From Physcia stellaris (taxonomy: Eukaryota > Ascomycota > Lecanoromycetes > Caliciales > Physciaceae), in the NCBI GenBank assembly GCA_018902385.1, contig JABSSW010000006.1, forward strand, positions 1 through 64,000: a stretch of 64,000 nucleotides of DNA, given 5' to 3'. Shown here in pieces: positions 1-64,000 of the stretch. The notes beneath the pieces are model-generated. The model searched no databases. It was not told the origin of the DNA and was given only the letters and a program-made list of their open reading frames with translations. Positions within the stretch are counted from its first letter, which is position 1. Every line of letters starts with the position of its first letter. The position numbers were made by a program, and so were the translations under genes.

Positions 1-3000
1 TGATTTCGAGTTATAATTGAAAATGAAAAATTGAAAATGATAAAATAAAAAAATCAATCGAATCAATTTTCGTTTTTTATCGTCGATTGCGTGAAAAATC
101 GATTTGTTATTTCACGATTTTCATCAAATGTCTCGTCAAAAGAATTTTTGATCGTTTGTTTGATCAACAAAACTTTTTCGTCGTTTGTCTCGTCAAAAAA
201 TTTAGTCGATTTGAAATTTTATTTTTGAACGTTCGCGTATCACGACGAGCGATAGAAATTGAAAATTTATTGTAATATCATGAATCGTGTTTGAATAAAC
301 GTAATATTGATTAATTAAACGAGAACAATAAATTTGCAAAAACAAATAAATACAAAATGTTGAAATTGCAAACAATGTGCGACGTCAAATTTCAAATCAC
401 GTTAATTTCAACGTAAAATTAAAACATAATTCGTTGTTCGATCACATATCATATCAATTATCTATTTGTCAAATCTATTTGTCAAACATGTTCGTAACAT
501 GATACATGTGAATTTTCTGTGAAATAACATTATTTTTATTCTTTATCATCGAAATATAATTGATTATAAATGATTTTGATTTTTTTTTGTTCATATTGAT
601 ATTGAATTTATTAATGAATTTATCGATGTAATTGTTTTGACAAAATGACGTTGTTTGTTGTTTTCTATCGCGTGTAATGCGAATATTGAAAAATCATTCG
701 ATTTCGTTCATGTTTTTCATTTCGTAAATTTCGAAAATTTCTTTTCGAAAACGTCGATTTGTTTGAAATATTGAAAATAATACATGATTGCTATATCGTT
801 CACGAAAAAAAATAGAATCATGTAATCATATAAATAAACATTCGATGTCGAACATTTGTTTCAAATTTAAATTGTTAAAAATGATCGAGAAATGTCGATA
901 TCATAATGTTGAAAATTGTTTTAATTCGTATAATGTTTTCAATAGAAAAAATAACACATTGTTTTTTTTTTTTCAATCGTCAAACGATTTGCAATAAATG
1001 AATTCGTCGATATCGTTATTTGCGAATGCATTGATTGCGTCATATTGACGAATGTTCAAATCGAAAATTGTAATTATGATCATTAATGCTCGAAATATTT
1101 TAATAATTAATGTAATTGCATAGACGTTTTGTTCGATTTGTTGAAAATTTTCGAACACACAATTTAATTTTGTGTTTTATCAAATATTTTCATTGTCGAA
1201 TTTGTATTTGAATAGAAATTGTGAATTTGTATTTTTCGAATCGCGTTTTCGATAAAACAAAACTTTGAACATTTTATTTCGTACACAAAGATATTATGTA
1301 TTTTCAACGACATTTTCAAATCGATCGCAAGCGAACAAATAACAACAACATTATTGAAACGCGAAAAATTTTGCAAATCGTCGTTTTGCGATCAAGAAAG
1401 TTTTTTTTGATTCGAAATTAAATCAAAACAATCATAAAAATTCTTATACAGAATTCGATTTTGACGTCACGATTATTTGTATGTAATAAATAAAACATCA
1501 ATATTTTTTGCAAAATGATCGAAAAACGAACATTTGATTTTCATCATTGATTCGAACATATCGAATTTTACAGATGTTTAAAATTTTGTCTTATCGAAAA
1601 CGCGATTCGAAAAATTTCATTGCACGTGCGAATAATGATTTTTTTGAATATTTATGTGATAAATATAGAAGTTTTTTTTTTGTTTGTTTGACATGATTTT
1701 ATGATATTTTTTTCAAATTTGTTTTGATTGTAATGTTTTGATTTTCACGTCAATGATTCGTAAAAATCGACGATTTCAACATGTTTGAACATTTGATGAT
1801 AAAATTTTGATTCGACGAGAAAATTGTCACGATGCGATTTCATTTTTATCGTCAATGAAATTATAAATGTTTCGTAAAATGAACGCATTTTTTTTGCGAA
1901 CGCGTTTTTCAAAACAATGTAATGATTGAAATTTCGAAACGAATTTGATTTGCGAATTCGAATGATTTTTCAAACTGAATATTGATTTCGTCAATCGTTG
2001 TTTTTTCAATGTTTCGATTTTTTCTTTTTCAACGACGATGCAAACGAAAATAATTTTTTATTGTTTTTGCAACGACAAATGAGAAGAATTTTCTGTAACG
2101 ACAAATGACGAAAGATTTTCTGTAACGACAAATGACGAAAAATCAAACGTATTTGACGTGTTTTCATTTTTGACGAAAATGAAACAAATGAAAATAAATA
2201 TTTTGATTCAAAATCGTTTTCAATTGTTTGTTTATGAGATTTTTTGCATCGCGATCGATAATAAATTTTGTAAATATTAATTTTCATACATTTTCGTCGT
2301 TGTTTGATTCGATGTTCATTATTTTCGTGAAATCGTTTTTCGATATGTCAAACGTATCGTTAATCAAAAACTCGTTAACGAATTGAATTAGATTTATTTC
2401 GTTAAAACGATAACGTGAATTTTCGTTGAATATGACATCACGTGTACGTATAATTTTTCGTTGATTAAAATTTAAATAAAAAAATATTAATGTTGTCATA
2501 ATTTACAAAAAAATCGATGTATGTTTTGATTTTCATTTTTTTCTTTTTCGAAATATTTTTATTCAAAAAATATGTTTTTGTTTCATATTGAACGATGTGA
2601 ACAAAATTCGATTTTTTGTCGATAATCATTTCGAACGATGTTTTTCATTTATGTTTTTTGAAAAATGTACGATTCATGATGTAATCAACGATTTCGTTGA
2701 TTCACGATTATAAATAAATAAATAAATTTGTTTCGAATTTCATTGTTCGTGATTTGATCAACAATATGTCATTTAATCGTTCATTTTGATCGTTTTGTGT
2801 TGAAATATCAACGATCGAAAATTCATGTATAATGTTTTTGAATGCACAATAATTATTTCAAACAATGTTTAACGCGCGTTCGTCGTCAAAACGTACAAAT
2901 ATCATTTTGTCGTTGTATTTGATTTCGATAATGTGAATAATTCGAATAAATATTTTCGTAATTTGTTTTTTGTTTTCGTGCGTGTATATCATGTGAAAAT

Positions 3001-4027
3001 TTGTTTCGAAACATGTCACGTGTGATATTCATTTGTGTTTGTTCAAAATCGTTGTTATATCGATGAAATCGTATGTAATACGATAAAACGATTTGTTCGA
3101 AATTTTGACTTTACAAAAAATTTGAATACAATTCGATGTGTTTTGAAAAATACACATTTTTCGTATTTGTTAATCAATAACATTTTATTTTTGTTGATGA
3201 ATTTTATTTTTTCAATTATTTTTTGTAAATATTGTATGACGTCATTATTCGCATAAACGAAAAATTGATATCATTTTAAAATAAATTTTTGTCGCACGAT
3301 AATTGCGAAATCATTTATTTTTTCAAATTTATTATTTTCGAAAACGTAATACGTTTTTATTCGTGACACGAAAACGATCGATATATCGTTTTTGTGTAAA
3401 TATTCATGAATTGTATTAAAATGCAATTTTTTGTTTGCGAAAATGTTTTTCGCGACGATATTGATCATGAAATTTGATACGTAATTGACGAAAAAATTTC
3501 ATTGATTTTTAATGAACGTATCGACGTTGATACGCATTCGATTATATGTCAAAATAAAAAATGATTTCATGTCGAACATAATTTTCGATTCGTTTGTACA
3601 ATTTCGTTTTTTTTTAAACGATGTTTCATTGTGTTGTTAATCACGTGAATGTCGAAATCATAATTCATAATTCACGAAAAACGAAAAAAGTAATTTAACG
3701 AAAACGAATCGTTTGTAAACGACTTTATAACATTGACGTGAATGACGACGAAAAATTCTATTTCGATTTTTGTATTTTTGTTGTTATCGTTTTTTTTGAC
3801 GTTTTCGTCAATTCGTTTGATGTTTTGTTTTATTTGTTTTTTTTTCTTTGAATTTTTTTTTTTTTTTTTTATTTTAGTCACGATTTTTGATTTCAGTTTG
3901 AAATCATTTGAACGTATGTTTTCGTTGAAATAAAAACAATCGTCGTAAAAATGTTTTTTTTTCGCAAATGCAAAAATTTCGAAATTGATTCTGATTTCGA
4001 AATGACGAAATGTCGATGAAAAGACAA
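1..4027 (-). mobile_element. AT-rich relic of a Ty1/copia LTR retrotransposon, cut by left edge
   Basis: This stretch is extremely AT-rich and ends abruptly where GC-balanced DNA begins near 4028. Minus-strand translations still resemble copia parts: the region just after integrase at about 2284-2499 (a characteristic run around RTRDVIFNENSRYR) and the start of reverse transcriptase at about 973-1158 (an LDVxxAFLNGxLDEEIY-like stretch, here with DAINAFANNDIDEFIY). The order, integrase-side at higher coordinates and reverse transcriptase at lower ones, fits minus orientation. It is heavily broken with many disruptions; no LTR is visible inside the window. The mutation pattern looks like RIP. 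Confidence 0.75.
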
Positions 4028-4825
4028 TACACTCGTGTTCAGTTTCCTTCCTTTATGGCAGACCAAAAAATGCCATAAAGGTCATGATCATCGTGGTGGC
4101 ATTACCGATCAAAAACGCTACTCATATGCCCGCGTTCTGGGATTTGATCATAAGGAAAGGCACTCCGAGGTCTTAGTGAAACCTTACCTTGGCGGAATGC
4201 TGGCGAACAGAGGGGGAGTCTCGCAGAATGATATCTTGTCAAACAAACGCCGCTAAAGAAATCAGCAACTCGCTGTGCAGAGAGATTCACCCGTCCCAAA
4301 TACATGACGTGCCTCACCCCCACAGCCTCTACTACATCCTGCATCTTCTGATATCGCGAGATTTTGCGGACCTATCTGGCGGCTACACCGTTATTTATAT
4401 TGTGTCCTTCTGACCATAGTGCACACGATTTGGATTCGTTAACAATGTTTAATAATTATTGAGATAACCCCCGTTCAATGGCTGGCATGTTTGTGTTGCC
4501 GATTACCTCGAGCTTGTATTCGCTACTGTCATGGCTCTTCTTATCTGGAATAAGCGGTAAAAATGACCAGTGTCTATGGCCTTACGAAAGGGCTTGGAAG
4601 AAATGTAGACTGTGAAAAGACCCAAGAGTCAACTGATTTACACTTAGATAGGAAACCAATATCTCCATCAGGCCCGACAAACCAAGAATGTTAACGAGTT
4701 TTGGACATTAGTGTCTTCAGATCTTGCTGGCTAGCTCGATACGTCTGGGTTGAGTTGTACTTGACTCCTCGACAAAGGCTAATAATACAAGAAATCTATT
4801 CGTGAGCGAAATTTTTGACTCCAGA
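4028..4825. other. Intergenic, no supported gene
   Basis: GC-balanced DNA between the copia relic and the 3' end of the peroxidase gene. Short open frames on both strands overlap each other and show no recognisable motif or signal peptide. Confidence 0.5.
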
Positions 4826-5641
4826 TTAGTGCACGACACTGGCTATAGGAATAGCTCCCTTCTCTGATGGTCCCAAAAATTTCTTAATCTTCGATGACAG
4901 CATGTTGAGCTCGATTAGACCGATAGTCCACCACTTTCTTTTCGACCAGCCCTCATTCCAAGGTATCCTGCCCTCCTGAAAAAACGCCTTGACATAGTTC
5001 ACTGGCACTTCCTTTCCGTTACCGAGAACTTGGAGGATCAACGCGATCTCACCGCAGGCGAGCTGGACCTGCGCGTCTTGGAATTCAAGAGTTTCATTAT
5101 CTGCCTTCTGTTGTTCATATCTGCGCTTTCTCAAGCCCACAAAGTCCGGGATGGTGATGGTCCTACCATTGCTGGATGACGCAAGCAGGTCCGCAATCAG
5201 ATGTGGCTGTGGAGTAATGTTATCTCCCTGCGCGAAGTCAAGTCGCGTCATAGAGACATCATGCTCAACGACATTGTGCAAGGCAAGCTGGTCCAGGTTC
5301 AAGCAAGCTATCCCATCCGCATCAATCTGCCCCGGCTCTCTCATTCCAAAGCCAGCGAATGCAGTGGCAAAAGGGTGGACCAAGGTGTCCCACCAGGTAG
5401 ATTTGGCCTTGGCGTTCTTCGGTGACTTTTCTAGGAAGATGGGATGAGTCAAAACAGCTCGAAGGAAGCTACCGAGGCCATATTGATCCAGTCCATCATA
5501 AATCTCGTTAGGACGGATATTGCGCCCGTCGCGTGGAAGGTAGCCGTGATTCGCAAGAGCATTAAGGGCCGGGCAGGGGCTTCTGAGATCTCCGGGCTTG
5601 ACGGGAGCGTAATCGCCCCGTTGGAGATCTGGTGACTGCAT
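4826..5641 (-). CDS. Heme-thiolate peroxidase (chloroperoxidase / unspecific peroxygenase family)
   Basis: The single-exon frame encodes 271 aa from an ATG. Near residues 20-42 it has the hallmark block around SPCPALNALANHGYLPRDG, whose PCP cysteine is the proximal heme ligand in the Peroxidase_2 family. An EHD motif follows in the middle of the protein, and the C-terminal part has FFQEGRIPWNEGW, matching the FFxxERLPxxxGW segment of the family. Known members use peroxide to halogenate or oxygenate small organic substrates and are usually secreted. No signal peptide precedes the PCP block here; either the first exon is missed or the enzyme is intracellular. The EHD triad suggests the short chloroperoxidase-like group. 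The exact substrate cannot be read from sequence. Confidence 0.9.
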   Translation of the reverse strand: MQSPDLQRGDYAPVKPGDLRSPCPALNALANHGYLPRDGRNIRPNEIYDGLDQYGLGSFLRAVLTHPIFLEKSPKNAKAKSTWWDTLVHPFATAFAGFGMREPGQIDADGIACLNLDQLALHNVVEHDVSMTRLDFAQGDNITPQPHLIADLLASSSNGRTITIPDFVGLRKRRYEQQKADNETLEFQDAQVQLACGEIALILQVLGNGKEVPVNYVKAFFQEGRIPWNEGWSKRKWWTIGLIELNMLSSKIKKFLGPSEKGAIPIASVVH

Positions 5642-6289
5642 TTTTTTGCGAAAAGCTGGTTAATTTCTCTTGAGGTAATCAGCTTTTGCTAGCTCTAATG
5701 GCTTTGCTCCAGCAAAAAAAGGCTGAAGTCAACGAAAGGGTGGAACGCGCTCTGTCGCTCGGCGGACTCTACAACCGGGGCCAAACTGATTTAGTTCAGG
5801 TAGAATAGGCTCGGGAATGACGTCTCCAGTATAGTGACGGTTGGTTGTTTCTCGGATTCGTGCTGACAGTCGAGAAAAGTCCTGGTAATGACGCTAAAAG
5901 CTGACAGTCACAGCTGAGAGTCACAGCTCGCTTACTAATCAAGAGAACTATCAGCCTATGGCTGAGACCCTTGATCCTTGAAAGCGCTGACGAATGTGAA
6001 CAATCAAACTTCTTGAAGGTGAATTTCTTCTTCGCTTTTTTCAGTAAATATTCAAGGTTGTCTATGAAAACATATCAAGGAATGCTCTCGAAATCTCGAC
6101 TTGGCGTTCACCGAATGGCTGCAATGCCGGCTAGGTCGTGGCGTAGACGGTAGACTCACACACCCCGCTCAACCATTCGAAGATCAAATCTTTGGTTCGC
6201 CATCCGATGATCGTGAATCTAGAATACCTTACCATTATAGATAAACAGTCTCGCAGTATCCAAGTTCGGCGGTAGTTCTACATCCACTT
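5642..6289. other. Intergenic, no supported gene
   Basis: Between the 5' end of the peroxidase gene and the 3' end of the next minus-strand gene. It contains the probable peroxidase promoter, and possibly an unrecognised signal-peptide exon, but nothing I can define. Confidence 0.45.
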
Positions 6290-7214
6290 TCATCCTCGTC
6301 GTCGTCGAGGCCACATTCCAAACCGCACAACTCGGGCTGTTTTCGCACTTCCCATGCCCCCAACTACCGTGCCCCAAGTATCATAATCGCCAATCTTCCG
6401 ATGTCTCTGGCCAAACAGCTCAATGCTGGGTGCTTCAACGACGGTGCGATTATCCGACGTTGTCAGTAACACCCCCAGCTCGACCTTCTCGTTACGCGGC
6501 GGTCCAACGCCATATAGCGTAGCCTCGGTCTTCTGCTTGTCTGGGTGCGGGGTGTCATTTACGTTAGAGGCGACCGGTTCATCAGGGTTTGCCTGCGTGG
6601 CCTGGTTCGTCGATCCAGGCTTTTCGGTCTCTGCCATAATTTTCGCCAATTCGACGGCGTACTCGCCATCGAAGCAAGTCGCCACAGCGTGTTTATAACC
6701 TTCACCTTCCGTGTCGGGCAATTCGCGTCCGTTGATGCAGAATGCGTCCTCTCTGCATGTGCCGAAGGAGATGGGCTTGCTGATTGGCACAGAGAGCCAG
6801 GGGTCGTCGGGCTTGCAGGCTATGGTCCACGCGTGCGGGCTTTCGCCGTAATGACACCATGAATAGAGGAAGCTGTGGTCGGGCGGGCATTTGGTCTCGT
6901 CGATTGCTTCTGGCGGTTGACTGTATGCTTTAACGCGTTTGACGAGGTTTGGGGAGGGGGCGAATGCCACGCCGTTGTTGACTGAGACGTGGATGGGGAG
7001 GTTTCTGTTGTTGCTGAGTGAGTTGCTCTACGATTCTTATCCGGTTCATGTAATTGTGGACTTACTGGCTGTCGCCAAGCTCTGTCCGCACCGTGGGTTG
7101 GTCTTCTGGGCCGTCATGCAATGGAGGATTTGGAGACTCTGGAAAGCCGACACAATATACAAGTACCCAGACGAAATTTAGCAACGTGGCATAGTGAGCT
7201 ATGGAGATAATCAT
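6290..7214 (-). CDS. Predicted secreted cysteine-rich protein, two exons
   Basis: Proposed exons are 7214-7066 and 7013-6290, joined over a 52-bp GTAAGT...CAG intron that keeps frame exactly. The predicted protein has about 290 aa and starts with a signal-peptide-like stretch (MIISIAHYATLLNFVWVLVY). The mature part has six cysteines in its N-terminal half (KCPPDH, WCHYG, ACKPD, TCRED, FCING, TCFDG), which would allow three disulfides. A Pro/Asn/Thr-rich linker follows, then a C-terminal region ending in an arginine run. I do not recognise the family. An effector-like or cell-surface role is only an inference from secretion, cysteine content and the nearby mutated transposons. The far C-terminus could change if another small intron exists. 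Confidence 0.65.
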
Positions 7215-7647
7215 CTCTTGGGCACATGATAAAGTTCGTTCGGGAGCGAGCTTGCGCAGCTCCGGATGGCCCAGGTTTAAATGCGGTTGTCCGCTTATCC
7301 ATACCGCGACGGTTTCCGAAAGCAGTTCTATCTGCGCCAAATCGCATATAGATAAACGGCAGATGGCTGCGACGACCAGAGCGTATGGCGCGGTTTTGCC
7401 GACATCTGAGGCTAAATATGCTTCACTTTTCTCGCGCGTATTTGGAGTATGTTTCATAAACAGCCAGGCGGAAGTTTCCAAGTTAACCTAACATGCGGCT
7501 TAAGCGACACTGTATTTGAATTGCAACGGTACTGATCCCGATCGCGAAAGAGATATTAGTGACGGGAAGTGCATAAAGCTCTCTTCTAAACTCTCCAAAG
7601 TCTCGACGCACAACCGCAGCTTTGACCAAACTCCAGCCGAAGCATCA
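7215..7647. promoter_or_regulatory. Divergent intergenic region between two unrecognised genes
   Basis: A 433-bp gap separates the ATG of the minus-strand secreted gene from the first good ATG of the plus-strand gene, so it probably holds both promoters. No specific binding site is identified. An open frame runs upstream of 7648, so the downstream gene may begin with a missed exon here. Confidence 0.35.
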
Positions 7648-8355
7648 ATGGCCCTTGCGAATATAATAGCTCAACAACCAGTCGCCCCTGACTTCTGCTT
7701 TTGTAGTGATCACTTCAACGGTGAGGACGGACCACCTAGTGTTCTCGGCCTTCAGTCAGCCTACCACTTTGTCATGAACCAAGCCGACATCGGCCAGGCA
7801 CCCGAGGAATTTACCAGCAATACTATTACTGATCTAAGGAGTTTCAACCCGAGGCAATTGCCCCAGTCCTTCGTCTGGGACCAGGATGAGGCTGACAAGT
7901 GGGTGGATCGAGATCGCCTTGCCCCGGTATGGAAGCCTGAAGGTGAGTATCGACAGGGCAAACCGCCCAAAACGAATTCCAAAATCACATGGAGTTGATG
8001 TTCTCTCTTGTGTTTAGATTTTAGTCAGATTAAAGTTTCGTTGGTAGATCCCGAGTCGACGAACGGTGTGGTCCCTCAGTGGGCTGATGCCATGGGGCGC
8101 TTCGACAGGAAAATTGACCTCATTCCGGACGATTTGAGGGGAATGGCCGGGTGGGTGCTCCATGAGTGCGTTCAAGGTAGCAGGAGTGGTGGCTTTGTCA
8201 CTCGCAACATACAGAAAGTGATCGCCTACCTTAGAGACACCGAAGATGCGTGGTGGTTGGCAGGCAGCATCTGGCGTAAGGTTTCTCCGATCCCTTCTGC
8301 TATAGGAGGCTCCTTACAGAATACTGATGGAACTGATGGACATCGTAGCTACTGA
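7648..8355 (+). CDS. Unrecognised protein, at least two exons
   Basis: Exon 1 is 7648-7942 and exon 2 is 8018-8355. They join over a 75-bp GTGAGT...TTTAG intron with matching phase (the codon GAT spans the junction), giving about 211 aa. The protein has a short Cys pair (FCFCSDH) near the N-terminus and a conserved-looking acidic stretch with tryptophans (PQSFVWDQDEADKWVDRD). I do not recognise a domain and see no clear signal peptide; an upstream exon may be missing. Another open frame from 8327 to 8602 continues in a different phase with coding-like composition, so the true C-terminus may lie there through an unseen intron or a frame change. Neighbours do not suggest a pathway. Confidence 0.5.
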
Positions 8356-9476
8356 AGCATTATTCGAGGTGGTCACCATGGCGAGTGATCCTAACATCCA
8401 CCTCCAACAAGGACATGACGATCCAATGGTTGGAGGTACCATCATGACCTCGTTGCACAGAGAGCTGTCGAGAATGCCACTGGCTAGTCCGGATTTTGCT
8501 CGATTGTCGAATACTGTCAATCGGCTAGCATTTTTCTTTTCTAAGATGAGAAGGGATTCTGTATTGCACCGCAGATGGTGGGGCCCCTCGGTAGGTGACT
8601 GATCGCATTACAACATAGCCGTGCGATGAGGGAAGTCGCTGCATTAATTACGGCGTAGCATCGGGTATTGCGAGTAGAAACGCCGGGTTCATAACCACTT
8701 GAAATGTGCAAAACTACTTGATTTATGATTGTACAGGAGGTGTCGACTATCTATGTGTGTTCTGCTTATCTACTAGACTGCTTCGACCCTAATTTGTTTT
8801 AAGTCACAATTCCTACAGCAGCTGTCACTACGATCTAACCTAAAATACGTCAGAGACAAAGATACGTCAGATCAAGACAGTTGGCGCAGTTTGTACATGG
8901 CAAACCAGATTAAAATCCAGCCGCTATGTTTCGAGGCAGAAAAAAATCAGGTGGGTGGTTTCAAAGTGTGACTGCACACCACTGACAAAGGTTTGTTTAG
9001 TCGCAACGCATCTCAGATGTCGATAAAGATTCGGAGCTAACAACAATGGACCTGAATAGTGTATCACTCAATTTGAAGAGGTTCACAGGCAGAAGAGAGT
9101 CGGGTTTTCTTGACAATGCCCCAAGGGCATGAGCACTTCGATTGCTAATATATATATACAGTAGGGTAGCCCCCTGCCCTGCCATGTCTCAAGACAGAAC
9201 TCCCCAAGGAAGTCAATTATGTTTATTGTAGCATCGTTCAAGCCGACTTTTGAACCTCTGCAGCCTCATGTGTCGCCATTAGACGCACTTGCCTCTTCGC
9301 ATAGCGGCTGGTTGACTCTACAAGACGCGCCCTTGCGCCGAAGCGCATGAAGTGCAGTTAGCGAGTGAAGATATAGAGCCACGGTGGACTCTTTAGAATG
9401 ACCAAGCTTCTGCAACGTGAGATCTGGCCTTTTGCAAACCCATCACAAAGTACTGTTGCAGGAGCTCTCTCCGAAG
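8356..9476. other. Intergenic; possible 3' continuation of the preceding gene to 8602
   Basis: Apart from the open frame to 8602 noted for the preceding gene, nothing supported is visible. The last part, just before 9477, must carry the promoter of the small secreted protein gene. Confidence 0.4.
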
Positions 9477-10088
9477 ATGTCCCTTAACACCATAATCATC
9501 ACGCTCATTCTACAACTGGCCATCGGAGTCTTTGCAGCACCGGCATCTATCCTCCCAGATATCTTGAGAGCAAAGTGAGTGTACCCAAAACCGCCCGTGA
9601 ACACCACGCCAAACTTACCCTCCAGCTCCTCCCTATCAAGCAACGGCTCCGAAACCTTCCCCTTTTCCATCGACAAAACCCCCTTAACCCTCGAAATCAC
9701 ACCCCTGCTCGGACAGAAAATCGCCCGCAACGACCTCATCATCACCCTCTACGACAGCCGCGAGTACGTGCGGCGCCACCTCCACTATTATCCCGACGGC
9801 CGCCTCGCCGGCCGCGATGAACCCTTCAGCAGCACCAAGCTCCCCAGCCCGCCATTGTCGAACTGCGTGGTCAAAGTCGAGAGCGGCAAGAAGCTGAAGA
9901 GCATGACGTATAAATATCTCGGGGACACGGTGCAGGGACTGATGGATTATACGTACTTCCCGTATACGAGCACTGTGAACAGCTTCTCGTTCAGGGTCGT
10001 TCATGATATATGGGGGGAGATCGGGATGGGCAGTTTGGAGGCTTTTCAGCCGCAGGCGGATGGGAGGGTTAGTGCGCAGAAGCTGTAA
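9477..10088 (+). CDS. Small secreted protein, two exons
   Basis: Exon 1 (9477-9574) and exon 2 (9626-10088) flank a 51-bp intron with a perfect GTGAGT donor; without splicing the frame stops at once. The product is about 186 aa. It begins with a classic signal peptide, MSLNTIIITLILQLAIGVFA, followed by APASILPDIL, so cleavage after GVFA is likely. The mature part contains only one cysteine, is rich in Ser, Thr and Tyr, and has no recognised domain. The gene ends about 130 bp from a copia LTR, so its 3' flank abuts the mutated element. Secretion is well supported; the function is unknown. Confidence 0.75.
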
Positions 10089-10219
10089 GGGTAGCGACGG
10101 GGCCTGGGAATGTTGGTATTGTCAATAAATGCGAGATAAAAGCTTCCCTTGGTCTGCGAATCTCTGTGACTTTATTGAAAGTATTCCCGCAAATCCAGGC
10201 TCCTTGCCTGCGTGCTGTC

Positions 10220-10224
10220 GCTCC
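10220..10224. repeat. Target-site duplication, left copy (GCTCC)
   Basis: The five bases before the left LTR match the five bases directly after the right LTR. Confidence 0.9.
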
Positions 10225-10367
10225 TGTTGAACAGAATCCTTGATTCAGTACTATCTAGAAAGCAAATGACTCATTATATACATATAATTACACGTTAATG
10301 AATAATTTCATGTATCAATCTTTGTATTAAATGATTGATCAATGACGTGTCGTTATTGTTTTCAACA
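10225..10367 (-). repeat. Left LTR (3' LTR of the minus-strand element)
   Basis: The 143-bp repeat is identical in length to the right LTR and begins TGTTG and ends CAACA. Its outer third is nearly unmutated, while the inner two thirds carry many C-to-T or G-to-A transitions relative to the right copy. Confidence 0.93.
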
Positions 10368-13300
10368 TTTTTTTCAATGAACATTTCATTGATTTTGCAT
10401 TCATTTGTTTTAATAATTCAAATATTTGTTTTGTTTTCGATTATTGTTCGACGAATTTCAAATCATGAAATTTGTAAATGTCAAAAATTTTACAAATGTT
10501 CGACGAATTTCAAATATTGAAATTTGTAAATGTCGAATGTTCGACGAATCATGAAATTTGTAAATGTCAAAAATTTTGTTTAAACAAATTTCAATTCAAA
10601 ATTTTTAATAAATTTATTAAACGTTTTTTCAATTAAAAATTTGATTAATTCATCGACAATTTGATTTTTGATAAAAACGAATTTTAAACGAATAAATTTT
10701 TCGATCATTTTTTTTTTGATGAAATGATAACGAATTTCGATGTGTTTTGTTTTGTCGTGATGCATTGAATTTTCGATCAAAATTATAACGTTTTTGTTAT
10801 CGATTTGAATAATCATTGTTTGTGATTCGAAATAATCAAATTTTTTCAACAATCGACGTATTCAAAATTTTTTTTGATCGTTTCAAATGTTATCATATAT
10901 TTAATTTCACAATTAAACAAAACGATCGTATTTTGTCGTTTGTTGTTTCAATTGATTGTTGTTTTTTCGAATTTGTACAAATAATTTTCAATTGATTTTT
11001 TGTCATTGTTTTTTGTTCAATTTGCATTCGTATAATTCAGAAATTTTTCATCGCAATATATCAATTTCAAATCAAAATATTTTTTCAAATATCGAAAAAT
11101 TCGTTGTATCGCAATTCAATGATCGTCAATGAAATTGAATGCAAAACGAAATATTTAAAAAATTTCAAATGTTATGTTTGAACGTGTTTTCAACATAAAA
11201 TACATTAATGAATTTATTGCGAATTGATATCGAATTTTATATGAATCGATGACGATAAAATTTTCGAAAATTGATTTCAAAATGACTTTTGAATTCATAA
11301 AATTTTCGATTTTTTTTAAATCATTGAAATTAAAATTCGTTATAATTTTTCGTAAATAAAATTTTTAATTAAATCGAATGATTTTTGTTGCGCGATTTCG
11401 TTGAATTTTCAATTTTAAATAATGAATTATTGAATTTAAATCGATTATACGAAAACGTTTTGAAAATTTTTGTTTGAAATTCGCAATTTTTGATCGATTA
11501 AATTTTAAAATTAATAAATCATTTACATAAATAATTACATAAATTTTTGATTCGTGATGATATACATTTGAATTTTCGAATATGACGTGATATTTCAAAA
11601 ATTTCAAAAATTCAATAAATGTTTTGAATCAAATTTTAAATGTTTGTTTTAAATCGTAAAATGTTTTTTTTAATTTACAAATCATGTCAAACTTTTCGAA
11701 TTCAATGAACATTTCACAATAAATTATTTCATTCAAATTTTTATAAAAAAACGTTGTTTTGATATTCATTTGTTCGATGTTTCAATCATGAAATGCGATT
11801 ATCGCAAAAAAATTTTTGTAAATTATCGATTTGACAATTGTTGCAAAAATTTCGTTAAAATCAATATCGTATTTTTGTTTAAATTTTCGAACGATTCATC
11901 GAATTTTATAACGTTAAATTTTTTTTTCAAAATTTTTTTTCAATTTGTAAATTCATTCATTCAATCGTTTTGTTGAAAAAAAATCATGATTTTTTTGTAA
12001 TTGATTGATTTTTGAAAATCGACGTTTAAAAAATTTCGAAATATTGTTTCGACGATGTTTTGATAAATTTCGACGTTGATTAATAAAATTGAAATTGAAA
12101 TAACGAAATTTTTTTTTTGTTTTTGAAATTTGACAATTGTGATTTGAATTTTTTTTAATAAATCGAAAATTTCGATTTCGAAATTTTGTTGACATTTCGC
12201 ATAAAATGTTTCGTCATATGAATTTTTTGAACGAATTTTTTTGTTTGATTTATTATGATCAATTAAATCATTTGATTTTTTTTGATTACGAAATTTTGAT
12301 TTTAACGTTGTCGACATATTGTCGTTCGACGAATTATGATTGACGTTGATGTCAAAACGAATTTTGACATTTGAACGATAATTTTTTTTTAAAATCGCAC
12401 ATTTCGAACGAATTTCATTTTTTTTTTGATTATGTTATAAATTCGATATTGATTTGAATTTTCATAATTCAAAAAAATGCATTTTTCGATTTTATCATTT
12501 GTGATTTTCAATAAAATTCGTGAAATGATTTTGTAATTCACATTGTCGAAAATACGCAAATGATCGAAATTTGATTTAATTTTTTTTCATGTTTCGTAAA
12601 AAGTGATTTTTTTCAAAACATTTGTTGATGAGCGATTTATGAAATAAATTTTGATACGAATCATTTTCGATCATAAATTGATATTCAAATTTGTGTTTTT
12701 GAATAAAATTTTGACGTCATTTCATATTGTGTGCATTGATTTTTTTGCAAATTCATTTTGTTTTGAATTGTAAAAAATCGTGAATTCATGTATTATTTTA
12801 TTAATTTTGACGATGTTCGTTATAATATTGAAAATGAATTTTTTTTCATTGTCAAAATGTCAACGTTTTATTTTGTGATTCGATTGAATTTTCATCATTG
12901 TGATGAATTGTTTAATTGTTTTTGAAACGTTCGATTTTTGTTTTAAAAAAAATATTCAACGAAATTTGATAATTTCATTCATACACAAAAGAAAATAACG
13001 TTTTTTTTTCATTGAAATTGAATAAAATTCGTTGACATTCAAATGAATTCGATCGTCAAAAATTGTATATCGTTTAAATTGTTTGATGAAATTTCGACGA
13101 ATTTGTTTGATCAAAACACATTTTTCGCAAAAATTCAACGTATCGATGAGTTTTAATTTTTCAATTACGTTTGATAAACGTTTTAAATAATTTTTTGATA
13201 AATGTTCGATTCGTTTATGAACAACGTCGATGTGAATTTTTTTGATTTTTTTGCACGTTGATAATTTCACAATTGTTGATAAAAATGAAAAAAACGACGT

Positions 13301-15781
13301 TGTAAATTTTAACGTGATTGAAACAATTTCGCGAACAATTGCATGATAAACGACGAAATGAATTTCGAAAAATATATTATCAACAAATATCAAACGATAC
13401 AGATTCGTGTCAATTACATTGATTTCAATGACGAAAATTTGTTGAATATCGATATGTGCGATTCGACAAGTTTTTTTTTTAAACGTCGTTTTCAATTTTT
13501 TTTTTCGAATGTTTTAATTGAAAACAAATTAAAAAAAAATTAAAAACGTATAACACGTTATGAATCACAATAATTTGATATTTGTTATTGATTGTAATTC
13601 GTATTTTGAACGTGTTTTGATTGATAACAACGTTTTTTTCATTGAAATCGAAAATCGTAATAAATTTGTTCAATTTGACGAAAAAAAAAAATCAAATTTG
13701 TTGTCGTTGATGTGACGATCAATTTCAAAATCGATATAATAATGATGATTTTTGAATATTTTCGAAAATGTATAAATCGAAATCATGACAAAACAAACAA
13801 ACATTATTTTTTTTTTTAACAACATAATTTCTCAACATGAAACGTTTGATTTTTACAAAGTAATTTTTCAACATGATTGAACATGTCAAAACATTTTCGT
13901 CAAAATTTTTCACAAATTCAAAATTGATCGACACAACGACGTTATGATTAATTTTGATTTTTTTGATTTTTTTTTCGAATGTTTTTTTTTTATGTGTTCG
14001 AATATTTCGATTTTGTTTCAACATTCGTTGTTTGAATATTTCATTTTTTCACAAACGTTGTATTTGATTTTTTTTTTAATTAAAATTGCAATTTTTTTAA
14101 TTTTCATGTATTTATTCAAAATATCAAAAATATTTGCAATTATTGCGTTGATTTTTTTATTGTCACAACAAAATTTAATGCAAATGATTTTGTAAACAAT
14201 AACACGAACATCGCGAAATTTGATTTTGAATTCGATTTTTGCAATTTTGTTGACAAAAATTTGTCAATTCATTTTTTTATCAATTTCAATAAAATCGTTG
14301 TTCGCAATGAAAAAATCAATAATAAAAAAATCGTAAACGTCGATGAAATAATTCACGAAATGAAAATTCATTTTTTATTTGCGAAAAACATAATCGTTGT
14401 GAATGATCGTCAAATCGTCGTTGTAAATGCGAAATTTGACGACAAAATCGTGAATATCGATAAAAATTTTCAAAATGATTGATCGAAATTTTTCGTGAAT
14501 TTCGATTACACGAAAATCGTTTTTTTTGATAAATTTGTTTTTCAATTCAATAATTATTTGAAAAACAATTTTTTTTTGTTGTAAAAATTTTCGAATTTTT
14601 CGTTCAACGATGTTGAAAATCAAATTTTTGACGACAATTTGAACGATAATTCATGATCGATTGTTTAGATTGACGATCGCAAAACGAATAATTACATTTG
14701 AAAAAATGTCGTTTTCGAAAAAAAAAAACAATTGATAATTTGCACAACAATAATAATATCGTTGAATCAAAATTGAAAATTATAATTTTTTTCAAATTTG
14801 AATGTGTTTTTCAAAAAAAAATGAACATTGTTGACAAATACGTTGAAAAAAATTTCGAAATTTATTGTTAAATATTTACGTTTGCGAAATCTAATGATAA
14901 AAATGAAAACAATGTAAATAAAATCACAATTCGATGATGATAAAATTTTGATAAAATGTTTCGAAATTATTATGTTTTCAATTGAAATGATCGAATTTTT
15001 TGTCATTGATTTTCAATTTTTTTTTGTCATAAAATTGATCAATCTTTTCACGATAATTGTGTTCGAATTAATTGCGTCATTTTCGAACGAAAATTCAAAT
15101 TCGTCAAATTGTTCGTCGTCGAAATTTTCATTTAATGTAAATTTGACGATGATTGAAAAAATCAAAATGATTGAAAAAATGATTGAAATTTTTGAAATCG
15201 ACGTTTTTGAAATGAATTTGAAAATAATTGTTTTTTTGAAATTTTATTCATGATTGACGCGTGTTAACAATGAATATTGCAAATATGATTAAAAAAATAT
15301 GTATGTGAATGAAAATTTTTGTTAATAACAACGAAATATTGACGCGATATTTATGTGTTAACAAATTCAATTGTAATGATGAAATTGACAAATAAATTGA
15401 TCGTTTCATTTTCGAAATATTTGCGAAATCAATTTGTTGTTGTTTCAAAAATAAAAAATTATGTTTAAAAAAATTAACGTAAATCATTTTTCGACGATTT
15501 TCGACATATAAAATATCAATTTTTGTTTTCTTTTTGCAACAACAAATCGATATTTTTTTGTCGTTTGTGTCAATTGATCGACATTTTTTCGTATGCGAAC
15601 GAACGTATGTATGCGTTTCATCGTTGATGATATGTCGATTGTTTAAAAAAAAATGCAACGATGAATGAAAATGAAACATGTTAATATATGATATCGAAAT
15701 GATGTTTGCATCGAATGTACGTATGTTGAATATTTGTTTGCTAACGAAATTCATACAGAAAGCAAATTCGAATTCATAATT

Positions 15782-15924
15782 TGTTGAACAAAATTTTTGA
15801 TTCAATACTATTTAGAGAGCAGATGACTCATTATATACATGTGATTACACGCTAATGAGTAGCTTCATGTATCAGCCTCTGTATTAGATGGCTGGTCAAT
15901 GACGTGTCGCTATTGCTTCCAACA
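15782..15924 (-). repeat. Right LTR (5' LTR of the minus-strand element)
   Basis: This 143-bp partner of the left LTR has only about the first 50 bases on its inner side mutated; the outer part is GC-balanced. There are no length differences and no transversions relative to the left copy. Confidence 0.93.
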
Positions 15925-15929
15925 GCTCC
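15925..15929. repeat. Target-site duplication, right copy (GCTCC)
   Basis: The five bases after the right LTR equal those before the left LTR, the expected footprint of copia integrase. Confidence 0.9.
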
Positions 15930-17165
15930 CCATATCCACTGCACATATTTTGTCCTCTCTGACGATGAGGCTCCTGTAAGTGAGTCTGCGATCACCGAGC
16001 CTCATTCTAGGATGTTGCGGTGGAAGCACGATATATAACTATACATCTCGGCTGAGGCTACGGCAAGGCTATTGGTGGAGCTATGATTGTACGACCTAGC
16101 CAAAAATTTCTTTAATTAGCAGAGAAGTCCTTAATCTGTAGTGTTATCATTTAAATCATCATCTACAGAGTCGGATCCGTGAACCAAAAAGGGATGTGAA
16201 GCCTCGAAGCACTGTCGCATGTCCTTGTACCCTTTTGCTTCAAGCCATTGGGTGAATGGTGCAACAGCCGATCTGCGCTATACCAGCCATTGAATAGGGT
16301 CGTGAAACCAACTTTATTAGAGCTGCACGGCTCGAGGCGGGTAGTTATGTGGATTAGAGTCTGAAAATGGTACGCTTTTGAACGATCAGATGTTAGAAAG
16401 ATTGATTGATAATTAGGCCTTAATATGAAAAGAAGCTTGTTGATTGTTTGGCTCAAATAACAGGGGATGACAAATTCCAGCTAATGTTGGAGTCATTCGT
16501 CCAATTCTTATCTAGCAAAGCTGCCGCCTCGATCAATTTGGATTACTGTGGAAGAACCGCTGTGCGAAGGTCTGTCAGTAGCCATTGAGAGAAAGATAGT
16601 AAGAATGTTGAGAACCGAGAAGACGTATTCTGGTAAAGGAGGGAGAGATTAGGTCCCATTTCGAGGGGCGGCGAAGAAATTCTTGTAGTATCAGCACTAT
16701 AGCGAATGTAGAGCTCCTGTTATGATTTTGAGACCCTGGTGAAAAGGTATTACGTAGTCGGTGAAACATCTCAGAATGGGGCTGTACCTTTCCTACAATC
16801 TTAGAGCAGGTGTTGAGATATCCCAAGATGAAATGCATATCATGTGAGTTCAATGAGTAGACCACATCAGCAAATTCCGATTTCTTGATGCTCGTCCGAA
16901 AGTAGATCCCTGGAAAGAAAGCGGTAGTAATGCACCCTCATCCCCCTTAAGAGCCTTGGTCCCTTTGGGAGATGGTAGATATACAGGATTCAGCAACAAA
17001 GGGAGCATTCTGTCATATAAAATAATGGTGGGAAGGAGATCTAGACAATCCTGACCTTGAGAATTTGAAAGTACACCGCCTTGAATGAGACATACAATAT
17101 GCATGCTCTTTCTGCAACAAGCCGCTTAACACACCATTGCATACACTTCAAGAGACTTGTATTCC
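15930..17165. other. Intergenic, no supported gene
   Basis: GC-balanced DNA right of the copia element. Several short minus-strand frames exist, but none has a start, splice structure or motif I can defend. Confidence 0.45.
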
Positions 17166-18206
17166 TTAAACTCGGGACTCAAATGACTGCAGAAATCCCG
17201 CTGCCATCCTCACTTCATCATCCTCTAGAAAAAAATCGATAGATTTACGATGAAATAAAGCCACACGACTCCAGACAGCCGTCAAAGTCTGCATCATCTG
17301 ACCCCAGGGTAGTGGATAATCGTTTTTATCAAATCCCGTACCGTGCATGTTCAACGACACTGATCCAGAAAGACTGACCGCGTTGACGTAGGCGTCCATC
17401 TCGTACGGGTTATGAGTCGCACACTCTGCCAGAGCTTCCAGAAAGCAACTGAACGATTGACGGATGTCAATAGCCTCCCCAAAGGTCTCCCAGCGAATAT
17501 CGACACCGGGGAGACCAGGGAAGGGAATCAAACCGCTCTCGTCGTAGCGGCGCGATATTTGCAAAGAGCTTATCTTTGCTTCTCCCGGTCTGGCAACGTC
17601 AACGGTATCGTCGCCGCTAACACCGCTGGTATTTGTTGCGCCTCTGATTGGTCTGTGCTGCCATTTCATGAATGCAATAGGTCGCTGGTCCAGCTCCAAT
17701 GTTGCGAACAGTCTTGGCACAAGACCATTTCTGCTAATAGGCTTCTCCGCCAGCTTGATACCGGCTTCATAAATCGCCTGCACGACGTGCTTGCTCCTTA
17801 AAACGTTAGGTGTTCCCGGCGTCGGTATGGCATCAATCAGAATCATTTCATGCAAGCCCAGAATATCCCATCTCGGGATAGTATGATCATAGCCATTGAA
17901 AGCTAGCCCATTGAGCCCTATTAAAGCACAGTTGGAAATTTCTTGGAAATTCAGCGTTGGTTGGGCGTCGAAGCGAATCTTAATTTCGAAATTGGGAATT
18001 GGCCGGCGAGAGGTGAGGTTAATCCTGCTTTATCATTGAGCATTCAGGAACAACAAAGGATAATTAATCGACAGCAGGAAGTTCTACCTTCCATTGAAAA
18101 GAGCGATATGTGATTTATTTCCTTGCTGCGACGCAGGTACTGACAACGAGAACACGGATGTAAGAGGCCATACAATAAGAACTATCCAAGGTATAAAATG
18201 TATCAT
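17166..18206 (-). CDS. Predicted secreted protein of about 325 aa, two exons
   Basis: Exon 1 is 18206-18088 and exon 2 is 18024-17166, joined over a 63-bp GTAGAA...GCAG intron in exact frame. The N-terminus MIHFIPWIVLIVWPLTSVFS is a strong signal peptide. The mature region has an N-glycosylation-type NLT site soon after the junction, a stretch around NGYDHTIPRWDILGLHE, and a block around VLRSKHVVQAIYEAGIKLAE. That block resembles an uncharacterised secreted family I have a general impression of from plant-associated ascomycetes, but I cannot name it. The C-terminal third is acidic with a hydrophobic helix. Function is unknown; secretion is the main supported claim. It lies about 1.2 kb from the copia element. 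Confidence 0.75.
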
Positions 18207-19338
18207 TGCCAATCACAAGATACCACAGTCATGTAACTTTTATTGTGTGCTCTAAAACCTGCATGTATCGCGGCTTTCTCGGGGAATATAGGTCAAGGCG
18301 CGTGTCGCCTGCGGAAGAATCGCGACAGCCACCTTATTATTCCCGTACACGGCACGCTTCTCAATTCGTGAGTTAGCCGACATGCTTCGTTAAAGCATTC
18401 TGACATTTTTAGACTTGATTCTAAAGCAGTGTCACTTCCGATGAAACTGCGAGATCGCAATAAAAGACCGCGAGCGGTCTTATACGAGTAGAGCACTGAC
18501 TCAGTCCGATGTGTTTCGAGTTCCCGTATCGATCCCTTGATAAACGCTTTCCGCATTCAATGCAATACCGGACACTTTTCTTCGCTTTCAACCTGACTAT
18601 TTAGTGAAATGTGAATCGAAGATGCTTGCAATCATCGGCGGATGGCCTCAGCTCACGTCTGAAAGCGGAGTTTGCATCAGCTTGAAGCCCGCCTCCATCC
18701 ATTTGTTTTATTGTCCTCCGGAGCGAAACATGAAACCCAAGTGAGTATTGTAATCCTTTCAGAGTATCTCAAACCTGGGGATAGCCATCGTCGTTCATGC
18801 CAAAGTTGCTTTGACGGTTTGCCATGGACTAAAAATCCGAGCAAGATCCCTGCAGCCTATGAGGCTTACTGCGCGCGAGCACGAAGGCATGGCCGTTTTT
18901 CGAGACACGTCTACATTCTAATTGTCCTGTGTTGATGGTTTCGATCAGCATCGATGAATCCAGCACAACCCATCAGTACGAGGTCACCCTGCCTCAACCA
19001 TGCAATAGCGTTTCACTAGTTGTAGCAGTGTTTCCTGTACGCACGTTTATCGAGGGAGCCACGTTGCTACGCCGTGGTACCCTTAGACACAGCTTATTTC
19101 TCTAATCTCTCTGCGACGGGACATAAGCTGGCGAATGGACTCGTCACACCTGTGATGCCAGAAGTGCCTGCTTTTTCGATAGTGCGTAGAAGATCAAGAT
19201 GTACACTTCATTCTTCTTCCATACCTGGATCTGTAGTCGTCTCATACATAGGTATATATATTTTCGCACTCTTGACGAGTTTTGAAACCATTTCGAGTCT
19301 GGAAATTTGCCTTTTTCAACGTGACTCGAATTCAAATG
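18207..19338. other. Intergenic, no supported gene
   Basis: This contains the promoter of the secreted gene and the 3' flank of the F-box-like gene. A minus-strand open frame at 19144-19335 lies immediately after that gene and could be a further exon, but I found no convincing splice pair. Confidence 0.4.
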
Positions 19339-20548
19339 TCAAAGAGCTTCCAAGATTTTCCAGATCCTCCAACGATTTCGCAAACCTAGGGGTATGGGAT
19401 CACCCAGAACTTTTAATCTGTTTCTCTCCGCTTCTTCAATCTCGTCGTCCTCTACTGTTACATATCTGGAGCTATAATTCTCTAGAAGATGACGGCTATC
19501 CTCGTCCGCTTTAAATAGCAGCGCTTGTATGCATGAGTCTGAGACCTTCGGAACCGCGTCCGATCCTGTCAGCATGCTAAGCTCATCGGGAAACATCCAG
19601 CCAAGACGATCCGCGATGTCCTCTGGACAACTTGATTTGACGCTAGGTGTGGGGGTGGCAGTAGACATAGAGAACTCCGAGTCGATAAAAGCAGCTAGTC
19701 CGGGTATTATTGTCGCAGAAGGATCAGCGCACAGTACCTAAATGGCTACCCGTCAGCGGGGATAGAATCTTCAGATCTTATTGTTCTCCTGAGGGCTTAC
19801 CTCCCATCCAGGTGCCGATTGCCATTCATGCATCCAGAATTGTCTCGCCCCGTAATAATTGTGTGGCCATTCGATGCCACCACGGTTACCCCAGTAACTG
19901 TCTGAGTATTTTTCCTTACCTCTGCCATGGATGTTATTCCATCTCTGTCTTTGAAACGCTTCGCAGAAAGCATCAAGCGACTTGGGCTGATCGGAAACTG
20001 CGAATTGAGCTTTCTCTTGTCGGACTTTACACATTCGATCGATAATGTCAAGACAGGCTTGATGTATGGGAAATATCATCCCGTGGTATTGATTGTCATT
20101 CCCAGTCGGCGCATATACATACATTGGCTCCATCTCGCCGTCCTGAGTTGGAATTTTAGGGTCACCGAGATTTTCTTCATAATACCACTCAGCTGGCTGA
20201 GATACGAATAGACTGGGACTACTGGATACGTTGACGTATTTTGGCTCACTGGTTGCCGTCAGCTCCCCATGAACTGGAATGTTGAAAGAGAGTTTGACAT
20301 TTCTACATGACTTCCCACAAGTCTGAAGTCAGTGAGCCACTGTTCATCCATGTTAGCCACTTGATGCGAATACGCAGAGAAGCAGGGCAGCGTACTTGAG
20401 TCTGTTCCTGCGGGAGTTGGCGCGCATCGTACGGATTGTTGTATTGCAGATCTAGAGGTTCATCTGGTTCAGGATTCACGGGATCTCGAACGTCAGGCAG
20501 ACTGAACATGCAGCCACAGACGGCGCAATACTTCTCCCGGCAGAACAT
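19339..20548 (-). CDS. F-box-like protein with N-terminal Cys cluster, three exons
   Basis: Exons 20548-20396, 20322-19801 and 19737-19339 join in phase 0 over introns of 73 and 63 bp, giving about 357 aa. The N-terminus has a CREKYCAVCGCMF cysteine cluster like the small zinc-ribbon start of many ascomycete F-box proteins. The centre has FPIHQACLDIIDRMCKVR, a block typical of that group. The third exon has a degenerate F-box-like run (ADRLGWMFPDELSMLTGSD) followed by NRWRIWKI. Proteins of this group usually extend well beyond the NRxRIW block, so this gene may be truncated or have a missed last exon. F-box proteins normally recruit substrates to SCF ubiquitin ligases; the substrate here is unknown. 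Confidence 0.6.
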
Positions 20549-20789
20549 TGGGGAATGCTTTTGCAACTATTGAGTCACAGGCTTTCTTTGTGAACTCTGA
20601 TAGCACTAAACGATTTACTCGTAAGGCAGGCTAGTTGAAACTTATGGTTCAAGAATTACATTTAGCAGAATGATCATAAGAGTCAGCATGACGCGAAGGT
20701 CTTAATAGACGCCGGGGATCAAGGACAACGAAACGATTTTACTCATTTTCTTGAAACAAGGCAAACGCCTGCAAATTGCGACAGCGCTT
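20549..20789. other. Short GC-balanced gap before the AT-rich tract
   Basis: The presumed promoter of the F-box-like gene; no specific site is recognised. Confidence 0.35.
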
Positions 20790-21441
20790 TTTCTTAGAAT
20801 TGAAATTATCAAATATCGTGATTTTCGTCATTTGACATTATCGTTTTGTTATCATCATCATCATTCGTACAACAAAAACATCACATTATTGACAATTCAC
20901 GATTATACGTTGAGACGTTGATGATGTTGCGTTCGAACATACACATAATTACGTTCAAATCGCAAAAATCGAACGTTTGTTCAAACAATTGACAATTGAT
21001 TTTTGATTGAATTTCATTGTTGCAATTGCAATTGCAACAATGTATATATACAAAAACTTTTTAACGTGCATTTCACATTAACGTTGTTGAATACATTAAC
21101 GTTGTTGAACGTTGATCGTCAATTAACACGATTATCGCATATCGTTAATACATCAATGCGTCAAAAATCGCATGATTTCGAATCGTTGCATTCGTTTTTA
21201 GCAAGTTTTCATGTCATTTCTCATATTAATTTGTATTGCAAAATATTTTTACAATTGTTCAACAACGACATCAACAATAAAAATGAATGATATGTTTGCA
21301 ATAATTGACATGAACTCATGTTAAAGCATGAAATAACTGTGATTGTCAATGAAAAACATTGAACAATATTTCTGATTCGATTGTTCGCTTTGTATGATAA
21401 ATCGTATGATAATTAAACGATTTAATTTGAAAATTCTTTTT
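20790..21441. other. Short AT-rich tract with RIP-like composition
   Basis: About 650 bp share the dinucleotide character of the large AT-rich blocks: C is almost always followed by A or G. No coding similarity is visible. It may be the remains of a short repeat or one end of a larger element. Confidence 0.6.
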
Positions 21442-21677
21442 GAATTTTCGTTTTATCTCAGGAATCCTTAGACGAAATACGAAATAAATTGTTTCGAAAT
21501 CAGGTTTATCCGAAAGCCGTGCACCTCACGCTAGGAAATAATTCTTGTACTGAGTTAATGAATTTTCGTCTTATCTCAGAGAGCTTTAGACGAAATACGG
21601 AATAGACTGTTCCGAAATCAGGTTTATCCGAAAGTCGTGCACCTCACGCTAGGAAATAATTCTTGTACTGAGTTAAC
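21442..21677. repeat. Tandem duplication, two 118-bp units
   Basis: Units 21442-21559 and 21560-21677 align end to end without gaps. Both contain GAAATCAGGTTTATCCGAAA and GTGCACCTCACGCTAGGAAA. Most differences are C/T or G/A, and most of these have the left unit in the T or A state, as if it was mutated more strongly. Confidence 0.9.
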
Positions 21678-24486
21678 CAAATGGAAGACCTGGCTTATTC
21701 AGCAAAAGTCCCAACCCAGGTTAGGGTCGTGCCAAGCCACTTCCGCTCCCTCAATCCTACCACCTTTGTTTGCAAACAGTTTCAGATCTAATTTCATCGT
21801 TGAGTGGTTGGGGGTCACGATCATCGCCAACGTAGAATCTTGGAGAAGATATCCAGGAGCGCTTAGACCGCTTCCCTTGAATCTAGCCACCTCTCGCTGT
21901 TTGTGCTCTGCTGGCGGCCCAGGGCCGTAAGAAGCTATCACCGCCCCCTGAGCGCCAACAAACTCTCTTTATCTAGGCCAAAGCTACGGGGAGTTGCGGA
22001 AGGCCACAAGTACGCCATGAAGCCGGCGAAGCAAGTAAACTAAAAGGAGCAGTAACAGGACTGGCCTGCCTTATTTATTATTTCTCCTGCTACTCGTATG
22101 CAGATAGATATTTCAAGGTGGCGAATACGGAAGCTCTGTCAACAGACTGCCCGACAGCCGCTCCACTAAGACGTCTGTTTACTGCATCCAAGCGGCTACT
22201 TATTCGCCTGACGTGCACTAAAATAGAAATACCCAATTACGAGTAGGTCGTGGAGGACTGAACCACATCGACTGGAAAAGCTGCCGCGCTCGGCTTACTT
22301 TCCTTTTACGCCGTACCACACCTGAATTTACCATCGATCATGAATCCATCTCGGGTTGCTTGCCCCTGGCGCGAGTTTACCCTGGTAGCGGCACCGAGCT
22401 TTTGGCGTTGGCGTGGGTAAAAGAGTATTTTAGTGATTTGCATACAATAACCAAAGGTCGATCGAGCCGGAGATTTACTTGGTGACGACAAAGGTTAAAT
22501 CCGAGCCGCTGTTGAGACGTAAAATTCGGCAACGGCGGAATAAAATCCTTGTGGCGTTAAGTCGTTGGATCCGCGAAAACTATAAGTAAAGTGCCCTTAT
22601 TAGCCAGGGGCTAGCCAGTAGGAGCTTGTTCCTTTTCCCTCAGGAAAACACGGACCGATTTTTTCGTCATCTCCCGCAGGATCAGAATATTCGGAGTGTT
22701 CTCTTCATCGGTAATGGGGGACTTCACTGGCCTTTTCTACTGTCCCGTCAAGTCCTTGCCCTGAAGCCTCTCAATGTCTTGCCCCGAGATAGTGCTGATG
22801 GTTTCGGTGCGCATGGACTGATGGGTCGGAGTAGGATGGGAAAGATGGAGACCACGGCATCTAAAGTTCTTTGGGGGCTCAGCATATAAAGACATGGACA
22901 ATGATGAGATTCCTGGCTACGTACCGATCTTGGACGGCCTTATATAATCTGAGTCCTGTCAAAGGAATATGCCAGTACTGCAGGAGGACGCGATGAGCCA
23001 GGTCGAAAGCTGTGAGGTTTACGAGGCCAGGATGGGCACATACACCTAGACCTTTTCATTGACCAGATAAAGCCTTCGCAGAATGTATGGCAAACCCATA
23101 CACCTCTCAAGGCTGGGTATCCACTATCTTCGAGATAGCCGCAGCATAGATGTATGATCCCCCTCCCCTAGCTTCTCTGCATGAACTCGGACCTGAAAGA
23201 AATGGGCTGCAAGGAAGCTTGTTAGGCTGTGCCAGTGGAAGTGTTGGACTCAACCAACACCTTGAGTATGTATGGTTGTGCGTAACTGCTGATTGTTCCA
23301 GGGCGGTCTTAGCATAGGCCAGGAAATTGCTGACTTGGAGTCTTCAGCTTACAGGAAGGAACAGGGTGCTGCTGGCTGGTCATTACGAGGTCGGAAGGCA
23401 ATTAGACGAGGTGGTGAGTACTATCCGACCCGTTAATAACGTGCTTTACTGAATGTCAACGTTGTGAATTGTCACGGACATCCTACAAGGACAGGGATAC
23501 CTACCAATCAGGGTTGCTGGCTGGACTCTAAGTCGTCAACAAGAAGGCAGAAAACAATGGCTCCATAAAAAGAATAGCAAGACTCAATGCATTACCTTGG
23601 GCAATGATCCTTGATAAGAGATGTAGATGATGACAGAAAGTGGTGGGAAGACCTTGAGTGGGACCAGAAGAAGAAAAGATGGCAAGCAAAAGAGGAGGAA
23701 GAGGAAGAGGAAGTTCAGGCGAAGAAACAATCACAGAAGCCATTTCTTGTCTAGGAAGGCAGGCGCCGTCGGACTAAAAAATATGGAAGGCAGAAGTACG
23801 CTCTTTCCCCATACCACCTAACCAACCGTTCAAGACTAATCCTACTTCTCAAGCGACAGTGACAGCAAGACTTCACTGACGAAGGCATTCATTCGAAGCC
23901 AATACGTTTCCACTAACATTACATCAGACTACCACACGGCGCAACCGTCCTCGATCAAAATTTGCTTGCTGAAGGACGAAGGCTTCCGATCAGACTTTGT
24001 ATATACGATATCTTTCCAGCTCCTTCTCTAACTCGTGTAAGGTATTTATAGATCTAACTTTACTTCTTCGAGACGTGGCGTAAAGCAATCAACAAGCAGT
24101 ATTCGCGCACGGTAACCTAGATAGCAGGAGCAACCCATACTCCAACACCATACAAATCCGCAAACGCAATAGTCGATCCACCCACACAATTCCGAGTTGG
24201 ATAAACAGCACACGGGAGGCTCCTGCCCGCACTTCAGCTTGCCTTGTGTACAAGTAGTTTCAGATAACAAAGATATTAAGGATCTCAAAACCTATTAAAG
24301 CGCCCATGCGACTAATGAGCTCCGCAGTTCTGCCCATTTCCCCATTACCTCGAAGGCCACCATTACTGCCTAGACGATTACCCCTCCCCTGCTCCCCTGC
24401 CACCTCCCCATTCAACCTAAGATCGGAAAAGAGAATCTATCTGCATGCAATCGGATACCCGTTCACCACACCGCTGCTCCATTCCC
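21678..24486. other. Gene-poor stretch, nothing supported
   Basis: About 2.8 kb without a gene I can defend. Frames are short, overlap on both strands and show no motif. It includes a purine-rich/pyrimidine-rich patch near 23660-23720. Confidence 0.4.
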
Positions 24487-24666
24487 CTAGCGAAGACCAC
24501 CATTGCCAATCCAGAATGGATACCTAGCGCAGTCAGGACACGGACCACTGCGACGCTTCTTCTGATACACGAGGGTGCATTCGCGCCCGCTTCTAAAGTC
24601 CATACATCTATCCATAATTCTCGCTTCGTGTCCGCATTCGTATGTCCATCGGTCGTAGAAGCACAT
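24487..24666 (-). CDS. Tiny cysteine-rich Met-Cys protein, copy A
   Basis: The frame gives 59 aa from ATG-TGC. The sequence starts MCFYDRWTYECGHEARI, continues with RCMDFRSGRECTLVYQ, and then has GPCPDCAR. The spacing of cysteines and the VYQ-then-GPCPxC ending match the protein at 25643-25792 closely, although the two differ at most other positions, so the frame is under protein-level constraint. No signal peptide is present, so it is probably intracellular and may bind metal, an inference from paired cysteines plus CGH. A GTATCC site after the last cysteines could be a splice donor, which would change the last dozen residues. Confidence 0.65.
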   Translation of the reverse strand: MCFYDRWTYECGHEARIMDRCMDFRSGRECTLVYQKKRRSGPCPDCARYPFWIGNGGLR

Positions 24667-25642
24667 TTTGTGGAGGACGATAGTGCTTGACGATTCTTCG
24701 ACTTAGTGGTTGGCTTTGGCTCGGAGTGTTATGAAAGCTTAGTGGGTGGTCGATCTGGGGGAGAAATTCTGGTTGGAGATTGGAATTGGGATTGGAAGTT
24801 GCTTGATGTAGACTGTAGCAGAGTCGAAAGTATGGAAGACTTGTGTAACCTATATATAACGTATCTGAAGTCATCGTTTCCGAAAAGAGTCAGTGTGAGG
24901 TGTGATGCTGAGTGTTGGTCATTCACGATGATTTGACGAGTGACTTGTGACAAAGGAGTGAAACTGTCTATTCTCAGTGAACACAAGTGACCGTGAGATC
25001 TTCAATATTCACTTGAATCTACTATATGACAACGAACAGAACGACACTAGTCACGATTGCCCCAAAATCAGGCGCATCTACAGCAAGTCGAGTAGTTGCT
25101 CATGAGAATGTCTTTAGCATTGCTGTCTTCTAGCTTTTCTAACTAGCTAGAGTCCTACAATAGAGTAGTGTCAATCATTGCATCCAATCTTAAACACATA
25201 CCGACGCCTAGCAGCTCTCGGTATTCTGTGCTTCAGAGGGGATATGACACTGATGCAGTGGAGAAATGGGGATTGTCAATAATTCTATCGGACTTGGCAT
25301 CCTTTGCGGGATTATGATCTTCACGAGGCGAGAAGGAGGAAAAGGTAAAGTAAAAATCACAGGATCGGGAACTTTTTTTATTTGGTTAATCTCGGAATGG
25401 ACATCAAAAAGGCCGGCAGTAAGTGTAGAAGAAATGCTTGGGATTGACTAAAGCACCCAACTGCAATCACCGAACTACAACAACTCCTGCATCCCTCGAC
25501 TATTTCAAAAGCCTCCACTAAAATCCACCGTGCTCCCCCCATCTCTCCCCCGCTCACACCTCGAAGCAAATGAACTATCCGCATACATATACCAGCCTTC
25601 GCCTCAACAACCACCACCATCATCACCACCCTGGATCGTCAA
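24667..25642. other. Intergenic between two tiny cysteine-rich genes
   Basis: No further gene is supported. It holds the promoter of copy A and the 3' flank of copy B. Confidence 0.4.
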
Positions 25643-25792
25643 TTATCGACACCTCGGACAAGGCCCAGCAAAGGGCCCTTCCTCTTGATAAACACTAATA
25701 CAGGCTCTCCCCAAATCGTAAGCCGCACATCGATGGGCAATCTCCACGGGTTCGCAGGCGCAGTCGCAGAAATAGGTGGTGTAGATGCACAT
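25643..25792 (-). CDS. Tiny cysteine-rich Met-Cys protein, copy B
   Basis: The frame encodes 49 aa from ATG-TGC: MCIYTTYFCDCACEP, then HRCAAYDLGRACISVYQ, then GPCPRCR and stop. It shares with copy A the MCxY start, the C-x-C/H pair, RC, GRxC, VYQ and GPCPxC landmarks in the same order and nearly the same spacing. Eight cysteines in 49 residues with no signal peptide suggest a small metal-binding or disulfide-poor cytosolic protein, which is inference. It is too short to be called by length alone; the paralogy is the evidence. Confidence 0.7.
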   Translation of the reverse strand: MCIYTTYFCDCACEPVEIAHRCAAYDLGRACISVYQEEGPFAGPCPRCR

Positions 25793-26994
25793 CTTGCCTT
25801 GCTGGTAATGGGTCAAAGAGGGTTCTTGTTGTTGGAGATCTGATTTGATAAGCGGCTTTTGCTTCGTGATGTGTTCAGAGCCGGTTGTGGTGGTTTGGAG
25901 AGGAGATGGGTTGGTGGAGGTTGAATGTGCTGCTGCTTGATGTGGAGAAAGAGAAACAGTGGGAGTAGAGGATGGGGAAGAGTTGTGGAATTTTTATATA
26001 TGGTGCTTTGAGTGATGAGTCAAGCCCGACCAGATCAGGCAGAATTTGGGTGTGGTGATTTTTGTCATGTTCTAGGGAGATTTTGGATAGCTCATGGAAT
26101 TTGACATGACTGATTTTTTTGCTTACTGGATATGATGTTTGACTTAGAAATTGTGCCTCTGGGTAAGAGTAGCTTGCTTCATTATACGCTCATCTGCGTA
26201 CATAACTATGCATCAAGTATGGAGCATTTACTGATCAAGTATATAACTATCCAAGATGTTTGGCACAAACTGGACCTCGCGAAATCGACTATCTTGATCT
26301 GTAGGAGTTGTCCAGTCACCACCAATCGCAGTCCAGGATTTCCATGTCCCAGAGCCAAAATTTATGATATATATAGCCCAACCGACTATGATATTCATTA
26401 TCTTGATAATATACGAGCAGTCTAGTACACATCTCATATATATGAGTTAAACTCCTCTGGTAGAATATAGAGGGTCTCCTACTGTATGCTATATTCGCCG
26501 CTGGAGAGATAACGAATCATGTACCTATGTTCGGGATTTGTTTCAAAGAAGTGAGCGAAATACACTGGCATCTATCGACTACGAATACATTGGTCCCCGT
26601 ACTATTTTTATAAAAGATGGAGAATGCAGAAGCGGCTCTAAGTATCATGACTGTGTTTGCTCGGTGGGTAGTACGATCTAAACAGCATGCAGGACAGAAC
26701 TGCTAGACGACTGAGGGTTAGTAGCGCTCTCTTGTAGATTAAATTGAAGGAAAAAGCCCGCCTAAAGACGCTTAGAATGAGAGGTTGGTATAATGATAAA
26801 ACTTGGGGCAATTCCGGGGCAATTCCGGGGCGCTGCTAGACGAACAAGCAAAAAGAAAGCCTCGAGGACTGCAGAAAGGCCTGCCAGCAGTCATGAGGAA
26901 AATCCCGGTCTCCGCCATTGTCGCCTCGTCTATCCTTGCACTCCTTTTTTCCAACAATTGACAACAAAGCCGCCATAAATCCGCCTCAACCGCC
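25793..26994. other. Intergenic, no supported gene
   Basis: No supported gene. A short duplicated run GGGGCAATTCC occurs near 26805-26830. Confidence 0.4.
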
Positions 26995-27716
26995 TCAACT
27001 GTCTTTCAGCACATCCCCAACTCCCTCTTCCCGCCGTAAAAGCAACCTCTCAAACCTCCCCCTAGCCACCAACTTCGCCGTCTTCGTCCGAAACTCCTCC
27101 TTCGGATCAAAAAGCCACATATCAAAAAGCACCTCCTTAAAGCTCTCCAAGCTCTCCAACTCCGCCGTGACAGTGATCCACCATCCCAACCCGCCCAACA
27201 CATTCAATATATCCCTTCGAGTGAGCTCGAACGGCAACTGCTGCCCGTATGTCGTCTTGCGGACCGATATCCCTGTGGTGAAGGGATCGATGACGCGTTC
27301 TTGTGAGGAGAGGGCGCGGGTGCTGATGGTCAGGTCGAAAGAGGAGATAGGGTCGTCGAGCGGGTAAGAGGACATATTGGCCATGGCGAGGGGGAGGGTG
27401 GCACAGAAGGCGCGGACGCCCATTGTGCGGTTGGTGTTGGCGGCGGTTATGGCGAGCTCGAGGCCTGGGGGTGCGCCGCGGACGTTGGAGTTGCTGGGGA
27501 GGAATTTAGTCTGAGGCAGGGTTGGCGGATGGGTAGGATAGCGTAGATTGGTAAGGTGGTTGGGAAGGTGGGTGCTTACTCGGGCAGCAGCCAGAACCTC
27601 TGGGTTCCTCTTTGGCTGGGGAGCTGGAGGGGTTGGAAGCGTGCGGTAGAGAGGCGAACGAATATCGATAGGACCCAAAGGACGATTAACAAGCGGGGAT
27701 TCGAGTTAGATGCCAT
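26995..27716 (-). CDS. Predicted secreted protein of about 211 aa, two exons
   Basis: Exon 1 is 27716-27580 and exon 2 is 27493-26995. They join over an 86-bp GTAAGC...CCCAG intron in correct phase. The N-terminus MASNSNPRLLIVLWVLSIFV followed by RLSTARF is a good signal peptide. The mature chain has one N-glycosylation-type NRT site, a block around GLELAITAANTNRTMGVRAF and an amphipathic C-terminal half rich in Leu, Glu and Arg. No domain is recognised. A shorter intron ending at the upstream CTCAG would put the chain out of phase, so the later acceptor is preferred. Confidence 0.6.
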
Positions 27717-30700
27717 ATTTCTTAGATGAGCTTCCGATGTTTTCGGGTTAAGAATAAATAGCCCTCCAAGGTGGGTTGAAAGTAGTTTATAAATATGTTC
27801 CTGTCCGGAAGCGCGCCTCTACAACTGACGATGATCAGCTAGTACCTGCGTCAGATGCTACAATTGTCCATGTGGGTGCATACTTGCGATATGCTGTTTT
27901 AGCGCGTGAACACACTTCTTGCGACTCCTTGGCGATGCGGATCCTACCGTCCAACATTAGTAGGCTTTCTTCAGAGGATTCAGGGATAGAGTATTAATGC
28001 ATATTTTGTCCTTAAGCTCCGTGTTTCAATCGAGCTTTTTGTGTGCATTCTTCTTTTTCTCTTGTCTTCATTGGCGTTGTCCACGTTGATGTATTTTGAC
28101 TTCAGTTGTAGAACACATATCGATGAAAATAGAAGTCGAATGATGCATACAAAACCAAAACTGTACATACGTATAGGATCAGATGAAGCTTGGAAAGAAC
28201 GAAAGCTTAGTCGATTGTTGATGTTCTCTGGAGGATACTGGTACCTAACAAAATCAGGTGGCGTGCGCATATTGCCAATGAGTCGCAAGCAGTAGGGAGT
28301 ATTCACAAGGTGTCAATTGCGATGACAGGCGGTACGCCAGGCCGCAACGCTTTCGTTGGCCGCGCGGCTGCCACAGGAATGCTTCAAGTGATCATAGCGA
28401 GATCATTCGGTGGTGTGTCCGGTCGGGCCTCCGCGTCTGATTTCGACAAGGTGGACAAGCTGTTCTGTGGAGCAAACCCATCTAGCAAAAAAGAATTCCC
28501 TGGAGTAGAGCCGCTGCAAGGATCGAACCAAGGCGCTCTTTGGTTGCATGCTAAGGAATTTCCGTTCTGGCAGTTTCCTTGCGGTCAAGCTCTCTGGCAA
28601 TATCATGTTTGTGCTTGTTAGGGATTCGGGAAAAGGGACCTTTGCGCAACGTTCGGGTAGGCACAAATGTTCTTGAGGCTACCGTTGGTCCCATTGCAGC
28701 CGTCGGCTTTGATTACCCGTGCAAGCCATTGACGTGACTGCGCAGAGGGCAGCTCCCATTGCATCCTCGACCGGAGCTGCATTCTATCGCCCTGTTCAAG
28801 GCTTGGACCGAAAAGGGATGCTATGAAGTAGTAGGGTCGATGATGTTTGAGTACGGAAGAAATTCATGTAGATACTTCGCCATGGAAAGTCATCAATACT
28901 CAAGGGACGTATTCCACCTGTCCAAAAAATGCATTTGATTGAACATATACTCCGCGAGAACCATCTTTGTATCCGTCCAGCTATAAGTATTCAATCGTTG
29001 GCATTCTCAACTGAACGATACCAGAAAATACCTACACTCGTCATAGACATAGAGTCGTTGGAACTCACTTGGCGGAGAGCTCACAACTAGCCATTTACTT
29101 CTGGATGACAGCAGTAATCCCTCTGCTTTTAGGTTATCCAGGACCTGCTTGAATAGTGCATTGAGATCAAATAACCAGACCGTCACGTCTGGGTGCACAA
29201 TGCGGATCAGCGGGACCATTTATTGTATCTCGAAACCAAAGCCCGCAATATATCGTTTCGCGTGATCCAATTGGTTTGGTGCAAGTTTCATCTTCTCGAT
29301 CATCGTGGAGTCACCCCGGGGAACGCAACCAATAATGGAATGTTGAAGAATACTTTCATCACGCCTGATTAGTATGGCCTCGCTCAAACATAGGTAAACA
29401 TACAGACCATAACGTGATCGGAGGAAAACGCTCACCTTTAACAAACCTTCAATAGGACCTCATAGGCTTATCAATGCCTGTTGGCATGCGTCTTCTCATA
29501 CGATAGCAACACATCGTCCACATTGAACATCGCCGTGAACAGAATGTTAGTCTTATCCTAGCGCCTGTTGTCGAATCTGTATGGTACACTGAATTGCCGT
29601 GGGGGCTGTCCGCGAACGCTTAGCGAGCCACGTGGTGATGGACCAATCTGGTTATAGATGGCCAACGGTAAACTGCTACTTGACTTGAAGATTTCATGAT
29701 GGGCGAGCCTGCATTCAAGGGATCTTGAACTAACGACTATTACAGGATAAGAAAAAAATCTCTTGGATCTGTTCTTGTAGTCTAAGTGGGAGAGGGAGTC
29801 TGAGAGATGCGAGACGATACAAAATATGGTGCTACCCTTTCGCGAATCTACAAGAGTCCTATTGTCGCAGAACCAGAGAATTTTGACCATTTTGAAAGGA
29901 TAGGTCCAGCTCGGACAACTAAAGTACTCAGTATTGCATCGAGAGAACCCATCGGCCAAGCCATGGAGGGCAGGGACACGTACATGTCACATGGGCCAAT
30001 CAGAGCTCGCTTACATAATCGGTCTTCTGGCTTGGCGTTATGCCTTCTGGTTTGCTGCAGATTCTGCACCATAGAGTACAACAATCAAGACCCCATACAC
30101 CTATTGCATTCGACCTATTCTGAAGGCCAAATAGGTCTCGATTTCGCCCTCGTGCTCTTGCGCCAAATACTCCATTTTCTCCAATGTACTGAGGTTCGGG
30201 CCGAGGGTTCATCGGAGGCAGCGACGAAATGCCACGCACGGTATGCGCGCCGCCAACAAACGCTGTCCTCTCTTCGGAATCGAATATCTCAATGTTCGTA
30301 AGCCATAGCTTCAATGCGACCGTTCTCTATGGTTCTGTAGCCACCATCGACACGATGAGCCCCACGAACATTCTCCCTGCCGAGAGGGAAAACAGCCAGA
30401 CGCCTCCACACCGCCAACATGCAGCAATTCTTCCAGAAGACGGTATATCGTAGCAAGAGCATGGAGATCTAGATTGGCCATATCATCTCCTACATGAGCC
30501 AGGGCATTGGATCACACATAAGTAGTGGTGGATCACAGCATGGTCGCTACATTAGAACGACAATGGTCACCAGAAAGTCCAGATCGGAGGGAGCCTTCTT
30601 TCAACCTTGGTCTACCCATTTGCTCCGAGGAGGTGGTCCAGCATCAGCTAGATGCAGTCCAGATATAGCATTGCTATTCTGGGACAAGGACACCGCCGAA

Positions 30701-31554
30701 AGCATACTCATACTTGGTGGGATTCGGAGCAGCCATGGATGATCGATGTTACGTCGTTCCGATGAGATGTTCGACTGGACTAACGAAGGAAGCCAGATAC
30801 GGGTACAACCCTTGATCATGGGAAAGGTCCTTGGAAAATTCGCTATGCCCGCACGCCGGACGGGAAGGTTTTCACAATCGAGCAAATACTCCATGACAAA
30901 AGTCATCCTCGAGATCTTCATTGCCAAGATCCTACCGACATCATAAATGGGATCATTTCGGAATGGAATACGGCACCTCTGCGGTACATGCGCTTACTTA
31001 GCAAGTAAAACGGTCCAGAGAAGGCATTCCCGCGGAGTCTTGCCACAATGCTCAGTGCTCGTGTATGCAACCACTCGTATCTCAGTACCACTCCAGAGGA
31101 ATCAGTCATGTGGCACGCCCGCATGACCCGCCTGACCGAACACGACTGTGGCGAGAAGGGCACCGGTTCGGCGCTCTCCGACCGTGTAGGTTGGATCTCC
31201 AATCTTGGCAATCTGCCAGACGCTTGTGGCTCCGGCACAATGACTGACCTGAACTGCCGCGGAGTCACGTCAGTCAATGTTCCTAGCCTTTTACCGCAAC
31301 TTCAAACCCAATGAGCGACAGCTGTGCATAGAATTGTATTTGTGGAATACGAGTATGCGGGGTTGGACCCTGCAATGCAACCTCTGACATGACGTAGAGT
31401 CTGTACTGCCTCGGATGCAGCGGTCGTGGTCGAGGATGCTACCGTAACTCACCAAAGGTCTCCTGCAAAGTTCCATTGATCATTCCATTGATCATGAACA
31501 GGGAGATGTAAGTTGTATAAAGAGGTTGTCCAAGGTAGGAACCTTTTCCCTCAA
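27717..31554. other. Long stretch without a supported gene
   Basis: About 3.8 kb. Both strands contain many medium frames with amino-acid composition near coding level, but none could be joined into a credible gene. A possible esterase remnant is listed separately at 29007-29560. The rest may be decayed genes. Confidence 0.4.
29007..29560 (-). pseudogene. Possible remnant of a GDSL/SGNH-type esterase
   Basis: Adjacent minus-strand frames include a stretch around VTVWLFDLNALFKQVLDN. This resembles the part of fungal GDSL hydrolases where a Phe-Asp precedes a helix ending in LDNP. A later YDECRYF could correspond to the segment before the catalytic Asp-x-x-His. The frames are separated by stops and no GDS nucleophile block is seen upstream. 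The assignment is weak; it could be chance similarity. Confidence 0.25.
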
Positions 31555-31584
31555 CAGTCCACTACAGTCCACTACAGTCCATTA
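31555..31584. repeat. Three 10-bp tandem units in a promoter
   Basis: Units CAGTCCACTA, CAGTCCACTA and CAGTCCATTA lie about 86 bp before the start codon of the first IgE-binding-like gene. They may be chance or a small promoter repeat. Confidence 0.6.
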
Positions 31585-31669
31585 CAATATACTCCGATAA
31601 ACACCACGCTCAATTATACTTCGAATCTTCCTTCTGTCCAGACGAGGCTATATCTGACTCTCAAGTAAC

Positions 31670-32336
31670 ATGACACTCCTCTGCTGGCTCGGCGCCGCTC
31701 TTCTTCCTCTCGCAACTGCTAGGGGCATCCTGCCTCGTCAGGATACCACAACATTCAACGAGTTCGGTATCATCGCTATCCATTCTGGAAGTTCAATTCA
31801 TCTTTCTTCTGTCAATGCCGCGGACAACAAGTTCTGGATTGGGAGAGATACAGAGACTTTTTGTCCTAATGTCACAGGCCTTGTGTGTCCGACTGATGTA
31901 TACACACAGTTTGGAGCCAGTTCTGACTCGGACTTCTTAGCATTGGTTCGTCTCGTCTGCCCTCGAATCAACGCCTCTGCTGACTGGTCTTTAGGATGTG
32001 ATAGTCCCTGGAGGTCAGCGGGTTTACGTCACATCTAGCGGCGCTTTAGGCTTCACTACTGCTCATTCGTCTCTTTCTCCTGATGGATCTAGCTTTGTAA
32101 GCTTCCACGCCGAAGTCCCGGAGAGCTCGTCCCTTCCTGGGAGCTTGAGCTATAATGGAACCGAGGGCTTCCTTGCGTGCCCGACTAAGAGGGGCAAGGG
32201 CCCCTACCAGGTGTTCGTCGACATTCCAGGCATAAGCGATAAGGACGTGCCAGGCCGCTTGGATAAGTGCATTGGCTTCGCTGCAGCCGCCTTCCGCAAG
32301 CCGGAGAACGCTGCCAGGGCTTGGCAGTATGACTAG
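31670..32336 (+). CDS. IgE-binding-protein-like small secreted protein, copy 1
   Basis: Exons 31670-31945 and 31995-32336 join in phase 0 over a 49-bp intron whose GTTCGT donor is non-ideal but whose CTTTAG acceptor is good. The product is about 205 aa. It starts with a signal peptide (MTLLCWLGAALLPLATARG) followed by a dibasic-like LPRQ site. Landmarks of the fungal family often annotated as IgE-binding protein are present: FGIIAIHSGSSIH, a FCP cysteine, DVIVPGGQRVYV at the splice junction, GALGFTTAHS, ACP, GPYQVF and the terminal AWQYD. The biological role of the family is not established. A second, damaged copy follows at 32949. Confidence 0.75.
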
Positions 32337-32948
32337 ATTATTGACGGCAAGCCGACTTTGGCTGCGGAATCGCATGCATTGATATGAGGACGCAGATGAC
32401 ATGGGTACAGGGTAATTTATGGGAGCATTAGAAGTCGATTTTTAATATCAAACTAGAAGCGCAATAATCAACATACCGTCAACGTTATCAACTTCTTGGT
32501 CCAAGATCAGATATCTGTTCGCCGCACTTGTGCAAGTGTCTCGCGGATAGCCACAGTCTAGCAAACGATCGGGCCATTCAATGATTGAACCACGACGAGA
32601 ATATTCCCGTGAACCGTCGATGAGTGATCGGCAGAGGTTTGCATACTCCAAAATCTATGATCGGGGTTACTGTCCGCTGCTAATAGCCGCACGATGTTGC
32701 GATGACCAAAAAAAATCGGACGATAATACAGGAAGGTGTTACTTTCCCCCTCTCAACACTCATCATAATAAGTGTCAGTCGGATTTGACACCCTTCCACT
32801 CGTAATAACGTAAGAGAATCTTAAAATCTTTCCCCTGCTTGTACCATAACTCCTTACTTAATCAGACCTCCCCATTTTCTCTATCCGATCATACCTCCCT
32901 CATTCTAACCACCCATAACCACCATCTCTTCATCTGTCTTCAATCAAC
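32337..32948. other. Intergenic between paralogs
   Basis: No supported gene. The right part contains pyrimidine-rich sequence just before the second paralog's ATG, as is common for fungal promoters. Confidence 0.45.
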
Positions 32949-33690
32949 ATGGCTATCATTCAGAGCATGAAGCTCATCTCTCTAAGCCTCCTCTACTCCC
33001 TAAGCGTCAGCCATGCAAAGCCCATCCTCCCACGCGACGCCAACTCCACCGCCATCGCTTTCCAGCTTACAGCCGCACACTCCGGCCCCGATGGTATCAA
33101 CATCCATCTCTCCCCCTCGTCGCCAACGGCGGAGCATTCTGGATACAGTCCAGCGCCAAAGACACATCAACCTACTGCCCCTTGAAAGACCGCACCCTCT
33201 GCCCTCCCGGGAACGTCACCGAATTCCTAGGAAAACCCGGTCTGGGCGAAATCGCTTTGGTGAGTTCTAGCACTCCGCTCCCCTGTGGGAGGAATTTAAA
33301 GGAACTAACGAAAAGAGAGCAGAACACCGCCGTCCCCGGCGGCCAACAAGTCTACGTCGCGCCCAACGGAGCCTTAAGCTTCACGCACGCTCACTCCGCC
33401 ACCACTCCCCGGGCTCGAGCTATGGCCCTTTCAACATCACCCTAGACCCGGACCCGGACCGCGCTTCGGGGTTCCGCTACGCGGGTCCGGGGGCTAGGGT
33501 TTCGGGGGATGATTTCTATGCTTGTTCGAAGGGAGGGAAGGAGCATGGGCCGTATCAGGTGTTTGTTAATAGGAAGGGGTTGAGGGATGGGGATGTGCTG
33601 GGGGTGTTTGGGGGAGTGTATTGGGTTTGGGGCGCTGGTTTTTGAGGGGGAGGGGGAGGGGAGGGGGTGGCTGCGTGGGAGTATGTTTGA
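32949..33690 (+). pseudogene. IgE-binding-protein-like secreted protein, copy 2, frame interrupted
   Basis: Exon 1 starts with a signal peptide (MKLISLSLLYSLSVSHA preceded by MAIIQS) and exon 2 starts after an intron at 33260-33322. All family landmarks are present in order: LTAAHSG, FWI, YCPL, AVPGGQQVYV, GALSFTHAHS, ACSKG, GPYQVF and a terminal AWEYV, but they lie in more than one frame. The frame changes fall in the C runs near 33116 and 33410 and in G runs near 33610 and 33650. Everything between is conserved at protein level. It is either a recently broken gene or an intact gene with base-call errors in homopolymers. Placement directly downstream of copy 1 in the same direction indicates tandem duplication. 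Confidence 0.65.
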
Positions 33691-34157
33691 GCTTGGATGG
33701 GATGTTGGAGGGGCGGTGGGGATGGGGCTTGGAGGATGCTTTTTGCCCCCTTAGCTGGACGGTGGGAGGGGCGATGTGAGGAAATGGATGAATAACATAG
33801 TCACGTGAGTGGATGGGCTGATTTAACCAATCTCCGAAGAAATCAATAGCTCGATCAGTCAGGAAGCGCTAGAGTATTAGATACATTCTATTGTGCTCTC
33901 AATCCCCATCCTTTGTCCCCCTCGCCCTCCTTTCACCAACCCGTCTTTGACGATATAGCCTGACCCTTTGTTCCCTCTTGTCCCATTGTCTCCGGGGCTC
34001 ATCTCCCACTCCTCCTATTCCAAAAATACCTTTCCCGAACTCCACTGACCCCCACTTATCCCAAAAACACAATCAAGATCCCAAAAATAAAAAAAACAAA
34101 CGCAAATTCACACCTATCATCCAGATCCTCCCCCTAATAAAAAGAGAAAAACAAGCG
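33691..34157. other. Intergenic, pyrimidine-rich
   Basis: The last 200 bases are strongly C/T- and A-rich, consistent with the leader of the short gene that follows. No other gene is seen. Confidence 0.4.
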
Positions 34158-34397
34158 ATGTGCTGGACCACACGCACCCTCCACTCCTGCGGCCATCTCC
34201 GCGCCTACCGCTCCGGCGGCTGCGAGCGCTACCTGACCGGACAATGTAAGCTCGAGAACCGGGTTGCGAAGCTGGCGGGGAGGTGTAGGGATTGTGAGGT
34301 TAGTGAGGATTTGGTGCGAGGGAGGAGGAGGGTGGAGATGAGGGGGAAGGGGATGAGGATGGGGATGGGAGGGTGGTTGAGGAGGGGGAGGGAGTAG
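34158..34397 (+). CDS. Tiny cysteine-rich Met-Cys protein, copy C
   Basis: The frame gives 79 aa from ATG-TGC. It starts MCWTTRTLHSCGHLRAYRSG, then has CERYLTGQC and CRDCEVSED, and ends in an Arg/Gly/Met-rich tail. The MC start, the SCGH motif at residues 10-13 and the CxxC near residue 43 match the layout of copies A and B. The GC- and G-rich tail looks like lower-quality coding sequence, so the natural stop may be earlier or after an intron. It has no signal peptide and its function is unknown. Confidence 0.6.
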   Translation: MCWTTRTLHSCGHLRAYRSGGCERYLTGQCKLENRVAKLAGRCRDCEVSEDLVRGRRRVEMRGKGMRMGMGGWLRRGRE

Positions 34398-35061
34398 ATG
34401 GGGAGTTGGGGATGGGGAGGGGTGGAGGGGAGTGGGGGAGATAGTGGATTCTTTGGTTAGATTTGATGATCTACGAATATATGAGATTTACGATGTGAGC
34501 ATTCGTTGGGAGCGATTTTGCCTGTGGTGATTGCTGGATATTTTAGTTTGGTTTGGGATGTCTTCAATTGTTGTCTCCACCAATCACTAATCAACGAGGG
34601 ATTTGACATAGTAATGTAAAGTATCGTTATTCAGGTTGCTCAATGGTTGCATGCAGTTCATAATCGTGGATTGATTGACTTTCTCATGTTTGATTGTTTC
34701 TATGGAAGCACTCTGAACCGGCCCCGTACGGGGTCTGTTATGCGGCTAGAGACAAGCGAGCCAATCGCCTCTCAGAGCCTGTGCGCTAGAAAGATACGCT
34801 AGGCCTGATTTACAGACTTGGCACGTGGCTTAGCACGCCGGTATGTAAATAGCACTCTACTTCCATAGAACGAACCAGACAGTGATGCAATTATGATATC
34901 TCAACATCCTGGCCGTCTCATACGCGTGACGCTATGGTAATCAGTTACGTGAATGCGTATTGAAAACCTTTTCAACGCCTAGAAGTTCCCCTTCTGTAAT
35001 TTCTCCCAGTATTGTCTCCCTCTCATCGAATTGGCTTAAGCAGCTGCCATCTTGCGTCAGG
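34398..35061. other. Intergenic, no supported gene
   Basis: Includes the promoter of the F-box gene. No recognisable element. Confidence 0.4.
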
Positions 35062-36851
35062 ATGACTCTGCCAAACGAAGTCTTATTGGCGGTCATGGGA
35101 TATCTCGAAAAAAGGAATCTGAAGTCCGTACGACTCGGTGAGTAGTAGAATATATCCGTGCAAGACTACCTAGAAGTACATCAACAGGCTATCCTCCAAA
35201 CTTAGATTATCATTTAGCAATGACAATAGATGATGCTCCGCCCTCCAAAACTCCTACGCGATTCCCCAATTGGTATCTGCACCAAGAAACCTCAAGAGAT
35301 CTATTGTTCGGTCTGTAACTTATTAAAAACAACCCATGCTAACCATGATGTTTTCGCAGTGTCCAACTTGTGGTGTTCTATTGCGTCGATCTACCTTTTC
35401 GAGAAACTCTATGTCTCAGCCAATCAAGAGGATCTCGACGTCTTCCAAGCGGTCGCTGAACATCCGAGCTTGCGTCAACATGTACGGACGCTGAGCTACG
35501 ACGGCGCTATTTTCTGCTCTGATCTAAAGAGAAGGGATTACACGTGTCGTCTATTCTGCACTAAGCCTCCAGAAAGCTTTTTCGGCGCTAACGACAGCAC
35601 TTATATCTATCCTGATCGGGACATTGAAGAGTGGATTCGTCATACTCCAATAACTCCAAGCGCAGACCCTAAGTGGAAGATGTTCCGGAAGTGTAAATTC
35701 ATAAATGATGGCCTCAATAATTACCGAGATCATGCAGACATGCAAAGGGAACTCTTAACAAAGGGTAAATTTTTAAAGATCCTAGTTGATGGTTTAAAAC
35801 GCCTTGATTCACTTCAGTCGATCACTGTAAGGAGCGGGTGGGAGCGGCTCCGGAACCTGGACGAGTGCCATACAGGCTCGCCGCTAGCCCGAAGCTGGGA
35901 CATTTTCCATCTAACACCAGAAAGCTGGGCGTGGACTATGGAGGGTAAGTCAATCGTAAAGCGTTCAGAGATGTCTTTCAAATACAGAATTTGCGCGATA
36001 AGCGCCAAGGCTGATCAGACTGAAGTACGGCGGAATACGTGCAGCCATCTTCTATGTCAGCATAGGAACGCTGACTTGGGCGATACCTAGATTCATCAAT
36101 CACTGACGGCGCACATTATGAACTAATCACGTCGGCGCTTGTCGAAGCACAGAGATATATTCAGTCATTTGACATCAATGACTGCAAGCCGACTGGCATT
36201 TCTGCGAACGTATTCGCTAGTGTGGAGTGTCTACGAGCGGATTCTCTAGCATTCGCGCAACTTAGAAGTCTATCATTGATCTTAGCTACTCCGGAAGTAG
36301 AACCATCGCCTATGGACTCTAAGGAGGAAATTTCGGTGTACGACTTCGTACCTGGTCTTTCAATGCTGCTGGGCTCGATGCCCAATCTCGCTCATCTACG
36401 TCTCATAATGCCAAGTGATTTTTCACAGCGGCCGCTTTATTACAGATTTCGCCACATATTTCCGGAAGGGACCCAATGGGACAAACTTGAATCAATCACG
36501 CTGCAGAATCTCGCCATCACGGCCAATCAGTTCATGGACCTGGTCACAAAGAGGACGCCGAATCTCCGCCGCTTGACCATAGCCGCACTTGATCTCCTCG
36601 AAGGTAGATGGGAATGCGTTTTCCAAGCTCTTTCTGAACTGAAATCTCCACTAATTCTTGACTTCATCGACGAAAGAAACAATTACATGACCCACTGTGA
36701 AGGCGACAACATGTGGCAAAACTGGTATCCTTTGTCACTCTGGAAGGAGATAGGAAGCTATGTCACGAATGGTGGTGGTCGGCATCCCTGCCTGCCAGAT
36801 GGGCAGCCGGACTCTGCGGCTGCACATCTCTTCCGTCTGGACACGGCATAG
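35062..36851 (+). CDS. F-box domain protein, three exons
   Basis: Exons 35062-35137, 35360-35944 and 36091-36851 join in matching phase over introns of 222 and 146 bp, giving about 473 aa. The N-terminus is a textbook F-box: MTLPNEVLLAVMGYLEKRNL, then KSVRL across the intron into VSNLWCSIASIYLFEKLY. The long remainder carries repeated leucine-rich blocks (for example FAQLRSLSLILATPE, LGSMPNLAHLRLIM, RTPNLRRLTIAALDLL), as in ascomycete F-box proteins with degenerate leucine-rich repeats. It is expected to bind Skp1 in SCF ubiquitin ligases, with the C-terminal repeats choosing a substrate. The first intron is long for this window and could hide a small exon. The C-terminus is less certain. Confidence 0.75.
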
Positions 36852-37510
36852 GCACATGGAGCGGGTTGATTCCAAGTTTGAAGCCAAAACTCTGCGGCGG
36901 AGCTCTCCCTCTCTCATCGCTGCGAAGCTTTTTAGAATGCTCGAGAGTGACCGAATACAACAATCTCCGAATCGGACCGATGCAATAGGCAGAATTTGTT
37001 TTAATCTGTGCCTTCACCACAGCAGTATCTCAGCAACTATACTGGATGCATGTCTCCGTGGATGTGCCGTGGAGCTCAAATGGAGAGCCCTTACGGCTAG
37101 GGAAAACCCACACTGACCGAATTTTTGAAAACTTGGTGTCAACAGCACATAAATGTCAGTATTGAGCTCATCAGATTTGACGACAAGTCTGTGAAAGTGG
37201 GAAAGAATTACGAGAAGTCTGCAACCCCACTTGCAAAGATTCCAGACAATTTCCCCTGAACGGATTTCAGGAGTCTGGGAGGATAGGTTGGCTGCTTTGC
37301 CAGCGTGATGGCCTCGGCATTATCTCCCTAGTCAAGTCAGCTTCACCTTTCCAAAGACAATCACTGTCCCAAAAGCTAATTTCGGACCATCTACCAAGAC
37401 CGTATCTCATATCCCATCGTGATTAGTTACAGTAAGTTTCCTCATAGGGCACAGTCCAGCCTGGCAGCCCGGTGCCTTGTTTCAAGTCATCATTACTTCT
37501 CCCCATAATC
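36852..37510. other. Convergent intergenic region
   Basis: Lies between the 3' ends of the F-box gene and the rhodopsin-like gene. No gene is supported. Confidence 0.4.
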
Positions 37511-39046
37511 CTAAATCATCTCCCCCTTCCTCTCCCTTCTTTCATACTGCCCACATTCCAGATCCTCCTCCCTGCGCCTAGTGTGAGGCAATCGGGGCAA
37601 CTCCGGTAGCTCCCTCTCCATCAATAATTGCGGTACAGGCTTCCTCACGATCGGCGCTCCAACCCTACCTCCCGTGCCCCCAGAGCGTGAGTCCGCTAGA
37701 CTGTCTTCACTTTCCATTCCTTCCGGATAGTGGTGATCCAGCGAGAAATCCGTTGGTTGGATCTCCAGGTCCTTTTCCGCGAGCGATACCGGAAGCGCAT
37801 GCGCATCATCAAACGGATTCCCCTTCTCAAAATCGTCTTTGAGATCCGAGCGATCAGGACCCCATCTCCGTCCCCCAACTCCACTACCCGAAACCATCGC
37901 CCTACTATCAGGGCCACCACTGGACGAATTGTTGGAGTGAGGCGAGGGACGCACGAATATGGGACGGAGAACGGGTAAGCAGGCGCTGATGACGCCGAGC
38001 GAGGCCTCGATGTGCGACCAGTAGCTGAAGGGGGATTCGTAGTATGTGGTGTCGGAGCTGTGTTGCGGGAGGGAGGGCACGAATTGGATGAAGATGATGA
38101 GGCGGATGAGGGAGGATAGGACGACGCTGGTGAAGACAGGGGGTTTAGTACTTCATGCTTGGGGAGTGCGTTGTTTGGATTGGGGGTTTTGATGAAAAAG
38201 AAGAAGAAGAAACTCACACCCCACCCAACGCAAACATCCCCGCAACCGCACACTTCCTCCTCCACCCTAACCTCAGCCCCCAAACCAACGGCACCGGCAG
38301 AGCCAATATCGCCACATCGAGCAGGACATCGCTGACGCTATTTGCGTAAAAAAAAGCCATCATGTTCACGCAGTGCACTCCTCTTCCCCCATTCACCGCA
38401 TTCACCCGCTCACTATCCAACATATCCCACAAGCTATCCACAGGCACGCACTGAAGCAGAATCGTAAAGAAAAACGCGATGGTCCAGGCCACGACGACGA
38501 GGATGAAGATGTTGGCGATGCGCGTGAAGGCTGGGTAGGCGAAGATGCGGCGGTAGAGGTAGAGGACGGAGAGCTTGGCGGTGCCGAAGGAGAGGAGCTC
38601 GAGGAGTTGGGAGGTGTATTTTACCTGTTGTAGGGGAAGGGGGAGGGGGTTAGAGTTTTTGGTTTCGTGGGTTTATGGAGGAGGGAGGGGGAAGAGGTAG
38701 GAAGAATAAATACCTTCCCATTAACCCTCATCCGCTCCGACAAAATCGGCTCCCCACCCGGCCCTAGATCCTGATGCCGGCCTGTTTCGCCATATATCGC
38801 CCCTGTGGAGCCGTTAGCGTCCAATTTCCCCCCACCACACACCCCCAAGGAAAACAGCAACTCACCATAAACAGTCCCCCCCCCAGCAGCGATACACATG
38901 ACCAGCGCCACCAACACGAGATAATCATCCGCCCCAAGCCGGGCTTTCAGGATGCGTCGGGCCCAGAGGCGGAGGGTTACTGCGAGGAGAGGGAGAGTGG
39001 AGAAGAGGATTGCGAGGGTGCTCATTTCGGTGGGTGTGTATGTCAT
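37511..39046 (-). CDS. Fungal rhodopsin-like (PTH11-type) integral membrane protein, four exons
   Basis: Exons are 39046-38866, 38802-38714, 38624-38218 and 38126-37511. Introns of 63, 89 and 91 bp all keep phase; the protein has about 430 aa. It shows the fungal rhodopsin-domain signature: RLWARRILKARLGADDYLV in the first loop, GGEPILSERMRVNGKVKYTS before helix three, then helices around ILVVVAWTIAFFFTILLQCV, a CVN site before SVSDVLLDVAILALPVPLVW, and a last helix around IEASLGVISACLPVLRPIFV. Members sit in the plasma membrane; some related PTH11 proteins sense surfaces or signals, but most are unstudied. The C-terminal tail of about 130 aa is charged, serine-rich and cytoplasmic by family topology. 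Confidence 0.9.
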
Positions 39047-40178
39047 TTTTGGAGGTGGGAGGCCTGCTCTGGAGTTGTGGATGGATGAGGGGGAGGTAGG
39101 TAAAGAAGATTTGTGCGAGATTGGGATTATCGATGTAGCAAGAGAGAAGATGTAATGCGATTTCATGGATGGTTATGCTATAGCGATGAGGTTGGGGCAA
39201 GATAGCATGTGGTCGGAGATGCTGAAACACGGAGTGTAGCTGCACAGCGTGGGAAACGTTGGGATAAACATTGCGCCAATGGCTGTACGTCTACCTGTTA
39301 GAGGTATTTAGCTGGGACGGATTTAAGTAGTGTGCTCTTTTGTATTTGGGCTAGGGCAATTGAGGGCTGTTCGTCATCCGGAGAGGACATACTGGGGTTT
39401 TTCGATTGATGTTGTTGAGATAAGAGTTGTTGGGAGGTAGAGTATCGAGTATCCATCCCGCTGCAAAAATCAATAGAAATTGGTACTCACCGAAAGCAGA
39501 ACACTCGAGGTGGTCAAATGGTCGGCTGTCTTGAAGACGCTGGTATTTGGAAATCGTAATTTGGCGGGTACCTAACACGATAAAGTGTGCGAAATAGATC
39601 CATCATTCAGGGTGGGCGACAAGAATCTAGCGTGAGGCAAACAATACTGCTCTGATACAGGAAGGACGAGAGAAGTAATCGAAGGATTCAGGTACATTCT
39701 ATGCGTAAGTGAAAGGAGTTTCGTAGTAAAATCTGATGTGGTTTTCGTGCTGATAATTGTAGGCATTTATGGTGTCGCATGATGGGACATTCCACGTTTC
39801 GCATTGCCTTTGCTTGTACAAGTATCTCACACCACATCTGAAACACTGCACCCCTCATAATATCATAGCTGCATTATTATGATAAAGGTGGTGGTGTTTA
39901 TCCTACTTCTTATTGGGTACCTTGTGCGATATGGGCATAGAAGAGGGCTACACGTCTTTTCTCAGCCTTGGAAAGTGGAGAATAGATGATGGACTTACGC
40001 TTCGCTTATTAGTGTGGAGTTGTATGCTGGGTCGCAATCAATGATTGCGATGCGAGCCAGTGTTATTGGGATACAAGCCACAGTGGCCCAGCCCAAAAAT
40101 GGGGGCCAGCGTTATATAGGTACCATCTTTTGTCTGACGTAGTGTCCAGAATAGCCCTTCTGAAAGAGTAGGCCCATA
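39047..40178. other. Intergenic, no supported gene
   Basis: Promoter side of the rhodopsin-like gene and 3' side of the Cdc23 gene. A few short frames have no motif. Confidence 0.45.
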
Positions 40179-42305
40179 TCATAATGGTTTCCCAGGCTCC
40201 ATTCGGGCCCTGATGTCCCTTATCAACGCTTTTGCCTCTTCGACGTCCACCCCATCCTGACACAGCTCATTCGCAAGTTCCATGGCCCGATCAAGGTTGC
40301 CTTGACCATACTCCCATTTCGCCAGCCACATTCGAGCCTTTGAGGTTGTCTTGGTAACACCAGTGCCAGACCCTCGTGGTTCGTCACCGTCGTCGTCATC
40401 CCCTTCTGGACCATCTTCTTGAGCTAAGGTAAGCTCCATGTATGATGCGGCTTCGTCCATATTCCGCATTTTTTCATGCATCAGTGCAATTTGATACAGT
40501 ATCTCGGGGTCAAGTACGCTACTTGATGGCTCATGAGATGTTCCGGATCCGAAAGACCTTGTAGAATCATAGTAGGTTCCAGCGACTAGCGCCCTCTTGT
40601 AGGCTTTGATGCTTTGTAGCGGCTTGTCTATTCTGTCGTAACAGCTGCCGACCGCTTGCCACATCTGTGGGTCAAAATATCTCAGACTGGCGGCTTTCTG
40701 GAAGTAGAATAGAGCGTAGAGATGCATATCAAGCAACTCATAGGTTGTACCTAGACTGTACCATGCTCTATAGTCTTTGCGATTGATGTCAACAGCCCTT
40801 CGGTAGCTTTCAATGGCGGCGTGGGTGTTCTTCATCTCGACATATTCATGCCCCATAAGGGTCCAAGCTGCAAGGCAATTGCGATCAAGGGTCAGAGCAC
40901 GTCGGAAGTACATCACCGCTTTCTCATGCTCAGACTTGAGAGCGTAGTAGTTACCTACAACGCAGCAGGTCTCGGGTCGAAACTTGTCAACGGCTGTTGC
41001 GGCTTGAGCTAGGAAGGCAAGCCGTGGCCTTGCTTCCATGACAAAAAGAACATTCGAGTATTCCGCAAAAGCATCGAGTCGATATGGATCCTCGCGGAGT
41101 AGTAATGAGAATATGGACTCGGCTTCGCGATAATCTAACCCAGACCTTAGTATTACTCGATGTTAAGAGGACGCGAAGTCACCTTTCGCATGATAGTAGA
41201 GCAATGCCCGTTCAGTCTTAAGAAAGTGACTCTTCGGGAAAACAGCTTCTAGACTACTCAATTCCTCATGTGTAACGTCGCCCGACTGGTGAAGTGCCTG
41301 GCTCGCATGAAGGTGAAATACCACGCTCATGATGTTCTGGGGAAGTTGATGCGTGAGTTTTGGAAGCTAGCTAGTTTCAACAATCTGTCTGTTAGCCACT
41401 TTTGGAATTAACTCACCTCTTCAAAGTCCTCTAGTAGTGCTCCTAGCTCAAGCCAAGCTCCCCAGTTGTAAGGATATAGATGTACACTGTTTAAAAGCCA
41501 ATTTCTCGCAGCATCCTCATTCTTCCCTTTCGCGAGCACAATCCCGTATAGGTATTCCAGCCATCCCTGATTGCCTCCACTGAGACCTTTGGACTCTCGA
41601 TCTGCGAACCAGCCTTCCAGACTTCTACTGAGGCCTACAAGCTCTTTATTGACAGTCGACCCACCATCTGCCGGTCCTAAGATCATCTCACTCTCTTCAT
41701 CTTTGCGCTTCTCACCGGACATGTACTTTGCGTAAAGAGCAAGGAACAACGACTTTTGGCTAAGATTCGGCAGGCCATTAGGTGGCGGCAAGGCGGGGAC
41801 TTTGTTTTGTTCCGTGTCCCTGCCTTTACCTTTGGTCACCTTAGGCAGTGTCTCATCCTTACCATTAGGAGAGGCTTCGCTAGGCGGGCCACGTGGAAAA
41901 GTGGTTGGAAGGAAGACGGCAGCGCAACGTTCGAATTCACGGCAGTCAAAGTAGGACTTGGCTAAGAGATACTTGGGAAGCTCCCTAGCCTCCAGACGAG
42001 CTTCTTCCAAATCAGGATTAGAGGATATGATGGATGGATTGGCCTGTGGCTGTGTCTCTATATCCTCCATAGGCGAATCGGGATCGGTGTCTTCGCCTGG
42101 CGGGAAATCTGCGGACAAAGGCAGAGACAAGGACATCTCCGCGACCCTGACAGCTGCATATTAGCCTGACGTAAGCACCTAATTCCTACGTCAATACAAC
42201 TGACCATTTGGCAGATTGGTACAGACATCGTTCGGAGCACCTCACTACCGCATCCTGAAGCAATGCACGCAGCTCATCAGCGCCATGCTTACTTAGACCA
42301 GCCAT
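40179..42305 (-). CDS. CDC23: Anaphase-promoting complex subunit Cdc23/APC8, four exons
   Basis: Exons 42305-42205, 42146-41417, 41336-41183 and 41134-40179 join in exact phase, giving about 646 aa. The N-terminus has the family block [20 protein letters not shown] ending AKW, followed across the intron by VAEMS, the APC8 N-terminal domain. The C-terminal half is an array of TPR units: [60 protein letters not shown] and [12 protein letters not shown], plus the typical [20 protein letters not shown]. Cdc23 is an essential scaffold of the APC/C ubiquitin ligase in the nucleus and controls exit from mitosis. An acidic run [11 protein letters not shown] near the end is a usual fungal variation. 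The gene is divergent from the prenyl synthase. Confidence 0.95.
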
Positions 42306-42808
42306 GCCCGTGGTTCGCTGGCCGTCTCACGATTTATTTGTGGCGGCTGTTTAGGTTTCAGAATGGGTATAGCCAATTATCGATGCAGCGTGATCGAAAT
42401 ATTTCTACTTGGTGCCATTGTTGGTCTTTGATAGTCGCCGAGTGAACATCTATCGCTTGTACGAATCATGACCAGTGGCTTGATTACCCTAAACACGACT
42501 CTTATTTTGTCTGCACTATCACATCCCTATCTCAAGACGGTCTTTTACACGTTAGCTCATGCCTTGAACAACACACTGAAGCCTGACAGAGTTGTTGACA
42601 CTGTTGATGTTTGAGCGTGTCCGGCCTTTTCCTGTTCTGGAAGCCGCCGACGGGCGCTTACCTAACTCAGTTCCGTCCCAAGATCTCCGGCCCGGATTCC
42701 CCGCCCGTCTTACTCAGGGTCCAAGCTGAGGTACTAGTACTTTAGGATAGTCCAGAGTAGCTCCGAGCTCTGTCATCCTTCAAAGAACAAAAGCCCCAGC
42801 TCTCATCC
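42306..42808. promoter_or_regulatory. Divergent promoter between CDC23 and the prenyl synthase
   Basis: 503 bp separate the two ATG codons, so both promoters must lie here. No defined box is identified. Confidence 0.5.
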
Positions 42809-44005
42809 ATGTTCCGCCGTGTGAGCCCAGAGAAAGCTCGATATTCACAAAGCGGCGCTCGCGAAACACGCAACATGCCCGCTCTCATCCATCCCAATGC
42901 CGGTGACGGAACAGTAAAGCCAACCACACGCCCCGAATTCGAAGCCGTCTTTCCCTCCCTTGTCCAAGATCTCACAGAGCATTGCAAACAGTACAATTCG
43001 CCCGAGAATGCCGTCAAATGGTTTCAAGACGTGAGGAGACATCGATGTGTTCCATGACAACAATGAATGCTGATTGTTCAGTCTCTCAACCACAATACAA
43101 TGGGCGGCAAATACAATCGTGGAATGTCGGTTCCAGACTCGGCCGCGATCCTCCTATCACGCCCTCTTAACGACGACGAATACCATAAGGCTGCAACGCT
43201 GGGCTGGATGACGGAACTCTTGCAGGCCATGTTCCTCGTTTCCGACGACATTATGGACGCTTCCATCACAAGGCGAGGAAGTCCCTGCTGGTACCGACAA
43301 CCCAACGTCGGCATGATCGCCCTGAACGATGCCTTCATGCTCGAATCTTCAATATACATTCTCCTGAAGAAACATTTCCGGTCGCATCCCTCCTACCTTG
43401 GATTCATCGAGCTTTTCCACGACGTGACATTTCAGACGGAGATCGGGCAAGAGTGCGATTTGCTTACCGCACCCGAGGACCATGTGGATCTGAGCAAATT
43501 CTCGCTTCAGAAGCATTCGTTCATCGTCATATACAAGACTGCCTACTACAGCTTCTACCTACCGGTTGCACTCGCACTACATTATCTCGAGCTGGCTACC
43601 GAAGATAATCTGAAGCAAGCTCGCGACATTCTAATTCCTCTGGGAGAGTACTTTCAAATACAAGACGATTATCTTGATGCGTATGGCTCGCCAGAGGTCA
43701 TTGGCAAAGTCGGTACAGACATCCTTGACAACAAATGCTCGTGGTTGATCAACAAAGCCTTAGACATGGCCACTCCAGAACAAAGAAAAATTCTGGATGA
43801 TTGCTACGGACGCAAGGATAAAGCCAAGGAAGCGGAAGTGAAGAAGATCTTCGAGGAGCTGCAGCTTGAACGGGTATACCAAGAGTACGAAGAAAAAGCT
43901 GTCGGTGAGATCAGGGCACGCATAGCAAAGGTCGACGAGGAAAGTGGCTTGAAGAAACACGTGTTCGAAAGCTTTCTCACAAAGATCTACAAGAGGAGCA
44001 AATGA
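42809..44005 (+). CDS. Divergent farnesyl-diphosphate-synthase-type prenyltransferase, two exons
   Basis: Exons 42809-43030 and 43082-44005 join in phase 0 over a 51-bp intron; the product has 381 aa, about 35 longer than yeast Erg20 at the N-terminus. An internal ATG ([12 protein letters not shown]) would give a near-standard length. Both Asp-rich motifs are present: DDIMD with SITRRG after it, and DDYLD. The C-terminal YKRSK is typical. The fold condenses isopentenyl and allylic diphosphates in the cytosol. Several normally invariant places differ: TMGGKYNRG for [21 protein letters not shown] for GQxxDLITAPED, and Met instead of Phe or Tyr five residues before the first motif (QAMFLVSDD). 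This argues for a specialised paralog, possibly with longer-chain product, rather than the housekeeping enzyme. Confidence 0.9.
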
Positions 44006-44868
44006 GCGGCGTGGCTGTCTAGCTTAACACTATTCATATCTGTGTCGTTTACTGATGAAGTTGCAATACATGAAGCATGTGTACAAGAGTCTCGCAGGTC
44101 GCTCAAGGAAGCTGTTGTAATTCAAGGAATCGATAAAACGCCTTTGTTCGTTTCGCGATATAGCCCCGACTGGAAAGTGTACTATCGCCGTTCTTCCAGG
44201 CGACGAGGCATTGACCTATATGGTAAATCAATGACTGTATACTTCTATACTCACAGAGGCGTTTCTCTAAGGTCGAGCGTCCAGCCGAAGCCAAAGGTCT
44301 CCTTGCAAAGTAAAAGTCATCTACTGGGCTGCGGGGCCCCTCTATTTTCCAACAATCTACCTTGTTCACATACGCGCTTGTTTGGAAGTCGCAAAAACTG
44401 ACGGTGACTGGTGGTGGACAATTCGATCAGAATTCTCATGATGCGCACCTAAGACCTGCTGTCATGAACATCGGTACAGAACTGTATTTCACTGTCCACA
44501 GCAACCGCATGCATGCGCTGAGCTGATGGGTAGGTGTACGCCGTGTAAGGCCGTCCCTTTGTTATCGTCCCTTGGGGACAATAGACGGAGAACAATACAT
44601 TGTGGGTCTCGAGCGCGTAACAAAGGAAGGCCTCACAAAGAGGAGACAAAGAGCGACTTTTGACAAAGCCATTCAACCATATCAAGGTCGTTTGAGTCTG
44701 GGAGACTGTCCAGAAATATAATCAATTCATGTGCCACCATTCCAAAACAACGTTTCATGTGCCTAGACTCTGAATCTCTCATTCAAGAGCGATCGCTGTG
44801 AACCCTCTGTATACAGATCTGTACTGTGTCTTTTCCGTGCTGTGAAGGAAAGCGCTGCAGGTTCAGTG
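44006..44868. other. Intergenic, no supported gene
   Basis: 3' flank of the prenyl synthase and promoter of the next gene. An open plus frame at 44042-44401 has no motif and is not called. Confidence 0.45.
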
Positions 44869-46916
44869 ATGTTGAAACTTACGTCGAAAGTCGGTGCTCT
44901 GATCAGAACCAGAGTAGGAACTCGAAAGGGGAGGAAAGAGGATAAAGAAAACAAGAAGATTCAAAAGCAGGCTGCGAGGAACGCTAATGAGGAGAAGAAG
45001 GCGGAAAAGAAAGAATCGAAGAAACACGAAAACATCTCGTGGCCTGTTCCACACGCTGCTACCACTCTTCTCGATGATCTCAGTACGCAAGGAAACTATG
45101 GTTTCAACCACGTTCTTGATCGCCACCATACACCCCCCAGCGGTAATCCGCATCCAATCGACATTGGGTCTACAGCAGATTACGATCGCCAGCCAGGAAA
45201 CAGCGGTTTCGACCAAAGAGTGGCACTTTATCTTGCCCAGCAGCCAGTCAGCCAGACGTCTCTACGTGTGACTAATGGGACAGCTACTCCATCGACATCG
45301 ACGGAATCTCTCGTCAGTCGTCTTTCTACAGCAGCAAACCAGGCTATGACTGCCAAAGCTTCCCGGGTTGATGTTGCTGATTCCCATCCATCAAGATCGC
45401 ATCTCTCCGTGGAATGTAATGATGAGGATGAGGAGATTTCCCATCAAAAAGGTCTTGGCCACAATACGAAGATTTCAAAATCACCAGAACATGAGCATAT
45501 TGTAAGTAATGCAGGAGAAGATGCTTTGCGCCAGTACGAGCGTGACACCTACGCAGCTCACAAGGCGAAACTGCACAAGGCGATGCTGGCTGTGAACCCC
45601 TTTTGACTGACGACATTCCACTTGATGGTATCCCGACCCTCCATGGCGACGGCTCGCGATTTCACCAGTACTCTCGACCTGAAACTTTCGGCGGCTCATC
45701 ACAGGCTCACGAGGACCATCCGATTCAAGCAGCGAGAGACCCATTCAAACGTCCCAAAAACCCAGTACCTCTCACTTTACAGTCACTCGAAGAGGAAGAA
45801 GAAGAGGCGACCGCCAGGCCCAAAAATGCCACCCAATTCGGTTCGAACGACAAGACGAAGCGCCAAGGCCGTGTCTTCCATGACAGTGAACTTCCTCCAT
45901 CCCTGCGTATCGGCTACACTGACCCAGCAGATACGCCAGTCACACCTCTCTCACCCCGCGATGAAGCAGATCTCCACTTCACCTCACCACCATCTATCCC
46001 AAGACCAGCTACCCACATCCGCCCACCACCCGACTTACCGACTCCACCCCAGAACTATTCTGACCCTGACCTTGCTCACTCGATCAGCGACCTTCATCTT
46101 TACCGCAACGTACAGCCAGATGCGGTCAATCCAGACGATTTCCTGACACCTCCCCTTCCCATCCCCAGACGAGCATCGATCTCCTCGACCATCCCCTCCC
46201 CCAGCACCGGCCGCTGGTCAAACTACCTCTCCCGCCACGACCAAGACCCACGCCTCCACCGCAACATCTCCGCCGAACTCCTCTCCCTCCCAGGCCACCA
46301 CGGCGACGGGCACCTACCCCTCACACCCTCAACCACTTCAATCCTCAGCTTGCGGAACTCAGTCTTCTCCTCCTCAACCGACTCCACAGACACCAAAAAC
46401 CTGCGCAACAAGCTCGTCCACATCCTTAGCGAGCACGAATCAAAGCACACGAAAGAGAAGCCAGACACCGGCTCCAGCGAATCCCTCTTCCGGAAAGTCG
46501 CCGAGATCATCGCGCTGCCAGGCCACCACGGCCGCGCGTTCGCACCCAAGCTGGCTGGTCCGGTGGTGCAAGGCGTGCGCTCGACGACTCCGCGCGACGT
46601 CCTGCGCTCGAAACCCTCGTATGAGAATTTACGCTCTCATCCTTCCATGCTTGAGAAGCGCGCCCCTGGCCCCCTGGCCCCTGGTCAGAAAGTGTCGTTG
46701 TCGAGGACTACCTCGGTGGGTTCTATGAATCTGTTGATGAAGGGCGTGGGGCGCGGGATCAAGAAGGCGGCGAAGGGGGGTTGGCGGAAATTGTGGGAGA
46801 AGAGTAGAGGAAGGGAGGGGGAGAGGAGCGCGATGGATATGATTCTTTTTGATGCTATTGGGCCGGCGTTGGAGGATACGGGGTTGGGGGTTGATTTTGC
46901 GGATTGGGGGCGGTGA
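44869..46916 (+). CDS. Long low-complexity, probably disordered protein
   Basis: Two abutting plus frames (to 45606 and from 45603) look like one gene of about 680 aa. The first starts MLKLTSKVGALIRTRVGTRK and has a Lys/Glu-rich helical segment (KEDKENKKIQKQAARNANEE) and a polar serine-rich part. The second is Pro/Ser/Thr-rich and has the motif LPGHHG twice (SLPGHHGDG and ALPGHHGRA). It ends with a basic, amphipathic segment (MKGVGRGIKKAAKGGWRKLW) and an acidic C-terminus. The switch of frame occurs at CCCCTTTT near 45598-45605, so a base-call error or a small deletion in the C run is likely. No known domain; the function is unknown. Confidence 0.6.
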
Positions 46917-47892
46917 ATGGGGGGGTGATCTATATAAGCTATATTTTTGAGTTATATATATCTCTAATTTGTTTTGAGTGTGGTATAGGGGGAAGTATAC
47001 GTTTGTGTTGTACTGGTATAAGGGAATGTATAGTCTCTAGACTGGTTTTCCGGTTTAGTACAAGAGAAAGTATACTCATATATTATATCTCTCTGCTCTA
47101 CTCTCTAATTTGGTACAGGGGACTCTGGCACCTGCTTTTGGATTCCAGGTTTGGCGATACTAGCGTGCAGTTCCGGAGTATGGCTTCTTCCTCTGTTGGT
47201 TGGTCAAGATGTATAGTACGATGAACAACTATACATATAGACTATAGACCAGAAGCATTTGACACGGAAACTACCACCTGGATCTGAGCTCGATTGCCTG
47301 TATATGTTTTTGACGTGTTCAGTCATTGGTTATCGAGCGGATCTTTGACATCGCTAATATTAATCGCAAGCCGTTTTACTCGTTATATACGAAATATCGA
47401 ATACAATTATTAATACACATTCTATACATCCATTTCTCACTACAGACACCAGTTTCCCCCAAAACCCCTCTCTTCCTCCCACCAAACTTGCCTTCGACAA
47501 TTACCACCCCGTTCACCTCTCTCCTCCCACAGTCCCTCACAATCACAAACATCCGAACCGCGGCTTCCACCCCTTTGTTGAAAGACCCAAGAAAAAGCCA
47601 CAATCCTTTATCCCCTCCCTCGACACACAATGAAAGCCCACAATCCGCTTTATCCCCCGCACAAGCCAAAACAACGCCCTTTGTCTCCCTCACCAATACA
47701 CTACCACCCCCGTCCTCCCCCACCATCCTCATGATTCTCGAGTAACTCAATTCAATTCACCACACCAATCTTCTACCCTCCATAAACTATATCCAAACAA
47801 CACCAACCGCCAACCACCATCCACAAACCACCAACCACCAAACCCCAGAATCCCACCCAAAAACCCAAGATCAAAGAAGGAGAGGAGATAGG
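46917..47892. other. Intergenic; C/A-rich leader on the right
   Basis: No supported gene. From about 47420 to 47890 the plus strand is strongly C- and A-rich with almost no G, like the leader before copy C of the tiny cysteine-rich family. Confidence 0.45.
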
Positions 47893-48153
47893 ATGTGCTG
47901 GTCAACAACCTACCGCCACGCCTGCGCGCACCACCTGAACAGCCAATCCGGCACCTGCAACTACCCCTCCGCGCCGGGGCACAAGGTCGATCGCCGCGTC
48001 GTTACGTTGCCTTATGTGTGTCGCGCATGTGGCGCTGGGGGCGTGTCGTGGGCGAGGAGTGAGGGGGTTAGTCGGGAGGGGAGAGCGGGGGAGGGGAGGG
48101 GGAAGGGGGGGAAGGGGGAAGGGGGATTAATGGGGTGTTTGGGGAGGAGGTGA
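47893..48153 (+). CDS. Tiny cysteine-rich Met-Cys protein, copy D
   Basis: The frame gives 86 aa from ATG-TGC. It starts MCWSTTYRHACAHHLNSQSG, then has TCNYPS, HKVDRRVVTLPYVCRACGAG and a Gly/Arg/Glu-rich tail. The MCW[TS]T start, a Cys-x-His pair at residues 11-13 and the CRxC pair near residue 50 match copy C at 34158. As in copy C, the 3' part is purine-rich low-complexity DNA, so the natural end is uncertain. There is no signal peptide. It is the fourth member of the family in this window. Confidence 0.6.
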   Translation: MCWSTTYRHACAHHLNSQSGTCNYPSAPGHKVDRRVVTLPYVCRACGAGGVSWARSEGVSREGRAGEGRGKGGKGEGGLMGCLGRR

Positions 48154-49961
48154 GGATAGTGTATATATTTTTCTCTGAGGAATTTGAGATTGGAAGTTTT
48201 GTTGATTTGGTCTGATTTTCTGGAGTGACCTCCTTCGATGTTTTTTCTCGACGGGTTCTCGAACGTAGTAAGTGACATGCTTTCCGGAAAATTATCAAGT
48301 TGCTGGGGAGAGTTATGGGCAAGGCTAATTTGCAGGTGCCTTGTGGGGAGACTTGGGTGTCTTTTTAAGGGCTTTCATGGTGATTTTTTCTTTCTTTTGG
48401 AGGTGTTTAAGGTGCGTGCGGATGCGTGTCTACCAACAGGTAGGAAGGGTGTTTGCTCTCAGGTGTGTTTCCAGAATATCATGTTGGGCGTCCTCCAAGA
48501 CCAAGTCCAGATTGGACAGTATATCCTTTAGTCTGGTAGTCATACTTATCTTCATCGGCGTGAAGCTTTGATTAGCTGGGGCACAATTCAAGGATGCTTG
48601 GGAAATACGAAAAGAGGCACCAAATCGTTCGTAGAAATGAGACTTATCTTTCGTCACCTTCGCCCTCTAACTTCCACTCGATCGTAATTAAGCATAAAAG
48701 AGCTCTTTCCCCTCTAAGGGTCGATGTCGGCTCAGAGGGTTTGATGGATGTGTATTCGTCATCATCTTCTTGGGAACAATAGAGGATGAGGTATTGTCAT
48801 CCAACGGAGCATTGTCCGCCGAGCACCGATACGCCAAAAAGAATACAACATGCAAAGTTGAAAGCATCTGTTGGTCTGCAGCGCATCCCATCGCTGATGT
48901 CAACGTTGACGTAACCTCGCAATAAGAAATAGTGAGTGTAACAACGATGCAGCGAGTCCCGACCCGATTTGTTCGCCTGAAGGCAAATGTTTGGTGTCGT
49001 CTCAAGATTGAAGCACCGGGTTTCTATGCAGAGCTTCTTCGATCCGTGGCATGTGCCCTCTATGCAGATTGTCCATTTTGGCAAAATGATGTGTTATCCA
49101 ATCTCTCCTTCGCCAACCTCCATACCTGAACATGGTGTTTCTCAGTTCCCAGTTCAGGGATGCGCGTGTGGATCTCAAAGGACGGCATGCACACTGCATG
49201 TAGCTTGCTTCTGTGGATAATATCACGCATCGAAGACGCTCTGGATTCGTAGATAAGAATAAGCATGTGAAGAATGCCGTGTTCCGTTGGGATGGGAGAG
49301 GGGTTGAAGAAAGGTATGCGCGCTCTATGCAGGTGTTCATTTTGGGCAATGTATTGCTTCAACCCCTCTCGACGACTTGTCATCTCGCTGCGAGTGTCGA
49401 GTCTGCCGCATTGTATACGCGCTGCATGCACGTTGTCTGTTTGGTCAAGTTTTTGTTTCAGACCCATCTTTTCGCCTCCTCTCGACATGGCATTCTTCTT
49501 TGCTGTCTTCCGAGGATAAGTGCAAATCTTTTCTGATCGGGGTAATGTGCGCTGCATGCAGATTGACTCATTCATCAACATCCGGCTATTTGCATACCAG
49601 CGTGCGAATAGATAGCTCCGACCACATAACGTGCAGCTTCAACCCCTCCTTCGTTGCATTCGAACATGGGATTTTGGCTTGCCGCTTTCCAGCGGCGAGT
49701 GTAGAGCTCTTCGAATGGAGACAATGCCGTCATCAGCACTGCTTCGTGGACTTAGTCTCAACGTCATTAAAATGTTCGTCCCACCGCATTTACCGAAGAG
49801 GAAGTGGAGAACCCCGGCACCAGGAGATCTATATAACGGTGTGAGTCCTGTGTTATCTGCTGGGTTTCTTTTGCACCCTTACCTTACAGCTACTACTTTC
49901 ACATAAATCTTCCAAAGTCGTGATCGTGCAACGGCAAAAAGCTGTCCCACTAGCATCCACC
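48154..49961. other. Gene-poor stretch with a degenerate recurring motif
   Basis: No gene is supported. Between about 49050 and 49560 a motif close to CTGCATGCAG recurs (listed separately). Confidence 0.45.
49050..49570. repeat. Degenerate repeat, five copies of a CTGCATGCAG-like core
   Basis: Cores lie near 49057 (CCCTCTATGCAGATTG), 49191 (ACACTGCATGTAGCTTG), 49320 (GCGCTCTATGCAGGTG), 49419 (GCGCTGCATGCACGTTG) and 49550 (GCGCTGCATGCAGATTG). Spacings are about 134, 129, 99 and 131 bp. Two of them are followed by nearly the same bases (CCATTTTGG, CATTTTGGG), so this may be an old tandem array. Confidence 0.5.
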
Positions 49962-51413
49962 ATGTCTATTGGTTATCCCGAGGGTGAAGTTTTCTTCAAA
50001 AGGTCTGCACTCAAACACAATTTAAGTGGCTTCAATGCAGACGATAAAGGAAATTTCTACAAACACGGCCTTGTCGAAACCGTCTGGAACAACCGCTTCT
50101 GCAACGGAAGCGAGCATAAGTCTTCATTCGTCCACAAACATGCCGGGTTAAACAAATATCGCGCCGACTTGTGGCAAACCGACTATTACACGTGGAGCTA
50201 TCAGAGAATTCACTTCACGAATAACAAATCCGGTGCCACCGTCAGTCGCCGTGTGGCCATGCAAAACAACTACAACGCCAATGAGATCCGAAACTGCGAA
50301 AAAGGTGGCCCAAACAAAGTAGTAATTATGCCATTCCAGCTTGGGAACGAGAAGTATATGTATATGGATCTTACCGTTCCTGTGCGAGCAGTGTATTTTC
50401 CGCTGGCTTATCAATGCGACGAGAATTTTGACGACTTGTGCTCTTATATTATGATAGACTTTCGTATGAGGGAAAGCATCGACTTCAGTGGTACTACCTT
50501 CAAGTGCTCCAGCACTCATGGCCTCACAAAGGACAACTGGTTCTGGACGGTGGGGTTTGACCTCCAAGGGCTATATGGGTACCTTGCACTTCCTCATCAG
50601 CTGCGTAACCCAGATTTTGGATTATATGAGGCAAAGAATCATGGCGATGAGCTGATCTGGATAAAGTGGAATACCGACATTGGGGACACTAGTTCAGAGA
50701 CCAAGGTTACCTTTGACCGACAAATGGATCTCGCAAATGTTGTCTCGGCGAATCTCGGTGTCGATCTTGTATGGACGCCCTATGAATTCAGCAGCTGGGC
50801 CGTGGAACTCTTCAAATCGCTGACTGAGTTTGCCCTTGGGTTCATCCCTGTAGTGGGCCCGTTGCTGGCCATCGATTTCACTATCACCGTCACGGCGTTG
50901 ACAGATCCGGACTTCTTCGAATCAGACGATGTCCTTGGACTGGGTGTCGATATTCTCGGGGCTGTTCTTGACTCTGCATCCCAGTCTAAGAAATACATGG
51001 GCAAGGGTTTTCATTTCGCAAACCCGGGAGGTGGTAAGTCAAGGAGCGCTCCGGTCGGTAATTCCGATTCGGACACCACTAAATCAATAAGCGCTCCAAA
51101 TGGCACTCCGAAGATAAGTCTTCGCGAGGAGCGTAACAGGATGTTGAGAGCCAAATATGAGAGAACAGGACTTAAACCTTGTCCGATATATGCAAGCCGC
51201 TTGGAAGGCTTGGACTGGTCAAGCGCCACAGGAGCCAATATTGGGTCGCTGGGGGGCGAGGGTGCTCTGGTCAAGAGTGCAATGACCGCCGCAAAGCCTG
51301 AAGGTGATCTGCAGGCTCAAGCAGGAGAGTCTGTGCTAGGAGAGTCCTTTGTGAAGTTGGAGCTGCGATGCACAAATCTGAAGGTGAAGGAGCATACATT
51401 AGCCTTCCATTGA
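49962..51413 (+). CDS. Unrecognised 483-aa protein with a hydrophobic central hairpin
   Basis: An uninterrupted frame from a good ATG (MSIGYPEGEVFFKRS) encodes 483 aa without introns. Residues 1-275 are aromatic- and Asn-rich with conserved-looking Trp and Cys (WNNRFCNG, WFWTVGFDLQGLYGYLALP) and suggest a beta-rich globular domain. Residues about 280-310 form a hydrophobic hairpin-like segment (EFALGFIPVVGPLLAIDFTI), followed by an acidic patch and a second hydrophobic helix (VLGLGVDILGAVLD). The last 140 residues are polar and may be disordered. I see no signal peptide and cannot assign a family. The central hydrophobic segment could insert in or cross a membrane, which is inference. It converges on a fossil aerolysin-like gene. 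Confidence 0.75.
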   Translation: MSIGYPEGEVFFKRSALKHNLSGFNADDKGNFYKHGLVETVWNNRFCNGSEHKSSFVHKHAGLNKYRADLWQTDYYTWSYQRIHFTNNKSGATVSRRVAMQNNYNANEIRNCEKGGPNKVVIMPFQLGNEKYMYMDLTVPVRAVYFPLAYQCDENFDDLCSYIMIDFRMRESIDFSGTTFKCSSTHGLTKDNWFWTVGFDLQGLYGYLALPHQLRNPDFGLYEAKNHGDELIWIKWNTDIGDTSSETKVTFDRQMDLANVVSANLGVDLVWTPYEFSSWAVELFKSLTEFALGFIPVVGPLLAIDFTITVTALTDPDFFESDDVLGLGVDILGAVLDSASQSKKYMGKGFHFANPGGGKSRSAPVGNSDSDTTKSISAPNGTPKISLREERNRMLRAKYERTGLKPCPIYASRLEGLDWSSATGANIGSLGGEGALVKSAMTAAKPEGDLQAQAGESVLGESFVKLELRCTNLKVKEHTLAFH

Positions 51414-52076
51414 ATTTTGATGAATGTGGGAAGTCTGCAAAGGAAGAAGTGGTAATGAGTGATGACGTCAAGATAAGATGTAGCAGAATGTTCAGATCGT
51501 GTTTGACATTAGCTAGGTACCGCGTGTAAACTCCAGCTTTCTCACTCTACCTCAATGTATCGTTATTATATGATATGAATCTCTGCTTCTACATCGATGG
51601 TCATGGCTGCAATCTCATGAATAGCATTATTGAGCAACACAGTCTCAAGGATAGAAGGGTTCCGTGAGTGCAAAGAGTAAGCCCACACCCCTCTAGTGTC
51701 CTCTTTTTGGTGGATATACATACCTGTCGCCTGGCACATGCGAAAATGAAGCTATCGCCGCCGAACGATGCACCTTAGCATCCGTTGATCGGTTCATCGC
51801 CTGAGGCACTGTTTTAAAGTCATTTCAACATCCTTCATTTCTCTGGAAAGCTTCCGGTCGACCATCTGATCACAGTGTTAGCAATCTCAAATATGCAAAA
51901 GACTGGCCAAATGACGGGTTATGAGGTCTGATTGTATATCATACGCTCAAGTGTTATACATGCAACGTAAGCAACAGATGAAAAGTTCAATCAAACCCGG
52001 CTCTCCATCTTGAGATTTAGAGCAAAGAGCCTGTCTATAGCTTCGGCATCCTCGGCTTTAGGGTCGGCAATGGACC
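51414..52076. other. Convergent intergenic region
   Basis: No supported gene between the 3' ends of the two flanking genes. Confidence 0.45.
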
Positions 52077-53090
52077 TCATCTCAAGTTGGCAAGTGCGCG
52101 TTTTGTAGGCTGCAACCCTGGGTTGTTGACGATCCTAGCATCATTGTTCGACTGGGCGGACGTGTGGCAGATACTGTAAGCTATGTTGGTGAGCACGCCT
52201 TTCTCGGTGTACGAAAAGCTGGTTTCATCTTTCAAAAAGACGGTGACCGTGGAGGTGTAGTCGAAGATGCCCTTTCCAGTCTGATACAAGCCGGTCACCT
52301 GGACGCCTTGGCTCGGCGCAAGTGTGCCGGTTGCGCCGCACACGATGGCTGTGCTGGAGGTCGTGCCAACGGTGGTGGCTACCTTGACTCAAACGTCCCC
52401 TTCGGGATATGTTAGTACTGCATTGATCAATCATCGGCTGCTAGGGATGCTTACAGGTATATTCATTGGTTGCCTTAGCTCCAATGCCGAAAAGTTCACC
52501 AGACATCTTGACCGAGATTGATTCTGCGAAGCTTGTGGTGACGTTTTGCGAGTAGTACATCCGAGACCGCATATGTCGGCGCAGAATTTCAAGTAAGAGT
52601 CGCGGAAGGTTGAGCGTTGTACCGTTCTCCGACATTTGGAAGATGAGATGCCTGCATTACTACCTGAGGGATCGTTTGTGAACGTGATACTCGTGATATC
52701 AATATGTTCAAGGGGCTGGCCCAGGCATAAGAAGCTCATGTCGGCAATGTCGCTTCCTTGGCCTTCGTCCGAAGTGGTGGTGTAGATATTAGTACCAAAT
52801 AAAAGGCCGCTACCAGTGACGATTTGGTAGGGGCCGTGGCCACTGGTGGAGGTACCTGCATCCCAAGTCTGCTTCGACGTTTGAATATGGATGCTGCCGA
52901 GCCACGTTTCTTTGCCATCGCCAAGCAATTCGACATTCTTGATAATTTCACCGGGAACCATAGTCAGAGTGGAGGAAGGATACTTCGCGGTATCTACATG
53001 GCCATAGATTGGACGGGTAACTCCTGAAGCGATGGAAATATTTAGTATTGCAGAAGTCGTATCTGTAGGACCCTTGAACTTAGTCCCAGG
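52077..53090 (-). pseudogene. Fossil aerolysin-fold-like gene, apparently broken
   Basis: Minus-strand pieces together resemble proteins with an N-terminal beta domain (around GSGLLFGTNIYTTT and DIADMSFLCLG) and a Ser/Thr-rich alternating-strand region typical of the aerolysin/ETX-MTX2-like fold (around SQNVTTSFAESISVKMSGE and TVGTTSSTAI). The pieces occupy several frames and the start is not resolved. It appears broken, perhaps by two or three disruptions. The family assignment is tentative, based on strand-like Ser/Thr patterns rather than a diagnostic motif. Confidence 0.4.
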
Positions 53091-54612
53091 GAGTTATTGC
53101 CGGTAAATAATCGACTCTAGCCGCTAGATGGATTTTCTTCCGGCATTGTAAGCAGTCTAAGCATGCAGGCAAACGGAAATTACGGTCGATGCCTAAGGGT
53201 ATTCAAGATTTGTCATTAGCAGTTCGTAAATGTGCCTCGAGCTATTTTCCTGAGAGTTCATGCTGTTGCAATTTTAGAATCAACAATGTAGGAGGTGGTG
53301 TCTTCGAAAAAGACTCTGGCCGGCTGACTAGACGTGCCACCAACTGCACCGCCCCTCCTACTTTCCAGTCGGTTCTGATGATGATGAGCAACTTGGCATA
53401 TTCAGCTAAGGTACAATCCGATTTTGGACTTCCCGCCTTGTGATGTCATTCTTTGGGGAAATGGCATGTCGCTCTGTCGAATCAAAGTATTCTCATCGTA
53501 ATCGAGGGTTCCCTTATTACACAGGACGTGGAAGTAGTGCGCCATTGAGGGGTATCTATTCGCTCGACCGTCATCCCCTTATGGGCTACAGTATTGTTCT
53601 CGTGAATGGCTCGAGTATCAAAGGATGGCCCTTCATCAAGGCGGCGATAAACAATGAGGAATCTGGAAGGAAAGATGAAGAAAGTCCAATAGCCAACTGG
53701 GCGGTTAGGCTAGGATCTAGGTAGTCGCCGGCTAGATTGCCGCTCATGCAGGGGTCCAGCCGCGTAAACCGAGGCCCCCAATTTATTTCCCACAGCCTAA
53801 GTCAATCGCATGTAATTCTTATTCTTCTCTGTTGGTGTTACAACAAGAAGTCCGAGACTTGTACGAGGCGGCCCTCACTGCTTCAACGAAGGTTTTTTGG
53901 TCTCAATAGAACATCCAAATACATCAGACTTGAGCGAAGACACAAAGGCGTCTTCGCTGAAGATGCGGTTTCAACTTGAGCGCATGCACAAGACGTTTCC
54001 TCGCGAAAGGTGCTGACAGCGACATCACGTACTGATACACGTGGTCGACCTGATGAGACCTCTGAGCACCCGCATTGTACGTAATCCTCAAGGTGGTAGG
54101 CCTCGCAGAAAGACTGGGTATGATAGGATCTCGTCATGCCTTACTTGCTAAAGTAAGGCAGATCTTTGTTGAATCCCATCGGGCTCCGCATACCTTATCT
54201 GTGCATCTGCTTCGGTGGCGGGGAGATCAGGGGTTACGATTGGCTCGGGCCCGTATCTGAGCACTAAGTGGGTCCCTATGGGTCTGATGCCAAATCTCTC
54301 CGAGTTCGGTGTTCCCAAGATGAGGTATCGACGGTGTTACTACGCTTCTTTCTGACATCGATCCAGGGGATGCTCCACTCGCATTGACGCTCTCGGCTAT
54401 CTTGTCATACAGACTAGAAACAGATCAGTCCGGGACAATTTGAGGTGTTTGAACATTCACATGAAAGGTGGATTGTACGAGTAAGTGATTTGGAATCGTC
54501 GACGTCATGCAATCGCGTGTCGCTATGTCATCGTGATAGAGCAAAAGACTCTCAGTCGTGGGACTTTCTGCTCGAGAGTTCCTGCTTCTTCTCAGACTTT
54601 CCTTCATGCACG
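53091..54612. other. Intergenic, no supported gene
   Basis: About 1.5 kb with no gene I can support. The right end is the P450 promoter. Confidence 0.45.
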
Positions 54613-56704
54613 ATGGCTCTCCATCTCGGTCTTCTCATCGGCCTGTCCGCTGGCGTCGTTGCCCATCTCTGTGTATTCAAGCATGGAGAGTGGCATATGA
54701 GAGCACCGCACCTTCTGGCCGGTCATATCCTTGTCATCTTTGTTAAGCTGTTGATTGACATTCGAAAGCAAACCTTCTCGTACCAGATTGTTTCTAACTC
54801 GTTCGAACCTGTTGTAGGCTATCTCTTCGGCCTATTCTCCAGCATTGTGCTTTACCGACTATCTCCCTCACACCGCTTACGCAAATTCAATGGACCTAGA
54901 TTGGCGGCTGTCAGCAAGCTTTGGCAAGTCTGGCAGTGTCGAGACTCGCGGAACCATGAGTTGATGGGTCGGTTACATGAGAAATATGGCGACTTCGTGC
55001 GTACAGGTATGGTAAACTCCACTTCCACACCAGTAACCGGAATAACGATCACTGAATGGCACTTTATCTGTGTAGGACCATCTGAGATTGCTTCCTTTCA
55101 CCCGGACTCTTTCTCGGTCCTCGAAGGCTTTGGTACAAAATGCACCAGGTCGGACTTTTACGACATCATGCTACCAAACAACTCGGTGGTGTTTACACGA
55201 TCGAAGCCGATGCACGACGCAAGACGTCCGGTTTGGAGCGCTGCGCTGAGTACAAACGGTTAGTCTACCGCACTGCGCTTTAAGAGTTGCCCGAACTGCT
55301 GCTGATGGCGAGTTTGGACAGCTTTGTCATTCTACCAGCCGAGGATTAACCGACAGATTGTGGCATTGGTAGAGCTTCTTTCCGAGGCTTCCATCGCTGG
55401 CAAGCCCTTGTTGATGAATAACATCATGTACTGGTACGCCTTCGACTCGATGGGGGAATTCGCTTTCAGTCAAGATTTCGGTATGCTGCGCGGTCAAGAA
55501 TGGCATTTCGCCATCACTCTATTTCAACGTGCGATCTCTATCATCGGGCCTCTTGCACCAGTCATGTGGATGATCAAAATCGGATTCGCGTTCCTCCCAT
55601 GGTTCTGGAAGATTAGAGACTGGAACTTGATGGTCTTATTCTGTAGACAGCAGTTGGAGGCTCGGTTGAAGGTTCGCCGCTCATTGGTGACGCTGTTCTA
55701 CTGCGTTTTCCTTTTTCAACGATGGCTCTGACATCTACCGCAGACACAGCCGGAAGAAAAGGATATGTCATCATACTTCATCGAAGAAGCCGAAAGGGAT
55801 AAAAGCACCGAAGCGATGTATAGATGGCTAGAAGGAGAAGCAACAACTGTAATGGTTGCCGGAAGGTACGAGGCCAATCTTACTTTGTCGACCACAACTC
55901 GCCTGTCCCATAATACTTCCACAAGTGCCACTTGGAGTGGTCACTAATCCGAGTCAACAGTGATACCACCGCCCCAACGCTTATATTCCTGCTTTATTGC
56001 ATTGCCAAACACCCAAGTCACGCCGAAATTATCTTCAAGGAGTTAGAAGGTGTTGACCCCTTTGACCTGAAGACTATCTCTGGCTTGCCGCATCTCAACG
56101 GTGCCATACATGAGGCCATGCGGTTGTATCCTGTTGCCCCTACAACTATACAGCGGCTAACACCCCCGAAGGAGTCATGCTTGGTGCCACCCTGATCCCT
56201 GGAGATACCAAGGTGCTCCTCCCGAGATGGATCATATTCAAGCGTAAGACATCGCTAGCCACTCTTAACCATTACTGGTGATGGATGGATGCTAACGTCT
56301 ACCGGCTGGCAGGGGAAGACTGCTTCGTGCGCGGACAGGACTTCATCCCTGAACGTTGGTACAGTCAGCCGGAGTTGATCCTCCAGAAACGCGCCTTTTC
56401 TCCCTTCGGGACCGGTAAGTAGTCTCCGCCCCTTCTGTCATCTGGAGTGAGCTGACCTAATCCTCCTTGTATCATAGGACGCGCGAACTGCGTGGGCCAG
56501 GGGCTTGCAATGACGCAGTTACGCTCGGTACTGGCGTCCATTGTGAAGAAATTTCATGTCCGCTTTCTGCCCGGTGATGATGGCCAAAGTGTCCTCCGCG
56601 ACATGAGGGATCAGCTTACCGCGAAACCTGGTCCGCTGCAATTGCTCTTCGAACTGAGAATGCCAACAGAAGGCACGCCTTATGTCGCGGATGGGAAAAG
56701 ATGA
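54613..56704 (+). CDS. Cytochrome P450 monooxygenase, seven exons, one apparent frame change
   Basis: Exons 54613-55006, 55076-55258, 55322-55671, 55744-55865, 55961-56243, 56313-56414 and 56478-56704 all fit GT-AG introns; the product is about 554 aa. The N-terminus has several membrane helices (MALHLGLLIGLSAGVVAHLC). Diagnostic parts are present: the I-helix AGSDTT spanning an intron, ExxR as EAMR, PERW, and the heme-binding loop FGTGRANCVGQ with its cysteine. The enzyme would be bound to the endoplasmic reticulum and oxidise a small lipophilic substrate. The subfamily and substrate are unknown. Between EAMR and PERW, in the run ACACCCCCG near 56160, the frame slips by one base while the protein on both sides stays conserved. 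This could be a base-call error or a recent loss of function. Confidence 0.9.
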
Positions 56705-57911
56705 ATCAACGATCCGATAAAACGTTCCTTAGAGCGGGATTCTCTGGCTATTTTGCTCGAAAAAGACGAGGGGACGGAAGACTGTGGCGTATGCTCTGTG
56801 GTACACCTCCACCGATAGAAGTATCTCTGTTATTGTATGCTTATCATCACATGTAAGAGCCGTGTAGATTAGACTAGAGACCAGAATGCCCAGCGTGCAG
56901 ATTTCAGCATGCTAAATAGAGAGCAAAGTATTCTCCCCCAGAACTTTCATTCCCATTCCGCTTGTCTATCGGGAGGTTATCTTGGAACTCTGCTGGCCTT
57001 TGCAACTTTGGAGGCTCACAGAACTCCTTTCGTGATCCAATATCGTCTTAATGGGATTCCAAAGATTTCGCAATTGTTGAGAGCCTGGGCGGCGCAGATG
57101 GCGCCTGCAAGCTTCCTTCATGGTGGCTTCGCCCACGATGGGAAGCAAAACGGGGAAGCGGAGGAGAAAACGTGCGAATTGCAATCCAATGACACAATTA
57201 CGTTGTTGCGGGACTGCCACCTGCTTTTAAGCCCTCTTCTTATTTCTTGCAGCGATGTTTTTCATCATGAATACTCCATTGCCTTTGACCTGCGCCTTTC
57301 AAGGCTCAGGACAACAGAAAGTCGCCTGGCAGGAGATGCAGAACTGATATACTCTACAATCCATAGAAGTGAGACATGGCCTCCGCTATTCTCGCTCATG
57401 AGATGGTATATTTGCCATTACGACTTCTCATGTGAGGATGGAAATATATCGAAGAAAGGAAATTTCCGGAGTCGCGATCTGGCGTGATTACTCGCTAAAC
57501 CTGGCGCGTGACGTCATCGGTGTATCCTGATTTAATCTCGCTTGCCCTTCCTTTTTCTTCGTGCCCCCATCAATGACTACAACGCCTGTTCTACTCCAAG
57601 CCTGATAAGATCTTTTGCAGTGTGCCCTGTCTGTCGCTTAGGGTCATGGCTTTCGAACTCTGCCCCTACGGAGATTCAATACTGACTGTTCACGATGCTA
57701 TTCTGTGATGGTCCAGGAGTTGCAGTGCTTACTATTAGGACGCTTTCCTAGGAGCATCCTACGAGACATATCATTGCTCCTCTACGGCATCAGACGACTC
57801 GCCGCTTCGCTAACCGTTGTAGGGTATGAGGTATATAGGTGGACACATCATTCGACCCAGCTGGACCGACGTGGACATCTAGGATGCCTTTGATCTCCGG
57901 GCTTACAGGCA
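56705..57911. other. 3' flank of the P450; one weak open frame
   Basis: A plus-strand frame from ATG at 56909 to 57487 (192 aa) is open, but it has no homology I recognise, no splice structure and patchy composition. I do not call it as a gene. Confidence 0.4.
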
Positions 57912-58050
57912 GGTCAATACACACGTCATGCCTCAATGCAGATGCAATGCAGTCTTATAGTATGTGTAACCTGTGGAGGCGCAATGGTGGGTCAGTTGAC
58001 ACACATCATGCATCGATGCAGATGCAGTCATATGGTACGTGTAACCTGTG
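57912..58050. repeat. Tandem duplication of about 78 bp
   Basis: Units start at 57912 and about 57990. Both contain a CATGC(C/A)TC(A/G)ATGCAGATGCA core and end GTGTAACCTGTG. A small gap of a few bases separates the alignments. Confidence 0.8.
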
Positions 58051-58077
58051 AAGCATGTAACTGAACCCATCACTTCG

Positions 58078-58146
58078 GTTCCAGGCGGCTCAGCTGGCTC
58101 CCAGCTGAGGAATAGCCGAAGCTAAGCCCGGAGCCGCCCCTGGAAC
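58078..58146. other. Strong nested hairpin
   Basis: GTTCCAGG at 58078-58085 pairs with CCTGGAAC at 58139-58146. CGGCTC at 58086-58091 pairs with GAGCCG at 58131-58136, leaving a two-base bulge. Inside lies CAGCTGG-CTC-CCAGCTG, a perfect 7-bp stem. It sits just left of the AT-rich element that begins near 58200. It does not fold as a tRNA. Confidence 0.7.
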
Positions 58147-58369
58147 GCTGCGCTGCCGGCAAACCTAGCCGCGAAGTCTGAGGTGCCACACTTCGCCAAT
58201 AGAACACAACCTATAAAAAAATGTCCATTAAAATCGCTTAACGCGAGTGATCGATCGAGAAAAATTCTGATCAATTCTGCGTTCGTATTCGTTAAAGTCG
58301 ATAATTTTCATCAATTGAAAATTCAAATTTTCAATCGAAACATACGTCAAAATCATTTCAAAATGCTTC

Positions 58370-58790
58370 AACAATTTGCAATTACTTCACATCGTGCACA
58401 TCAATCAGCAATCACATATGATTTTCATCTGATTAATCAATATTGTAAAGCAAAATCAGCGCATTTCAACGCGATAAAAATGACAAAAATTCGTTCATTA
58501 TCGCAATAGTTTTGAGATTTGAAAAATTATGTCGTTGTCAAATTTGTGTCAAACAACTGAAATGTTTGCGAAAATGTTTGCGAAAATGTTTCGTTTAATT
58601 TTCATCAATGTTTATACAATTGTTTCGCATTTTGCATTTCAATCAAAAATCACATATGATTTTCATTTATTTAGTCAATTTTGTAAAGTTAAATGAGCGC
58701 AATTTAACGTTGCAAAAATAACAAAAATCGATTCATTATCGCAATAATTTTGAGATTTCGAAAATTACGTCGTTGTTCGCTTCGCAGAAA
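58370..58790. repeat. Direct duplication with 240-bp period inside the left arm
   Basis: The stretch around 58441 and the stretch around 58681 align (TTGTAAAG, GAGCGCAATT / CAGCGCATTT, TTCATTATCGCAAT, TTTTGAGATTT). Both also match the right arm in reverse complement, so the left arm carries the outer motif twice. Confidence 0.8.
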
Positions 58791-59100
58791 TTTCGTTTTT
58801 TGAAAATTCAATTCTCAACAATGTTTGCAATGTTTCAATACGATTTCGATCATAACTCAATGCGACAACGATGAATTTTCGATATTATTGATTATTTGAA
58901 TAGTGCTCATTCTGTGCTTCAAAACGAGTTTTCGATTGTATGTTTTATTTATTGAGTTCAAATGCTATTAAGATGCGAAATCGATGAAGTCGCAAATCGA
59001 ATGCGAAATCATTTCGCAATCTTATCAGATTTGATTCTAATTCTAAGAACTCTCGACAAAGTTTTTTTTAAAAAAACTTTCGAATTTACTTGTTGCATAG
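58615..59100 (+). repeat. Left inverted arm (RIP-type mutated)
   Basis: It aligns to the reverse complement of 63561-63830 over about 300 bases, with one extra segment of about 185 bases in the left copy (about 58800-58985). Shared landmarks are TTCATTATCGCAAT, GCAATCTTATCAGAT and AAAGTTTTTTTTAAAAAAAC. Confidence 0.8.
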
Positions 59101-62100
59101 AACAAAAACGCTCGCAAAAATTCGCAAAAACATTTAACGTGAAAAAAACGTTTGCGAATTCTTGACATTTTCGTTTCGAAATTTTCTTTTTCAAATTTGT
59201 ATAATAATAATTTGAAAGAAATTTTCAATTGATGTATTAATTATTTTTTCAAGCATACATATCGTTGAAATCATAAATATTTTTGTATAATTGTTTTTTG
59301 ATGTTGCAAACATGTTTTTTCGCAAAATTTTAAAATTAATTTTAAATTTTGTTTGAAATACATTGAATGAAAAATCGATAAAACAACATCAAAAAACGAT
59401 TATACAGAAATATTTATGATTTCAACGATTTGTATGTTTGAAAAAATTATTTAAACATCAATTGCAAATTTTTTCAAATTATTATCGTACAAATTTGAAA
59501 AAAAAAAATCGAACGAAAAATTGTCAAAAATTCGCAAACGTTTTTTTCACGTTAAATATCGAACGAAACGCAACGTCGTCATTCGATGCATGACGTTCAG
59601 ATTATTTTTTTCGATTTCATTGCGAATCGAATGAATAACGATTTATTCATTTTAATAAATTCGTTTTGTAAAAAAATATACGATTGAATGATCAAATGAT
59701 TACAAACAAACGCAATGTTTACGAAACGATAATAAATCATCGTGATAACATTGTGAATAATGATAAAATTGAATCGTGAAAACGAAAAAAAATGAAAATT
59801 TTCGAAATGTTATATTTTATCGATCAAAACGTTAAATTCGATCAAATTAACGTGTTTGACGATTTTGACATAACATAACAATTGTTTTTTTTTTTAATTT
59901 TGATTTTCAAAATCGAATTGTCGATGTTTTTTTTGCGCGTAATTCATTCGATTTTTCAATTTTTTCGTTTAAAAAAATTTTTTGATAATAATTTTTTATG
60001 TGACGTTAATTCGTTGTTTGCGCGACGTTCAATCGAAATTTATTTGTAAATTTCAATGTTGATGTTCGCAATTATACGATAATTTCATTATTATTCGTGA
60101 TGTTGTCATTTGCAATGTATTACGACATTCATAATACACGACACGAATATGTTCAAATCAATATTCGTTCGAATCATCAATACATTGTTGTTTTTGTTGA
60201 ACACGCGAAAACAAACGTTTTTGCGACGTTTGTTTTTCGCGAATTCAAATTTTTTTGATTGTAATTTTTGATTTTTGTGTCACGCATTGTTTTTCGAATA
60301 TTGAAATAAACAATTTAAATCAATTTTTTGTATGATTCAAATAATTTAACGATAAAACGTTAAAATCAAAATTTTTTGATTTTAAAAATAATCGTTCAAA
60401 TCGATTTTTGAACAATGTTTTTTTTTTTTTTTTCATTTTTTTTTTGATTTAATGACGATTTTTTTACGTTTTATCAATGTCATTTGATTTTACGCGTGAT
60501 AATTTATTCGTGTCAAATTAAATTGACATATAATTTCAATTTGATTTTTATTTGTTATCGTTCAAATGATTTAATGATAAAACGCAAAAATGAAAATTTT
60601 TTTATTTTTGAAATTGTCGTTCGAATCGACGTTTGAACATTGTTTTTTATTTTTTTATTTTTCGATTTGTATTTTGATGACGATTTTTTTGCGTCATTTC
60701 AAATATAAATAAATTTGTTTTGATTTTCATTCATTTTTATTTTTACATGATTTATTTTCATTATCAATGACAAATGTTCATTGTAATTCAAATGATGAAA
60801 TGTTTATTGTAATTCATGAATCGATAACGTAACGACGATTTCATTCATTGTTACGTTTTCAATGTAAAATGAAAAAAATTAATTTTCAATTGTTCGAATC
60901 GACATTAATTGTCGTCGTTGAATAACGTTTTGTCGCGTTTATCGCATTTTTTTTTCGTTTTATTTGCGATTCATCGCGTTCGTCGTTTGTTTTGATAAAT
61001 ATGTTGAATATTTGATTAACGTTTTGACGCGTACACAAAAATTCATTGCGATTATTTTTTCATTTTTTTTTTTCAATATTATTTTGAAACAATTTGATAA
61101 AAATGTTTTTCGTGTTTAAATTGTGTTTCGTTGACGTTGACAATTTTGTACAATATCAAACATTGTTAACAATAAATTTATTGTTTTTTTTGATTGTTGT
61201 TATTAAAAACACAATGATTTCGCGTAACATCAAAATCAAAATTGTGAATTTGATTTGATTTCGTGATTTCGTGCGTTCATTTTTGTAATTTTTGAACGTG
61301 TCGTGAACACGTTTCGTGTAAAATATTGTATAAAATACGTTAAACGCAAATTTGACGATGTCGAACATAAAATATGTATTTTACGTTTTCAATTGATCGC
61401 GTTGATTTACGCAATATTTTCGATCGTTTCACGACGATAAATGTTTTACGTGCGTATCGATGCGCAAATTTTGTACGTTAATTTTTTTTAAATATGTTCG
61501 TCGAATTTAACAACATTTAATGATTTTGACAATTGCAATAAAAAACAAACGCACGAATTTGATGTTCAATTTGCAATTGCGTTTGAAAAATGCGATTGTG
61601 AAAATTCAACAACATTTCACAAAACAAAAAAAATCAAATCAATATCGTTTTATTGAAAATTTGTTAATGCGTTTGAAATTTCGATTCGTCGATATCAATG
61701 AAATTTTACGTTTTATGATCGATTCGTTTCGCGTCAATGAAAATTTTTCAATTATGCGTTTTGCGAATTTTTCGAATGATAAAAAAAACGAAAATTAAAT
61801 TTTTGTTAACGTTGAAATTATGAATTTCGACGAAAATGACGTCGAATAAACGTAATGATCGTTTTTGAACATTATTTTTATCAAAATCGAACAAATCGTA
61901 ATCAATCGAAAAAATCGATACAATAAAAACGAAAATAAAATTCAAAACGATGTTCATTGTAATTCACAAATTTTTGTTTGTGATTTTTTTAACACAAAAA
62001 CGACGACGAATTGAAAAAACATCGCATGAAAAAATTAATTGATAATTTGCAACATATTTATTAATCATTTGTACATATTCAATGCAACGACATAATTATT

Positions 62101-63560
62101 AAAAAAATGAATTTTATTAATTTTATTATTTGTAAAACAATTTATTGTAAAAAAATTCGCATTTTGCGTTTTTTTTTTGTTACAAATCGTCGTTTTTTTT
62201 TTTTTTGAATTTCAAATTTAATTTCGCAAAATTTCGTTTGAACGATCGTTTTTTTTCGAAACGAAAAATAACAATTGAATTTCGACACGTTTTCGTTTGA
62301 ACGTCGTCAACATTTCGTTGACGTTATTCAATTTTTTTTTAATTCATTCATTATCACATAATGAATATTTTTTCAACGAATCAAATATCGAAACATTTTT
62401 TTTTTCACGTCGAAAATCTTTTTTATTTTTCATTTTTCGTGATCGTTTATCAAAATTATTTTCGCAAACGATTTTGTGAATTCGTTGATATAATATTTTT
62501 CGAATAAAAACACGTGAAATATTGAATGAATGCGTCATTTGAATGACAATTTTAAACGATAAATTTACGTGTCGATAACGTTTTCAATTTCAAAAAATTC
62601 GATATATTTGTTCGACAATTTTTTTGATCGCATTTGATTTAAATTTTTGATCGACAACATGATTTTGTTTCAACATTGTATGTTTTCGCGAATGTTTTTT
62701 TGTTGATTTATTTTGTTTGCGTTTCATTATTGTGTTTCAAATTTTTCAATAATTTTTTCGTTTATCGAACAAGTTTTGAAATTTTTGTTTCGTTGTCGAA
62801 ATGTTTTGTTGAACAAAATCGAATTTAAAATTGAAATTTGAAATGTATTCGAACAAAATTTCAAACGAAATTAATTCAATAAACGTATGTTTCGCACAAT
62901 TGTATACGAAAACGATCATTAACAATAATGAAATTCAATTATTTTGTTTGTGATTGCAAAAACATCGCAAATAATATTTAAAAATTTAATTTTGTTTTTT
63001 TGTTTGATTATTCGTTTGTAAATGAAAAACGATGTTAAATTTGCGTTTAATTTTTGCGTAATAACACAATGTTGATCAAAAATTGTTTGTGAACAAAAAT
63101 TTACAATTCGAAATTATGTTTTTCGATGATTTATATTTTAAAAAAACATCGTCGAAAAACAAATTACACATTTCGTTCGTTTTCATGATAAATTTTATCG
63201 AAACGTAAATTGTCATTTTTGTGTAACGATTTATTATTATTATAATCGAATCGTAAATTTTTTTGCGTCATTTGTTTGATGAAAATTTTGTAATTATATC
63301 GATAATAATTTTTTTTCATAATTTTGTCGATATCGACAATTTCGACAATTTTTCGTAAAAACGATAATAATGAATTTTTGTTTTTTGACATATCGCGCAT
63401 TTTTTGATGTATTTTTCGATGTTTTTTCGCATGTACATTCAATAAAATTTTCGTTGAATAAAATCAACGATTTTTTCAATTTCGAAATGTTTCGCAAAAA
63501 AATCGTCGTGACAACGTCGCAAAATTTCGATTTTTAAATTTGTTTCATTTAATACATATA

Positions 63561-63830
63561 CAACACAAGTAGGCCCGGAAGTTTTTTTAAAAAAAACTTT
63601 GTCGGAAACTCTTAGGGTTAGGGTCAGATCTGATAAGATTGCAGCATCCGAAGCGGGCACAAAGTTGGCCACGGCGTAGTTTTCGAAGCCCCAGAACTAT
63701 TGCGATAATGAACCGATTTCTGTTATTTCTGCGGCGTTGGAATGCGCTCATTTCGCTTTACAATTCTGGCTAGATGAGTGAGAATCATAAGTGGTTGTTG
63801 ATTGGGGTGCAAGATGCGAAGCAACTGTAC
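63561..63830 (-). repeat. Right inverted arm (GC-balanced, unmutated)
   Basis: The reverse complement matches the left arm; where they differ the left arm mostly has T or A. A 21-bp palindrome of A/T runs (63579-63599) is retained in both arms. An open minus frame crosses this arm (around AILSDLTLTLRVSDKVFFKK), and the left arm keeps a similar reading, AILSDLILILRTLDKVFFKK. Confidence 0.8.
63612..63623 (+). repeat. Two telomere-type units (TTAGGG) inside the right arm
   Basis: TTAGGGTTAGGG is the canonical ascomycete telomere repeat, here only two units long and internal. The left arm carries the mutated inverted equivalent. Two units can arise by chance. Confidence 0.6.
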
Positions 63831-63860
63831 GGCGCAATAAGTTCGGTGGTTGAGCGCCAA

Positions 63861-64000
63861 GTAGACCCTGAGCTAGCCAGATCGGGAAAGAGTGCCGCAA
63901 ATCAACTTGATGAGAGTCTGAATGCCAGGCATGGAGTCTCGCATGGAGTCTGAACTGCAGAAATTGCAGTCATTTGGTCACATCTTCGAGGCATATCATG
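63861..64000. other. GC-balanced right edge
   Basis: No gene is supported in the last 140 bases. A short duplicated phrase CATGGAGTCT occurs at about 63931 and 63943. Confidence 0.4.

Follow-up and report, generated by a model that had tools for sequence, protein, structure and literature searches.

Probable RIP-type C-to-T mutation at CpC and CpT in Physcia stellaris

Introduction

A broken Ty1/copia-type LTR retrotransposon with a GC content of ~0.23, mutated at CpC and CpT, lies on the minus strand at 10225..15924 of the 64,000-nucleotide stretch of Physcia stellaris DNA analysed here (the window). It is identified by its LTR pair, domain pieces and dinucleotides. The question is whether it was mutated by classical RIP or, as a preliminary description of the window proposed, by a mutator with a different sequence preference.

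Results

The left (10225..10367) and right (15782..15924) LTRs form a direct repeat of 143 bp which aligns with no gaps at an identity of 84%. All 23 differences are C/T or G/A, with 16 at CpT, 5 at CpC, 2 at CpA and 0 at CpG; our recount of the alignment gave figures identical to those of the preliminary description. Of the 23, 18 fall in the left LTR and 5 in the right, the latter all within its inner 31 bp. The C sites that are the same in both LTRs comprise 23 CpA, 6 CpG and 5 CpT, and the differences are strongly biased to CpY over CpR (Fisher p = 7e-9). In the flanking sequence the target-site duplication GCTCC is unmutated on both the left (10220..10224), despite containing CpT and CpC, and the right (15925..15929). 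Seven between-stop pieces of the element were searched separately and four of the seven gave domains, which follow the copia order on the minus strand: gag_pre-integrase (12956..13513, E 5.9e-8), SH3_retrovirus, from the integrase C-terminal region (12389..12586, E 1.6e-10), and the reverse transcriptase RVT_2 in two fragments (11365..11781), whose scores of 30.3 bits (E 4e-7) and 17.9 bits (E 0.0024) fall below the curated cut-off of 31.6.

The LTR differences are insufficient by themselves, because repeats in classical RIP fungi can also show mainly CpT differences according to excerpts of PMC7882544. The same excerpts, in which CpT differences can dominate repeat alignments of RIP-capable fungi, favour the idea that a classical CpA-type RIP has exhausted its CpA sites here and left the CpT differences visible. 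The evidence that decides against classical RIP is the retained CpA and the low TpA rather than the LTR differences.

The preliminary description had found CC, GG, CT and AG nearly absent from every AT-rich block, and dinucleotide counts confirm this for all four blocks of the window: CC and GG together number 0, 5, 0 and 2, and the observed/expected ratios are 0.09-0.22 for CT and AG, 2.4-3.8 for CG and 0.40-0.52 for TA. The AT-rich block at the contig start (1..4027) has CC 0 and GG 0; the short block at 20790..21441, which adjoins an unmutated 118-bp tandem pair (21441-21676), and the block at 58200..63560 are CpY-depleted like the others. The borders of the blocks are sharp, the right border of the last being placed within ~50 bp. 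An unmutated inverted copy of three of its pieces (58379-58548, 58615-58773 and 59016-59093) is found at 63565..63829 and, as an unmutated reference, polarises the change within the window. The C changed in the best pair were 11/12 in CC, 13/17 in CT, 2/19 in CG and 2/21 in CA; the corresponding values were 8/13, 9/16, 6/17 and 2/21 in the second pair and 9/9, 3/11, 0/4 and 0/5 in the third.

The same context dependence extends over the genome sample. The AT-rich DNA of the window and other sampled loci, 97 kb in all, has a C/(C+T) ratio of 0.54 when the next base is A, 0.48 when it is G, 0.071 when it is T and 0.0045 when it is C; the ratio in GC-balanced DNA lies between 0.41 and 0.66 in all 16 trinucleotide contexts. 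(The context and block sets exclude the duplicate loci L004, L055 and L056, and the 500-bp window set described below excludes L060-L070 as well.) Classical RIP indices are positive in 0/32 AT-rich blocks, where TpA/ApT has a mean of 0.41 and a maximum of 0.48, the substrate index has a minimum of 1.19 and CpA stands at a gene-like level. The CpA depletion and TpA excess that the preliminary description named as grounds for abandoning its proposal are thus not seen in the sampled loci. These values, together with the 418 of 444 CpA sites kept in the gypsy copy described below, rule out an exhausted classical RIP, to which we assign practically no probability. The CpY index, (CC+GG+CT+AG)/(TC+GA+TT+AA), is 0.06 in the AT-rich blocks against 0.92 elsewhere. 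When every CpY in the gene DNA of the window was mutated in silico, the result was a GC content of 0.24, CG of 3.59 and TA of 0.33, near the values of the AT-rich blocks; the CpG excess and TpA deficit can therefore be accounted for, since CpY mutation alone yields both.

The signature is spread over many contigs. Among 20 stretches of 3 kb taken at round-number positions on 18 contigs, mostly contigs already known from the list of reverse-transcriptase matches, three were AT-rich and all three had the CpY signature, which was absent from the other 17 of 17. As the block list had been chosen by GC content, so that bimodality there is partly built in, CpY retention was calculated for fixed 500-bp windows; it is bimodal (n = 463), with 199 windows below 0.20, 255 at or above 0.35 and nine between, four of these nine falling in the scanned 64-kb window. 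Stop codons within the reverse-transcriptase matches, a list that is a lower bound with 150 of 527 candidates scored, number 249 TGA, 33 TAA and 3 TAG in 149 of the 150. The TGA surplus follows from GG-to-GA change in Trp codons, which predicts TGA, and not from CpA loss in Gln codons, which does not.

The direction of change is clearest in a Ty3/gypsy family with 19 matches, one unmutated (L005) and 18 at 70-76% identity. Over the 3,464 bases compared between L005 and the mutated copy L022, 918 substitutions are C>T (389) or G>A (529); apart from these there are one T>C, one transversion and no A>G. The sites mutated are 438/440 CpC, 452/463 CpT, 26/444 CpA and 0/410 CpG. The substitution is thus C to T, occurs on both strands and depends on the following base, and in this, the cleanest pair, it has accumulated in a burst-like manner. 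Across 11 gypsy copies compared with L005, 97.5% of CpC, 86.7% of CpT, 7.3% of CpA and 3.5% of CpG sites are mutated; CpC is mutated before CpT. Mutation mostly at CpC and CpT with CpA retained bears out the proposal of a different sequence preference, and duplicated families mutated mostly at CpA, which would have spoken against it, were not encountered in the sampled loci. In the ten copies besides L022, other substitutions number 32-116 against 533-931 C:G to T:A changes. The counts of polarised change come from L005 and 11 relatives, with alignment rows below ~65% identity dropped because unrelated AT-rich DNA aligns together at 57-60%. Surviving CpT sites are common to eight copies beyond the expectation of independence, 180/414 being kept in none where 109 were expected; this sharing may reflect mixed rounds of mutation and copying, or site-specific rates.

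The base on the 5' side has little effect, with TCA kept 1098 times and changed 82 times and TCG kept 1120 times and changed 37 times. This bears on UV-type or other dipyrimidine damage, which is suggested by CpC and CpT being dipyrimidines: the dipyrimidines in TpCpA and TpCpG are kept, and such damage would not end at element borders, so that its probability is vanishingly small. An assembly or sequencing artefact is just as improbable and is rejected on the grounds that many contigs are involved, that borders are sharp at the target-site duplication and that the degree of mutation varies between copies. Two further Ty3/gypsy copies, L006 and L007, which are 95% identical over 3.5 kb, have no CpY depletion, and their differences lean slightly to CpY (74/893 against 48/877 sites, p = 0.02); given this escape, repeat recognition is incomplete or not current.

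A target other than a retroelement is found in the rDNA pseudogene on C41, where 50/58 CC, 32/63 CU, 2/48 CA and 0/44 CG have changed to T, counting upper-case consensus pairs only in part of the alignment blocks. The first alignment used six of eight LSU blocks, both 5.8S blocks and no SSU blocks, the second five of eight LSU and five of eight SSU blocks; the blocks left out contain skipped stretches, gaps or variable consensus. When all consensus positions of the first alignment are counted, the changes are 9/50 CA, 13/66 CG, 66/101 CC and 38/63 CU in the LSU and 0/21 CA, 5/26 CG, 13/15 CC and 8/11 CU in the 5.8S, a weaker contrast, as would be expected with a consensus that does not derive from this species. 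The sole 5.8S match in the assembly is the mutated pseudogene, which puts species barcoding at risk, and the 18S pattern, which would also fit a functional gene, is present solely in mutated form. APOBEC-like deamination of retroelement cDNA would fit the dense C-to-T change in retroelements. Both strands are affected, however, with CC and GG absent or nearly so, and rDNA is mutated as well; on these two grounds we reject such editing as very improbable. Searching for APOBEC_N gave no match in the genome, which carries little weight as the control genomes gave none either.

The genome carries one putative DIM-2-type and two predicted Masc1/RID-type methyltransferases, the two kinds for which the preliminary description had suggested a search. 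Both the C5 and the C6 protein have the C5 cytosine methylase domain PF00145, PPCQ in motif IV, a motif VI triad of EQT (C5) or EET (C6) instead of ENV, and a stretch of ~75-85 residues separating motif VIII from motif IX, as estimated by eye with introns also joined by eye. Excerpts of PMC6709928 give EQT or EET replacing ENV in motif VI and a target-recognition region of ~80 residues as marks of the Masc1/RID type. By their PCQ, EQT/EET triad and short target-recognition region, both proteins are predicted from sequence to belong to it.

The C3 protein matches PDB 9bap/9baq (E 2e-181) over residues 220-905 of a 1009-residue open frame that is cut by the locus end; these entries are labelled just DNA (cytosine-5-)-methyltransferase, and we take them to be Neurospora DIM-2. 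With a putative DIM-2-type gene of long open frame present on C3, DIM-2 might be the writer in place of a RID-type enzyme, through heterochromatin-directed, CpY-preferring methylation followed by deamination to T; excerpts of a 2026 review (PMC13297926) have Neurospora DIM-2 methylating all CpN contexts with CpT preferred. A pattern in which CpC is the strongest target and CpG and CpA are nearly untouched is, however, unlike that of an all-context methylase, and 918 transitions against two other substitutions would require very fast conversion, not slow decay. We therefore regard DIM-2 as an unlikely writer.

Discussion

The pattern is quite probably the product of a RIP-type genome defence that acts on repeats, affects both strands and is strictly specific for CpY, plausibly via a Masc1/RID-type enzyme. 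The targeting of repeats is suggested by the borders at LTR ends, the unmutated target-site duplication, the 19-match family and the normal GC-balanced DNA; one pair at 95% identity escaped, and the repeat nature of the AT-rich blocks is established for part of them. In the proposed mechanism, duplicated DNA would be recognised, presumably by homology, and C converted to T on both strands wherever the next base is a pyrimidine, driving CpC almost to completion and CpT nearly so while a few percent of CpA and almost no CpG would change. The mutator may be active around mating, as in RIP. The writer would be one of the two Masc1/RID-type enzymes (EQT on C5, EET on C6), with its recognition of the 3' neighbour changed, and not DIM-2; a RID-type enzyme of altered specificity is a plausible cause. 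More tentatively, and with considerable doubt, a CpY-specific mutator may have arisen by duplication within the Masc1/RID family. Recognition of the 3' pyrimidine, and mutation of CpC and then of CpT, would in that case be the work of the EET-type paralogue on C6, with a different and perhaps developmental role retained by the EQT-type copy on C5. As the standard RIP indices do not register such a mutator, the same system may be present in other genomes scored as free of RIP.

How RID-type enzymes choose their targets, and whether by methylation or deamination, is an old open question, which a nearly inverted and near-absolute neighbour specificity makes testable. The TpA/ApT, substrate and composite indices score saturated CpY blocks as unmutated, and RIP may consequently have been missed in some fungi reported to lack it. 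The consequences for genes also differ from those of classical RIP, with Gln codons spared and stops mostly TGA.

Comparison with known systems

Among the titles, abstract openings and excerpts listed in a literature search limited to open-licence PMC papers, none describes RIP of a CpC or CpY type. The CpG-type mutation of Microbotryum, and the CpG mixed with CpA of Tuber, as they appear in excerpts of Amselem 2015 (PMC4352252), share with the present case C-to-T change in transposons, but CpG is the least mutated context here. For Trichoderma reesei, where C-to-T change likewise affects duplicated DNA, excerpts of PMC5496416 give CpA ~ CpG, then CpT and CpC, so that the context least mutated there is the most mutated here. 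Botrytis, Sclerotinia and Magnaporthe resemble the present case in that CpT is favoured and a RID/Masc1 gene is present, and the EET triad on C6 is that given for Botrytis Rid in the excerpts of PMC6709928; their CpT signature is, however, accompanied by a CpA signature in the same genomes, according to the same parts of Amselem 2015, whereas here mutation begins at CpC and spares CpA. With classical RIP of Neurospora crassa the present system shares almost exclusive C-to-T/G-to-A change, dense and on both strands, in repeats including displaced rDNA, as well as predicted RID-type and putative DIM-2-type genes. The Neurospora order of CpA > CpT > CpG > CpC given in PMC5496416, again in excerpt, is nearly inverted, however, to CpC > CpT >> CpA > CpG; TpA falls, and the stops created are mostly TGA.

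Direction and context of the mutation

The broken retrotransposon at 10225–15924 lies on the minus strand and is assigned to the Ty1/copia type from its domain pieces. Its two LTRs (10225–10367 and 15782–15924) form a direct pair of 143 bp; no other repeat of 60 bp or longer was reported within 9900–16300. The 23 differences between them that the preliminary description had counted, all C/T or G/A, were confirmed, with 16 at CpT, 5 at CpC, 2 at CpA and 0 at CpG; the cytosines that are the same in both LTRs are 23 CpA, 6 CpG and 5 CpT (changed versus kept, CpC and CpT against CpA and CpG, Fisher p = 7 × 10−9). A perfect 5-bp duplication, GCTCC, borders the element on both sides and has kept its CpT and CpC. 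At the left border, 50-bp bins hold 11–18 CpC and CpT sites (together CpY) outside the element, 9 immediately inside and 0–1 further in; at the right border the count climbs from 0 to 11 across the final 200 bp of the element.

The direction of change can be read from a Ty3/gypsy family with an unmutated copy, L005 (GC 0.51), in which reverse transcriptase and integrase-like frames were judged by eye. Over 3,464 bases, the mutated copy L022 differs from it by 918 C>T or G>A changes, 1 T>C, 0 A>G and 1 transversion, with 438/440 CpC, 452/463 CpT, 26/444 CpA and 0/410 CpG sites changed. Since 98.6% of the CpY sites have changed against 0.06% other substitutions (2/3,464), the mutation of L022 came as a burst rather than as slow decay. 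Ten further mutated copies carry more neutral change than L022, and the transitions in all 11 are again mostly at CpC and CpT (97.5% and 86.7% changed; CpA 7.3%, CpG 3.5%). The 5′ base has a small influence, CpT being changed in 83–90% of cases whichever base precedes. The rare CpA changes favour a following pyrimidine (CpApC 15% and CpApT 9% versus CpApA 5% and CpApG 3%). The genome holds 19 matches to the family, one unmutated and 18 at 70–76% identity; nine mutated loci were fetched from this search, of which seven are places counted before and two, L067 and L069, are new and agree with the CpY pattern.

Two other Ty3/gypsy copies, L006 (C5:1165021–1168497) and L007 (C12:58812–62288), 95% identical over 3.5 kb, are without CpY depletion and have escaped the mutator. 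Surviving CpT sites are common to several gypsy copies more often than chance predicts. Together these observations, which count against a RIP-type mutator, may reflect incomplete or interrupted action, possibly, for example, on copies never brought together in a cross. Short repeats may fall below a length threshold, such as the 118-bp tandem pair at 21441–21676 in the window, which is 92% identical, of normal composition and adjoins a mutated block.

Independent targets show the same preference. An rDNA pseudogene mutated at CpY sites (G000 C41:41400–49700, L057–L059) accounts for the sole 5.8S match of the assembly; it is changed at 50/58 CpC, 32/63 CpU, 2/48 CpA and 0/44 CpG, as counted from upper-case pairs of the Rfam consensus, which is not this species' own, in a portion of the printed alignment blocks. 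A conserved 18S pattern was found once in the assembly, in mutated form, and the 18S pseudogene (L059, L057) has insertions of ~200–300 nt relative to the Rfam model, possibly introns. A barcode drawn from this assembly would mislead. Three mutated copies at 58.4–59.1 kb of the window can be polarised against an inverted copy, itself unmutated, at 63565–63829. The best pair is changed at 11/12 CC, 13/17 CT, 2/19 CG and 2/21 CA, a second, noisier pair at 8/13, 9/16, 6/17 and 2/21, and a third, small pair at 9/9, 3/11, 0/4 and 0/5, respectively. Within the unmutated copy are two telomere-like TTAGGG units (63613–63625), which are altered in its mutated counterpart near 59 kb.

Extent and consequences

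Twenty 3-kb stretches were sampled at round-number positions on 18 contigs. Three are AT-rich, with observed/expected ratios of 0.00–0.03 for CC/GG, 0.14–0.47 for CT/AG, 2.7–4.1 for CG and 0.38–0.40 for TA; the remaining 17 have normal composition. Among 30 fetched reverse-transcriptase loci (L005–L034), 23 have a GC of 0.23–0.31 and the CpY-depletion signature (weakest in L021; CC 0.21, CT 0.62), L010 is mixed (GC 0.37) and six (L005–L008, L019 and L033) are GC-balanced and normal. In 38 AT-rich segments (97 kb), C/(C + T) is 0.54 before A, 0.0045 before C, 0.48 before G and 0.071 before T, and in GC-balanced DNA (132 kb) it is 0.41–0.66 across all 16 contexts. Retention in AT-rich blocks is at most 0.063 for CpC against 0.001 to 0.175 for CpT, indicating that CpC goes before CpT. 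When CpY retention is scored in fixed windows of 500 bp, 199 of 463 fall below 0.20, 255 reach 0.35 or more and 9 are intermediate (18, 101 and 1 of 120 in the sampled stretches alone).

Stops within the 149 transcribed reverse-transcriptase matches among those listed number 249 TGA, 33 TAA and 3 TAG, with 139 matches affected. The TGA share exceeds the background of 53% of stop triplets in three AT-rich window blocks (p = 10−30), and the excess is therefore real. Simulated complete CpY mutation of gene DNA from the window gives GC 0.24, CG 3.59, TA 0.33 and CA 1.49, and three blocks have GC 0.22–0.26, CG 3.7–3.8, TA 0.38–0.47 and CA 1.28–1.45; the CpG excess and TpA deficit thus require no second process.

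Candidate methyltransferases

Both types of methyltransferase proposed for a search, RID-like and DIM-2-like, were found, as four PF00145 matches in three genes: a probable DIM-2-type gene on contig C3 and two RID-type genes, of which the one on C5 encodes EQT in motif VI and the one on C6 is shorter and encodes EET. The two RID-type proteins are 39% identical in alignment and share PPCQ and a short target-recognition region. Members of the RID group are described with either triad, and Botrytis is one case of EET (PMC6709928). No DIM-5 was assigned among 17 SET-domain matches in the genome search. Any of the three may be the CpY writer. DIM-2 of Neurospora is said to favour CpT (PMC13297926), but the priority of CpC and the sparing of CpG seem unlike it.

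Comparison with known RIP

The order of preference is given as CpA > CpT > CpG > CpC in Neurospora and as CpA about equal to CpG, with CpT > CpC, in Trichoderma (PMC5496416). The CpT signatures described in Botrytis, Sclerotinia and Magnaporthe are accompanied by CpA (PMC4352252), and the CpT-biased families of Colletotrichum truncatum still have TpA/ApT of 1.6–1.7 (PMC6180176). RIP at CpC and CpT only is not described in the parts seen of the open-licence PMC literature searched, a set without the survey PMC12543289. By classical indices 0/32 AT-rich blocks are positive, in support of the earlier view that the bias is the opposite of the CpA-preferring, TpA-raising type. The process probably works like RIP and fails the classical CpA-type test, which would make it a new variant of RIP.
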